A stretch of 46,600 nt of DNA. Source: Actinomycetota bacterium (GTDB lineage Bacteria; Actinomycetota; Thermoleophilia; RBG-16-64-13). The notes under the pieces were generated by a model. The model did no database searches, was not told the DNA's origin, and saw nothing but the letters and a program-made list of their open reading frames with translations. The position numbers were made by a program, and so were the translations under genes. This document shows, one piece after another, positions 1-46,600 of this stretch (within the stretch, counting starts at the first letter, position 1; the number at the start of each line of letters is the position of its first letter). The DNA lies in assembly GCA_018830645.1 (NCBI GenBank), contig JAHJSA010000094.1:1-46600 (forward strand), in the 5' to 3' direction.

Positions 1-152
1 ACGCGGGCATACGCCTGAACATCGTCGGAGAGCCTGCGTGCTCAGGGTTCGGGCACTTCATACTTGCTGCGCTCGTTCTCGGCATACGTCGAGTGTCGCA
101 TGTCGGCCGGACAGATTAGCCCAACGAGATGCGAGGGTGGGCCTCTGTGAGG

Positions 153-1247
153 CTAGTCTTGTTCGAGTCCCTGGTCTTCCAGGGGCGGCATGAATCCGTG
201 CTCCTGATGGTTCGCCCTGGGTACGTGAAGCGGCCTGCGGAACAGGTTCCGCAGATCGGTCCATGGGGCCTGCCGGGAACCCTCGACTATCTCCAAGAAC
301 CCTTTGACCTTGGCGTCGAGGTTGTCGACGTGGTGGACGATCAGGGCCTCGAGTGTCGCGGGCCGTTTGGGGGATCCCCACTCCAACTCACCATGGTGAC
401 TCACGATGGCGTGGAGCAGCTGGTGCAGCTTCTCTTGTGGGAAGCCTGCCAGCTTTCCCGCTTGCTCTGAGACCAGAGTGACGCCCAAGACGACGTGGCC
501 GAGGAAGCGTCCGGCATCGCTGTAGCCTATCGTTCGTTCGTAGGTGAGTTCGTCCACCTTGCCGATGTCGTGGAGGAGCGCGATCGTGACGAGGAGGTCG
601 CGATCGACGCGACCGTACTGTTGCGAGATGTGCTCGCACAGATCGGCCACCGTGACCGTGTGCTCGAGAAGGCCCCCCAAATATGCGTGATGGAAGGTCG
701 TCGCGGCCGGTGCGTCGCTGAAGCGGGACAGGAACTCGGGGTCTCCGAAGATCGCCTCGAGCAGCGCGCGATAGTCGCGATCGTACACGGACTCTATCTG
801 GTACCTGAGGAAGCCTTGGAGTTCCTCGACGTCACGATACGTGGCCGGCAGGAAGACCCGCGCGTCGACGGAAGCGTGGGGCACCAACTCGATCTCGCCT
901 GCTTCCATCTGCACGCACCCCCGGTACTCCGAAGTGCGCCCGCGCACGCGCACGACGTCACCCGCCTCAAAGCGCGCGCCCAAAGCCTCGGCGGCTTCCC
1001 AGACCATGCAATCGAGAGCTCCGGATCGATCTCCCAGACGCAGCTTGAGGAACGGCTTGCCACTCTTGGTGGTGCGGATCTCCTTGCGGACTACGAGGAA
1101 CACGTCGAATACGCTCGTGCCCGCGACAAGATCGCGGATGGGCGTATGCGCGTCATGTGTGGAGGGCTCGGCGCATCGACCCGCGACATCCGAAAGGTCG
1201 GAGTCGCAGGCGTGACGCTTCTCGTGGTCTATGTGATCGTGGTGCAC
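153..1247 (-). CDS. YhaM-type 3'-5' exoribonuclease (OB fold + HD domain)
   Basis: A 364-residue protein with an N-terminal OB-fold nucleic-acid-binding half (about residues 37-130, SVFDVFLVVRKE onward) and a C-terminal HD hydrolase half. The HD motif LLHDIGK is near residues 224-230, with FHHAYLGGLLEHT before it and IVSHHGELEWGSP after it. This is the order in YhaM/CBF1-type 3'-5' exoribonucleases, which degrade RNA and single-stranded DNA in a metal-dependent way in the cytoplasm. The GTG start at 1247 is preceded by AAGAGG at a spacing of about 5. The first 36 residues are a His/Asp-rich extension not usual in the family, so a later start is possible. It ends about 65 bases before the MFS gene would be reached on the same strand, with that gene upstream. 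Family call is firm; substrate is inferred from the family. Confidence 0.88.
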   Translation of the reverse strand: MHHDHIDHEKRHACDSDLSDVAGRCAEPSTHDAHTPIRDLVAGTSVFDVFLVVRKEIRTTKSGKPFLKLRLGDRSGALDCMVWEAAEALGARFEAGDVVRVRGRTSEYRGCVQMEAGEIELVPHASVDARVFLPATYRDVEELQGFLRYQIESVYDRDYRALLEAIFGDPEFLSRFSDAPAATTFHHAYLGGLLEHTVTVADLCEHISQQYGRVDRDLLVTIALLHDIGKVDELTYERTIGYSDAGRFLGHVVLGVTLVSEQAGKLAGFPQEKLHQLLHAIVSHHGELEWGSPKRPATLEALIVHHVDNLDAKVKGFLEIVEGSRQAPWTDLRNLFRRPLHVPRANHQEHGFMPPLEDQGLEQD

Positions 1248-1311
1248 TCAGGCCTCTCTTCTCGCTCACTAAGATTCTAGCAGCGGGCGCGGACGGACAG
1301 CTGTCGCCGGC

Positions 1312-2853
1312 CTACTGGGGAAGGAACGGCAGGCGCGGCGTCTTGGCGCGACCCCGGTAGAAGAGTGTCGCGGGGATCACGGCGAAGAGCGCGATGCCGG
1401 CGGCGATAAGGAAGAAGTCGCCGTACACCGTATGCAGCGAGGCACGTAGGGTGCTCTCGTAGGCCGCGATCAGGGCGTCGTACTGCTCGCTCGTGAGGTC
1501 GGCCGTGCGAAGAGGCAGAGGGGTGTCGGCCATCAGTCCGTTGAAGCGACGGAGTCCCCAGGAGCTCAAGGTCGATAGGCCGACGGTCATACCCACCATG
1601 CGCATCACGGTGACGAGTGCCGAGCCCGTCGTGACCCACTCGGATCCCACCGAGGCGATCACAGTGGCGCCGATGGGTGCGATCACCACGCCGAAGCCGA
1701 GCCCGGTGAGCATGAGATCGCGGGTCATGACGGCGGACGAAGGATCGACCGGCCAGGAGCTGATGAGCAGGAACCCCACTCCGGTGAGCACGAATCCCAG
1801 GGCGCCCGTCAGGCGATAGCCCAATCGATCGGCGACCCAGCCCCCGACGAGCGCTCCGAGGGGGATCATCATCGTCAGGCGCATCAACAGGAGGCCGCCC
1901 TCGATCTCGCTCGCTTCGAGGAGGGAGTATGCGTAGAGCGGGATCTCGACCATGGCGATGATGAGGGCTCCCCCTACGGCCAGATTGGCGATGTTCGCGG
2001 CCGAGAACGGGATCTTGCGGAATAGGCTGAGGCGCACGAGCGGCTCGCGGATGCGTCGCTCCGCGAGAAGAAAGAGTACGAAAGCCACGGCGCTCCCCAC
2101 GAGCCAGGCAGGTCGCACCGCCACCTGCCCCGTACGGGTGTCACCGGCCAGACCGATGGTCAGGGAGGCCAGCGACACCGCCATCAGGAGGGCTCCCAGG
2201 TAGTCTACGCGGCTCTTCGCCCGGTCGTCCCGGCGGTCGCGGGGGAGCAGGATCACGGTAGCGGCGATGAAAGCCGCTCCCAACGGCACGTTCACCAGGA
2301 AGATACTGCGCCAACCCCAGAGTTCCGAGAGCGTCGCTCCGTAGAGGGGGCCGAGTACGCCGCCGGCTTCGGCCGCCGCCCCTACGATGCCCAATGCCAG
2401 AGCTTTTCGTCCTGGAAGGGCCTCCACCGCCAATACCATGGCGATGGGCACCAACGCCCCGCCGCCGCAGGCCTGTAGGATCCTGGCCGCCACCAGCGTC
2501 TGCAGATTCGGGGCGATCGCGCAGAGGATGCTTGCGCCTGAGAACAACGCCAGAGCGACGACGAACATGAGGCGCCGCCCGCGGGTGTCTGCGATGCGCC
2601 CGAAGAGGGGCATCGCTACGGTGTAGCCAAGCAAGTAGCCCGTGATGATCCAGGCGGCGTCGTCCAACTCCGTGTAAGGGATGTGGAGGGAGCGCATCAT
2701 GGCGGGCAGCACGGTCACCACCATGGTCTGGTCGAGCGCGCCGAGAAAGACAGCGGCGCAGATCACCGCGAGAACGAGCGGTGCGCCCCGTCTCGCAGAA
2801 GGAGCGTCCCCCTCCGGTCGGGCGGGAGGTCCGGACGCGGTCGGCCGGGTCAC
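1312..2853 (-). CDS. MFS drug/lipid exporter, DHA2 (14-helix) family, P55-like
   Basis: A protein of about 513 residues with 14 predicted membrane helices. The signature LDQTMVVTVLPAMM in helix 1 is the D1-type motif of the DHA2 (EmrB/QacA) family, and GRIADTRGRR after helix 2 is the conserved cytoplasmic loop. The frame stays open much further upstream, but that stretch lies inside the lipoprotein gene in another frame, so I chose the GTG at 2853, 20 bases after the lipoprotein stop. In mycobacteria the same order (LprG lipoprotein, then the P55/Rv1410c pump) exports triacylglycerides and affects drug tolerance and the cell envelope. A related role here is inferred from order and family. The exact start is uncertain because no strong ribosome-binding site is visible. 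Confidence 0.85.
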   Translation of the reverse strand: MTRPTASGPPARPEGDAPSARRGAPLVLAVICAAVFLGALDQTMVVTVLPAMMRSLHIPYTELDDAAWIITGYLLGYTVAMPLFGRIADTRGRRLMFVVALALFSGASILCAIAPNLQTLVAARILQACGGGALVPIAMVLAVEALPGRKALALGIVGAAAEAGGVLGPLYGATLSELWGWRSIFLVNVPLGAAFIAATVILLPRDRRDDRAKSRVDYLGALLMAVSLASLTIGLAGDTRTGQVAVRPAWLVGSAVAFVLFLLAERRIREPLVRLSLFRKIPFSAANIANLAVGGALIIAMVEIPLYAYSLLEASEIEGGLLLMRLTMMIPLGALVGGWVADRLGYRLTGALGFVLTGVGFLLISSWPVDPSSAVMTRDLMLTGLGFGVVIAPIGATVIASVGSEWVTTGSALVTVMRMVGMTVGLSTLSSWGLRRFNGLMADTPLPLRTADLTSEQYDALIAAYESTLRASLHTVYGDFFLIAAGIALFAVIPATLFYRGRAKTPRLPFLPQ

Positions 2854-2873
2854 GATGGGGCAGTACGCCGCCG

Positions 2874-3644
2874 CTACTGCGGCGGGACGATCTCCACGGG
2901 CTTGTCGAAATCGGAGAGCTCGATGGTGCGCACCGTGCCCGCGGTCTCGTTGGCGGTCGCGGCTCCGAGGAGGACGATGCGCTTGACAAGGTGGTCGGTC
3001 ACTCCGATCCAGACCTCGCCCTCGAAAGGCGTTTCGGCGGTGGTGGAGCCGGCGATGGCGGCGACATCCGCGGCCTCCACCTGCCCCTTGATCCTGTAGG
3101 CCGGTCCTCCACCGACGTTCTCTTCTCCCACGTACTCGAGGCCGGTGATGCGTTCGAGAACCTGGATGGTCCCCGCACTCAGGTTCAATGCGCCTACCGG
3201 GCTGAAGGCGGCCGGCACGCCCTGCCACTTCTGCGAAGACGGGTCTTGGACGAAGTGCGTTGGGCCCGCGGCCACGAACTCAACTTTCAGCGGCACGCCG
3301 TTCTGAAGCAGGTCGATGGAGGCCTGCATGTTGCCGTCGGTGGTCACGTCGCCCACGATCCGCACGATCATGGTGCCGGAGGACTGAGGGGCATCGGGAG
3401 GGTTCTCGACATCGTAGACGAAGTGGAAGCTCTGAAGGGCTTTCATCGCGCTCGCCGACTCGGCGAAGACGGCGGCAGGATCGACGGTCGCCTCCCCGCC
3501 GCCCGAGCACCCCGCGCCTACCAGGGATACGAGAAGGGCCACGAACGCGACCAGGAGCACGATCACAGCGCGGCTGGTGCTTCTGAGGCGGCCGGTTCCG
3601 ACTCTTCGGTCGAGGTGTTGTAGTGAGGAGTGCACGCTGCGCAT
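2874..3644 (-). CDS. LprG/LppX-like lipoprotein
   Basis: A 256-residue lipoprotein. The N-terminus has a long basic leader, a hydrophobic stretch (AVIVLLVAFVALLVSLVG) and a lipobox with lipidated Cys in VGAGCSGGG. The remainder is about 210 residues of mixed beta/alpha sequence that matches the LppX/LprA/LprG fold, which binds acylated lipids in a hydrophobic cavity outside the membrane. It lies directly upstream of a 14-helix MFS exporter, as in the lprG-P55 operon of mycobacteria. The ATG at 3644 has no Shine-Dalgarno but sits 6 nt after a good -10 box, so the mRNA is probably leaderless. The fold assignment rests on composition, length, lipobox and context, not on a diagnostic catalytic motif. 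Confidence 0.75.
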   Translation of the reverse strand: MRSVHSSLQHLDRRVGTGRLRSTSRAVIVLLVAFVALLVSLVGAGCSGGGEATVDPAAVFAESASAMKALQSFHFVYDVENPPDAPQSSGTMIVRIVGDVTTDGNMQASIDLLQNGVPLKVEFVAAGPTHFVQDPSSQKWQGVPAAFSPVGALNLSAGTIQVLERITGLEYVGEENVGGGPAYRIKGQVEAADVAAIAGSTTAETPFEGEVWIGVTDHLVKRIVLLGAATANETAGTVRTIELSDFDKPVEIVPPQ

Positions 3645-3650
3645 GGCTGT

Positions 3651-3679
3651 ATTATGAAGAAGATGGGCATCCGGCACAA
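3651..3679 (-). promoter_or_regulatory. Promoter of the LprG-like/MFS operon (leaderless)
   Basis: On the minus strand, -35 TTGTGC (3679-3674), a 17-base spacer and -10 CATAAT (3656-3651). Transcription would begin at or within a base of the ATG at 3644, which explains the missing ribosome-binding site. Confidence 0.6.
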
Positions 3680-3825
3680 GACCCCCGGGCGTTGCGAGGC
3701 GTGACTGGTCCCCCCTCGGCCCGCAGAGGGTCTTGAGTGAGCGTTGTGCGTGAGCGGCGTTTGCCTCCCGGTGCGCTCTGGTAGAATGGCCTCGACGGTG
3801 CCGGCGGCCGGGGTCTGGGGGTGTC

Positions 3826-4299
3826 ATGTCGGCGGAAGGGCGTAACGCACATCCGAACTACAGTTCCGGCGAGGACTACTTCCTCGAGTTCCGGAGCTTC
3901 TGTTTCGGCTTCAACAGCGTGGACTTCGTGCAGCGCGTCGAGACGGCTGCCATTGAGCTCGACTTGATCGAGGCGGGCGCTCTTGAAGACGACGAACGAG
4001 CCGATCTCGTGCAACTCGTCTCGTCGGGATCGCTGGAGTTCCCCGTCAGCGCGCTTGGAGAGCACCTGCTGGAACTGGGCGACGAGGTGTTCATGCACAA
4101 AGAAGAGTGCCTCATCTACTGGCTGCGAGAGCTTGTGTTCCGTGGAGCTTGGTTGGATCAGCGGCTCCTGGAAGACCAGATCGACGTGAGATTCGACGAA
4201 GAGCGGGCCTGTTTCGTCTACCATCCCTGCGGCCACCGTGGCCGCGAGATCGGCCCCCCGCCTCATCCCAGCTGGCGGGATCTGACGTATCGCAAGTGA
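3826..4299 (+). CDS. Uncharacterised acidic protein, 157 aa
   Basis: A 157-residue soluble, strongly acidic protein I do not recognise. It has no signal peptide or membrane helix. The middle (residues about 60-110) is predicted helical with many Glu/Leu pairs (LGEHLLELGDEVF), and the end holds a CGHRG segment. Amino-acid use looks like a real protein, and opposite-strand frames over it are Ser/Arg-rich shadows. TAGAAT at 3782-3787 with TTGCCT about 15 bases upstream is a possible promoter. The ATG at 3826 has only a weak GGGGGT before it. It is followed after 10 bases by another unknown gene on the same strand, so the two may be co-transcribed. Confidence 0.6.
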   Translation: MSAEGRNAHPNYSSGEDYFLEFRSFCFGFNSVDFVQRVETAAIELDLIEAGALEDDERADLVQLVSSGSLEFPVSALGEHLLELGDEVFMHKEECLIYWLRELVFRGAWLDQRLLEDQIDVRFDEERACFVYHPCGHRGREIGPPPHPSWRDLTYRK

Positions 4300-4309
4300 C
4301 CCTGAGGTA

Positions 4310-4636
4310 GTGGTCAGGCTGCACCGCCCTGCGTCGCAACTTCGTATCCGCCTCAAGCGCGTATTCGCCTCCTACTATCTCGACGTCTGCTCTCAGGGCA
4401 TCGCCACGCCCAGCGAGGCATACGAGGCTATGCGCGACTACTTCGACGCCCGCGCCTATGAACTCGGTGCGGAGCTCCTCCGATCGCAGTTCGAAGAGGA
4501 GGTCGTGTGGCTCGTGGGCGAGATCGAGCAGGATCTGCGCCGGCGTCATGCGGAGGTTGTGGTCGGATGCTTTGAGCGGGAATCCCTCGAAGGTCGGTTC
4601 CGGGAGTGCTTGGCCGTCGCCTGGCGGAGGGTCTGA
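4310..4636 (+). CDS. Uncharacterised helical protein, 108 aa
   Basis: A 108-residue soluble protein of unknown function. Residues about 15-90 are alternating charged and hydrophobic, as expected for long helices (for example EEVVWLVGEIEQDLRRRH). It starts at GTG 4310, 10 bases after the preceding unknown gene. GAGG at 4304-4307 is very close to that start, so the start is uncertain. The short gap and shared strand suggest one unit with the gene at 3826. No motif points to a function. Confidence 0.5.
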   Translation: MVRLHRPASQLRIRLKRVFASYYLDVCSQGIATPSEAYEAMRDYFDARAYELGAELLRSQFEEEVVWLVGEIEQDLRRRHAEVVVGCFERESLEGRFRECLAVAWRRV

Positions 4637-4781
4637 GGGCGTCGAGGAGTCGGCGCGTCGCCAGGCCGTGAGACGGTGTCTCGATCATCGAGTATCTTCC
4701 GGCGCCTCCGTCCGTTGAACACGTGGTAGGTTCGTCTGAAGACGCCGGCCTCGTGCCGGGGCATGCTCGAGGAGGTACGTG

Positions 4782-5441
4782 ATGCGCGTATCGGAAGAAT
4801 TGCGACGTCGTGTAGCCCTCGTGCTTCTGGCTGCGGGCATGACGGTAGGTGGTGGCGCTGCCGCCTGGGCGTCTGAGGGGGCCGCCAGGAACGCGTCTCC
4901 GCTGGAGGATGGTGCGGTCGCGCCCATCTCGGAAGTAGCCGCGGAGTCGCTCGAGACCCCGGGTGCCCCGTTCCTCGTCGAAGGGGCATGGTTCGTGCTC
5001 GAGGTGCGGCCCGGACAGATACTGCTCACCGTCAAGAGCGACACAGAGGGCGAGGCCGGTGTGGCCTTCGAGATCCCTGCTTTGCGCACCTGGAACCACG
5101 GCGGCTACGTGAGCGCATTGGCCAAGGCCTTGGAGCCCGGTCCGCGTCGCGGCCAGATTGTGAGCGCGCTTGCGCGCTCGTCGGTGGGTAGGGCCGACAA
5201 GCCGGACAAGCCGGACAAGCCCGAGAAGCCCGAGAAGCCCGACAGGCCTGAGAGTTCGGGGACGTCGGCCGAAGTCGGCGAGAATGGAGTCGGCGACGCC
5301 GAAGACGGCGAAAGCGGGGTCCAGGACAAGGCGTTCGGTAAGGATAAGGCGCCCGGCAAAGATGAAGCGCCCGGCAAAGATACGACGGCCGACAAGGACA
5401 AGGCGGCTGGTAAGGCTCGCGGAAGCTCGAGAGGGAACTGA
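4782..5441 (+). CDS. Secreted protein with Lys/Asp/Pro repeat tail, 219 aa
   Basis: The start is ATG 4782, five bases after a perfect GGAGGT (4771-4776); the in-frame GTG at 4779 is too close. A signal peptide covers about residues 1-31, with cleavage near AWASEG. A folded part of about 90 residues follows (FLVEGAWFVLEVRPGQ and onward). The C-terminal third is low-complexity: first KPDKPDKPEKPEKPDR, then units of the type KDKAPGKDEAPGKD. The tail is highly charged and may be a cell-wall spacer or disordered linker. No LPXTG motif or C-terminal membrane helix is present. Function unknown. Confidence 0.72.
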   Translation: MRVSEELRRRVALVLLAAGMTVGGGAAAWASEGAARNASPLEDGAVAPISEVAAESLETPGAPFLVEGAWFVLEVRPGQILLTVKSDTEGEAGVAFEIPALRTWNHGGYVSALAKALEPGPRRGQIVSALARSSVGRADKPDKPDKPEKPEKPDRPESSGTSAEVGENGVGDAEDGESGVQDKAFGKDKAPGKDEAPGKDTTADKDKAAGKARGSSRGN

Positions 5442-5463
5442 GGGCCGCCGGGCGCCCGCTCGG

Positions 5464-6396
5464 TCATTCGGCCAGAACGAGTTCCCAGACGCGCAGTGGA
5501 TGCTCGGTCACCGCGTGCCACTCCCGACGCCGCACGGCCGTGGCCAGGAGACTCGCGATCGGCGCATCCTGTGGCGCGTGGATCGTAAGGGCGACCCCCT
5601 CGATCGATTCGCACGCCAGGCCCCGCAGGTGTTCGAGCAGTGACTTGGCGCACGCAGGGTCGGGTCCGTACACGGTCGCTTCGATCGCATCCGTTCGACG
5701 GGCCCCGATGATCGCCAGGCCCCACCCACCCACTCCAGAGCGCGAGAAGAAGGCCGCTCCCCCCTCGATCGCCTTGGCGAGTACGGCGTCGTCGATGGTG
5801 CGCCACGCTCCGGAATGCACGTATAGCGTGCGGCCCGATGCGTTGAGGAGGGAGAGCACCCGGAGTCGGTCTGAGGGCTGCAGGCGGACGATCGCCGCCG
5901 CGTCCAGCGCGGCCTTCTGGCGCCCCAGGCTGCACGCCGCCTCATCCAATTCCCGCCGGAAGTCGAGCCACGTGCCCCGAGGGCGCAGGCCGTGATCGAG
6001 GCTCAGCTGATGCACCGCGTCGTTCGTGGTCTCGGTGACGTAGCGCAGGGTCAGCATTCGATCCCGGCGCGCCAGAGTCACCGCGTCTTGGAGGAGGAGG
6101 CCGGCGATGCCGTACTTGCGGTAGCCGGGGAGTACCGCGAGGCCGCTCAACCAGCACTGGTCGCGGTCGAGTTGCTCGTAGGTCTCTGCGCCCACGACGA
6201 GTCCGTCGGAGGTCTCGGCGACTCTGAGGACTTTGAAGAGTGATTCGTCGACTGTTTCACTTGGAAGCCCAAGCCGATTGCGTCGGGGGTTGGAGGCGCG
6301 CACCAGGGCTTCCACCGCGTCGGCGTCGCGCGGTTCGGCGTCGCGGACGAGTATGGGATCGTCGGAGGGCCGCGGAGTGTCCTGAGGCCGCTTCAT
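5464..6396 (-). CDS. GNAT-family acetyltransferase, 310 aa
   Basis: A 310-residue protein whose first half is a GNAT fold: VRDAEPRDADAVEALVRAS at the start, and the acetyl-CoA-binding region near LAVLPGYRKYGIAGLLLQDA (residues about 86-105). The second half (about residues 150-310) is a degenerate second GNAT-like or family-specific domain without a clear acetyl-CoA loop. Its ATG overlaps the stop of the ABC ATPase gene (ATGA, 6393-6396), so it is the last gene of a coupled operon with the photoreceptor-like protein, permease and ATPase. The acceptor substrate cannot be told; it may modify a product handled by the transporter. Confidence 0.75.
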   Translation of the reverse strand: MKRPQDTPRPSDDPILVRDAEPRDADAVEALVRASNPRRNRLGLPSETVDESLFKVLRVAETSDGLVVGAETYEQLDRDQCWLSGLAVLPGYRKYGIAGLLLQDAVTLARRDRMLTLRYVTETTNDAVHQLSLDHGLRPRGTWLDFRRELDEAACSLGRQKAALDAAAIVRLQPSDRLRVLSLLNASGRTLYVHSGAWRTIDDAVLAKAIEGGAAFFSRSGVGGWGLAIIGARRTDAIEATVYGPDPACAKSLLEHLRGLACESIEGVALTIHAPQDAPIASLLATAVRRREWHAVTEHPLRVWELVLAE

Positions 6397-7121
6397 GGCG
6401 TGCGGGGGCGGCTCCCGGACGTCGCCAGATGTTCGTTCCGCACGTCTTGTTCGATCCTGCCGTCCCGCACCTCGACGATGCGATCGGTCTGCTCGGCGAT
6501 CGAGCGATCATGGGTCACTATCACGAACGTCGTACCCCATTCCTCGTGTACTCGGCGGAAGAGAGAGTACACCTGCTCGGTGTTCTTCGTATCGAGATTG
6601 CCGGTGGGCTCGTCGGCGAGCACGATGTCGGGTGAGTTCATGAGCGACCGGCCGATGGCCACACGCTGCTTCTGACCACCCGAGAGGTCGTTCGATCGCT
6701 TGTCCTTGACGTCGCCGAGGTCGAGGAGTTCCAGCATCTCGTCCGCCCGCGCCCGCGCTGCACCCAGGGAAGCGCGCTGCCCCCCGATCCAGCCGGGCAT
6801 GAGCAGGTTCTCGCGCACCGAGAACTCTGGAAGCAGATGGTGGAACTGGAACACGAAGCCCAAGTGCTCGTTCCTGAACGCGGCTCGCTCCCTCTTGCTG
6901 AGCCTGCCCACGTCGGTGCCAACGAGTTCCAAACTGCCTTCTGTGGGCCGGTCGAGGAGGCCCAGAAGGTTGAGCAGGGTGGACTTCCCGCTTCCTGATT
7001 GCCCGATGATCGAGAGGAACTCCTGCTTTTGCACATTCAAGTCGACGCCTTTGAGAGCGTGGGTCTTGTGCGTGGTGCCGTAGACCTTGGTGAGTCCCTG
7101 TCCCACGATGACATCACCCAC
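6393..7121 (-). CDS. ABC transporter ATPase, LolD/MacB family
   Basis: A 242-residue ATPase with Walker A GQSGSGKS (residues about 39-46), Q-loop FVFQFHHLLPEF, signature LSGGQKQRVAIGR, Walker B IVLADEPTGNLD and switch histidine VIVTHD. The DEPTGNLD sequence and the insertion around the Q-loop are typical of the LolD/MacB/FtsE branch, which energises FtsX-type permeases. The GTG start at 7121 lies inside the end of the permease gene (8-base overlap), with a GAGG-type site upstream. It partners the permease at 7114-8262. Since Actinomycetota lack a Lol lipoprotein pathway, export or mechanotransmission of an envelope substrate is more likely than LolCDE function. Confidence 0.92.
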   Translation of the reverse strand: MGDVIVGQGLTKVYGTTHKTHALKGVDLNVQKQEFLSIIGQSGSGKSTLLNLLGLLDRPTEGSLELVGTDVGRLSKRERAAFRNEHLGFVFQFHHLLPEFSVRENLLMPGWIGGQRASLGAARARADEMLELLDLGDVKDKRSNDLSGGQKQRVAIGRSLMNSPDIVLADEPTGNLDTKNTEQVYSLFRRVHEEWGTTFVIVTHDRSIAEQTDRIVEVRDGRIEQDVRNEHLATSGSRPRTP

Positions 7122-8262
7122 CCTGGATCACCTCTATCGGATCGAGCCGCGCGGTGTTCCGGTAGGGGATGACGGCCGACAACAGGGCGATCGAGATGCC
7201 CACGCCGGCCGAGAGGGTCACGAAGGAGGGTTGGAGCTTGATTGGGAAGAGGCCCGAGTCCGGACCTGCCGCCAACGAACTGAAGAGGGCGATCAGACCT
7301 GCAGCGAGGCCGAGGCCGAGGAGGGTGCCCGCGAAGCCCAAGATGCCGGCTTGGTACAGGAACACGAGCCCCGTGCTGGAGTCGGACATGCCGAGTGCCT
7401 TGAGGATGCCGATCTGCCTCGTCTTCTGCACCGCGGAGATGGCTAGGGTGGAAGCGATGCCCAACATGACGGCGATGACCACGAACACCTGGATCATCAC
7501 TGACGACGTGCCCTGACTCTGGAGGGCGGTGAGGAGCTCGGCGTTCCGTTCTTGCCAATCTCCCACCTCGAGCTGCGGCAGGGCGGCACGCCACTCATCC
7601 GCGACCGCGGAAGACGAGAACACGTCGTCGATCTGCGTCTCGACGACGTTCACCTCGTCGGGCGCGAGGCCCAGGCGTGCGGCCAGGAGGCTGGAATCCG
7701 CGAAGGCCGTGCCTTCGTTCACCGCCTGCACGCCCAGGTCGAAGATGCCCGACACGCGGGCCTCGACCGAGGTGCCGTCGGCCAGCGCCAGAGGGAGCGT
7801 GTCGCCGACGGCCACCGAGTAGGCTTCGGCGAAGTCCTTTCCGATCACGATGCCGTCCCCACCTGTGCGGGCCTCACCTTCGACGGTGCGTTGGCTGAGC
7901 TTGTAGATGCCGTCGAGGCCCGCGAACTCCCCGGCCCTGACGATCAGAGGCACCGCCGCCTCTCCCTTGGTGGCGAGCACGGGTACCACGATCTGTGGTG
8001 AGATCGCAACAACGGCAGGTGTATCTCGGACGATCGAGCGGACATCCTCGGTATATGCGAAGGCGCCACCCTTCTCGATGGGCTCGAGGATCACGTGGGG
8101 ACTGCTGCCCACCGTCGAGTCGAGGAGGGATGCCTGCAGGCTGGTGATCAACGAGCCCACGAACACCTGCACCGCGATGCCCACGGCGATGCCGAAGACG
8201 ATGAGCAGCGACTGGAACCTGCTCTTCGCGATGAATCTGAGAGCCACACGGAGCGAGAGCAT
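7114..8262 (-). CDS. FtsX/MacB-like ABC permease
   Basis: A 382-residue permease with one N-terminal helix (SLLIVFGIAVGIAVQVFVG), a periplasmic-type domain of about 200 residues (MacB_PCD), then three C-terminal helices in the FtsX-like region (VMIQVFVVIAVMLGIAST; the LGFAGTLLGLGLAAGLIAL stretch; VGISIALLSAVIPY). This is the type VII ABC (mechanotransmission) topology. The ATG at 8262 overlaps the stop of the B12-binding gene (ATGA), and the end overlaps the ATPase start. Substrate unknown. Linkage to a putative light-sensing subunit is unusual. Confidence 0.9.
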   Translation of the reverse strand: MLSLRVALRFIAKSRFQSLLIVFGIAVGIAVQVFVGSLITSLQASLLDSTVGSSPHVILEPIEKGGAFAYTEDVRSIVRDTPAVVAISPQIVVPVLATKGEAAVPLIVRAGEFAGLDGIYKLSQRTVEGEARTGGDGIVIGKDFAEAYSVAVGDTLPLALADGTSVEARVSGIFDLGVQAVNEGTAFADSSLLAARLGLAPDEVNVVETQIDDVFSSSAVADEWRAALPQLEVGDWQERNAELLTALQSQGTSSVMIQVFVVIAVMLGIASTLAISAVQKTRQIGILKALGMSDSSTGLVFLYQAGILGFAGTLLGLGLAAGLIALFSSLAAGPDSGLFPIKLQPSFVTLSAGVGISIALLSAVIPYRNTARLDPIEVIQGG

Positions 8263-9026
8263 CAGCCCACACTCCCGTCCGGGGTCTCTTCAGTGCCGAG
8301 ATCCCGCCCGGTGGAACGCCGTCCTTGGGCGGCCAGCTCGTCGAAGAGGGCGTCGAGGTCGCCGACGAAGTACGGGGCCCACTCAGCGGGGTATTCGCGG
8401 AAGGCCGCGCCTCCCACGAGTATCCGCAGGCCCGGGATCGCCTCTTCGAGAGCGGTCACCGCCTCCCGCAGCGTGATGCGGTGGAAATGGGTCGAGGCGG
8501 TCAGGCAGACTACCGCGGCCTCCACCTCGATCGCGGCGGCCACCATCTGGTGAACCGGAGTGCCGGCCCCCACGTAGACCGTGCGGAACCCCCTGAGGTC
8601 GAAGCGGTCGGCAAGGATGCGAAGCCCCACGTCGTGGGCCTCCTTGGGGGGGCAGAAGAAGGCCACTGTCACCGGTACCCGCTCCGCAGACGCCTTCCGC
8701 GCCAGCACATGGGGGTAGAGGGCCTCCACGGCGGTGCGCACCGACTGGGTGGCCACGTGTTCCTGCCAGACGCTGGTGCGGCCTTCTTGCCAGGACACGC
8801 CCACCGAGTCCAGGAACGGGCCCACCACGTCCGCATAGAGCGTTTCGACGGGCATGCCGGCGGCGACAGCCTCTAGGAGCAGGCGCACGGCCGCCTCGCG
8901 GTCGTGCGCGGCCAGGCTCTCCTCGAGTTCCACGAGCACCGCGGTGGGGGACGGTGTTCGCCCAGGCCGAGCCGAAGCCCCGTCTACGGGCTCACCCTCG
9001 GCCCCTTCGTGGGTCTGATCAACCAT
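8262..9026 (-). CDS. Stand-alone B12-binding photoreceptor-like protein (CarH/LitR sensory module without MerR domain)
   Basis: A 254-residue soluble protein. Residues about 25-115 form a helical cap with W79-x9-E89-H90 (WQEGRTSVWQEH), the signature that lines adenosylcobalamin in CarH/LitR photoreceptors. Residues about 117-240 are a Rossmann-like cobalamin-binding domain with E129-x-H131-x-x-G134 (the lower axial His motif), CLTAST at 174-179 and GG at 205-206. The N-terminal MerR DNA-binding domain of CarH is absent; the first 25 residues are disordered. It is the first gene of a coupled operon with an ABC permease, an ATPase and a GNAT protein. In CarH, light breaks the Co-C bond and changes oligomerisation. 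A regulatory protein-protein role here is inference; a corrinoid carrier is a weaker alternative because of the W-x9-EH motif. Confidence 0.82.
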   Translation of the reverse strand: MVDQTHEGAEGEPVDGASARPGRTPSPTAVLVELEESLAAHDREAAVRLLLEAVAAGMPVETLYADVVGPFLDSVGVSWQEGRTSVWQEHVATQSVRTAVEALYPHVLARKASAERVPVTVAFFCPPKEAHDVGLRILADRFDLRGFRTVYVGAGTPVHQMVAAAIEVEAAVVCLTASTHFHRITLREAVTALEEAIPGLRILVGGAAFREYPAEWAPYFVGDLDALFDELAAQGRRSTGRDLGTEETPDGSVG

Positions 9027-9090
9027 CGCGCCTCATCTCGTGCCGTACCGCGCGCTCACCGCATCGTGGCACACGGTCTGGGGGGTGATC

Positions 9091-9648
9091 CTAGGACCCG
9101 GCCGGATCGAAGGGCCGGCCGAACTGCTCGAACCATATGATCTCCGACGGCTCTTTGCGGCCGCGAGGCTTTGGTTCGTAGCCTTCCGGAGCGTACCCGA
9201 GCGGGAACACGCCCACGCATTCCATGCCCTCGGGTAGGCCGAGAACCGCGCAGAGACGGGGGCTGTCGAGCAGCGACACCCAGACCGACGCGATGCCCAG
9301 CTCTGTAGCCTGCAGGTACATGTTCTCTCCGGCGATGCCGCAGTCGACCAGCCAGAATGGCTTGTCCTGGTGCACTTCGCCTTCCGCGGGCACTCCGATG
9401 AGCGCGATCACCGCCGAAGCGGCTCGGATGGCGTTCACCGCGGGGTTGGTCTCGGGCAGGCACTCGGCCACGCGACTCCTCTGTTCCGCGTCGCGCACCA
9501 CCACGAAGCGCCACGGCTGGTCGTTCTTCCACGAGGGAGACTGACGCCCGGCCTCCAGGATGGTCATCAGATCGGCGTCGCTGACCTCGCGGCCCTCTTC
9601 GAACTTGCGGATACTGCGGCGTTTGGCGATTGCCGTGCTCACGTCCAT
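9091..9648 (-). CDS. Nitroreductase-family flavoprotein, 185 aa
   Basis: A compact nitroreductase with the N-terminal RRSIRKF motif that binds the FMN phosphate, SPSWKNDQPWRF at residues about 37-48, and the conserved GIAGENMYLQATELGIASVWV helix-strand region near residues 103-123. These FMN enzymes reduce nitro compounds or other electrophiles with NAD(P)H, usually as dimers. It lies 64 bases upstream of the B12-protein gene on the same strand. The BluB (dimethylbenzimidazole synthase) branch also belongs to this fold, but I see no sequence reason to call it BluB. Start ATG 9648; no strong ribosome-binding site. Confidence 0.87.
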   Translation of the reverse strand: MDVSTAIAKRRSIRKFEEGREVSDADLMTILEAGRQSPSWKNDQPWRFVVVRDAEQRSRVAECLPETNPAVNAIRAASAVIALIGVPAEGEVHQDKPFWLVDCGIAGENMYLQATELGIASVWVSLLDSPRLCAVLGLPEGMECVGVFPLGYAPEGYEPKPRGRKEPSEIIWFEQFGRPFDPAGS

Positions 9649-9736
9649 GCTTCAGTGACCCCCTCGGCGGTTCTTCCGTTGACGGCGCATCCGTTGAAGA
9701 CGACTCCCCTTCCGGGTCGCCGCACGTGAGAGAAGT

Positions 9737-10651
9737 CTACACGACCACGCGGAGGGCCAGCGGCTCCACCCACACATGGAAGGGCGTCGTGCCCGGATGC
9801 TCTCCGTCGATCTCGAGGGGAGTGGGCCGCCGCGCCTCCACCCGCACTTCCTTGCCGCGGTGCAGATGCGTCTTGGGGTGGGAGAAGATGGTGCCGTTGT
9901 AGAGGCGGCGCATGCTGACAAGGAGATCGGCCTTACCCATGTCCCCGATCACCACGATGTCGAGAAGGCCGTCGTCGAGCTTGGCGTCCGGAGACATGAG
10001 CATCCCCCCACCAAAGCGGGGTCCATTGCACACGGCGACGGTCGTGGCTCGCCCGGTGAAGACCTCGACGCCGTCGACCGTCACCGACATCTCGTGGTTC
10101 TCCAGGTTCCAGAACGTGGAGATCGTCGAGTAGAGGAACGAGGCGAAGCCGCCGAAGACCTTGCTCGTACGGTTGACCCGCTCCGCCACGTAGCCGCCGA
10201 GGCCGGCGTCGGCGATGTTGATGAAATGCCGGCGGGTCGCCGACCCGTCGAGGGCGACGAACGTCGAGACGGCTACATCGATGGTCCGTTCGGAGCCGCG
10301 GAGCAGGCGGGCGGCGGCCGCCTCCGCGCCCGCGGCCAGACCCATACTCTTGGGGAAGTCGCCTCCGGTGCCTCTGGGCAAGGCCGCCAACCGGGGCCGC
10401 GCGCAACTCGGGGTCTCAAGCAGGCCGTTGGCCACCTCGTTGGCCGTGCCGTCGCCGCCCACGTAGAGGATCGTCTTGCGTCCGTCGAGGCCGGCCGCGC
10501 GGGCGAGAGCGGTCGCGTGACCGGGACCTTCGGTCATCACCACGTCCAGCACCACTCCGGCGTCTTCGAGGGCGCGACGAGCCTTCGGCCAGAAGCGTGC
10601 GGTGCTCCCGTTGGACGAGGCAGGGTTCACTATGGCGAGTACCGGTTCCAC
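9737..10651 (-). CDS. Diacylglycerol/lipid kinase, YegS/DgkB family
   Basis: A 304-residue cytoplasmic lipid kinase. It has the NPASS motif near residue 10, the nucleotide-binding GGDGTANEVANGL (about residues 58-70), PRGTGGDFPKSMG (about residues 91-103) and the C-terminal LEIDGEHPGTTP. These mark the DAGK catalytic family, which phosphorylates diacylglycerol or related lipids. The reading frame is open upstream through the LutC gene on the other strand, so the GTG at 10651 (VEPVLAIVNPASS) is the plausible start. The gene is divergent from lutC with 129 bases between them. Substrate cannot be settled by sequence. Confidence 0.88.
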   Translation of the reverse strand: MEPVLAIVNPASSNGSTARFWPKARRALEDAGVVLDVVMTEGPGHATALARAAGLDGRKTILYVGGDGTANEVANGLLETPSCARPRLAALPRGTGGDFPKSMGLAAGAEAAAARLLRGSERTIDVAVSTFVALDGSATRRHFINIADAGLGGYVAERVNRTSKVFGGFASFLYSTISTFWNLENHEMSVTVDGVEVFTGRATTVAVCNGPRFGGGMLMSPDAKLDDGLLDIVVIGDMGKADLLVSMRRLYNGTIFSHPKTHLHRGKEVRVEARRPTPLEIDGEHPGTTPFHVWVEPLALRVVV

Positions 10652-10780
10652 GGGTGGAGTAAAGCAGATGAAGCGCCGAGTCGGAAGACGCTGTTGCGAC
10701 GGACGGGTTCCCGAGGCTCGGAGGGTTCTTGGTAGTATCACTGCGCGAAGACGGGAAGACTGCGCAGAGACGCGGGAGGC

Positions 10781-11335
10781 ATGTTGCCGCTGTCGGAACG
10801 AACGAGTATGTTCGCGGAACGTCTGCGGGCGGTGGGCGGAGTTCCGTACCTGGTGCGCCCGCCCGACCTGCTCGATACGGTCGCGGGCCTGATCGATGCT
10901 CACCGGCCCGTGTTGCTCACTCCTGAGACCGCGTGGCTCGCCTCCGAACTCGACGAGTGGGGCATCGAAGCGGTCATCACCTCGGCTGCTCCGGCCGAGC
11001 TGGAGCCGGCCTTGCGGCGATGCGGAGCCGGCGTGACCGGCTGTGTAGCCGCGGCCGCCTCCACGGGGACCGTACTGGTCGGGCCGGAGGGCGGCGGCGG
11101 CGGCCTGGCGTCGTCTCTCCCAGAGCGCCACGTGGTGCTCGTGCGCGAGTCCGACATCCACGCGACCCTGGGAGAGGTACTCTCGGTGTTGGCCGAACGG
11201 TTTGGGGAGCTGGACGGAGAGGCCGTGCTGATCACCGGACCGTCGCGCACCGCCGATATCGAGATGATGTCCGTGGTGGGAGTGCACGGGCCTCTGAGTC
11301 TCGACGTCGTGATCATCCTGGCGGAAGGCGCCTAA
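10781..11335 (+). CDS. lutC: LutC/YkgG-family LUD-domain protein
   Basis: A protein of up to 184 residues with the LUD (lactate utilisation) fold: AASTGTVLVGP, HVVLVRESDIH, and the late motif VLITGPSRTADIEMMSVVGVHGP, typical of LutC. LutC acts with LutA and LutB in oxidation of L-lactate to pyruvate. It is followed after two bases by the LutB-LutA fusion. Start choice is uncertain. GGGAGG (10774-10779) is too close to ATG 10781 but well placed for TTG 10784; ATG 10808 is another option. TAGTAT at 10733-10738 may be the -10 box. Confidence 0.88.
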   Translation: MLPLSERTSMFAERLRAVGGVPYLVRPPDLLDTVAGLIDAHRPVLLTPETAWLASELDEWGIEAVITSAAPAELEPALRRCGAGVTGCVAAAASTGTVLVGPEGGGGGLASSLPERHVVLVRESDIHATLGEVLSVLAERFGELDGEAVLITGPSRTADIEMMSVVGVHGPLSLDVVIILAEGA

Positions 11336-11337
11336 GC

Positions 11338-13488
11338 GTGGCACCACGGCGTGACATCGGAGCCGAGATCCGCGATGCGCTCGCCAGCCCGACACTCGGA
11401 CGGGCTCTTGAGAGCGCCATGGCCACTCTGGGAGCACGCCGCGCCCTCGCCTTCGAGGGTCTCGATTTCCAGGCGCTCCGGTCGCGCCTGCGGGCCATCA
11501 AAGAGACCGCCCTCGAGCGCAATGACGAGCTCCTCGACCGGTTGGTGGAAGTGGTGGAACAGGGGGGTGGGCACGTGAAGGTGGCCGCCACCGCGGAGGA
11601 GGCGAGCGACTACGTGGCCCGCTTGGCCGTGGAACGCGGAGTGCGGCTCGTGGTGAAGTCGAAGTCGATGGTCTCCGAAGAGGTGCATCTGAACGCCGCG
11701 CTCGAGGCGGTGGGAGTGGAGGTGATCGAGACCGACCTCGGCGAGCGCATCATCCAGCTGGCCGGTGAGCGTCCGAGCCACCTGATCGTGCCGGCCGTGC
11801 ACAAGACCAAGGTCGAAGTGATCGATCTGTTCGCCGAGACGATGGGCCTCGACGACCCTCCCACGGAGGCGGAGGACCTCACCCGGCTCGTGCGCGACGA
11901 TCTGCGCGAGCGGTTTCTTCAGGCGGACATGGGCGTCACCGGGGCCAACTTCGTGGTGGCCGAGACGGGCACCGTGGTCGTGGTAGAGAACGAGGGCAAC
12001 GTGAGGCTGACGACTCAGCTGCCTCCTATCCACGTGGCCGTCACCGGCCGCGAGAAGATCTTGGAGCGGCCGGAGGATGTGGCGCCCTTCCTCGAACTGC
12101 TGCCGCGCAGCGCGACCGGGCAGCTTCTCACCAGCTACGTCTCGTTCATCACGGGAACGCCCTCGACCCCCCCGCTGGACCTCGGCCGGGAGACCGGCGC
12201 CACGGTGCGGGAGCGCGAGTTCCACCTTGTGATCGTGGACAACGGGCGAGGCGCCGCCGCTTCCGACCCCGAATTGAGGGAGACGCTCTACTGCATCCGC
12301 TGCGGCGCCTGCCTGAACGTGTGCGCTCCCTACACCAGAGTGGGCGGTCACGTCTACGGGGCCGACCCGTATCCGGGCGGCATCGGGTGTGCGTGGGCCC
12401 AGGTGACCGGCGACGTGGAGGGGGCTGCTCATATCAACGGGCTGTGCACCACCTGCTCTCGTTGCACCGAGGTGTGCCCGGTAATGATCGACATCCCGTG
12501 GTTGAACACGGTGATCCGCGCGCGTACCAAGGATGCGACGGGCATGAGGTGGCGTGATCGGGTGTTCGCCCGCGCCGACCTCTTGGGCGACGTGCTCAGC
12601 CCGATCTCGGCCCTGGCCAACCCGCTCATCGCGTGTCGCGCCCTGCGCGCGCCCTCCAGGCTTCTCGACATCGACCCTGAGCGCCGCCTCCCTCGCTACG
12701 AACGGGAGACCCTCGAAGCCTGGTTCCACCGCAGAGGACGGGCGCGCGTGCCCCGACCCGAGCGGCGCGTCGCTCTCTTCGTGGACTGCTTCGTCAACCA
12801 CAACCTCCCGGAAGTGGGTCGCGCCGCGGTCACCACGCTGGAGAGGGCCGGGGCCGAGGTGGTGCTCGCCCACACGTCGTGCTGCGGACGGCCAGCAATG
12901 AGTCAGGGGTCGCTTGACGTCGCCCGCGGTTGGGCCGCCAACAATGTGGAGGAACTCGGTCGGCTGGTGGCCGAAGGCTACGACATCATATGCGTGGAGC
13001 CCTCGTGTCTTTCGGCGCTGCGCGACGACTACCGTCGCCTGCTCGAGACCACCTCGTTGGCGTGCGACGAGCGTATCGCGTTCCTCGAGGCGAACGTCTA
13101 CGACGTCACCGAGTACCTGGTTCTTGCCGCACGTGAGGGTTGGTCGCGGCTCCACCTCGAGCCGCTGGTCGAAGAGTTCGTCGTCCACGGGCACTGTCAC
13201 CAGAAGGCCTTGGGTATAGGCGCCGCGCCGGCCGAGCTGTTGCGGCTGATCCCGGGCGCCGTGGTGCACGAGGTGGAGGCCCTATGCTGCGGCATGGTCG
13301 GGTCGTTCGGCTACAAGGCGGAGTACTCGGAGCTCTCGCAGGCTCTGGGGGCACGTTTGTTCGAGCGGTTGAATGACCATGAGGGCCAGGTGGTCGCCTG
13401 CGGCATCTCGTGTCGTTCCCAGATCGAGATGGGCACGGAACGCACGGTCGTGCATCCGGTGGAGGTGCTGGCACGGGCGCTCTTCTAG
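11338..13488 (+). CDS. LutB-LutA fusion: LUD/iron-sulfur protein with CCG domains
   Basis: A 716-residue fusion. Residues about 1-310 are a LUD domain (KSKSMVSEEVHLN, GANFVVAETGTVV, LPPIHVAVTG). Residues about 319-385 carry two 4Fe-4S motifs, CIRCGACLNVC from C319 and CTTCSRCTEVC from C370, as in LutB. Residues about 470-716 are a LutA-like part with two CCG cysteine-rich domains (SCCGRP at 514-519, LCCGM at 649-653) and the associated EPSC, GHCHQ and CGISC motifs. LutA and LutB are normally separate. Lactate or another 2-hydroxyacid is the expected substrate, with electrons passed to quinone. Start GTG 11338 follows the lutC stop by two bases with GGAAGG upstream. Confidence 0.92.
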   Translation: MAPRRDIGAEIRDALASPTLGRALESAMATLGARRALAFEGLDFQALRSRLRAIKETALERNDELLDRLVEVVEQGGGHVKVAATAEEASDYVARLAVERGVRLVVKSKSMVSEEVHLNAALEAVGVEVIETDLGERIIQLAGERPSHLIVPAVHKTKVEVIDLFAETMGLDDPPTEAEDLTRLVRDDLRERFLQADMGVTGANFVVAETGTVVVVENEGNVRLTTQLPPIHVAVTGREKILERPEDVAPFLELLPRSATGQLLTSYVSFITGTPSTPPLDLGRETGATVREREFHLVIVDNGRGAAASDPELRETLYCIRCGACLNVCAPYTRVGGHVYGADPYPGGIGCAWAQVTGDVEGAAHINGLCTTCSRCTEVCPVMIDIPWLNTVIRARTKDATGMRWRDRVFARADLLGDVLSPISALANPLIACRALRAPSRLLDIDPERRLPRYERETLEAWFHRRGRARVPRPERRVALFVDCFVNHNLPEVGRAAVTTLERAGAEVVLAHTSCCGRPAMSQGSLDVARGWAANNVEELGRLVAEGYDIICVEPSCLSALRDDYRRLLETTSLACDERIAFLEANVYDVTEYLVLAAREGWSRLHLEPLVEEFVVHGHCHQKALGIGAAPAELLRLIPGAVVHEVEALCCGMVGSFGYKAEYSELSQALGARLFERLNDHEGQVVACGISCRSQIEMGTERTVVHPVEVLARALF

Positions 13489-13628
13489 CTTGACCTTCCG
13501 CCCGCCTCCTGCGTCGTGCGAAAAGGCAGGCACCTCTTTGGAAGCCGTCTAGTTTGCCTATTGGTAAAGGGAACGGCTTGGCCGATGCTGAATTCGTGAC
13601 GGTAGATCTGGCGCGATGGAGGCGGACG

Positions 13629-14072
13629 ATGGCACATAGGAACAGCCGCATCTCCGAGGCTCTCCCCAGCGGCCCCGGATGGACCGGCCGGTCGGCTGCG
13701 GTGGCGGTCGGGATAGGCGTCGGCTTTCTAGCCGGAGCAACAAGAGGTCTTCTGAATCACCGCCAGCCGCTCGGCGTCGCCTCCCCGGTCGCCGCGGTGG
13801 CCGAGCCGGATGCGCACTCCCCGGCGTCCGTTGCCCCGGTTGCGACTCGCTACGAGTGGTGCGCGCGGGTGGTGTGGTCTGATGCACATGGACACGGCAG
13901 CTCCGATCTCGAGGACACGGAGGGCATCGAGACGCTGCTCAGTGAGGGTTGGGAACTCGTGAACGTGATAGTGCCGTTCGCCCAGACCAACCAGCTGATG
14001 TTGAGCTATCCGGGCAATACGAGGAAGTTGATCGCCTACTATCGTCGACCCATAGGGGGGCAAGAAAGATGA
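13629..14072 (+). CDS. Small membrane-anchored DUF4177-like protein (tandem paralogue 1)
   Basis: A 147-residue protein. ATG 13629 is six bases after GGAGG (13618-13622). One membrane helix at about residues 20-38 (AAVAVGIGVGFLAGATRG) is followed by an Ala/Pro linker, then a domain of about 65 residues with GIETLLSEGWELVNVIVPF and SYPGNTRKLIAYYRRPI. The SEGWELV pattern resembles DUF4177-type small beta/alpha domains. The last 60 residues closely match the end of the next gene, whose ATG overlaps this stop (ATGA). The pair is a tandem duplication. Function unknown. Confidence 0.7.
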   Translation: MAHRNSRISEALPSGPGWTGRSAAVAVGIGVGFLAGATRGLLNHRQPLGVASPVAAVAEPDAHSPASVAPVATRYEWCARVVWSDAHGHGSSDLEDTEGIETLLSEGWELVNVIVPFAQTNQLMLSYPGNTRKLIAYYRRPIGGQER

Positions 14073-14383
14073 GAAGCCGAACAGCATCGATCGAGATCTG
14101 TCCGCAAGACAGTCCCGTGGCGTACGCTGATACCATGGAGAATACGCAGTTCGACCCGTGGCCGCGCACCAGGTGGGAATTCATGAGCCTGATCGTGTGG
14201 GATGACGACTCCAAATCCGCCGTGACGAGCGACATCGAGGATGTGGAGATGTTGAACATCCTAGGCTCCGAGGGTTGGGACCTTGTGAGTGTGGTGCCTC
14301 TCGCCCGTACCCAGGTGCTTGAGATGGCATACCCGGGCAACACGAGAAAACTCCTTGCGTACTTGAAGCGGCCGATCCTCTGA
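14069..14383 (+). CDS. Small soluble DUF4177-like protein (tandem paralogue 2)
   Basis: A 104-residue soluble protein without the membrane anchor of its neighbour. It shares DIEDVEMLNILGSEGWDL and AYPGNTRKLLAYLKRPI with paralogue 1, which has DLEDTEGIETLLSEGWEL and SYPGNTRKLIAYYRRPI. The ATG at 14069 overlaps the upstream stop (ATGA), so the two are probably made together, and a membrane-bound/soluble pair could interact. An internal ATG (MENTQF) could be an alternative start. Function unknown. Confidence 0.7.
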   Translation: MRSRTASIEICPQDSPVAYADTMENTQFDPWPRTRWEFMSLIVWDDDSKSAVTSDIEDVEMLNILGSEGWDLVSVVPLARTQVLEMAYPGNTRKLLAYLKRPIL

Positions 14384-14447
14384 GGGCTTTCGCCCTTGGG
14401 CCCGGCGGGCACCCGTGGCGCGCCGCGGTTACACTTGGAGGGTCCGG

Positions 14448-14732
14448 ATGAACCGCACCAGGGACGGAGAACCCGCTCCGGTGATCGTCGATCTGTTCTC
14501 CGCGGCCGATTGTTCGCTGTGCCGGGTCGCGTTGGCCGATCTGGCCCCTCTGGCGAAGGAACTCGGCCTGGTGGTGCACATGGTCGACATCGCCGGTGAC
14601 CCCCGCCTGGAGGCCCGCTACCGCAGCCGCATCCCGGTGGCCGAGATCCGTGGCCACACCGTGTTCAAGTACGAGTTGGATGAGGCGCGGCTGCGGGAGA
14701 TGGTGGCCCGGGTCCGCGGGTCGGGCGGGTGA
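14448..14732 (+). CDS. Glutaredoxin/thioredoxin-fold protein (DUF836-like), 94 aa
   Basis: A 94-residue thioredoxin-fold protein with the redox motif C-S-L-C in FSAADCSLCRVA near residues 20-25, followed by LVVHMVDIAGDP and the cis-proline region SRIPVAEIRGH. This is the pattern of small DUF836/glutaredoxin-like proteins, which act in thiol-disulfide exchange in the cytoplasm. ATG 14448 lies five bases after GGAGGG (14437-14442), so it is preferred over the upstream GTG 14415. It stands alone between the paralogue pair and htrA. Confidence 0.78.
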   Translation: MNRTRDGEPAPVIVDLFSAADCSLCRVALADLAPLAKELGLVVHMVDIAGDPRLEARYRSRIPVAEIRGHTVFKYELDEARLREMVARVRGSGG

Positions 14733-14741
14733 TCCTCGACC

Positions 14742-14775
14742 CTCGCGAGTCGCGAGACCGAGGTGCGGGTATACT
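14742..14775 (+). promoter_or_regulatory. Palindrome and -10 box upstream of the HtrA protease
   Basis: CTCGCGA-G-TCGCGAG (14742-14756) is a perfect 7-bp inverted repeat where the -35 element would lie, followed by -10 TATACT at 14770-14775. Transcription would begin near 14782, giving an untranslated leader of about 86 bases before ATG 14868. The palindrome does not match the CIRCE, HAIR or CtsR consensus known to me. Confidence 0.4.
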
Positions 14776-14867
14776 CTGCAACACACCATCCCCGGGGCCC
14801 GCGATCCGCGGCCGTCTATCCATCTTCAGCCGGCACACGAGCCCCTCAGCAGTAGCAAGGAGTGACC

Positions 14868-16028
14868 ATGCACTCGATCTTCGGCCGACGGAGCAACATC
14901 GTCGCCCTCCTCGTAGCCGTCGCCGTGTTCTTCTCGGCGCTGGGCTTCTTCGTAGCCAGTGGCATCGACCGCCCCGGTGGGTCTCGCGCGGCCGACCTCT
15001 GGGTGGATGGACCGGGTTCCGATCCCGACCTGCAGGGCATACCGAGCTTCGCGCCGATCGCGGAGAAGATGAGGCCAACGGTCGTGCACATCTTCGTGAG
15101 TGGCAAGCCTCTCGCGACCGGCGCCCTGGTCCCCGAGGGGGGCGATCCCTCCGACCCGGGCGACGGTGGCGGCCTCCCCGAGTCGCATCCCGACATCCCC
15201 GATGATTTCCAGCAGTCGTCCGAGGGCTCCGGTGTGATCATCAGCGAGGACGGCTACATCCTGACCAACCATCACGTCATCAACGGCGCCAAAGAGATCT
15301 CGGTGACCTTCTTCGACGGCGAGACGTTGAAGGCGACGGTGGTGGGCAGCGACGCCCGCGACGATCTGGCCCTGATCAAAGTCGAGCCCAAGGGCGACCT
15401 TTCGGTGGCTCCGCTGGGCGACTCCGACGCCATCCGCGCCGGCGAGTGGGTCATGGCTCTGGGCAATCCGCTGGGATTCGAGTATTCGGTCACCGTGGGC
15501 GTGGTCAGCGGCAAGGGAAGGGAGTTGCCCTCGTCCAACTTCGGGGACTTCCTCCAGACCGACGCGGCCATCTACCCGGGGAACAGTGGCGGCCCGCTGT
15601 TCGATCTGTCCGGTGAGGTGATCGGCATAAACACGGCCGTCATCCCCGACACGAACCTCGGATTCGCCGTCCCCATCAACACGGCCAAGGAGATCCTCCC
15701 GCAGCTGTTGGAGAGTGGTCGTGTCGTGCGTGGCTATCTCGGGGTGACCATCCAGTCGGTGGAGTTCATGGCCGAACCTCCCGCTGGTGTCGATGAGGGG
15801 GTGTATGTGGTCGAGGTGCACGATGGTGCGCCTGCCGCCGGCGCCGGCATCGCGGTGGGCGACGTGATCGTGTCCTTCGATGGGACCGCGGTCGCGACGC
15901 CGAGAGAGCTGACATCCGTCGTCACCGCCAAGGGACCCGGTGCGCGGGTGCCCGTGGAGATCGTGCGGGGCGCGGAGCGTATCGAGATAGAGGTGGTCGT
16001 GGGCTCGTTGCCGTCGGCCCTCGAGTAG
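14868..16028 (+). CDS. Membrane-anchored HtrA/DegP serine protease (S1C)
   Basis: A 386-residue protease. One N-terminal membrane helix (about residues 10-30, NIVALLVAVAVFFSALGFFV), a Gly/Pro-rich linker, a trypsin-like domain with catalytic His136 (TNHHVI), Asp166 (RDDLALIK) and Ser240 (PGNSGGPL), and a single C-terminal PDZ domain (about residues 290-380, YLGVTIQSVEF onward). This is the actinobacterial HtrA arrangement, acting outside the membrane in quality control. ATG 14868 follows AAGGAG by five bases and is preferred to the GTG two codons upstream. A strong hairpin follows the gene. Confidence 0.95.
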   Translation: MHSIFGRRSNIVALLVAVAVFFSALGFFVASGIDRPGGSRAADLWVDGPGSDPDLQGIPSFAPIAEKMRPTVVHIFVSGKPLATGALVPEGGDPSDPGDGGGLPESHPDIPDDFQQSSEGSGVIISEDGYILTNHHVINGAKEISVTFFDGETLKATVVGSDARDDLALIKVEPKGDLSVAPLGDSDAIRAGEWVMALGNPLGFEYSVTVGVVSGKGRELPSSNFGDFLQTDAAIYPGNSGGPLFDLSGEVIGINTAVIPDTNLGFAVPINTAKEILPQLLESGRVVRGYLGVTIQSVEFMAEPPAGVDEGVYVVEVHDGAPAAGAGIAVGDVIVSFDGTAVATPRELTSVVTAKGPGARVPVEIVRGAERIEIEVVVGSLPSALE

Positions 16029-16076
16029 GCCGGCTCGAGTAGGCCGACGCCTCCAGGCGGCCGCCGGTCGGCGCTC

Positions 16077-16107
16077 CCGGAGATCGGGCGGGCCGCCCGA
16101 TCTCCGG
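16077..16107. terminator. Bidirectional terminator hairpin between htrA and the importer ATPase gene
   Basis: A perfect 15-bp inverted repeat, CCGGAGATCGGGCGG at 16077-16091 and its complement at 16093-16107, with a single central base. It lies between convergent genes ending at 16028 and 16137. No T-tract follows on either strand, as is common in high-GC genomes. Confidence 0.65.
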
Positions 16108-16136
16108 CGCCTAGCGGCGGGCTGCTCAGAGCTTCC

Positions 16137-16877
16137 CTAGAGCACCATCCCCAGGAACTTCTTGGTGCGCTCTTCCCTTGGGTTGGCGATCATCTCGCGG
16201 GGGTGGCTCTCCTCGACGATCACACCTTCGTCCATGAAGATCATGCGGGTGCCCACCTCGCGGGCGAAGCCCATCTCGTGGGTGACCACAACCATGGTCA
16301 TGCCGGCGAGCGCGAGGTCCTTCATCACGTTCAGCACTTCCGCCACCAGCTCGGGGTCGAGGGCGGAGGTGACCTCGTCGAAGAGCATCATGTCGGGCTG
16401 CATGGCCAAGGCACGGGCGATCGCCACGCGCTGCTGCTGCCCACCGGAGAGCTGGTCGGGGTGGCTGTCGGCCTTCTCCGACAGCCCCACCGTGACCAGA
16501 AGGTCGCGGGCGATCCTCTCCGCCTCGGAGTGTGACTTCTTCTGCACCTTGAGCGGCGCCAGCATGACGTTCTCGAGCGCCGTCTTGTGCGGGAAGAGGT
16601 TGAAGCTCTGGAAGACCATGCCGATCTTCTGACGCACCTTGTTGACGTTGGTCTTCGAGTCGGTGATGTCTATGCCCTCGATGAGGATATGCCCCCGCTG
16701 GATCGGCTCCAGGGCGTTGATGCAGCGCAGCATGGTCGATTTGCCCGACCCGGATGGGCCGATCACCACGACCACCTCGCTCTTCGTGATCAACAGGTCG
16801 ATGCCGCGGAGCACCTCGAGGTGTCCGTAGCTCTTGTGGACGTCCTGGAGTTCGATCATCGTCGTCGGATCGCTCAA
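16137..16877 (-). CDS. Polar amino-acid ABC importer ATPase (GlnQ/GltL type)
   Basis: A 246-residue ATPase with Walker [27 protein letters not shown] at the Q-loop, signature [15 protein letters not shown], Walker [15 protein letters not shown] and [12 protein letters not shown]. The FPHKT and SALDPELV sequences are typical of the polar amino-acid (His/Glu/Gln/Arg) branch. The start is probably TTG 16877: it overlaps the permease stop (TTGA) and has GGAGGTG five to six bases upstream. ATG 16859 is an alternative but has no site before it. It works with the permease and binding protein just upstream. Confidence 0.94.
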
Positions 16878-17683
16878 CGTACACCTCCCCCCTTCGGGAG
16901 TTGAGTCGCGATGTCGGCCGACACGAGCGCGGACGGCTTATCGACGGAACCATCGGTGGGCTTTGTCCCTTTCGATCCCCGGTCACGCTTCTTCTCGAGG
17001 CGCGATGCGAGCCGGATCAAGGGGATGGTGAAGATCACGTACACCACGGCCGCGACGGCGAGCGGCGTGGGATTCGCTACCACGCCCATCTTCTCCTTCG
17101 CCGTGAAGAGGAGTTCCTGCAAGGAGATCACCGACGCGAGTGAGGTGTCTTTGATGAGCGCGATGAACTCGTTGGTGAGCGGCGGGATGACCACCTTGAT
17201 CGCTTGGGGCAGCACGACGTAGCGCATGGACTGGGCGTACGTCATCCCAAGGGAGCGCGCCGCCTCCATCTGACCGCGGTGGATTGACTCGATGCCGGCG
17301 CGGAAGACCTCCGCTGAGTAGGCGGCGTACGTGGTGGACAAGGAGACGACGGCCGCGGTGATCGGGGGCAGGATGAGGAAACGCAGCCCGGAACCTGCTC
17401 CTACGATGGCCAGCCCGGAGTAGACGAACACCAGGTTCAGGAGCAGCGGAAGCCCACGGAAGAAGTCCACATACGCCCCGGCGAACCAGCGGAGAGGCCG
17501 GAAGCGTGAGAGCCTCATCAGCGACAGGATCAGGCCCAAGACGAACGAGAACACCATGCTGAGGACCAGCAACTCGAGCACCAATGGGAGCGTTTGGAGC
17601 AGCAGAGGGAACGTCTCTTGGATGATCTCCCAATTGAGGTAGTAGCGCTGGAACGCTTCGAAGCCGTTCAGCAACGATTCCAC
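16874..17683 (-). CDS. Polar amino-acid ABC importer permease (HisM/GlnP type)
   Basis: A 269-residue permease with five predicted helices and the EAA loop [22 protein letters not shown] (about residues 141-162), which docks on the ATPase. The [16 protein letters not shown] sequence before it is typical of the His/Glu/Gln/Arg/opine family. The C-terminal 35 residues are a charged cytoplasmic tail. GTG 17683 follows AAGGGGG by six bases. It lies 206 bases after the binding-protein gene, with a terminator-like hairpin between, and overlaps the ATPase start. Confidence 0.93.
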
Positions 17684-17824
17684 TGTGATCCCCCTTCGTG
17701 CGCCGGCCCGCGGGGGCCCGGTGGCGTGCCGCGCCTCGGACAGTGTCCATACTCGGGATTGTCGCCTATTGATACCACAGGCGACCCAGGGACGTCGACG
17801 AGATCGGCGGCCCGGCGCAAAGAA

Positions 17825-17856
17825 ACCGGGGCCGGGATGATGGTCCCGGCCCCGGT
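17825..17856 (-). terminator. Intercistronic hairpin between binding protein and permease genes
   Basis: A perfect 13-bp stem (ACCGGGGCCGGGA at 17825-17837, complement at 17844-17856) with a 6-base loop. On the minus strand it is followed by TTTCTTTG, so it acts as a terminator for the binding-protein gene. Partial read-through or 3' protection would give more binding protein than permease. Confidence 0.75.
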
Positions 17857-17889
17857 AGAACGCTCACCTTCTCGGCGGGCGCACCTACG

Positions 17890-18753
17890 TTAGTTACCGC
17901 CGAACCACTTCGCGTAGATAAGGTCGTACGTTCCGTCGGCCTTGAGTTCCGCCAGGGCGGCGTTCATGGCTTCGCGCAGAGCGGTGTTCTCCTGCTTGAT
18001 GCCGTAGCCGTACTGGTCGTCGGTGCCGATCTTGCCGGTGTTGCCGAACTCGGGCTTGTCGCGCGTGTAGTACGCGTTCACCGGGGAATCGTTCACTACG
18101 GCGTCGACCCGACCAACGAACAGGTCTTGGATAGCCGCGATGCTGTTCTCATACTTCTTGATCTCTTTGACGCCCTCCACCTCTTCCACGGCGAACTGGC
18201 CGGTGGTGTCAACCTGCACACCCACGACCTTGCCCGCGAGACCCGCCTCGTCGAGGATGGGGCTCTCGACCAGGGTGGTGATGGCAAGGTTGGTGTCGAT
18301 GTAGCCGTCGGTGAAGCTGATCTGCTTCTGGCGGTCTTCGGTGATGGTCATGGCCGACATGATGATGTCGTAGCGGTCGGCCACCAGGTTCGGGATGATG
18401 CCGTCCCACCCGGTGGGCACGACTTCGGCTTCGAGGCCCATCTTCTTGGCGATGGCTGTGACGAGGTCGACGTCGAATCCGACGTAGCCGCCCGCCTCAT
18501 CGGAGAACTCGAACGGGGCGAACGAGGTGTCCGAGCCGGCCTGGAGCACGCCTTCCTTCAGGGTGGGGGGCGTCTCGATGGCGTCGGACTTCGTGACCGC
18601 CGCGACAGCCGCGTCGGCTGCGGCGATTGGATCGCCAGCGGCGGCGGCGGTCGTGGTCGTGGTCTCGGTACCCCCGCAACCCGCCACGAACGGCAGGGCG
18701 ATCAACGCCGCCAGCAGGAATACGACCGGCACGAGCAAGCTTCTCTTCAACAT
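17890..18753 (-). CDS. Polar amino-acid substrate-binding lipoprotein
   Basis: A 287-residue lipoprotein with lipobox FVAGC (Cys26), a Thr/Ala-rich linker and an SBP_bac_3 fold. DTSFAPFEFSDEAGGYVGFDVDLVTAIAKKMG is the ligand-pocket opening, GWDGIIPNLVADRYDIIMSAMTITEDRQKQISFT the middle, and YDLIYAKWFGGN the end. Proteins of this fold bind polar amino acids outside the membrane and deliver them to HisM/GlnP permeases; the downstream permease and ATPase complete the importer. ATG 18753 follows GAGGGAGG. A hairpin after the stop separates it from the permease. The specific amino acid is not evident. Confidence 0.94.
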   Translation of the reverse strand: MLKRSLLVPVVFLLAALIALPFVAGCGGTETTTTTAAAAGDPIAAADAAVAAVTKSDAIETPPTLKEGVLQAGSDTSFAPFEFSDEAGGYVGFDVDLVTAIAKKMGLEAEVVPTGWDGIIPNLVADRYDIIMSAMTITEDRQKQISFTDGYIDTNLAITTLVESPILDEAGLAGKVVGVQVDTTGQFAVEEVEGVKEIKKYENSIAAIQDLFVGRVDAVVNDSPVNAYYTRDKPEFGNTGKIGTDDQYGYGIKQENTALREAMNAALAELKADGTYDLIYAKWFGGN

Positions 18754-18805
18754 GGGCCTCCCTCAATGGTTCAGGTGTTCGATATCGCGTCAGTGCGACC
18801 ACTCA

Positions 18806-18834
18806 TTCATACCACAGCCCCCGAAGCCTGTCTA
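18806..18834 (-). promoter_or_regulatory. Promoter of the amino-acid importer operon
   Basis: On the minus strand, -35 TAGACA (18834-18829), a 17-base spacer and -10 TATGAA (18811-18806). The leader to ATG 18753 is about 46 bases and holds GAGGGAGG. It is back to back with the radical SAM promoter. Confidence 0.65.
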
Positions 18835-18849
18835 ACGCTCGGGAACCGC

Positions 18850-18855
18850 TATAAT
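18850..18855 (+). promoter_or_regulatory. -10 box of the radical SAM operon (leaderless)
   Basis: A perfect TATAAT eight bases before ATG 18864, with no Shine-Dalgarno. Transcription probably begins at or within two bases of the start codon. Confidence 0.6.
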
Positions 18856-18863
18856 CCCGCCTC

Positions 18864-19571
18864 ATGATCAGCGATGGATGCACCTCCCACGAGGGGGACG
18901 CCCGTTCCGGGCCGGCTCCGGGAGTCGTCCCCGGCCCCAACTTCACCTACCGGGGCGGCGCCAACCTCTACATCAACCTCACCAGCCGCTGCTCGGCCGG
19001 TTGCGTCTTCTGCCTGCGCGGCTTCACGCGGGAGGTGTACGGCTACGACCTCAGCCTCGCGGTCGATCAAGAGCCAGAGGCGGCCGACGTGATCGCCGCA
19101 CTGGAGCTGGAGTTCCTCGATCTTGCGCCTGAAGAGGTGGTGTTCACCGGCCTGGGCGAGCCCACCCTACGGTTCGACGTGATCCTCGCTGTCACCGAGT
19201 GGCTCGGCACGCGCCGCCTGCGTGTGAGGCTCGACACCAATGGGCACGCGGCGCTTCTGAACCCGGGCCGCGATGTGGTGGCCGAACTCGTCGCCGCCGG
19301 GCTCGCGGCTGTCTCCGTGAGCATGAACGCGCACGACGAAGTCACCTACGACCAGGTGTGCATGCCCGTCTTCTCGAAGGCATATCGGGTGGTGTTGCGC
19401 TTCATGCGGGAGTGCGTCGACGCCGGTATCGAGGTCACGGCCACAGTGGTCGACGTGCCCGAGGTCGACGTGGAAGGCGCGGCCGCCGTGGCCGACGACA
19501 TTGGCGCCGCCTTTCGCGTGCGCCGGCTCGTGCAGTCGGGGAAGACCGCGCTGAGGGGTGCGGCGCGATGA
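18864..19571 (+). CDS. Radical SAM protein, TatD-associated type
   Basis: A 235-residue radical SAM enzyme with the cluster motif C-x3-C-x2-C in SRCSAGCVFCLRGF (about residues 42-55), and the GGE-like motif GLGEPTLR near residue 95. NLYINLTSRCSAGCVFC at the start matches the short radical SAM proteins often found beside tatD. No TatD gene is here. The next gene's ATG overlaps its stop (ATGA), and it heads a coupled run with an inositol-phosphatase family protein and a second radical SAM enzyme. Reaction unknown. A leaderless promoter lies just upstream. Confidence 0.85.
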   Translation: MISDGCTSHEGDARSGPAPGVVPGPNFTYRGGANLYINLTSRCSAGCVFCLRGFTREVYGYDLSLAVDQEPEAADVIAALELEFLDLAPEEVVFTGLGEPTLRFDVILAVTEWLGTRRLRVRLDTNGHAALLNPGRDVVAELVAAGLAAVSVSMNAHDEVTYDQVCMPVFSKAYRVVLRFMRECVDAGIEVTATVVDVPEVDVEGAAAVADDIGAAFRVRRLVQSGKTALRGAAR

Positions 19572-20704
19572 GTGCCTGCGTCCCCGCGGGCGGGGAGCGC
19601 GCGGGTCATGCGCCCGCCGGTGTCGCCGCGCTGGACGCCGCGCTGGAGGCTCCACCGGAATGGCTGAGATCGCTCGTCGACGGCCTCGCGGCCGGGCTCC
19701 GTGATGTGGTAGTCCCGTGGCTCGGCGCCGCCCGTGCGCGGGGCCTCGCCGGCAGGGCTGTGGGCGGCGACGCGACCTTCGCTATCGACGAGGCTGCCGA
19801 GGCGTTCCTGGCCGAGTACCTGGCCGAGCAGGGTAGACCCGTCGCCGTCTATTCCGAGGATCGCGGCCTCGTGGAGTTCGGTCGCGGGCCGGCGGAGTTC
19901 GTGCTGATCGTGGACCCCATCGACGGGACGAGGCCCGCCGCCGCCGGCTTCGAAGCCGCGTGCGTGAGTGTCGCGGCCGCCCGTATGCGGGAACGTCCGG
20001 TCATGAGCGATGTGACCTACGGCGTGGTGCTCGAGATCAAGGAGGGCGGCGTGTTCCGCGCCGAGAGGGGTTCCGGCGTAGAGATGCGCGACGTGACCGG
20101 ACGGGAGCGTCCAGAGGCCGTCTCCGCCAACACCGACCTGTCGCGTCTCTTCTGGACCATCGGCTTCCGTGGCAGGCCTGCGTTGGAACTCGCTACCACG
20201 CTCGGAGGTCTGATAGACCGGTCGTCGGTGGACGGCGCCGTGTTCGACATCGGCAGCGCCACCTACAGCATGACCCGCCTCCTCACCGGTCAGCTCGACG
20301 CGTACATCGACGTGGGGCCCCGCATGATCGAAGTGGCTCCCTGGGTGGAAGCCCGCTTTCGGCACGTGGGCAAGGGCCATGTACTGAACAACTCTCCGTA
20401 CGACGTGGCCGCCTCCACACTGATACTCGAAGAGGCCGGTTGCATCGTAACCGACGCCGCCGGTCGCCCTCTCGGCGATCGACCCCTGCTGGGGTCAGAT
20501 GTCGCCCATCAGATGTCGGTGGTGGCCGCGGCGAACGCGGCGCTGCACGGCGCCATCCTCGACGAAGTGGCCCGGGGTATCGGGGTGTTGGTCGCCGCAG
20601 CGCCCGAGCCCGCGCCCCCGGTCGCATCCCAGCCCACAGTCGGATCCCCACCCGCAGTCGCTCCTGCGGCCGCTCCGACATCAGGAGGCGAGACGGCGTC
20701 GTGA
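19568..20704 (+). CDS. Inositol-monophosphatase-family protein, atypical
   Basis: A 378-residue protein of the Mg-dependent sugar/inositol phosphatase fold. Metal-site motifs are YSEDRG (the EExG region), DPIDGTRP (about residues 117-124) and SPYDVAASTLILEEAG near residue 280. Between GQLDAYIDVG and SPYD there is an insertion of about 30 residues compared with usual family members. The C-terminal 40 residues are Pro/Ala-rich. It could act on an inositol, sugar or nucleotide phosphate. ATG 19568 overlaps the upstream stop (ATGA) and its own stop overlaps the next start (GTGA). Confidence 0.85.
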   Translation: MSACVPAGGERAGHAPAGVAALDAALEAPPEWLRSLVDGLAAGLRDVVVPWLGAARARGLAGRAVGGDATFAIDEAAEAFLAEYLAEQGRPVAVYSEDRGLVEFGRGPAEFVLIVDPIDGTRPAAAGFEAACVSVAAARMRERPVMSDVTYGVVLEIKEGGVFRAERGSGVEMRDVTGRERPEAVSANTDLSRLFWTIGFRGRPALELATTLGGLIDRSSVDGAVFDIGSATYSMTRLLTGQLDAYIDVGPRMIEVAPWVEARFRHVGKGHVLNNSPYDVAASTLILEEAGCIVTDAAGRPLGDRPLLGSDVAHQMSVVAAANAALHGAILDEVARGIGVLVAAAPEPAPPVASQPTVGSPPAVAPAAAPTSGGETAS

Positions 20705-21723
20705 GTCGCGAGGCCCTCTTCTGGGAGTCCCTTGCCGGCGGCTCGGTGCGCTGCACCGCATGCCCGCACGTCTGCGTCATCGCCCCGAGCGGCGTGGGGT
20801 TGTGCAAGGTGCGCGGCGTGCGCGATGGTCGCCTCCACAGCTTGGTGTATGCGCATCCGGCGACGGTGGTGTCCGACGAGATCGAGAAGAAGCCCCTGTA
20901 CCACTTTCATCCGGGTACGAGGGCACTCTCCCTGGGCACGCTGGGATGCAACGTGCTGTGCGCCGGGTGCCCCAACTGGCAGATCTCGCACGCGGGCGCC
21001 AGTGAGGCCGAGCTGGCCCGCCTACCCGAGCTCTCCCCGGAGGCGGCCGTCTCGATGGCGCGGAAGCACAAGCTCGCCGGCGTGACCTGGACCTACAACG
21101 AGCCGTCGGTCTGGCCGGAATACGTGCACGATGTCGCCGCCGCCTTCAGGAAAGCCGGCCTCTACACGGCTCTCATCACCGCAGGCTACATGAGCAGGGA
21201 GGTGCTCGACTACGTGGCTCCCTTGATCGACGCATTCAAGTTCGATCTCAAAGGGCCGGACGCCGCGGCGTGGTCGAAACTCAGCAAGGTGAAAGATCCC
21301 GCGCCTTCGTTCGAAGTGGCCGTACGCGCCGCCAAGGTGCATGGATGCCACGTGGAGGTGGTCTCCAACATCGTGCCGGGTGTCAACGACGGCGAACGGA
21401 GCATGAAAGCCATGGCCGCGTGGGTACTCGAGAACCTGGGTCCGAGCACCCCCTGGCACGTCACCAGGTTCCTGCCCGACTTCGAACTCAGTCACCTGAA
21501 AGCCACCCCCATCCCCGTCTTGGAACGGGGTGCCGCCATCGGCCGCCACGTGGGCCTGCGCTTCGTATACGTGGGCAATGTGCCCGGTCACGCCAGTCGC
21601 CATACGATGTGCTCGGCCTGCGGTCGCACGGCGATACACCGTGGTCAGCTGGGTGCCGACGAGGTATGGGTGCGTGACGGCATGTGCGCCGCGTGTGGTG
21701 AGAATCTGGGCGTGGTCTCCTGA
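20701..21723 (+). CDS. AmmeMemoRadiSam-type radical SAM enzyme (PflA-like)
   Basis: A 340-residue enzyme with N-terminal CTACPHVCVIAPSGVGLCKVR, a radical SAM cluster motif C-x3-C-x2-C in GCNVLCAGCPNWQIS (about residues 83-97), then TYNEPSVWPEYV, KFDLKGPD and SNIVPGVND. A C-terminal zinc-type CSACGRTAIHR and CAACGENLG pair follows. This is the signature of the AmmeMemoRadiSam enzyme, related to pyruvate-formate-lyase activases. The AMMECR1 and Memo partners are not in this window. GTG 20701 overlaps the IMPase-like stop. Substrate unknown. Confidence 0.9.
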   Translation: MSREALFWESLAGGSVRCTACPHVCVIAPSGVGLCKVRGVRDGRLHSLVYAHPATVVSDEIEKKPLYHFHPGTRALSLGTLGCNVLCAGCPNWQISHAGASEAELARLPELSPEAAVSMARKHKLAGVTWTYNEPSVWPEYVHDVAAAFRKAGLYTALITAGYMSREVLDYVAPLIDAFKFDLKGPDAAAWSKLSKVKDPAPSFEVAVRAAKVHGCHVEVVSNIVPGVNDGERSMKAMAAWVLENLGPSTPWHVTRFLPDFELSHLKATPIPVLERGAAIGRHVGLRFVYVGNVPGHASRHTMCSACGRTAIHRGQLGADEVWVRDGMCAACGENLGVVS

Positions 21724-21737
21724 TCTGAGCCTCCGTG

Positions 21738-21767
21738 TTGCGCGCGCGGGGTCGCGCGAGGTATAAC
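21738..21767 (+). promoter_or_regulatory. Candidate promoter and long leader of the anti-sigma-like/LytTR pair
   Basis: -35 TTGCGC (21738-21743), an 18-base spacer and -10 TATAAC (21762-21767). The leader to ATG 21971 would be about 200 bases. It contains a stable GC-rich stem-loop around 21901-21938 (GGTCCGGGCCGG pairing with CCGGCCGGGCC). I recognise no known riboswitch in it. Confidence 0.4.
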
Positions 21768-21970
21768 TGTCGGCGGTCTGCGGGGCGTCGATGACTTCAC
21801 GGCCGCGTTCGCGTTGCTCCCACCGTTGTTTAGTCGTCTTGCGGGCGGGGGTAGTCTGGGTACGTGGCTCGGAGGAGTTCGCTACTCCCCTCAGAAGTGT
21901 GGTCCGGGCCGGGTGAGGACTTCTCCGGCCGGGCCGTGTCAGCCTACGTGTTGGAGGCGATTGCGAGGCA

Positions 21971-22483
21971 ATGCCGACTATGCATCATCAGGACACCGCT
22001 TCCGATTCGATTGCAGACCCTGGCCAGGAGGCCGGCTCCAGGTTCGCCCTGTCGCTCCCGGCCAAGCCGGAGTTCGTGGCCCTCTCGAGGCTCACAGTGG
22101 GTTCGTTGGGCCTCATCCTGGAACTCGACGCGGAGACGGTGGCCGATCTGAAGATCGTCTTGACGGAGGCCTGCTCCTTGGTGATGGGGTCGGGTGGCTC
22201 GGCCGACGAAGGCTCCCTGGGCGTGGACATCCACGTTGATTCGAATACCTGGAGAGTGAAGGTCGCGGGCCCGCGGGCCGGTTCCGACACTACTTCCGGC
22301 ACCACTTCCGGCGCTCCTGACCCGGCTGTCTCCGTTGCGCCGACGCCCGCGCCGGGACTCCCCGCACCCGAGTCTGACCCTGCCGGCATCTCGCTCATGT
22401 TGATCCAGGCCCTGGCCGACGAAGTCGAGTTCATCCAGGACGACTCGGGGGCGGTCCTGCGCTTCACCATACGCATGTCATGA
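21971..22483 (+). CDS. Degenerate anti-sigma-factor-like HATPase
   Basis: A 170-residue protein that resembles RsbW/SpoIIAB-type ATPases. LPAKPEFVALSRLTVGSLG is the usual N-terminus, DLKIVLTEACSLVMGSGG is the N-box region, and GISLMLIQALADEVEF is the G-box/end. The N-box normally reads EAxxN; here the Asn is replaced by Leu (EACSL), so ATP/Mg binding is doubtful. A Pro/Ala/Thr-rich insert of about 40 residues separates the halves. ATG 21971 is preceded by GCGAGG. Its stop overlaps the LytTR regulator start (TGA/ATG). It may be a non-catalytic partner-binding protein. Confidence 0.72.
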   Translation: MPTMHHQDTASDSIADPGQEAGSRFALSLPAKPEFVALSRLTVGSLGLILELDAETVADLKIVLTEACSLVMGSGGSADEGSLGVDIHVDSNTWRVKVAGPRAGSDTTSGTTSGAPDPAVSVAPTPAPGLPAPESDPAGISLMLIQALADEVEFIQDDSGAVLRFTIRMS

Positions 22484-23220
22484 AGGACACGTATCGCGCC
22501 CTCATCGTCGACGATGAAGCGCCGGCTCGATCCGAACTACGCTTCCTCCTGAATCGCCACGCGCGCATCAAGGTGGTCGGCGAAGCCTCCGGCGCGGAAG
22601 AAGCCCTGGCCCTCGCCGAGAACTTGGCGTACGACGTGGTCTTCCTCGACATCAATCTGCCCGAGATGGACGGGATCCAGGTCGCAGCCCGGCTGGCGGA
22701 AGGTGCCGACAACCCCTATGTGGTGTTCGTCACCGCCTACTCGGAGTTCGCCGTGAGCGCCTTCGAGGTGAGCGCGTTCGATTACCTGGTGAAGCCGGTG
22801 ACCGAACGCCGCATCGACCAGACCATCGACCGTCTCCTCTCCACCCTCGACGCGATATCCCGGCCGGCGCCCGATCAGCCGGCTCGCCTCGAGCGGCTGG
22901 CGGTGAACCGCAGCGACAACACCGTGCTCCTCGACCTCCACCGCATCCTCTACTTCCAGGCTGAAGGAGACTACACGCGGGTGGTTGCCCAGACCGGAAG
23001 CTACCTCGCCAACTACTCGCTCAAGGCGCTCGGCGAGCGACTCGACCCGAGGGAGTTCTTCCGCTGCCACCGCAGCTACATCGTGAACCTCTCGCACGTC
23101 TCCGAGATCATCTCCCTTCCCTCGAACACCTACGGTCTTCGTCTGGCCGACGGCAAGGACACCGTGCTGCCTTTGAGCCGGCGCCAGACGAGAGAACTGC
23201 GCAAGCGCCTGGAGTTCTAG
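22480..23220 (+). CDS. LytTR-family response regulator
   Basis: A 246-residue response regulator. The receiver domain (about residues 1-120) has IVDDEAPAR, phospho-acceptor Asp in VFLDINLPEMDG (near residue 55), Thr in FVTAYSE and Lys in YLVKPV. The LytTR DNA-binding domain (about residues 140-246) has ILYFQAEGDYTRV, FFRCHRSYIVNL and LPLSRRQTRELRKRL. Such proteins usually pair with a membrane histidine kinase of the 5TM/LytS type, which is not present here. The only neighbour is the degenerate HATPase whose stop it overlaps. Confidence 0.92.
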   Translation: MKDTYRALIVDDEAPARSELRFLLNRHARIKVVGEASGAEEALALAENLAYDVVFLDINLPEMDGIQVAARLAEGADNPYVVFVTAYSEFAVSAFEVSAFDYLVKPVTERRIDQTIDRLLSTLDAISRPAPDQPARLERLAVNRSDNTVLLDLHRILYFQAEGDYTRVVAQTGSYLANYSLKALGERLDPREFFRCHRSYIVNLSHVSEIISLPSNTYGLRLADGKDTVLPLSRRQTRELRKRLEF

Positions 23221-23337
23221 CGCGTCCTGCGACAGCGGGCCTCCAGTTGGTTATCATGGTACCTACGATGCGGCACTTCGGCCTTTCGACGGTGTCGATC
23301 GCAGATACCGATCGCCCTTCAGCGTAGGGAGGATGGC

Positions 23338-23388
23338 ATGGAGCAGCCGAGTGGGTCGAGAGGGCGCCGGCCTCTCGCCGGCTTATAG
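23338..23388 (+). CDS. Possible 16-residue leader peptide upstream of the ATP sulfurylase gene
   Basis: ATG 23338 lies five bases after GGGAGG (23327-23332), which is a better-spaced site than for the overlapping in-frame ATG 23333 of the sulfurylase frame. The peptide reads MEQPSGSRGRRPLAGL and stops at 23388, ten bases before ATG 23399. GCCGGC repeats inside it can form a small hairpin. Leader peptides before sulfur genes are known in actinobacteria, but those usually hold Cys; this one does not. Confidence 0.3.
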   Translation: MEQPSGSRGRRPLAGL

Positions 23389-23398
23389 GGGCAGCGGG

Positions 23399-25174
23399 AT
23401 GCGCACGCCTCAGACTCCTCTCGGGGGGCGCCTGATCGACCGGGTGCTCCGCGACGACGCGCGTGCCGAGGCACTCGATCGAGCCCCCGGGCTGCCGATG
23501 ATCATGGCCGATCGAGAGGCCGAGATCACCATGGAGATGATCGCCACCGGCGTCTTCTCTCCCCTTGAGGGGTCTCCCACGCGCGAGGAGAACGAGTGCA
23601 TCGTCGAGACCGGACGACTGACGGACGGCACTCCGTGGCCGATCCCCTTCACGTTCGCCCCGGCGGGCAGAACGAACGCCGAGGTGATCGCGCGTCTTCG
23701 GGAGGGCGAAGAGGTGCTCATCGTGGATCGGGCTTCTCGCCCGGTCGCTCTACTTCGCGTGCAGGAGATCTACGAATTCGATCGCGAGACGCGCGGCAAG
23801 AACCTCTTCGGCACGAGCGACCCCTCGGCCCATCCTGGAGTCTCATCGATATTCAAGCGCATGGGGCGCTACGCGGTCTCCGGCCCGATCGAGCTGATCC
23901 GACGCGCCGATTGGGGGGCGTTCGAGCGACACCGCCTCACGCCACAGGAGACCCGCGAGGTCTTCTCGAGGCGGGGATACGAGCGGGTCGCGGGGTTCGT
24001 CACGGGCGCCAATCCTCCACACTTGGGCCACGAGTACATGCACCGGGTGGCTTTGGAGCATGTGGACGCGGTACTGCTCATGCCCCAGGTCGAGATGGAG
24101 CACTCTGAATTCATCAGACCCTATCACCGACTCCTCGCCCTGGAGGCGCTCACCGACGTCTACTATCCGCCGTATCGCGTCGTGCTCTGCCCGATGCGCA
24201 CGAACTATCTCTTCGCGGGTCCTCGGGAGGCGATCCTTCACGCCTTGATCATGCGCAACTACGGGTGTACACACGCGTTGATCGGGCGCGACCACGCGGG
24301 CGTGGGTGACATGTTCGACATGTACGCGGGGCAGCAGGTGTTCGGCAGCTACTCGCACGAGGAACTCGGCATCGAATTGCAGTTCTTCTCCGAGGTGTTC
24401 TACTGCACTCGGTGCAGGGCGACCGCGACCGAACGCACCTGCCCCCACGACACCAGGTATCGTCTGCAGATCTCCGGCACGGGCATTCGCGAGGTGCTGC
24501 GACGGGGCTACTTCCCGCCGAAGGAGGTCTGTCGTCCGGAGGTGGCGCACATAGCCATTCAGGGAGTCGAGCCTCCCACGGTCGACGATGAGGGCCGAGG
24601 CGTCTACCCGGTGGGACAGACCATGCACGCGCTCTTCCCGTTCTACGAGGTGGCGGGTCGTTTGGGCGGTGATCTGCGGCGCGAGATCGTAGACGTCGAT
24701 TCGATGGGAGAGCGCGATCTCGAAGCCGCGCTCCTCGACGTGCGGGCGAACTCCGATTCGATCTACGCGGATGTCTTCGACGAGGTCGCGCTTGCCAACG
24801 AATGGGGCTCAGGTCTGACCGAGCGGTGGCGCACTGAGGCACGCGAGATCATGGTGGACCATCAGGCCGAGGTGGTTCGACGCTTCTGCGAGCAGCAGCG
24901 GGGGACCGAGGAGGGCATCGACCAGCTCACCGGGCTCACGCCTGAAGAGGTGGCCAGCGACCTTCACGCGGCGCGACAGATCCTCTCCGAGCATCCCCGC
25001 CCGCTTCACCCGGACAAGGCGAGGCATCGTATCTCCGATCACGGCCGCATCCCGCCGCACCCCGAGGATGAACCGCCACGCCCCAAGGATGAACCTCATC
25101 GCTTCGAGGAGGAGCCTCATCGCTTCGAGGATGCTGGAGCGGGCGATTCCTCCGATGGGTGGGAGGGCGAATGA
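23399..25174 (+). CDS. sat: Divergent ATP sulfurylase-like protein with long C-terminal extension
   Basis: A 591-residue protein from ATG 23399. Residues about 1-385 match archaeal/bacterial-type ATP sulfurylase: the PUA-like N-domain (MEMIATGVFSPLEG), NPPHLGHEYMHR (about residues 205-216), YAGPRE-like LFAGPREAILHA, GRDHAGVG from residue 296, and a zinc site C336-x2-C339, C348-P-H350. The usual QTRN before PPH is replaced: Ala204 is where the sulfate-binding Arg should be, so activity on sulfate is doubtful. Residues about 386-591 are an unrecognised extension ending in an acidic His/Pro repeat tail (DEPHRFEE units). No cysNC, cysH or aprAB genes are near. Two CBS-domain genes follow, the first overlapping. 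Confidence 0.82.
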   Translation: MRTPQTPLGGRLIDRVLRDDARAEALDRAPGLPMIMADREAEITMEMIATGVFSPLEGSPTREENECIVETGRLTDGTPWPIPFTFAPAGRTNAEVIARLREGEEVLIVDRASRPVALLRVQEIYEFDRETRGKNLFGTSDPSAHPGVSSIFKRMGRYAVSGPIELIRRADWGAFERHRLTPQETREVFSRRGYERVAGFVTGANPPHLGHEYMHRVALEHVDAVLLMPQVEMEHSEFIRPYHRLLALEALTDVYYPPYRVVLCPMRTNYLFAGPREAILHALIMRNYGCTHALIGRDHAGVGDMFDMYAGQQVFGSYSHEELGIELQFFSEVFYCTRCRATATERTCPHDTRYRLQISGTGIREVLRRGYFPPKEVCRPEVAHIAIQGVEPPTVDDEGRGVYPVGQTMHALFPFYEVAGRLGGDLRREIVDVDSMGERDLEAALLDVRANSDSIYADVFDEVALANEWGSGLTERWRTEAREIMVDHQAEVVRRFCEQQRGTEEGIDQLTGLTPEEVASDLHAARQILSEHPRPLHPDKARHRISDHGRIPPHPEDEPPRPKDEPHRFEEEPHRFEDAGAGDSSDGWEGE

Positions 25175-25584
25175 AGGACATCCGGGCGTGCGACTTCACC
25201 ACCTCGGAGTATCCGCGGGTGGGCTACGACGACCTCGTGCTCGACGCTCTCGAAGCCATGATCGCCAGCAAGCGTGACTACGCCATGGTGATCGAAGATG
25301 GGGACATCATGGGAGTGCTGGAGCAGGCGGAGGTCGTGTTCGCATACGGTCGGGGCGAACTGAGCCGGGACACCCGCGTGGCCGAGATAGCTCGGGACCT
25401 CCCGTGGATAGACAGCGACGCCACGTTCGATGACGTGGTGGCCTTCATGGCGGACCTCGAGATCTTCCAGGTGAGCATCGAGAACACGGTGCTCGACGAC
25501 TTCACGCTGCTTCGCGCGATCTGGACCGAGCGCCTGGCTGTGGCCCGGGAGTTCCGCGAGTACGAAGCCCCGGGTGAGGAGTGA
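25171..25584 (+). CDS. CBS-domain-pair protein, 137 aa
   Basis: A 137-residue protein consisting of two CBS motifs. The first covers about residues 20-65 (DLVLDALEAMIASKRDYAMVIEDGDIMGVLE), the second about residues 80-130 and is weaker. CBS pairs bind adenosine nucleotides. ATG 25171 overlaps the sulfurylase stop (ATGA) and has GGGAGGG five bases upstream, so translation is coupled. A role in sensing AMP/ATP or APS for the partner is inferred from context. Confidence 0.8.
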   Translation: MKDIRACDFTTSEYPRVGYDDLVLDALEAMIASKRDYAMVIEDGDIMGVLEQAEVVFAYGRGELSRDTRVAEIARDLPWIDSDATFDDVVAFMADLEIFQVSIENTVLDDFTLLRAIWTERLAVAREFREYEAPGEE

Positions 25585-26024
25585 TGTCGTCGTCAACCGT
25601 GGGTGAGGTCTGCTCCAGGAAGTTCGTGACGGTGCCTCGGCGACGGCGGGTGGTGGAGGTATCGCGCATCATCGCCTCCCGCTGGGTGTCATGCGTGATC
25701 GTGACTGAGGAGAGGCGCCCGGTGGGCATCGTCACGAAGCACTCGCTGGTGCGCGATGTGCTGGCTCGTGGCTACACGGGCATGGAGCTCACCGCGGGCG
25801 ACATCATGCGGTCGCCGATAGTCTCGATAGGCACGCAGGCGTCGCTTGAAGAAGCGGCTGGACTCATGGCCGCGACCAGGATCCGCTACCTGGCCGTTAC
25901 CGACGAGGGACGCCTCGTGGGTCTACTCTCGCACTACCACATCGCCCGGCTGCTGCCGACGCTACTCAGGCAGGGCGTGAACTCGGGTGAGGATCAGGCT
26001 GCAGCGACTCCAGGGCCTTCCTGA
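25584..26024 (+). CDS. CBS-domain-pair protein, 146 aa
   Basis: A 146-residue protein with two clear CBS motifs: residues about 8-60 (VVEVSRIIASRWVSCVIVTEERRPVGIVTKHSLVRD) and about 73-125 (GDIMRSPIVSIGTQ and RIRYLAVTDEGRLVGLLSHYHIA). It starts at ATG 25584, overlapping the previous stop; GTG 25581 is also possible. It is the third gene of the sulfurylase operon. The last 59 bases overlap the convergent isomerase-like gene on the other strand. Confidence 0.85.
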   Translation: MSSSTVGEVCSRKFVTVPRRRRVVEVSRIIASRWVSCVIVTEERRPVGIVTKHSLVRDVLARGYTGMELTAGDIMRSPIVSIGTQASLEEAAGLMAATRIRYLAVTDEGRLVGLLSHYHIARLLPTLLRQGVNSGEDQAAATPGPS

Positions 26025-26832
26025 TCCAACTCACCATGCCGTCCAATGCTTCTCGCGGGCCGTCGGGGTGCGCCTCGAGTTCCTGCGGGCGCACTTCCAG
26101 TGTCATCAAGCCGTCGTAGCCGGATCTGTCCACCCGCTGTAGGAAACTCTCAAGGTCGAGGTCGCCGGTCTGCGGAGGCATGTGCTCTTCGAACTCCCTC
26201 GCATCGAAGTTCGACAGATGGATGGTGCGTATGCGATCCCGGAATTGGGAGAAGCAGGCGCCGAGGCTCTCGCCGGTGGTCCCGTAGTGGGTGGTGTCGA
26301 AGGTCATGAAGAGGTTGTGCTCGTCGAGGATCTCCCAGAGCTCGTCCCTGTTCTGATAGCGGGAGGGTGACGTGGTGAACGGCACCTTGTGGCCGCGCCA
26401 TTTCTTGACCTTCGGCATGTTCTCCATGGTCATGAGTATCTTGCCGCCTCCCACCTGGCTCTGGAAGTCGTCGGTCTGCGAGATCCAGCGGGCGAACTCC
26501 ACGTGTTCCATCACGCGCTGGGGAGGATGGAACGTGACACTGCGGGCGTCGAGCTGATCGGCCAGATCGACGGTGCGCAGTACCGATTCCACCGGGTCTC
26601 CCCAGCCGGGCAGGTGCATGTAGGGGGCGTGCACGTTCCGTATGCGCAGACCCGTCTCTTCGATCAGACCCCGTAGTTCGGGCACGCGCTCGGGGCTGTG
26701 TTGCTGGTCGACCACGTATTCCAGTCCCGCGAACCCCGCCGTCTCCGCGAGCGCGAAGAGCCGGGGGAGGCTGAGACCACGCACTGATCCCGTGGAGAGG
26801 AGAAGCTCTATGCGCGGATGCGGCCCGCCCAC
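25966..26832 (-). CDS. Sugar phosphate isomerase/epimerase-like TIM barrel (AP endonuclease 2 superfamily)
   Basis: A 288-residue protein of the xylose-isomerase-like TIM-barrel superfamily. It shows AGFAGLEYVVD, RNVHAPYM, SVTFHPPQRV, LMTMENMP, LFMTFDTTHYG, TIHLSNFD and GLMTLEVRP, the usual order of metal-binding His, Glu and Asp residues. Members are sugar isomerases, epimerases or endonuclease IV-like enzymes. The GTG at 26832 lies four bases after the stop of the upstream CBS-DUF294 gene region with AGGA before it. The N-terminal extension open in this frame belongs to that upstream gene. It is probably co-transcribed with that gene. Substrate unknown. Confidence 0.83.
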   Translation of the reverse strand: MGGPHPRIELLLSTGSVRGLSLPRLFALAETAGFAGLEYVVDQQHSPERVPELRGLIEETGLRIRNVHAPYMHLPGWGDPVESVLRTVDLADQLDARSVTFHPPQRVMEHVEFARWISQTDDFQSQVGGGKILMTMENMPKVKKWRGHKVPFTTSPSRYQNRDELWEILDEHNLFMTFDTTHYGTTGESLGACFSQFRDRIRTIHLSNFDAREFEEHMPPQTGDLDLESFLQRVDRSGYDGLMTLEVRPQELEAHPDGPREALDGMVSWIRKALESLQPDPHPSSRPA

Positions 26833-26836
26833 GGTC

Positions 26837-28312
26837 CTAGAGGCTGTAGTGCACTCGCAGGAAGCCGAGCAAGTGGTCGATGGATTTGAAGGCCCGCCGC
26901 AGATTACTGCGCTCCAGATCGGTCCAATCTTCGGGGTAGAAGAAGTGGGTGCTCTTCTGCCCATGGAACACCGTCTCTACGGAGGCCTGCAGCTTCAGGC
27001 GGAGGAACAGCTGGTGGGCGAACATCAGGTCCGCCGCCGAATCCCGCTCCAGCACACCTGCCGCTTCGAGGGCTTCGATGCGTTCGGTGGTAGAGGTGGG
27101 GAGGATCGCGTGTTCCATGGCGAGGGCCTTGACACCCGCGATCAGCGGCAGCATTCCGAACTTCTTGACGTTGATGCCGCGCTTGCCGTCGGCGTCCTTC
27201 TCGTATCTGAAGCGTCCTAGGAAGTTGAGGGGAACGGCTTTGCTCGTGGCGTCCTCGGCCAACAGGCGCATCGCGGGTGGGTTCCTCTGGATGCTCGACA
27301 TCATGTGTTGCCACAGGGAGTGGGTGAGCTTCTCGTCTCCGGCCAGATGACGCATATCGAGGAGTATCGTGAGGTCCCGGAGCACCTGGCCGCTGTAGCT
27401 GTCGACGACCAAGTTCGCGGTACGGCGGCGCCATTCCGTCAGGGTGCCGAAGTACTTGTCTTCCCGCGCCATGACGCCGCCATCGCACAGCTCGAAGCCG
27501 TAGTCCGCCATGTCCTGGTTCACGCGGCGGGCGAGCTCGCGGTAGTATTCGCGGGCCCGGTCGGAGTCGCACGTGTCGTCGAGGATGATGGCGTTGTCTT
27601 GATCGCCGCGCAACACCTGCTCGTGTCTCCCTTCTGAGCCGAACGCCACCCAGGCGAAGCCGCACCGAGGGACGGGCTCATCCTCGGCCCGGAGCTTGAG
27701 CTCGTTCACGAAGATGATGCGTCGCGAGATCGCGTCGTTGAAATCGGTGAGTATCTCGGCGAGGGTGGCGCCGCCTACGTCCACCAGGAAGAGGCGGTGC
27801 ACGAAGTCGTCGATCTCCTCGCGGACGCCCCTCAGTTCCTGCACGTTGTGTGCCTTGTCGACCTGGTCCATGATGATCCGATGGTCGTAGGCTTGAAAGC
27901 GCATGAGATCGCGCATGGAAAGGATCCCCGCCAGCTCGCCGGACTCGCGGACCACGATCAGTCGGCGGCACCTGCGCCGCATCATGAGCCCCACGGCCTG
28001 GAAGATGAAGTCCTCGGGCTCGATCACCACGGGAGGCGTCGACATGATGTCGCCCGCTGTGAGGTCGCGCGCGGCGGCGTCCGCGCTATCCGGCTCCGCG
28101 GCGACCACCTTGTACACGAGGTCGCGTTCCGTGACGATGCCGAGGGGACGGTCGTCTTCGTCGACCACGACCACGGAGCCGGTGTTCATGGATTTCATCT
28201 GCCGTGCCATGTGGGCCACGTGGGCGTCTACTCGGCAGGTGACGGTCGCCTGGGTCATGATGTCGCGCACCCGGGTCTTGTAGAAGATACCGGCGGTCTG
28301 CTGAGCGGTCAT
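26837..28312 (-). CDS. CBS-pair DUF294 nucleotidyltransferase-like protein
   Basis: A 491-residue protein. Two CBS motifs (residues about 15-135: VRDIMTQATVTC, GIVTERDLVYKVV; AGDIMSTPPVVI, AGILSMRDLMRF), then a DUF294 nucleotidyltransferase domain with AFGSEGRHEQVLRGDQDNAI (GS-x-x-R and D-x-D type motif, about residues 250-270), then the DUF294 C-terminal helical domain. The architecture resembles GlnD/uridylyltransferase relatives and is often found with SLC5 transporters and DnaQ-like exonucleases in other bacteria (from memory). ATG 28312 is preferred; GTG 28321, three codons upstream, has GGGGGG before it. It runs divergently from the gene at 28514. Confidence 0.87.
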   Translation of the reverse strand: MTAQQTAGIFYKTRVRDIMTQATVTCRVDAHVAHMARQMKSMNTGSVVVVDEDDRPLGIVTERDLVYKVVAAEPDSADAAARDLTAGDIMSTPPVVIEPEDFIFQAVGLMMRRRCRRLIVVRESGELAGILSMRDLMRFQAYDHRIIMDQVDKAHNVQELRGVREEIDDFVHRLFLVDVGGATLAEILTDFNDAISRRIIFVNELKLRAEDEPVPRCGFAWVAFGSEGRHEQVLRGDQDNAIILDDTCDSDRAREYYRELARRVNQDMADYGFELCDGGVMAREDKYFGTLTEWRRRTANLVVDSYSGQVLRDLTILLDMRHLAGDEKLTHSLWQHMMSSIQRNPPAMRLLAEDATSKAVPLNFLGRFRYEKDADGKRGINVKKFGMLPLIAGVKALAMEHAILPTSTTERIEALEAAGVLERDSAADLMFAHQLFLRLKLQASVETVFHGQKSTHFFYPEDWTDLERSNLRRAFKSIDHLLGFLRVHYSL

Positions 28313-28379
28313 GCCGGACACGGGCCCCCCTTGCGGGCCGCCACGGCCGCGCGGCAGCCATCGAGACGACTGTTCGGGC

Positions 28380-28385
28380 ATTCTA
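28380..28385 (-). promoter_or_regulatory. Possible -10 box of the CBS-DUF294 gene
   Basis: TAGAAT on the minus strand, about 68 bases before the start at 28312. Its -35 region falls inside the first unit of the adjacent 25-bp tandem repeat; no good -35 element is visible. Confidence 0.4.
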
Positions 28386-28392
28386 CCAGCAG

Positions 28393-28467
28393 GCGAGCGC
28401 AAGGCGGCAGGGGGCCTGCGAGCGGGAGGCGGCAGGGAGTCCGCGAGCGCGAGGCGGCAGGGGCAGC
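28393..28467. repeat. Three 25-bp tandem repeats in a divergent promoter region
   Basis: Units begin at 28393, 28418 and 28443, each starting GCGAGCG and sharing AGGCGGCAGGG. Period is exactly 25. They lie between the divergent starts at 28312 and 28514 and are not coding in either chosen gene model. Confidence 0.85.
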
Positions 28468-28499
28468 GGTGCATAGGCGGAGCGCCGAGGGCCCTGTGT

Positions 28500-28505
28500 T
28501 ACACT
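28500..28505 (+). promoter_or_regulatory. -10 box of the secreted membrane-anchored protein gene (leaderless)
   Basis: TACACT eight bases before ATG 28514, with no Shine-Dalgarno between. This matches the leaderless layout at 3644 and 18864. Confidence 0.45.
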
Positions 28506-28513
28506 TCCGGTCT

Positions 28514-30535
28514 ATGAGGGTCGTCGTTTCGCCGCAGCCCGTTGCCCGCGTCCGGCCGTGGGGCGCGTCGCCCCCAGGGTCTTCTTTCGCGCGCACCCTC
28601 CTCCTGTTCGCACTCTCGGTGTTCCTGGCATTCTCCTGCGTGGTGGCCCCGGCCTGGGCCGAACCGATCCTGGAGCTGCGCCTCGGCGCGGTCCTCGGTA
28701 CCGTGGGGGCGCCGCTGGACGTGACGCTGGTCACCGAGCTCGACGGTCCCTGGCCCGAGGCGGTGGCGGTGGTGGAGGTGCGCGGGCCGGGCCGACCGTC
28801 GGCCGGCGGCGCCGACTGGCCTGTCGTCGCCCACGTTGGAGAGTCCCTTGGCGAGCCGAGCGGGCGGGTGGAGGCGGCTCTTACCCTGCCCACCGAGGGC
28901 CTAACACACCCCGGCGCGTACCTGGTGCAGGCCGAGATCAGGGCCGCCGACGGGCGCGTCATCCGTGCAGTCGCATGGATGGGGCTGGTGGCTGCCGACA
29001 CTCCGACGCTCGATCTGGCCGTGGTGTGGCCCATCGTCTCGGGCGTGCATCGAGACGCCGCGGGCGTGTTCGTGGACGACGTCATCCAGAAGGCCGTCGT
29101 ACCCCGGGCCGACGCGGAGGGCAGCCTCTACGGCTTGTTCACCGTCATCGATCGCTTCTCGACGTGGCGGATGACAGTGGCGGTTGAGCCCCTCGTCCTG
29201 GCGCAGATGCGAGATGTGGCCGACGGCTACTCCGAGTCCGACGGAGCGGGGGGGCTACGGGAGGTGGGGTCGAGCGAGCAGAGCGCCGAGTTCGGTGCGC
29301 AGGCGATCACTACCTTCAGGCACATCGCATCCCTCACGAACGTCCAGGTGATCCCCGGCCCGTACGCCATGCCGGCCTTGCCGATCCTGGCGAGCGAGGG
29401 CTGGGACGACGGATGGGAACAGATGCAGCTCGGCAAGATGGAGTTGCAGAGCACGCTGCAGATCGCCGAGATCCCCGACGCGGCGTATCCTCCCGACCTC
29501 GACGTCACCACCGACAGCCTTCGGGCGTTCAGCGCCGCCTCCATAGACTATGTCGTCGCGCGGACCGAGGTCGCCCGTGACCTCGCCGAACCCATCGGCG
29601 GTGCGCGACACCCGGTACGGGTGCAGGACAGGGAGAACAACCGGTTGACCCTCGTGTTCGTCGATGAGGAGCTTCGTCTGGCGATGGCTCCACCGTGGGA
29701 CCCGGGACGTTTTGCCGCTGCTCTTGCGTCTGCCGCGGCGGATGCATCGTCGTCGGGGCCGCTCGTGGCGGCTCCCGCGAACGAATACGACCGTCCTCCC
29801 GTCGCGTACATCGAGGCGCTCGGCCGTCTGGTCACGGAGACCTCCTGGATCAGGACCCGCACCCTGGAGGACGTGGTCAAAGGGGCTCCTCCGGAGACGA
29901 GGCCCATCTTCCTCAGCCGCTACGGTGGATACGTGGACGGGCTTGTGGCACGCTCGTTCATGGAGGGATTGCGCGAGGCCCACGCGGCGGTGGAAGTGTT
30001 GGACGCCGCCACGGATTCCGAACGGGCGCCGTTGGAGGATCTGCGCCGCCTCCTCTTCCAGGCTGAAAGCCGCTACTGGTTCGTGGCGGGAGTCGATCCA
30101 GCGGTTGCGAACCTGGGGCTCGCGTACGTCGAGGCCATCAAGACGGCAGTGGCCGACGAGTTCGATAAGGTGGACGTCGCGGGCGACAAGTCCGTGATAG
30201 TGGTAGGCCGCGACGGCGAGGTGCCCATCGCCGTGGTCAACCAGGCCGGATACCCTATCGACGTGCGCATCATCCTGAGCGGAGAAGGCGCCGAGTTCCC
30301 CGGTGGGGAGGTCCTCGACGTGACGCTGGGAGTGCAGGAGAATATCTTCAGCATCCCGGTGCGGGTCTCCGCGGACGATGTGGAGCTGACCGTGCAGGTG
30401 TCCGCGGGCGGGTCTATGGTCGACAGCGAGACCATCCGTGTCCGTTCCATAGCCATCGTTCCCGTGGTAGCCTGGATCGTGGCGATCGTGGGCATCGTGG
30501 TGCTCATCGGGTGGGCGATTCTTCGCCTGAGATAG
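28514..30535 (+). CDS. Large secreted, C-terminally membrane-anchored protein
   Basis: A 673-residue exported protein. It has a signal peptide (about residues 24-50, hydrophobic TLLLFALSVFLAFSCVVAP, cleavage near AWAEP), a large extracytoplasmic region and one C-terminal helix (VVAWIVAIVGIVVLIGWAIL) followed by a short basic end. An N-terminal beta-sandwich-like part (about residues 50-160) precedes alternating alpha/beta sequence with PPDLDVTTDSLRAFSAASIDYVV. Layout is like the actinobacterial DUF6049 envelope proteins such as Rv3909, but I cannot verify homology. The frame is open far upstream over the opposite-strand CBS-DUF294 gene; ATG 28514 begins the signal peptide. Confidence 0.8.
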   Translation: MRVVVSPQPVARVRPWGASPPGSSFARTLLLFALSVFLAFSCVVAPAWAEPILELRLGAVLGTVGAPLDVTLVTELDGPWPEAVAVVEVRGPGRPSAGGADWPVVAHVGESLGEPSGRVEAALTLPTEGLTHPGAYLVQAEIRAADGRVIRAVAWMGLVAADTPTLDLAVVWPIVSGVHRDAAGVFVDDVIQKAVVPRADAEGSLYGLFTVIDRFSTWRMTVAVEPLVLAQMRDVADGYSESDGAGGLREVGSSEQSAEFGAQAITTFRHIASLTNVQVIPGPYAMPALPILASEGWDDGWEQMQLGKMELQSTLQIAEIPDAAYPPDLDVTTDSLRAFSAASIDYVVARTEVARDLAEPIGGARHPVRVQDRENNRLTLVFVDEELRLAMAPPWDPGRFAAALASAAADASSSGPLVAAPANEYDRPPVAYIEALGRLVTETSWIRTRTLEDVVKGAPPETRPIFLSRYGGYVDGLVARSFMEGLREAHAAVEVLDAATDSERAPLEDLRRLLFQAESRYWFVAGVDPAVANLGLAYVEAIKTAVADEFDKVDVAGDKSVIVVGRDGEVPIAVVNQAGYPIDVRIILSGEGAEFPGGEVLDVTLGVQENIFSIPVRVSADDVELTVQVSAGGSMVDSETIRVRSIAIVPVVAWIVAIVGIVVLIGWAILRLR

Positions 30536-30579
30536 CAAGTGGGAGCAACCGTGCACGGCATCGGTGCGTTGGAGGCAAT

Positions 30580-30930
30580 GTGAGAGGTGCCATCACACTT
30601 ATCCTTGCGATCGTCTTGTTCGCGGTCATCGCCATGGACGGCTACGGCATGTTCGTCGCGTTCCAGACCTCGAAAGAGATCGCGCTCGGCGCGGCGCAGT
30701 CGGCGGCGTTGAACGTGCAGGCAACCGGCAACGAGGGCGCGGCGCAGAAGGCCGCCAACGAGTACGTGACCAAGAACGGCGGCGAGCTCCTTGAGTTGGA
30801 GAGGGGTCGCTACCAGTCACACTGGTATCGAGCCAAGGTACGAGTGGAACCCGACACCCGCGTCTTCCACTTCATCCCGCTCTTGAACCGTCTTCTCGAC
30901 CAGGAGTCCACCGCCTCGTACACGTTCTGA
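30580..30930 (+). CDS. Small membrane-anchored protein, 116 aa
   Basis: GTG 30580 lies four bases after GGAGG (30571-30575). One N-terminal helix (ITLILAIVLFAVIAMDGYGMFVAF, about residues 5-28) is followed by FQTSKEIALGAAQSAALNVQ, so most of the protein is outside. The helix followed by an Ala-rich amphipathic stretch resembles TadE/TadG-type pseudopilin-like proteins, though the conserved Glu is not clear. It follows the large secreted protein by 44 bases and is likely co-transcribed with it. Confidence 0.72.
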   Translation: MRGAITLILAIVLFAVIAMDGYGMFVAFQTSKEIALGAAQSAALNVQATGNEGAAQKAANEYVTKNGGELLELERGRYQSHWYRAKVRVEPDTRVFHFIPLLNRLLDQESTASYTF

Positions 30931-30941
30931 GCGCGCGGCCC

Positions 30942-31697
30942 ATGGATGCCCTCGACCGACTCGCGGACTTCGTCAGCCGAGCCGGGTGCGTGGTGGCCCT
31001 GACCGGCGCCGGCGTGTCCACGGCTTCCGGTATCCCAGACTTCCGTAGCCCGGGGTCTGGCCTTTGGTCCAAGGTGGATCCCGCGCAGGTCGCTTCGATC
31101 GAAGCCTTTCGTGATGATCCCGCTCGCTTCTGGTCGTTCTACGCCCAACGCTTCGCCGGCCTCGTCGCGGCACACCCGAACGCTGCCCACCATGCGCTGG
31201 CGCGCATGGAGTCCATCGGCCGGTTGCATGGAGTCGTGACGCAGAACATCGACCGCCTTCACGCGAAGGCGGGCACGAGGCTGTTGGCCGAGGTGCATGG
31301 ATCGGTGGACCGCGCCGAGTGTCTCAGCTGCGGCGCGGCCTTCCCCGGATCTCGCCTGTTGGCGTCGCTCGCCGAGAGACCCGCAGTCCCACCTGAGTGC
31401 GACTGCGGGGCCCCTTTGAAGCCCGGTGTTGTGCTCTTCGGAGAGATGCTCCCCGAGGCTGAGATGGACAAGGCAGTCGCCTGGGCTCGAGCCGCGGACC
31501 TCATGATCGTGGCCGGCACCTCACTCCAGGTGTGGCCGGTCGCCGGACTCCCGGAGATCACGCTGGAGTACGGGGGTGCGGTCGCGATCCTCAACGACTC
31601 GCCCACGCCACTCGATGATCATGCGGTGGTCGTGGATCGTTCCCCCGTGGAGGAGAGCCTCCCCCGCCTCGTGGAGTCGGTCGAGGCCCTCGGCTAG
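30942..31697 (+). CDS. cobB: Sir2-family NAD-dependent protein deacylase
   Basis: A 251-residue sirtuin with GAGVSTASGIPDFRSPGSGLW (NAD loop), QNIDRLHAKAG, the catalytic HGS near residue 118, the zinc knuckle C-x2-C...C-x-C (CLSCGAAFPG and CDCGAPL), and VLFGEMLPE and AGTSLQVWP. This is the class of bacterial CobB/Sir2, which removes acetyl or other acyl groups from lysines using NAD. The knuckle's second pair is C-x1-C, slightly shortened. It begins 11 bases after the small membrane protein. Targets often include acyl-CoA synthetases; here an ETF operon follows, but that link is inference. Confidence 0.94.
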   Translation: MDALDRLADFVSRAGCVVALTGAGVSTASGIPDFRSPGSGLWSKVDPAQVASIEAFRDDPARFWSFYAQRFAGLVAAHPNAAHHALARMESIGRLHGVVTQNIDRLHAKAGTRLLAEVHGSVDRAECLSCGAAFPGSRLLASLAERPAVPPECDCGAPLKPGVVLFGEMLPEAEMDKAVAWARAADLMIVAGTSLQVWPVAGLPEITLEYGGAVAILNDSPTPLDDHAVVVDRSPVEESLPRLVESVEALG

Positions 31698-31737
31698 GCC
31701 ACCCGGCGGGCCGGCCGCGACCGGTTACGGCGCCGTG

Positions 31738-31767
31738 TTGACAAGGTCACCGGCCGTGCAATAGCAT
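31738..31767 (+). promoter_or_regulatory. Promoter of the SDR/gamma-CA/ETF operon
   Basis: Perfect -35 TTGACA (31738-31743), an 18-base spacer and -10 TAGCAT (31762-31767). The leader to ATG 31860 is about 86 bases. This is the best canonical promoter in the window. Confidence 0.6.
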
Positions 31768-31778
31768 GGCGATCAGGA

Positions 31779-31800
31779 GTTGACTGACCGACCGACCAAA
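31779..31800 (+). promoter_or_regulatory. Partial match to the TetR operator in the ETF operon leader
   Basis: GTTG-AC-TG-AC-CGACC followed by ACC-AA aligns with the palindrome upstream of the TetR gene at about 13 of 22 positions, including GTTG, TG and CGACC. It lies about 12 bases after the -10 box, where a bound repressor would block transcription. The match is partial, so this is a candidate only. Confidence 0.3.
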
Positions 31801-31859
31801 TAACCCGAAGCGGGCGCACCGCATACTCGTGGGACGCCTTTCCACACGGAAGGAGGGCC

Positions 31860-32633
31860 ATGGCAATCGATCCGAGCAGTTCACCCATGGGCGTCGAAGG
31901 AAGGGCCGCACTGGTCACAGGTGCGGGAAGTGGTATCGGACGGGCGATCTCCCGCCGGCTCGCGGCCTTGGGAGCCCGCGTCCTGGTGACCGATATCAAT
32001 GACGAGGGTGGCGCGGAGACCGTGCAGGCCATCGTCTCGGCCGGCGGAGTGGCGAGCTTCCACCATTGTGACGTGAGTTCGTATACCGACGCGCAGGCGT
32101 CGATCCGCGCGGCGCGCGACACCTTCGGGAGCATCGATATCCTGGTGAACAACGCGGGCTGGGATGTGATCCAGCCGTTCCTCCAGAACGACCCTGAGTT
32201 GTGGGACAAGGTCATCGGCATCAACCTGAAGGGCCCCATCCACATGAGCCGGGCCGCCATGGAGGCCTTTGTGGAGCAGGATACCGGAGGCAAGATCGTG
32301 AACCTCTCCTCCGACGCGGGGCGCGTTGGTTCCCTGGGCGAGGCGGTCTACTCGGCCTGCAAGGGTGGCGTCATCGCCCTCACCAAGACACTCGCTCGCG
32401 AAGGCGCCCGTTACAAGATCCAAGTGAACTGCGTCGCCCCCGGCATCACGGACACCCCGCTCGTCGCGGGACTCGACCAGAAGGTGATCGACGCTATCGT
32501 CAAAGCTATCCCCATGAGGCGCATGGCCGACCCCGACGAGCCGGCTGAGCTGGTGGTGTTCCTTGCCAGCGACTCCAACACCTACATGACTGGACAGGTG
32601 ATCTCGGTAAGCGGTGGCCTCACGATGTCGTGA
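31860..32633 (+). CDS. Short-chain dehydrogenase/reductase 1
   Basis: A 257-residue SDR with TGAGSGIG cofactor motif (about residues 21-28), NNAG in ILVNNAGWDV, catalytic Ser in LSSDAG and Y-x3-K in YSACKGG, and NCVAPGITDTPL. Asp at the end of strand 2 (LVTDIND) suggests NAD(H). ATG 31860 follows AAGGAGGG. It is the first gene of an operon with a gamma-carbonic-anhydrase-like protein, a second SDR and ETF genes. It probably oxidises a hydroxyacyl-CoA or related alcohol. Confidence 0.92.
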   Translation: MAIDPSSSPMGVEGRAALVTGAGSGIGRAISRRLAALGARVLVTDINDEGGAETVQAIVSAGGVASFHHCDVSSYTDAQASIRAARDTFGSIDILVNNAGWDVIQPFLQNDPELWDKVIGINLKGPIHMSRAAMEAFVEQDTGGKIVNLSSDAGRVGSLGEAVYSACKGGVIALTKTLAREGARYKIQVNCVAPGITDTPLVAGLDQKVIDAIVKAIPMRRMADPDEPAELVVFLASDSNTYMTGQVISVSGGLTMS

Positions 32634-32640
32634 GGCCGGC

Positions 32641-32729
32641 GTCCGCAGGCGAGTGAACGTGCCGGCGGATGAGGCGCCGCGCCGGCAGGTGCGGGACTGC
32701 GTCCGCGGGCGAGTGAACGTGCCGGCGGG
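32641..32729. repeat. 29-bp direct repeat with 60-bp period
   Basis: Copies at 32641-32669 and 32701-32729 share GTCCGC, GGCGAGTGAACGTGCCGGCG with one to two mismatches. They fill the spacer between SDR 1 and the gamma-carbonic-anhydrase-like gene. Confidence 0.85.
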
Positions 32730-32750
32730 AGTGAGAAGGGTGAGACACGC

Positions 32751-33341
32751 ATGGCTCTCTATTCGGTGGGCGGCAACCTGCCTCGGATACATCCCACGGC
32801 CTTCGTGCACCCGGCCGCGTCGGTGATCGGTCGGGTGGAGATCGGCCCCGGGTGCTATGTCGGCGCCGGAGCCAGCCTGCGTGGCGATTGGCTGACGATC
32901 CGAGTTGGCGCCGGATCCAACGTTCAGGACTGCTGCACCATCCACGGGTTCCCTGGGGTGACGGTGCGATTGGAGGAGGAGTCGCACTTGGGTCATGGCT
33001 GTATCATCCACGGGGCCCACGTGGGCAGAGATGTGCTGGTGGGCATGAACGCCGTCGTGCAAGACGGCGCCGTGCTCGGCGAGCGGTGCATCGTGGGCGC
33101 CGGTTGCGTGGTGCCCGCGGGTCTCGAGGTGCCTGCCGACAGGCTCATAGTGGGAGTGCCCGGCAGAGTGGTGGGCGAGGTGCCTCCCGCGGTGCGGAAG
33201 AACAAGCAGGACGGCACTCGCTGGTATCGGGAGCTTGCGGCGCGTTGCCTGGTCGACTTCGAAGAGGTCGCAACGGAGCGGTGTGAATGGGACGAGGTGG
33301 GCTTGGAATCGTGGACGTCGTGGTTCGACGAGTTGTCATAG
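32751..33341 (+). CDS. Gamma-carbonic-anhydrase-like hexapeptide protein (PaaY/CaiE type)
   Basis: A 196-residue left-handed beta-helix protein with hexapeptide repeats (VIGRVEIGPGCYVGAGASL, VGAGSNVQDCCTIHG). Candidate zinc His residues are in TIHGFPG, HLGHGCIIHGA (three His in the usual spacing). A C-terminal helix (residues about 150-196) packs on the helix. Homologues include gamma-carbonic anhydrases and PaaY/CaiE proteins found in CoA-ester pathways, where PaaY acts as a thioesterase. In this operon a CoA-thioesterase or accessory role is more fitting than CO2 hydration, but that is inference. Confidence 0.88.
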   Translation: MALYSVGGNLPRIHPTAFVHPAASVIGRVEIGPGCYVGAGASLRGDWLTIRVGAGSNVQDCCTIHGFPGVTVRLEEESHLGHGCIIHGAHVGRDVLVGMNAVVQDGAVLGERCIVGAGCVVPAGLEVPADRLIVGVPGRVVGEVPPAVRKNKQDGTRWYRELAARCLVDFEEVATERCEWDEVGLESWTSWFDELS

Positions 33342-33352
33342 GCCGCGCCGAC

Positions 33353-33406
33353 CACCGGACGGCGGGTGACCATCGGACTGCCGGTGGCCATCGGACTGCA
33401 GAGGCA
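33353..33406. repeat. Three 18-bp tandem repeats
   Basis: Units begin at 33353, 33371 and 33389. The clearest copies share CATCGGACTGC followed by CGGTGG-like sequence; the first is diverged. They lie in the 82-base spacer between the beta-helix protein and SDR 2. Confidence 0.7.
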
Positions 33407-33423
33407 AAGGGAGGATCGGGAGC

Positions 33424-34212
33424 ATGACTGATCGTGAGGATGGAGTGGACACAGGTTCGATCCCGCGGCGGCTCGAGGGCCGCGTGGCCATCGTGACCGG
33501 CGCGGGTGAGGGCATCGGCCAGGCGGCGGCGGTGCGCTTCGCGCAGGAGGGCGCCCGCGTGGCCCTGGCAAGCAGGCGTCGTGAACCTCTGGAAGAGACG
33601 AAGGCGGCCGTCGAGGCGGTCGGCGGTGAGGCGCTGGTGGTCCCCACCGACGTGGCCGACTGGGACGCCGTCCAGAACCTGGTCGCTTCGACCATCGACG
33701 CCTTCGGTCAGGTGGATATTCTGGTGACCATCGCCGGTTTCACGAAGCCGGCCATGCTGCACAAGATGGCGATCGAAGACTGGCACGCCGTGATGGGTGT
33801 GCATCTACACGGCACCTTCTACTGTATCCGCGCCGTCGCCCCGCACATGATCGAGCGCGAGTACGGGCGTATCATCACGGTGAGCTCGGCGGCCGGTCTG
33901 GTGGGTACGATCGGTCAGGTGAACTACTCCGCGGCCAAGGGCGGCGTCATCGCGCTCACCAAGTCGGTGGCCCGCGAACTCGGCAGGTACCGCATCACGG
34001 CGAACTGCATCTCCCCGGGCGCCGAGACGAAGATGACCGACACCATCGTCAACGACCCGAAGTTCAAGGACAAGTACCTGGCCCGCATCCCGCTGGGATA
34101 CTGGGCGAAGCCCGAGGAAGTGGCCCCCACCTTCGCGTGGCTGGCTTCCGACGACGCCGCGTACACCACCGGCTACGTCATCGGCGCCGACGGAGGGCTC
34201 TCGATACACTGA
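33424..34212 (+). CDS. Short-chain dehydrogenase/reductase 2
   Basis: A 262-residue SDR with TGAGEGIG (about residues 25-32), ILVTIAGFTKP where NNAG is usual (here TIAG), SSAAGLVG and Y-x3-K in YSAAKGG, then NCISPGAETKMTD. Arg residues after strand 2 (LASRRRE) suggest NADP(H). The replaced NNAG motif is a moderate oddity. It lies 30 bases upstream of etfB in the same operon and is a paralogue of the SDR at 31860. Confidence 0.92.
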   Translation: MTDREDGVDTGSIPRRLEGRVAIVTGAGEGIGQAAAVRFAQEGARVALASRRREPLEETKAAVEAVGGEALVVPTDVADWDAVQNLVASTIDAFGQVDILVTIAGFTKPAMLHKMAIEDWHAVMGVHLHGTFYCIRAVAPHMIEREYGRIITVSSAAGLVGTIGQVNYSAAKGGVIALTKSVARELGRYRITANCISPGAETKMTDTIVNDPKFKDKYLARIPLGYWAKPEEVAPTFAWLASDDAAYTTGYVIGADGGLSIH

Positions 34213-34242
34213 GGTGAAAGCCGTACGAAGGAGGATCTGATT

Positions 34243-35022
34243 GTGGAGATCGTGGTCTGCGTGAAGCAGGTGGTAGATACAGAGGCCGAGAAGAAGCTAC
34301 TGGCGCCCGACTGGCGGCTCGACCGCGAGAGCGTAGAAAACGTACTCAATCCCTACGACGAGTACGCGGTCGAGGAAGCGGTGCGCCTCAAGGAGGCCCA
34401 CGGCGGCGAGGTCACCGTGCTCTGCATGGGTCCTGAGGACGCCCAAGGGGCCGTACGCAAGGCGCTGGCCATGGGCGCGGACCGTGCACTCATGGTAACC
34501 GACCCCGCCCTGGCCGGCTCCGACACGCAGGGCACCGCCCTGGCGTTGAGCGCGGCGCTTTCGGGCCTCACCCACGACCTGGTGCTCTTGGGCATCATGT
34601 CCACGGATGCACAGACGGGGCAGTTGCCCTCTGCGCTCGGCGATATCCTCGACCTTCCCGTGCTCACCGCGCTCAACATGATCAAGTTCGAAGACGGCTC
34701 TTTGACGGTGCACCGCCAGACCGACCAGGGCTACGTCGCCTACGGATGCGGCCTGCCCGCCGTCTGCTCCGTCGTGAAGGGCATCAACGAGCCGCGGTAC
34801 CCCTCCCTGAAGGGCATCATGGGAGCCAAGAAGAAGCCTCTGGAGGTCAAAGACCTGGCCGGCCTCGGCGTCGACGCGGCGCGTGTAGGAGGTGCGGGCG
34901 CGTTGACCAAGGTGCTGTCCACCACCGCGCCCCCACCCCGTAAGGCTGGGCAGAAGATCGAAGACGACGGCACGGCGGCGCAGAGGATCGTGGAGTTCCT
35001 CGCCGGCGAGAAGATCATCTAG
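34243..35022 (+). CDS. etfB: Electron transfer flavoprotein beta subunit
   Basis: A 259-residue EtfB/FixA with VCVKQVVDTE at the N-terminus, NPYDEYAVEEAVRLKE, and DAQTGQLPSALGDILDLP, the AMP/FAD-side loop typical of the family. With EtfA it forms a heterodimer that takes electrons from acyl-CoA dehydrogenases or similar flavoenzymes. GTG 34243 follows AAGGAGGAT. No FixX or bifurcating dehydrogenase is adjacent; the membrane partner is the EtfD-like gene two positions on. Confidence 0.95.
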   Translation: MEIVVCVKQVVDTEAEKKLLAPDWRLDRESVENVLNPYDEYAVEEAVRLKEAHGGEVTVLCMGPEDAQGAVRKALAMGADRALMVTDPALAGSDTQGTALALSAALSGLTHDLVLLGIMSTDAQTGQLPSALGDILDLPVLTALNMIKFEDGSLTVHRQTDQGYVAYGCGLPAVCSVVKGINEPRYPSLKGIMGAKKKPLEVKDLAGLGVDAARVGGAGALTKVLSTTAPPPRKAGQKIEDDGTAAQRIVEFLAGEKII

Positions 35023-35043
35023 GCGACCGGGAGGAGAGACGAG

Positions 35044-36039
35044 ATGACTGACACACGCAGCGGCCTCCTTGTGGTGGCCGAGGAGAAGAACGGGAAGCTC
35101 TCGAACGTGACGCTCGAGAGCCTGACCGTGGCTCGGGAACTCGTGGCGGGGCTCGGAGGCCCGTTGGCCGTGGCGCTGACCTCCGGCTCGTCGGTAGACG
35201 CATTGGTGCAGCAGGCGGCCGCCTACGGCGCCGAACGGGCGTACGTCGCCGTGCATTCGGAGCTTGAGGTGTTCCGCTCGGGACCATACACCGACGCGGC
35301 CATGGCCGCGATCGAAGCGGCTTCACCGCGGGTGGTGTTGTTCGCGAATACCGCCTCCGGGAAGGATGTGGCCTCACGGTGCGCACGGCGCGCCGGTGTG
35401 GGTCTGCTCGGCGATGCGACCCGCCTCTACGTTGAGGAAGGGGGCCTGCGGGCGAGCCACCCGTGTTTCGGCGGCACGATCATCGTCGAGAAGCAGGCCT
35501 TGGCCGAGCCGGCGCTCGTCACGGTGCGCACCAACGTGTTCGACCGCACGGAGAGCCCGGCCTCTATCCAGGTGCAGGAGCTGTCGTTGGACTTCACCCC
35601 TTCGGGCCTGCTCGCGCGGGTCGTTGAAGTGGTGGTGGAAGACGCGGGCATGGCCAGCCTCGAGGAGGCGACGATCATCGTATCGGGCGGCCGCGGGCTC
35701 GGCGGCCCCGAGAACTTCGCGATGATCCACGAACTCGCCGATGCGCTCGGTGCCGCGGTGGGTGCGAGCCGGGCAGCCGTCGACGCCGGTTGGAAGCCGC
35801 ACCAGTACCAGGTGGGCCAGACCGGTAAGACCGTCTCGCCCACGCTGTACGTGGCCTGCGGTATCTCGGGCGCCATCCAGCACAAGGCGGGCATGCAGAC
35901 CAGCGACTACATCGTCGCCATCAACAAGGACCCCGAAGCTCCCATCTTCGGCTTCGCCGATCTAGGGGTCGTGGGCGATGTGTTCCAGGTGGTGCCGGCA
36001 TTGACGGCTGAGATCAAGAAGCGCGCGGCCGCGGGCTGA
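35044..36039 (+). CDS. etfA: Electron transfer flavoprotein alpha subunit
   Basis: A 331-residue EtfA/FixB. The C-terminal FAD domain carries IVSGGRGLGGPENF, GASRAAVDAGWKP, QVGQTGKTVSPTLY and GISGAIQHKAGM (about residues 218-285), which contact FAD. NKDPEAPIFGFADLGVVGD is the conserved end. The first half is the N-terminal domain that pairs with EtfB. ATG 35044 has GGAGGAGAGACG before it and follows etfB by 21 bases. Confidence 0.95.
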   Translation: MTDTRSGLLVVAEEKNGKLSNVTLESLTVARELVAGLGGPLAVALTSGSSVDALVQQAAAYGAERAYVAVHSELEVFRSGPYTDAAMAAIEAASPRVVLFANTASGKDVASRCARRAGVGLLGDATRLYVEEGGLRASHPCFGGTIIVEKQALAEPALVTVRTNVFDRTESPASIQVQELSLDFTPSGLLARVVEVVVEDAGMASLEEATIIVSGGRGLGGPENFAMIHELADALGAAVGASRAAVDAGWKPHQYQVGQTGKTVSPTLYVACGISGAIQHKAGMQTSDYIVAINKDPEAPIFGFADLGVVGDVFQVVPALTAEIKKRAAAG

Positions 36040-36157
36040 GCGTGGGGTACGCAGTCTGAGAATCAGTGTAGGAGTTAGCTGCAGAGTGGCGCGGGTCCCG
36101 CGGGGTCGGATCGTCGATCCCGCGGCGACCGCCTCGATTTCTGGAGGTTCTGGATAG

Positions 36158-38200
36158 GTGGAGACCCGTGAACTGCTCTTCAACGTGCCGCACTGGGCCG
36201 AGGTGGCCATGTACGTGGGCGCGGCCATCGCCATCCTCGTGGTGGCGACCGACCTGGCGCGACGCATCGGCATGTATCGGCGCGGCGCCGCATCCGGACC
36301 GCGCACCGACAAGCCGGTCACCCGGCTCGGCGACCTGGTGATCAACGGCCTGTTTCAGCGTGACCTACTGCGCGATCGCTACGCCGGCCTCATGCATCTC
36401 ACCGTCTTCTTCGGGTTCCTGGTTCTGCTGATAGGCACCACCATCTTGATCTTCCAGATCGACTTCGGGTTCGATTTCTTCCACGGCTCCTTCTATCTGG
36501 TCTTCAGCTTCTTCATGGAGTTGGCCGGGCTGGCGTTGCTCTTCGGGGTCGGTCTGGCCGCCTATCGCCGCTACGTGCGCCGTCTTCCGCGCCTCAAGGG
36601 CGGGTGGGACGATCACTACGCTCTGGTGATGCTCGCCCTGCTCGGTGTCACCGGCTTCGTGCTCGAGGGCGCGCGCATCCACGCCGACGGCTTCCCCTCC
36701 TTCGAGCGAGGGGCTAGTTTTATGGGTTACGGGGTGGGCAAGCTGTTGGGCGCCGTCGCGGGCGACGCGGCGTTGCTCTCGTTCCATAGTTGGACCTGGA
36801 TCGTGCACATGGTGCTGGCCATAGGCTTCGTGGCGCTGCTCACCCAGACGAAGTTCCTGCACACCCTCACCAGCCCGGTGAACATTCTTCTTCGCGAGCG
36901 CCGACCCGTTGGTTCCATGACGTTCGTGACCGATCTCGAGGCGCGTGAACGCGTGGGCGCGGGCACCGTGACCGACCTCCCCTGGGCCGACCTCGAGGAC
37001 CTCGACGCCTGCACCCGCTGCGGGCGCTGCGAGGACGCCTGCCCGGCGTTCGCGGCGGGCAAGCCGCTCAACCCGAAGCAGATCGTGCTGAAGAGCCAGG
37101 CCGTGATGCGCGCCCGCCTCGGCGACGATCCCGACCCTTCGGCCGATCCGCCCGACCTCTTCGACTTGATCGAGCACGACGAGGCGTGGAGCTGCACCAC
37201 CTGCCGGGCCTGCGTGCAGGCCTGTCCCGTGGCCATCGATCCTCTGGACAAGATCCTCGAGCTGCGTCGCTACCTCACCAACGAAGGTCACCTGAGCGGC
37301 TCGGCGGCCAAGGCCCTCGAGTCGATGGCCATGCGGGGCAACCCCTGGCTGTTGAAGCAGGAAGACCGCATGTCGTGGGCGGAAGGGCTGGACTTCGATG
37401 TGCCCGTGATGGCCCTGCTCCAGGACCCCGACCTTCTCGAGGAGGGCGAGGAGCCCCGGCACGTGGAATACCTCTTCTTCGTAGGCTGCGCGGGTAGCTA
37501 CGACCCTCGCACCCAGTCTGTGACACGCGCCCTGGTGCGCCTGCTTCGTCGGGCGGACGTCTCGTTCGCCGTACTCGGTGAGGAGGAGACCTGCACGTGT
37601 GAGGCCGGTCGTCGTATGGGCGAGGAGATGCTCTTCCAGGTGGGCGGGTCTGCGCTCAAGGAGACGATCGAGCAGTACTCCTTCGACAAGATCGTCACCA
37701 CCTGCCCGCACTGCCTGAACACCCTGCGCAACGACTACCCGCAGCTCGGCGCCGAGTTCGAGGTGGTGCATCACTCCGAGCTGCTTCAGCAGCTGATCGA
37801 GGAAGGCCGCCTTTCGGCGGCGCCGGCGTTCGCGAAGCGAGGCACTCCCCCCGTCTATCACGACTCGTGCTACCTGGGGCGCTACAACGGCATCTACGAC
37901 GCTCCGCGCGAAGTGCTCTCCAAAGCCTTCGGGAGCGCCCCTCTGGAGATGGAGAAGCGCCGGCAGGACGGCTTCTGCTGCGGCGGGGGCGGGGGGCACA
38001 TGTGGATGGAGATCAAGGCCGGCCGGCCCGTGGAGTTCCTGCGCACCGACCAGGCTCTCGACACGCAGGCCACGACGATCGCTACCGCCTGCCCGTACTG
38101 CAAGATCATGTTCGACACGGGACTCAAGCAGCCGGAGGTGGAAGGCCGGGCCGAGGTGCGCGACCTCGCCGAGTTGCTTGACGCCGCGTACGGGGACTGA
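36158..38200 (+). CDS. etfD: EtfD-type membrane iron-sulfur oxidoreductase (ETF:quinone)
   Basis: A 680-residue membrane protein. The first 240 residues hold about six helices of NarI/HdrE-like type with His residues for heme (HLTVFFG, HSWTWIVH). Two 4Fe-4S motifs follow (CTRCGRCEDAC from C285, CTTCRACVQAC from C346), then two CCG domains (ETCTCEAGRRMGEE and TTCPHC; HDSCYLGR, FCCGGGGGHMW and TACPYC). The first CCG is altered (CTC). This is the architecture of mycobacterial EtfD (Rv0338c), which passes electrons from EtfBA to menaquinone. GTG 36158 has GGAGG about ten bases upstream. A 118-base gap separates it from etfA. Confidence 0.92.
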   Translation: METRELLFNVPHWAEVAMYVGAAIAILVVATDLARRIGMYRRGAASGPRTDKPVTRLGDLVINGLFQRDLLRDRYAGLMHLTVFFGFLVLLIGTTILIFQIDFGFDFFHGSFYLVFSFFMELAGLALLFGVGLAAYRRYVRRLPRLKGGWDDHYALVMLALLGVTGFVLEGARIHADGFPSFERGASFMGYGVGKLLGAVAGDAALLSFHSWTWIVHMVLAIGFVALLTQTKFLHTLTSPVNILLRERRPVGSMTFVTDLEARERVGAGTVTDLPWADLEDLDACTRCGRCEDACPAFAAGKPLNPKQIVLKSQAVMRARLGDDPDPSADPPDLFDLIEHDEAWSCTTCRACVQACPVAIDPLDKILELRRYLTNEGHLSGSAAKALESMAMRGNPWLLKQEDRMSWAEGLDFDVPVMALLQDPDLLEEGEEPRHVEYLFFVGCAGSYDPRTQSVTRALVRLLRRADVSFAVLGEEETCTCEAGRRMGEEMLFQVGGSALKETIEQYSFDKIVTTCPHCLNTLRNDYPQLGAEFEVVHHSELLQQLIEEGRLSAAPAFAKRGTPPVYHDSCYLGRYNGIYDAPREVLSKAFGSAPLEMEKRRQDGFCCGGGGGHMWMEIKAGRPVEFLRTDQALDTQATTIATACPYCKIMFDTGLKQPEVEGRAEVRDLAELLDAAYGD

Positions 38201-38262
38201 CGGCGCCCGGGCCGAGCTTCGGCGGCGTACGGGGGCTGAGCGGCGCACGTCATAGCCGCCGT

Positions 38263-38301
38263 CATCGGCACACGCCATCGGCGTACGTCATCGGCGCCCG
38301 C
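38263..38301. repeat. Three 13-bp tandem repeats
   Basis: Units begin at 38263, 38276 and 38289, each of the form CATCGGC followed by ACACGC, GTACGT or GCCCGC. They lie in the 213-base spacer after etfD, which otherwise holds no gene. Confidence 0.75.
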
Positions 38302-38401
38302 GGGTGGATCGGTGCCTCGGGAGTCGATCGGTGCTTGGGGGAACGGCCGCTTCCAGGGAGCGGCTCCCTTCCTATTTCTTCCTGATTCTGCCTATTTACG
38401 C

Positions 38402-38407
38402 TAGAAT
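38402..38407 (+). promoter_or_regulatory. -10 box of the HTH-nucleotidyltransferase gene (leaderless)
   Basis: TAGAAT six bases before GTG 38414, within a local AT-rich stretch (about 38370-38410) unlike its surroundings. No Shine-Dalgarno is present. Confidence 0.55.
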
Positions 38408-38413
38408 CGATGT

Positions 38414-39175
38414 GTGGAAGAACTCTGGGACATCCGGCGCGTTTCGCGTCTTCTCGGACTCTCCGATCGCACCGTCTACCAGATGGTGCGAGACGGCCGG
38501 CTGCCGGCCCTTCGCCTGGGGGGACGTTGGCGATTCCAGCCGCAGGAGGTCGAGAGCTGGCTGAGAGATCGCGCCGGCGCGGGGCCTCGTGACGACATCC
38601 AGCTCGATCGGCGCGGGCTCGAGGACACGCTCGGCCGGATCGAGGATCCATTGGAGAGACGTCTAGCCTTCGTCGCCCTCCTTGCTGTTGCCAGCACGGC
38701 CCGAGGGTGGCTGCCCCCGGTCGTGGTGGGCGGGCACGCGGTGGAGTTCTACACCGCCGGAGGCTACGCTACCGTGGACATCGACCTCGTGTCGGCCCAC
38801 GAGCCACTCGAGCAGGTACTCCCGGAGTGGGGGTTCGAAGCTCGTGGGCGTCATTGGCTGCACGAAGGTCTCGGCTTGGTGGTGGAGGCTCCCGGGTCCC
38901 ATCTCGACCCCGGGCAACGCGAACGTGTGACGCGTGTGGAGATCGCAGGCGCGACAGCCTACGTTCTTGGAGTGGAAGATGTCATCGTAGATCGCATGGC
39001 GGCGTGTGTCCATTGGCGCTCCGAGGAGGATTGTGGCTGGGCAGCTGTACTCCTCGATCTTCACGCCGCCCATCTGGATCTGGACTACCTTGTAGAGAGG
39101 GCACGCGCGCAAGAGGTAGAGGAGCGTTTGGCGACTGTCGTCGATGGGCTAGACGCGCCGGGTGATCCTTCGTGA
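38414..39175 (+). CDS. HTH (excisionase-type) domain fused to a nucleotidyltransferase-fold domain
   Basis: A 253-residue fusion. Residues 1-55 are an excisionase/AlpA-type winged HTH (LWDIRRVSRLLGLSDRTVYQMVRDGRLPAL, GGRWRFQPQEVESWL). Residues about 100-230 are a nucleotidyltransferase fold with VVVGGHAVEFYTAGG, then the D-x-D of TVDIDLV (about residues 118-122), as in DUF6036/AbiEii-like proteins. Such domains occur in toxin-antitoxin systems that modify RNA or proteins. The fusion of HTH and transferase in one chain, its own leaderless promoter and the overlapping small gene suggest a self-regulated module. Toxin activity is inference. Confidence 0.78.
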   Translation: MEELWDIRRVSRLLGLSDRTVYQMVRDGRLPALRLGGRWRFQPQEVESWLRDRAGAGPRDDIQLDRRGLEDTLGRIEDPLERRLAFVALLAVASTARGWLPPVVVGGHAVEFYTAGGYATVDIDLVSAHEPLEQVLPEWGFEARGRHWLHEGLGLVVEAPGSHLDPGQRERVTRVEIAGATAYVLGVEDVIVDRMAACVHWRSEEDCGWAAVLLDLHAAHLDLDYLVERARAQEVEERLATVVDGLDAPGDPS

Positions 39176-39420
39176 ATCGGACCCCGCCCGAGAAGGGTCG
39201 GACGGTGGAATTCGGTGCGTGGCGCGAAGAGCGTCGTCGGTCGCTGGCGCGTCAGGTGGAGCTCCTCGGCGATCGTTCTCTGCCCCGCACCCACCGGCCC
39301 CGTTCAGAGGAGGAGTGGAGAGCGATCACCGACGGCGCCCGGGCCGAACTTCGGCGACGCGAGGTGAGCGGACGCTGGACATGGGTCGACGCGCGGCGGA
39401 TGGTGGTCGGGCGGCGATAG
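39172..39420 (+). CDS. Small basic protein downstream of the HTH-nucleotidyltransferase
   Basis: An 82-residue Arg/Glu-rich protein whose GTG start overlaps the upstream stop (GTGA). It reads as a mostly helical, basic protein (WREERRRSLARQVELLGD, EEEWRAITDGARAEL). No family recognised. As the coupled partner of the nucleotidyltransferase fusion it could be an antitoxin, a substrate or an accessory factor. Confidence 0.6.
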   Translation: MNRTPPEKGRTVEFGAWREERRRSLARQVELLGDRSLPRTHRPRSEEEWRAITDGARAELRRREVSGRWTWVDARRMVVGRR

Positions 39421-39568
39421 CACCGACCCGTGCCGCGGCGCCGGACCGAGGAGTCTGCGCCGGCGGGGGGCGGTAGCGGCGCCCTGTCCAGGGACGACGG
39501 ACCAATGGATCTGCGCCGCCGGACAGTCGTGGCGGCGCCGTCGGGCGGCCGAACGAGGTTCGGTTCCC

Positions 39569-40231
39569 TCAGTCCCCGGAGATAGGCGCCGACAGCGCCG
39601 GCATGAAGCTCGGCCGTCCGTCCACCCGGACGCCCGCGGGCATCAGCAGTTGGTTCATCAGGTCCACGCACATGGCGTAGGCGGCTTCGAGGTCGAAGCC
39701 TTGGCGGTCGAAGAACCACTGGAGCACCAGGCCTTCCATCAGGCCGAGGAGCATGGAGCTGGTGCGTTGCACGTCTACCGGCCGGAACTCACCGCTCTTG
39801 ATGCCGTCCTGCACTATGCGCTCCATGTAGGTGCGGTAGGAGTTGTAGATGTCCTGCGTGTACTCCTGCACCTGGGGCGTGCGGATGGCCTGGGCCATGT
39901 AATCGATTACCACAGTGTAGTAGCGACGGGCGCGCTTCTCGTTCCCGAAGAGGTTGTTGAAGATCATCATGATCTTCTCGGGAGAGGAGGCTTCGGCCTG
40001 GCAGAAACCCTCGAAGTCGTGCGACAAGCGACTCACGATCAGGTCAAGCACGGCCAGGAACACGTCCTCCTTGCGGGGGAAGTAGTAGGAGATGAGGCCC
40101 TTACTCACGCCCACGCGCCCGGCGATGTCCGCCAGGGTCACCTGGTTGTAGCCCAGGTCCAGGACGAGGCGCAGCGTGGCATCGACGATCTCTTCGCGCC
40201 GGACGTCTTCCTTGCTCCGCGGTCGTGCCAT
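39569..40231 (-). CDS. TetR-family transcriptional regulator
   Basis: A 220-residue TetR regulator. The N-terminal HTH (residues about 10-55) reads IVDATLRLVLDLGYNQVTLADIAGRVGVSKGLISYYF, followed by FPRKEDVFLAVL. The C-terminal ligand domain (TetR_C-like) has ARRYYTVVIDYMAQAIRTP. ATG 40231 follows AGGGGAT. A palindrome 22 bases upstream is its likely own operator. TetR proteins next to ETF/SDR genes commonly sense acyl-CoA; this is inference. The gene is convergent to the small gene ending at 39420. Confidence 0.93.
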   Translation of the reverse strand: MARPRSKEDVRREEIVDATLRLVLDLGYNQVTLADIAGRVGVSKGLISYYFPRKEDVFLAVLDLIVSRLSHDFEGFCQAEASSPEKIMMIFNNLFGNEKRARRYYTVVIDYMAQAIRTPQVQEYTQDIYNSYRTYMERIVQDGIKSGEFRPVDVQRTSSMLLGLMEGLVLQWFFDRQGFDLEAAYAMCVDLMNQLLMPAGVRVDGRPSFMPALSAPISGD

Positions 40232-40252
40232 TATCCCCTGCCCTGAAGTCGT

Positions 40253-40274
40253 GTTGGTTGGTCGACCAGACAAC
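40253..40274 (-). promoter_or_regulatory. Palindromic operator upstream of the TetR gene
   Basis: A 22-base palindrome: GTTG-GT-TGGTCGACCA-GA-CAAC. The inner 10 bases are perfect and the outer four on each side match (18 of 22). It lies 22 bases before the ATG at 40231, where autoregulation by TetR-type repressors is usual. Confidence 0.6.
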
Positions 40275-40331
40275 TGTCAGAGTATCACGGGACGCTGGGG
40301 GAAGGCGATGCTCCGGGAGGGAGCCGGCGCC

Positions 40332-40355
40332 CCCCGCGCGACAGCCGCCGCGGGG
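40332..40355 (-). terminator. Possible terminator after the exonuclease-fusion gene
   Basis: CCCCGCG (40332-40338) pairs with CGCGGGG (40349-40355) across a 10-base loop, about 30 bases after the stop at 40384 on the minus strand. No T-tract. Confidence 0.35.
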
Positions 40356-40383
40356 TCTTCTGTTACGTCTTCCGCGTCGGCTC

Positions 40384-42585
40384 TCAGTAGGCGATCCGAG
40401 AGTAGTAGGTCTGTTCGGCCGCCTCCCGCGCCTGGCGAAGGGTGTGGATGCCCTTGTCGGCGAGGAGGGGGAGCATTTTGAGAAAGGCTTCGCCGGTCAG
40501 GATGGCGTCACCCAGGGCGGTATGACGCCCTATCAGGCTCACACCCAGCCGTTCCGCGATCATTTCGAGCCGGTGGACCTCCTGGTTGGGGTGGATCACG
40601 GCGGAAAGCAGGAGTGTGTCGAGAACAGGGTTGATGAAGCGCACCCCGGTCTGTTCCTCCTTCATCTGGAGGAAGCGCATGTCGAAGGCCGCGTTGTGGG
40701 CGACGAGGACCGTCTCCTCGGCGAAGCGATGGAACTGAGGAAGCACGATATCGATGCTGGGCTGACCAACCAGCATGTCGGGCGTAATGCCGGTGATGGC
40801 GATCGAGGTGGGTGAGATCAGCCGATGGGGGTTGACCAGCTGATCGAAGGCTTCCGACTGGAGCAGTCTTCCGTTGACGATCCGTATGGCGCCGATCGAG
40901 ATGATCTCGTCTCCCTCGGATGGGTGGAGGCCCGTGGTCTCCGTATCGAACACCGTGTAGCTCAGCTGAGCCAGCGGAACTTCATCGAGCTGCGGGGTCT
41001 GTCCCGGCTGGTGGAAGAGGTCGAAGTCGTAGTACTCGGGCCGGCTTTCGCGTACCACCCGCACGTCCCAACCGGAGACGGGCTCCGTGACCGGCAGGAG
41101 CACGCGCACGTAAGCGGTTCCGCTGCTCGCGTCCATCTGGTGCCACACGTCACCGCCGTGGCGCTCGGCCACCTCCCGCAGCGAGTAGGGGTTGGTCCCT
41201 CCTCCGAGGTTCACCGGCTCGCTTTCCCAGCGTTGCATGGTCTCTACTCGTGGATTCATGCCCGACCACGTCATGTCCAATTGAGCCAGTCGCTCCCCTC
41301 GTTCAAGGCGCAGCCCGACCTCCGTCACCCCGCACTCCTCTCGCAGGCGACTGGCCAGGTAGCTCAGGGCACGAGCGACGGAGTAGCTGTCGATCTTCAG
41401 CCAAAGGGAATCGTCCACATCATCCGCCCGCGTGCCCATGGCCTGCGCGCTCTCGATCCGGCGTCGGATGAGTGCGATCAGATCGCGTGCCCGCATGTCT
41501 TCCAGAGGCCATTGGGTTCGCACGTGCTCGGAGAATTCCACCGCTCCCGCATCCAGCCTTCGACTCAGGGTCACGGCCTCGTCGCGGATAATCGTGCTGA
41601 ACCGCGCCCGTCGCTCGGCGGCCATCTCCGGGAATTCGAGGATGTTCTCGATGGCTGCCCGGATGCTTCCGAGGGAGGACCGAGTGGTTTCCATGAGGGA
41701 CTGGAGCAGGGCGTCGCGGCGGCCACCGAACTCGATGGCCCGCGTCATGTCCTCCAGCGTGAGCACGTAGCCCGTGATCGCCTGCTCGCGGTCCAAGACC
41801 GGCGCCATCTGGATGCGTATGAGGTGGTTCCCAGGCGCAGTGGTGACGAACTGTGAGATGAGCGTGGCTTCCTGGGCCTGAAGCAGGTGCTGGAGGTTCT
41901 GAAGACCGTGCAGGATGAGGTCACGGTCGATGACACTGAAGATGGAGCGCCCCAGACCGATGAGGCCTCCCGCCGGCGAGGACCGTGCGGGACCGTCGGC
42001 CTTGGAGGACGTCGCTTCTTCCGGGCCGTTCCCGCCCGTGGTGCTGAAGGGTGCTTCGGAGAGGAGGTGCTTGGCTCGGGAATTGTAGAGCAGAATACGA
42101 CCTTCGGTGTTGCACACTACGACGCCCTGGGTGAGCTCCGACATGAGGGCGGCCAGACGGTTCTTCTCCTCCTCCATGTCGGCTCGCGCCCCTTCGATCC
42201 TCGTCGTGACGGCGTTCTGCAGTTCTTGGTGGCGCTCGGCGAAGCGGTTCACGGCTCTCGCGAGCGCACGGAGCTCGGGCGTGCCGGCCGGATGTACCCG
42301 CCGGCCGGGGTTTGGGCCCAGGATCAGGTCGGTCTCGTCGACGAGGGCACGCGCTGCGATCACGTACCTTCTGAGTAGCAGCTCCACGAGCATTCCGAGT
42401 GAGAGCACCAGGAGTAGGCCGAGCATGGCCAGGACGACACCCTGGCGTGCCACGACCGAGCTCACGGTTTCCCGGTCGGCAGGCGGCAGTGCCGCGTAGA
42501 AGATGACCGCCGCGCCACCCAGGAAGACGAGGGCGCCCAGTACGGCGAGCACCAGAGTGACGAAAGATCGGCGGGCATGCTTCAC
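40384..42585 (-). CDS. Membrane PAS/degenerate-kinase protein fused to a DnaQ-like 3'-5' exonuclease
   Basis: A 733-residue protein. Two N-terminal helices (about residues 8-65), a HAMP-like linker, a PAS-like domain (about 150-290: LTQGVVVCNTEGRILLYN), then a DHp/ATPase-like region (about 300-500). Where the H-box would read SHELRTP it reads TRSSLGSIRA, and no N-box is visible, so it cannot autophosphorylate in the usual way. The C-terminal domain (about 542-720) is a DEDDh exonuclease: FDTETTG with Asp547, HNAAFDMRFL, and H-x4-D in HTALGDAIL. GTG 42585 overlaps the receiver gene stop (GTGA) with GGAGG seven bases upstream. It may turn a signal from the receiver into nuclease activity. Confidence 0.85.
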   Translation of the reverse strand: MKHARRSFVTLVLAVLGALVFLGGAAVIFYAALPPADRETVSSVVARQGVVLAMLGLLLVLSLGMLVELLLRRYVIAARALVDETDLILGPNPGRRVHPAGTPELRALARAVNRFAERHQELQNAVTTRIEGARADMEEEKNRLAALMSELTQGVVVCNTEGRILLYNSRAKHLLSEAPFSTTGGNGPEEATSSKADGPARSSPAGGLIGLGRSIFSVIDRDLILHGLQNLQHLLQAQEATLISQFVTTAPGNHLIRIQMAPVLDREQAITGYVLTLEDMTRAIEFGGRRDALLQSLMETTRSSLGSIRAAIENILEFPEMAAERRARFSTIIRDEAVTLSRRLDAGAVEFSEHVRTQWPLEDMRARDLIALIRRRIESAQAMGTRADDVDDSLWLKIDSYSVARALSYLASRLREECGVTEVGLRLERGERLAQLDMTWSGMNPRVETMQRWESEPVNLGGGTNPYSLREVAERHGGDVWHQMDASSGTAYVRVLLPVTEPVSGWDVRVVRESRPEYYDFDLFHQPGQTPQLDEVPLAQLSYTVFDTETTGLHPSEGDEIISIGAIRIVNGRLLQSEAFDQLVNPHRLISPTSIAITGITPDMLVGQPSIDIVLPQFHRFAEETVLVAHNAAFDMRFLQMKEEQTGVRFINPVLDTLLLSAVIHPNQEVHRLEMIAERLGVSLIGRHTALGDAILTGEAFLKMLPLLADKGIHTLRQAREAAEQTYYSRIAY

Positions 42586-42956
42586 GAGCCGTCCTCCAGC
42601 AGCTCTCTCACCCGCTCCACCAGGTCCTTGGTGGAGAAGGGCTTGGTGACGTAGGCGTCCGCTCCCAGAGCCAGCCCCTTCGTCGCCTCGATATCCCGGC
42701 CCTTTGCCGTCAGCATCACGATCTTCATCCCCCGCCATTCAGGGTTCGCCCTGATCGTCTGGCAGATCTCGAAACCGTTGCGGACGGGCATCATGACGTC
42801 GAGAAGTATGAGGTCGGGTTGGTACTCCGGCAGTTGGTCGAGCACCTCCTGGCCATCGCGGGCCACGCGCACGTCGTACCCGTTGTGCTCCAGGAGGAAC
42901 TCCAGGGAGGTGACGATATTCGGCTCGTCGTCTGCGATGAGGACTTTCTTGGCCAT
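42582..42956 (-). CDS. Receiver-only response regulator
   Basis: A 124-residue CheY-type receiver: IADDEPN at the N-terminus, phospho-acceptor Asp in LILLDVMMPVRNG (near residue 54), Thr in VMLTAKG and Lys in YVTKPF. There is no output domain. ATG 42956 follows GGAG. The frame is open five codons further upstream but that start lacks a site. It is sandwiched between the SLC5-kinase gene and the exonuclease fusion, whose start overlaps its stop. Phosphotransfer from the kinase to this receiver and contact with the exonuclease fusion are inferred. Confidence 0.93.
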   Translation of the reverse strand: MAKKVLIADDEPNIVTSLEFLLEHNGYDVRVARDGQEVLDQLPEYQPDLILLDVMMPVRNGFEICQTIRANPEWRGMKIVMLTAKGRDIEATKGLALGADAYVTKPFSTKDLVERVRELLEDGS

Positions 42957-42976
42957 GCTGTCTCCGTCCATGCCGT

Positions 42977-45805
42977 TTACGTGTCGTGCTCGTCGGTCAT
43001 GTGCGCCGACGGCTCGGGCGGCGCCTCGGCTTCGCGCACCAACCGCCGCCCGTCAGCGTCGGCGCCGGCCGCCCCAGCAGGAGCCAGGGGCAACGTGAAA
43101 CTGAATGTGGAGCCCTTACCCGGGACACTCTCTACCCAGATCTCTCCTCCCAGGTGCGTGATGATCTGCCGGCTGATGGGCAACCCGAGTCCGGTCCCCT
43201 GCGGCTTTCCGGTGAGGGTATCCCCTGCCTGGCGGAACTTGTCGAAGATCACCTGTTGACCCTCGAGGCTGATGCCGGGCCCGTTGTCGCTCACGTCTAC
43301 ACGAGCCATGTCAGACAGGACGCTGACCCGGACGCCCACCCGGGAATCCTGCGAATCGCAGAACTTGACCGCGTTCGAGAGCAGGTTGATGGCTACCTGG
43401 ATCACTCGATCTCGGTCGGCGAGTACTCGGGTGGAATCTGCCGGTACGTCGAACTCCAGCATGGTCGGGCGTTCCGCGAAGAGGTGGCTCGTCGCGGTGA
43501 GCGACTCCTCCACCGCCGCGTGCAAGTCGATTTCCTGAACGTCCCAATCAGCCGTGCCCGACTCGATCTTGGCCAGATCGAGTACCTGGTTGATCAATCG
43601 AGTCAGCCGCTCGCTCTCCTTCACGATGATGTCCAGGTAGGCGGAGCGTTGCTCGACCCGCAGGTCGGGATGGTCGTGGAGGATCTCGGAGAAAGCCCGG
43701 ATGGAAGTGAGGGGCGTACGCAGCTCGTGTGAGATCGTGGAAACGAAGTCGTCCTTCAGCCGGTCGAGCTCCTGCAGCCGTTCATTGGCCGCGCGCAGTT
43801 CGGTGGTCGCCGCCTCGAGCTGCCGGGACTTGCGCTCCAACTCGTGGCTGTACGCGATCATTTGGGAGGCGTCGTCCAGCATGGTCATGACCTCACCGAG
43901 GTCGAGGGCCTCTTCCTTAGTGGCCGACGCCACCATTATGCGCGCCGAGGCCGCTCCGATAGTCCCCGCCAGAATGGTTTCGGCGAACTGCACGAAATCG
44001 GCGTCAGCCTCTATCCCAGCCCCTCTGGGCGCCCGTCGGCGACGCTGATAGTCGGTGAATGCCTCTTGGGTTCGGGCCGGGCCGAGGAAGCGGGAGACCA
44101 GCAGTTGCAGGTCTGGAACCGTCGCCGTACCCCTCCAGAAACGGGCCTGTTGTCCCTCGCCGGTGCGGCGGAAGACGTCGACGAAGAGGCTCGCTTGACT
44201 GTGCTCCGTGGCGCTCTTGTGTCCCCGCAGCGAGAGACCCACGTACAGCCCGACATTGGCCAGCATGCTCCAGATCATGGCGTGGGTGATCTGATCGAGA
44301 CCCTCGAGTCCGAAGAGTTGCAGCGGGCGAAGAAGTTCGATGCCGAAGGGACCGTGTTCCATGAAGGTCACGGGTAGCCAGCCGGAACGAGCGAAGGAGG
44401 GCAGAAGGAGCGTGTAGATCCAAACGAGGAAGCCCGCGCTCAGCCCGGCCAACGCTCCCAGCCGCGTCCCGCCTCGCCAGAAGAGACCGCCCAGGATGGC
44501 CGGGCCGAACTGAGCAACGGCCGCGAAACTGATCAATCCGATGGAGACCAGTGCGTACGCCTCGCCCGCGATGCGGAAATAGAGGTAGCCGAGGATCAGT
44601 ATCAGCACGATGGCCCCGCGCCGGATCCCCAGGAGCAGGCGGGTGAGATCGGCCCGCGTGGTCAACTGGAGGGGCCTGAAGCGCAGCAGCACCGGCATCA
44701 CGAGGTCGTTGCAGACCATGGTGCTGAGCGCGATCGTCTCCACGATCACCATGCCGGTGGCGGCGGAGAGCCCTCCGATGAAGACCAACATCGCCAGCAG
44801 ATTCTGTTGGTTGGCCAGGGGGAGGGCAAGGACGAAGAAGTCGGCGTCGACGCTCTGGCCGCGAAAGGCCAGCAAGCCGGCAAAGGCGATGGGCAGTACG
44901 AAGATGTTGATGGCCAGCAAGTAGAGCGGAAAGAGCCAGATGGCCTTGTTGAGATGCTTCTCGTCCACGTTCTCGACCACCGACACCTGGAACTGCCGGG
45001 GAAGGAACATGATGGCCAGCATGGAGAGAAAGATCAGCCAGAACCAGCTGCCGTAGGACCCGGTGATCTCCCCGAAGGTGAGCATCGGCCGAAGGTCAGG
45101 CACTTCCATGGCTCGGCTGAAGATGTCGCCGAAACCGTCGTACAGTCCGTAGGTGACGAATACGCCCACCGCGAGGAAGGCCAGCAGCTTGACCAGCGAC
45201 TCGAAGGCGATCGCCGCCACCATTCCTTCGTGGCGCTCGGATGCGTCCAGGTGGCGGGTGCCGAAGACGATGGTGAAGGCGGCCAGGAGCATGGCGATGT
45301 AGAAGGTGGTGTCTCCCCAGAAGAAAGGCACATTCTCGGACGACGGCAACGTGATGCTCGGGTAGTGCTCGAGGATGATGAAGCTGCTCGAGATCGCCTT
45401 GAGCTGCAGGGAGATGTACGGGACGATCCCGATGACCGCGATGATCGTCACGAGCCCCCCGAGGCTGGGACTCTTGCCGTAGCGGGACGAGATGAAGTCG
45501 GCGATGGAAGTGATCCGGTAGGCCTTGCTGATGCGGATCATCTTGCGGAGCACAAACCACCACACAGCGGCCATCAGGGTAGGGCCCAAGTAGATGGGAA
45601 GGAAGCCCACTCCACTGCTCGCCGCACGCCCCACACTGCCGTAGAAGGTCCAGGAGGTGGCGTACACGGCCATCGAGAGGGCGTAGATATATGGGTTGGC
45701 GATGATGCTCCGGCCGGAGTCGGCGCGCTTGTCGCCCCAGTACGCGATGGCGAACAGCACGCCCAGGTAGGCCGAAGCCAAGAGCACGATCACCCAACCC
45801 TGCAC
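42977..45805 (-). CDS. SLC5 transporter-STAC-histidine kinase (CrbS-like)
   Basis: A 942-residue sensor. Residues about 1-540 form a sodium:solute symporter domain with about 13 helices (IYALSMAVYATSWTFYGSVG, RITSIADFISSRYG, MFLPRQFQVSVVEN). A STAC domain follows (about 560-600, LLVSRFLGPARTQEAF), then a coiled stretch and a kinase core with His693 (ISHELRTPL), N-box INLLSNAVKF, DNGPGIS, FDKFRQ and GTGLGLPIS. This is the CrbS/MxtR layout, in which a transporter-like sensor detects a small carboxylate such as acetate. GTG 45805 follows GGGGGG by five bases; the longer frame upstream is spurious. It heads a coupled signalling operon. Confidence 0.93.
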   Translation of the reverse strand: MQGWVIVLLASAYLGVLFAIAYWGDKRADSGRSIIANPYIYALSMAVYATSWTFYGSVGRAASSGVGFLPIYLGPTLMAAVWWFVLRKMIRISKAYRITSIADFISSRYGKSPSLGGLVTIIAVIGIVPYISLQLKAISSSFIILEHYPSITLPSSENVPFFWGDTTFYIAMLLAAFTIVFGTRHLDASERHEGMVAAIAFESLVKLLAFLAVGVFVTYGLYDGFGDIFSRAMEVPDLRPMLTFGEITGSYGSWFWLIFLSMLAIMFLPRQFQVSVVENVDEKHLNKAIWLFPLYLLAINIFVLPIAFAGLLAFRGQSVDADFFVLALPLANQQNLLAMLVFIGGLSAATGMVIVETIALSTMVCNDLVMPVLLRFRPLQLTTRADLTRLLLGIRRGAIVLILILGYLYFRIAGEAYALVSIGLISFAAVAQFGPAILGGLFWRGGTRLGALAGLSAGFLVWIYTLLLPSFARSGWLPVTFMEHGPFGIELLRPLQLFGLEGLDQITHAMIWSMLANVGLYVGLSLRGHKSATEHSQASLFVDVFRRTGEGQQARFWRGTATVPDLQLLVSRFLGPARTQEAFTDYQRRRRAPRGAGIEADADFVQFAETILAGTIGAASARIMVASATKEEALDLGEVMTMLDDASQMIAYSHELERKSRQLEAATTELRAANERLQELDRLKDDFVSTISHELRTPLTSIRAFSEILHDHPDLRVEQRSAYLDIIVKESERLTRLINQVLDLAKIESGTADWDVQEIDLHAAVEESLTATSHLFAERPTMLEFDVPADSTRVLADRDRVIQVAINLLSNAVKFCDSQDSRVGVRVSVLSDMARVDVSDNGPGISLEGQQVIFDKFRQAGDTLTGKPQGTGLGLPISRQIITHLGGEIWVESVPGKGSTFSFTLPLAPAGAAGADADGRRLVREAEAPPEPSAHMTDEHDT

Positions 45806-45861
45806 TATTGCCCCCCGGCTCGATCCCCCGGTATTGGCTAAGTACTTTTCCGCCCCCGGGG

Positions 45862-46050
45862 CTACCTCTCGATTATGGTCGCCATGAGGCCGATCAGGGC
45901 CGCCCAGGCAGTGAAGAGGTAGACGTAGAGAAGCGGGATATCCAGTACCGTGACGTAACGGCCGAACAGAGACAGCAACGGGTAGTTGAAGAGCAGACAG
46001 CCGAGGAAGAACAGGGCGGCCAGGTTCTGGCTCTTGGTTCCACGCTTCAC
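45862..46050 (-). CDS. Small two-helix membrane protein upstream of the CrbS-like sensor
   Basis: A 62-residue protein with two predicted helices (NLAALFFLGCLLFNYPLLSLF and LYVYLFTAWAALIGLMATII) and a basic N-terminus, ending in IER. GTG 46050 is preceded by AAGGT nine bases upstream. It lies 56 bases before the sensor gene. Small partners of this size accompany SLC5-type transporters and sensors in other bacteria. The role as a subunit is inferred from position. Confidence 0.7.
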   Translation of the reverse strand: MKRGTKSQNLAALFFLGCLLFNYPLLSLFGRYVTVLDIPLLYVYLFTAWAALIGLMATIIER

Positions 46051-46600
46051 TGCGTTGCGACCTTCTCTCTGGCGTGTCTCGACCGGGCGGATGTGGGTCC
46101 CGCCGCCCCAGAGCAAAGGGAATCCCCCTATGGAGTCCCCCAGCGAACAACCAGTATATCGCACCCTCTGCAGCGGGAACCCGCTCCGGCGCTCAAGAAC
46201 CCATGCTCGTTGTCGGTGCTCTCGAATAGCTTCGCGAGCGACTCGTAGCGAGAAGAACCCCGCGGTCGGTCTCCATCGGCAGACCTGTCCGCTCCGGCTG
46301 GTATCGTTATGCAGACGGGAAGCTGCTATATGTTGGAGTTCGGCAGACCGGCGAAGTACTGTTTGGCAGTCTCAACGGACGCGCCAGATGAGGAGCATCG
46401 ATGACGCGACGCGACGAACGTGTAGGAACGAACCTGGCCACAGCTGTGGAATTGCGGCATAGGGGGGTATCCATTTAGCTCCACCGACCACAACATGTAG
46501 GAATCAGGGTGTGCCTCCAACGATGAAACGATAGGGAGCAGGACTGGTGACGACGGCCTGCTCAAGTAGGCGGTAGAAGAGGAGGCCGCGAGAACGGGAG
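46051..46600. other. 550-base non-coding stretch with the sensor operon's promoter
   Basis: No convincing gene. Open frames here are rich in Arg/Ser and look like shadows. On the minus strand TATACT at 46158-46153 may be the -10 box of the sensor operon, giving a leader of about 95 bases. No good -35 element is visible. Base composition beyond 46300 is lower in GC than the rest of the window. I see no RNA gene. Confidence 0.45.

Follow-up and report, generated by a model that had tools for sequence, protein, structure and literature searches.

Exonucleases of the DEDDh type were found to be linked to DUF294 nucleotidyltransferases, and in one conserved, unstudied family, rather than in an oddity of a single genome, such an exonuclease ends a membrane protein that contains a degenerate histidine kinase core. 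The link is the main new result of this analysis and is of stronger novelty than the architecture itself. The fused protein (P0002, 733 aa; 40384..42585, minus strand) was identified in the window, by which we mean the whole stretch of 46,600 nucleotides that was analysed. An earlier note had read it as a sensing receptor with nuclease output, an interpretation that holds as far as sequence can tell; the widespread family, a module of SLC5 transporter and histidine kinase for carbon acids, and the tie to DUF294 go beyond that note.

The 733-codon frame runs from a GTG at 42585 to a stop at 40384 and is nested in a longer one whose ATG lies at 42738. In the letters GTGA this GTG and the stop codon of the receiver gene before it overlap, which makes 42585 the likely start. 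The chain, encoded throughout on the minus strand, comprises two membrane helices, a HAMP-like coil, a PAS domain, a pseudo-histidine kinase and the exonuclease. The membrane helices (about residues 8–31 and 47–73; 42367..42564) were placed by hydropathy, with hydrophobic segments at about residues 4–36 and 40–77, and correspond to helices 2–31 and 35–89 of a structural model. They are followed by a HAMP-like or coiled-coil helix (residues 90–149; 42139..42318), supported by a weak Pfam HAMP match (E 0.04) and a long helix at 103–149 in the model, and by a PAS domain (residues 150–280; 41746..42138) with a Pfam PAS match just under the cut-off (3.6e-4), a mixed alpha/beta fold in the model and a low-complexity insert at 178–206 with pLDDT below 50. 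The pseudo-DHp helices (residues 281–351; 41533..41745), defined by alignment and model, and the pseudo-CA domain of HATPase fold (residues 356–500; 41086..41520) precede a linker, SRPEYYDFDLF (residues 514–524; 41014..41046), and the DEDDh exonuclease domain (residues 540–732; 40390..40968; Pfam RNase_T E 1.7e-36), in which the catalytic residues are complete. The full-chain structure prediction that the earlier note had proposed was made with AlphaFold2 from a 56-sequence alignment (mean pLDDT 83; pTM 0.42, domain placement uncertain) and showed two membrane helices, a long helix, a PAS-like fold, two DHp-like helices, a CA-like domain and the exonuclease. Chance or an assembly artefact was rejected in view of 82 more relatives, almost all of them full-length, with 35–56 % identity. 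The residue counts below refer to an alignment of 83 sequences. In this alignment the linker shows 98 % mean identity, the highest anywhere in the chain, and alphaproteobacterial short forms keep it before the exonuclease as YDFxL or FDFDL; this conservation is accounted for by none of the explanations proposed so far.

The kinase-like core is homologous to the core of the histidine kinase encoded two genes upstream, with which hhalign paired it at a probability of 98.5 (E 3e-15). Folded alone, the pseudokinase reached pLDDT 84; its CA-like part matched the PrrB CA domain (Z 15.7, 134 residues, 2.6 A), and the DHp and CA parts together also matched whole kinase cores, including DivL (4q20, Z 12.9). 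The position of the phospho-accepting His is occupied by E299 (41689-41691, minus strand). Of the 83 aligned relatives, 70 have Glu there, 12 have Asp and one has Gln, and none carries a His anywhere at positions 296–302. Retention of Glu or Asp at this site throughout the family resembles a fixed phospho-like state. When the neighbouring kinase was aligned to the pseudokinase, its boxes NLLSNAVKF, DNGPGI and GTGLGL fell on YLASRLREE, WSGMNPR and NPYSL, and the N-box Asn, DxGxG and GxGxG looked for in the pseudo-CA domain were all absent. The earlier note had claimed that the phospho-accepting His and the N-box are missing, and both losses were borne out; the HATPase active site is thus not intact. 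An intact kinase was ruled out, the phospho-His and the N, G1 and G2 boxes all being missing while the fold is retained. The region is nevertheless conserved, with Trp395, Trp440, Trp453, Arg475 and Arg494 invariant, and conservation despite the lost boxes indicates that it has been maintained and kept for a role.

In contrast to the kinase core, the exonuclease domain looks catalytically competent, and nuclease activity would be predicted from its residues. The three motifs DTETTG (547–552), HNAAFD (630–635) and HTALGD (688–693) lie where the DnaQ-type assignment had put them, and D547, E549, D635, H688 and D693 are invariant in all 83 relatives. Of the two outcomes by which the earlier note would have been refuted, an intact HATPase site and unconserved exonuclease residues, neither was observed. 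The closest fold match was the PolC exonuclease (Z 24.4, 194 residues, 1.9 A), DnaQ also being matched (Z 21.6) and the E. coli Cap18 exonuclease appearing among the fold matches; a profile comparison with the Thermotoga PolC exonuclease gave 1.6e-46. None of the PolC- or UvrC-linked family models reached its own cut-off on the window exonuclease. A prophage origin, or one as a defence gene of the Cap18 or CRISPR DEDDh kind, was considered and rejected, the PADLOC matches being to the generic exonuclease domain only; the DUF294 protein and the transporter-kinase matched no PADLOC defence model, and the locus context consists of carbon-acid genes.

A census of the architecture, likewise suggested in the earlier note, yielded at least 394 confirmed candidates in a scan of a genome collection, so the fusion is not confined to this genome. 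Eighty of these were kept, mostly from Rhodocyclales and Burkholderiales with others from Competibacter, Thiothrix and Chloroflexota, and plasmid records added Cupriavidus and Paracoccus. The fused protein is rare in the phylum of the window, which the frequency of UvrC-exonuclease fusions suggests is Actinomycetota; there it was present in three of 296 genomes (the window genome and those of loci L004 and L005). The exonuclease domains of fused proteins form one clade (support 97/96, and 99/98 in a second tree), and the window copy falls among the proteobacterial members, its exact position being without resolution. In the second tree, which is unrooted, the clade of long fused forms groups with the short forms from Alphaproteobacteria (95/82) and is separate from most exonucleases that stand alone. 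The alphaproteobacterial membrane forms (479–659 aa) consist of a PAS-like part, a kinase part that is eroded or absent, the YDFxL-type linker and the exonuclease. In searches of the literature on kinase-exonuclease fusions, on DUF294 with exonucleases and on SLC5/STAC proteins with exonucleases, with partial coverage of subscription papers, the fused protein was undescribed.

In its conserved operon the exonuclease gene is preceded, in this order, by genes for a small membrane protein, a fused SLC5 transporter and histidine kinase, and a receiver-only regulator. In the window the first of these is a 62 aa protein without a Pfam family (45862..46050, minus strand), in the position of CbrX, and a counterpart was present in 58 of 83 loci. 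The second joins an SLC5 (SSS) transporter-like domain to an intact histidine kinase (42977..45805, minus strand, with GTG 45805 chosen as the start); the SSF match of 22.8 bits is just at the cut-off, and HisKA and HATPase_c were matched at 7.5e-21 and 5.6e-28. The third is a 124 aa receiver-only response regulator (42582..42956, minus strand; Response_reg E 3.3e-31), translationally overlapped with the exonuclease gene and devoid of any output or DNA-binding domain. Among loci with enough flank, a receiver was found upstream of the exonuclease in 76 of 79 and a transporter-kinase in 69 of 73. At least one of DUF294, Acs, ActP/DUF485 and a VC_2705-type symporter was near the exonuclease in 82 of 83 loci. 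In the annotation of Paracoccus denitrificans PD1222, around WP_011751332.1 on plasmid 1, a DUF294-type protein, a small protein, an ATP-binding protein, a response regulator and an exonuclease domain protein stand in a row. The 'sensing scaffold' and 'nuclease output' of the earlier note fit an operon whose sole other regulator is a receiver without output, and that receiver may be what controls the exonuclease.

Several other features of these neighbourhoods were recorded. Directly downstream of the exonuclease gene and on the same strand is a TetR/BetI-like regulator (39569-40273, minus strand), which was absent from the other loci examined. Beyond it, a 253 aa protein (38414-39172, plus strand) combines an excisionase-type HTH with a DUF6036 nucleotidyltransferase-like domain and gave a weak match to mad1 of MADS defence, over the HTH only. 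On a P. yeei plasmid (L162:5904-8209, plus strand), a receiver and a short exonuclease form follow acs-DUF485-actP-DUF294, with no adjoining histidine kinase. Two ORFs of locus L033 that had been taken as neighbours had no Pfam match and are probably not genes.

The only DUF294 protein of the window genome, a CBS-CBS-DUF294-DUF294_C nucleotidyltransferase (26837..28474, minus strand), lies 12 kb from the exonuclease operon and outside it. It has an intact GSxGR...DxD motif (GSEGRHEQVLRGDQD), DUF294 being a CBS-linked, GlnD-like nucleotidyltransferase whose DUF294_C part belongs with GlnD/GlnE-type helical domains (PMC3710099). Of 79 genomes that encode the fused protein and were tested, 78 had DUF294, vs a background of 31 % (44 of 143 genomes of the class); a Fisher test gave a value of the order of 1e-26, to be read with the caution that related genomes are not independent. 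Where a genome with the fused protein had no DUF294 gene nearby, one was carried elsewhere in 26 of 27 cases.

Sampling was also reversed, DUF294 genes being chosen regardless of the fused protein and then checked for a DEDDh exonuclease in the gene group. An exonuclease stood beside DUF294 in 8 of 15 cases in the phylum of the window, adjoined it or shared its chain in 28 of the 40 sampled from the class to which Thauera belongs (one in the same chain), and stood beside it in 13 of 14 plasmid cases from Alpha- and Gammaproteobacteria, Bacillota and Bacteroidota (Hymenobacter by annotation only). The paired genes mostly abut and share a strand. For rough comparison, the 1.28 Mb around fused loci contained one further exonuclease match. 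About one-third of the sampled DUF294 genes were without an adjoining exonuclease; some of these sequences end nearby or contain a second DUF294 gene. A natural fusion (L238:3325-5424, minus strand) places exonuclease, CBS, CBS, DUF294 and DUF294_C in one chain of 699 residues. Four stand-alone loci of the window's phylum carry DUF294, exonuclease, DUF485 and ActP in that order, followed in three by Acs. Pairs were also seen adjoining sugar, pectin/alginate and glycoside-hydrolase genes (L159:2319-6566, L163:3904-6496 and L157:3318-5928, all on the plus strand), and the pair is therefore not confined to acetate loci.

The nearest studied case is that of Pseudomonas putida PP_0353 and PP_0354. 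There, an operon targeted by MxtR/ErdR encodes PP_0353 (RNase_T) together with PP_0354, a CBS protein that is a direct target of ErdR, and PP_0353, MxtR, ErdR and ActP-I are needed for normal growth on pyruvate by a mechanism the authors could not name; they tested for DNA scavenging by PP_0353 and did not find it (PMC9927547). A P. fluorescens homologue of DUF294 type, with cAMP-binding, CBS and nucleotidyltransferase domains, was predicted to act by nucleotidylation (PMC5715377). As in the window, a DEDDh exonuclease and a CBS protein, here targets of MxtR/ErdR (= CrbS/CrbR), are tied to acetate or pyruvate use and to ActP; unlike the window protein, DUF294-linked exonucleases of this kind are short and soluble, without membrane, PAS or kinase parts. 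Orthology with soluble exonucleases of the PP_0353 type was unsupported by family cut-offs: against NCBIfam PRK09145 (cut-off 189 bits) the window protein scored 79.5 bits, whereas the DUF294-linked exonuclease of P. aeruginosa scored 256 bits.

The upstream genes resemble those of the SLC5/STAC kinases CbrA and CrbS in that transporter and kinase are fused, and a small membrane protein precedes the fusion as in cbrXA; CbrX forms a hairpin of helices that binds CbrA at its SLC5 domain (PMC13022988). The partners differ, CbrB being a sigma-54 transcription factor and CrbR of LuxR type, whereas the window has a receiver-only protein and the pseudokinase-exonuclease. The pseudokinase shares with Caulobacter DivL a histidine-kinase fold, a replaced phospho-His and a receiver-only partner. 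DivL, which reads DivK, ends in a part that is kinase-like and has its phospho-His replaced by Tyr; the window family has Glu or Asp there, and its chain goes on to an exonuclease. PolC-type and DnaQ proofreading domains share fold and catalytic residues with the window exonuclease, which by contrast is joined to a receptor and is without a polymerase or replication context. Reversible nucleotidylation by GlnD and GlnE likewise resembles what we propose below, in that a GlnD-like nucleotidyltransferase is opposed by a removing activity; there, however, the removing part is an HD or a second NTase domain and not a DEDDh nuclease. That of GlnE is also treated in PMC12663964.

We see an even chance that the pseudokinase-exonuclease acts as the effector in a two-component module that contains an SLC5 transporter and responds to small carbon acids, with the exonuclease opposing DUF294. 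The SLC5-histidine kinase would sense acetate, pyruvate or a like acid and, judging from its intact motifs, phosphorylate the receiver-only protein. The phosphorylated receiver might then dock on the dead DHp/CA core, by analogy with phospho-DivK on the pseudokinase DivL, and this docking, together with the protein's own PAS and membrane segments, would set the activity of the C-terminal exonuclease. Gene pairing and the natural fusion suggest that DUF294 may add nucleotides to a shared target from which the exonuclease removes them. The likeliest single target would be a nucleotidylated uptake or activation protein (the symporter, its small subunit or Acs), with an RNA 3' end second and nearly as likely. 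An active, regulated exonuclease in carbon-acid signalling is probable, and we lean, with less assurance, towards its being a direct functional partner of DUF294. That it erases a mark left by DUF294 falls slightly short of an even chance, and that the mark sits on a protein is doubtful. The eraser idea is chemically reasonable because pNP-TMP, in which a nucleotide is joined to an aryl group much as in a tyrosyl nucleotide, is hydrolysed by a DEDDh enzyme (PMC6390093), and RNase Z, a ribonuclease, acts as a deAMPylase on proteins (PMC12663964). Against our main reading, all known enzymes nearest to the exonuclease domain act on DNA or RNA. The accessible text on P. putida also weighs against it, in that loss of PP_0354 gave no growth phenotype on the carbon sources reported there (PMC9927547), as do the DUF294 genes without an adjoining exonuclease and the 12 kb that separate DUF294 from the operon in the window. 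In relatives from Alphaproteobacteria the kinase part is eroded or lost, so docking of the receiver on it cannot be general.

Among other explanations, the protein may be a signal-controlled RNA 3' exonuclease by which mRNAs or sRNAs of carbon metabolism are trimmed or destroyed at the membrane, while DUF294 would be an independent regulator that happens to lie in the same operon. The domain is of RNase_T type, and mRNA decay is what the P. putida authors propose for PP_0353 (PMC9927547); the nearest enzymes by sequence and fold are nevertheless the DNA proofreading exonucleases PolC and DnaQ, and the recurrent adjacency and fusion with DUF294 would be left unexplained, so that we regard this account as unlikely. 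The same PolC similarity, matches to PolC- and UvrC-linked families and the occurrence of the genome's other such exonuclease domain in a UvrC-type fusion would suit an enzyme of DNA maintenance, in proofreading or repair, with an incidental fusion to a kinase relic. Here, however, the linked models all score below their cut-offs, signalling and carbon-acid gene order is uniform at 82 of 83 loci, and the fused form is one clade, which makes such a role very improbable.

A nucleotide second messenger that DUF294 or a different synthase makes, an oligonucleotide in linear or cyclic form, and that the exonuclease degrades, is brought to mind by the resemblance of the NTase and DEDDh pairing to nucleotide-signal systems, by the Cap18 fold match and by the CBS or cNMP-binding domains that many DUF294 proteins bear. 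Yet DUF294_C is GlnD/GlnE-like and not a known part of an oligonucleotide synthase, and no gene that could encode an effector of the messenger was encountered; we judge this quite improbable. Finally, a domain already joined to one pseudo-enzyme could itself be a second, binding without cutting, but the invariance of its five catalytic residues across the 83 relatives leaves this extremely improbable. The most far-reaching reading is that of a widespread DUF294/DEDDh writer-eraser pair for the reversible nucleotidylation of some component of the uptake of small acids, the eraser in this family being coupled by way of the dead histidine kinase to a two-component sensor with an SLC5 transporter; in this complete form it is tentative and rather doubtful.

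Databases label the fused family only as 'exonuclease domain-containing protein' or 'DNA polymerase III subunit epsilon', and a writer/eraser link between DUF294 and the exonuclease was made in no paper that we found. The family would present an exonuclease as a conserved two-component output in cultured, tractable bacteria such as P. denitrificans PD1222. The pairing and fusion with DUF294 make the pyruvate phenotype of PP_0353 testable, through the questions of what DUF294 targets and whether the exonuclease undoes it, and hint at an unstudied on/off switch operated by adding and removing nucleotides. If this is true, a nuclease of DNA-proofreading type would serve as a two-component output acting on a protein mark, and a new regulatory modification of carbon uptake would operate in many environmental bacteria, including wastewater genera.
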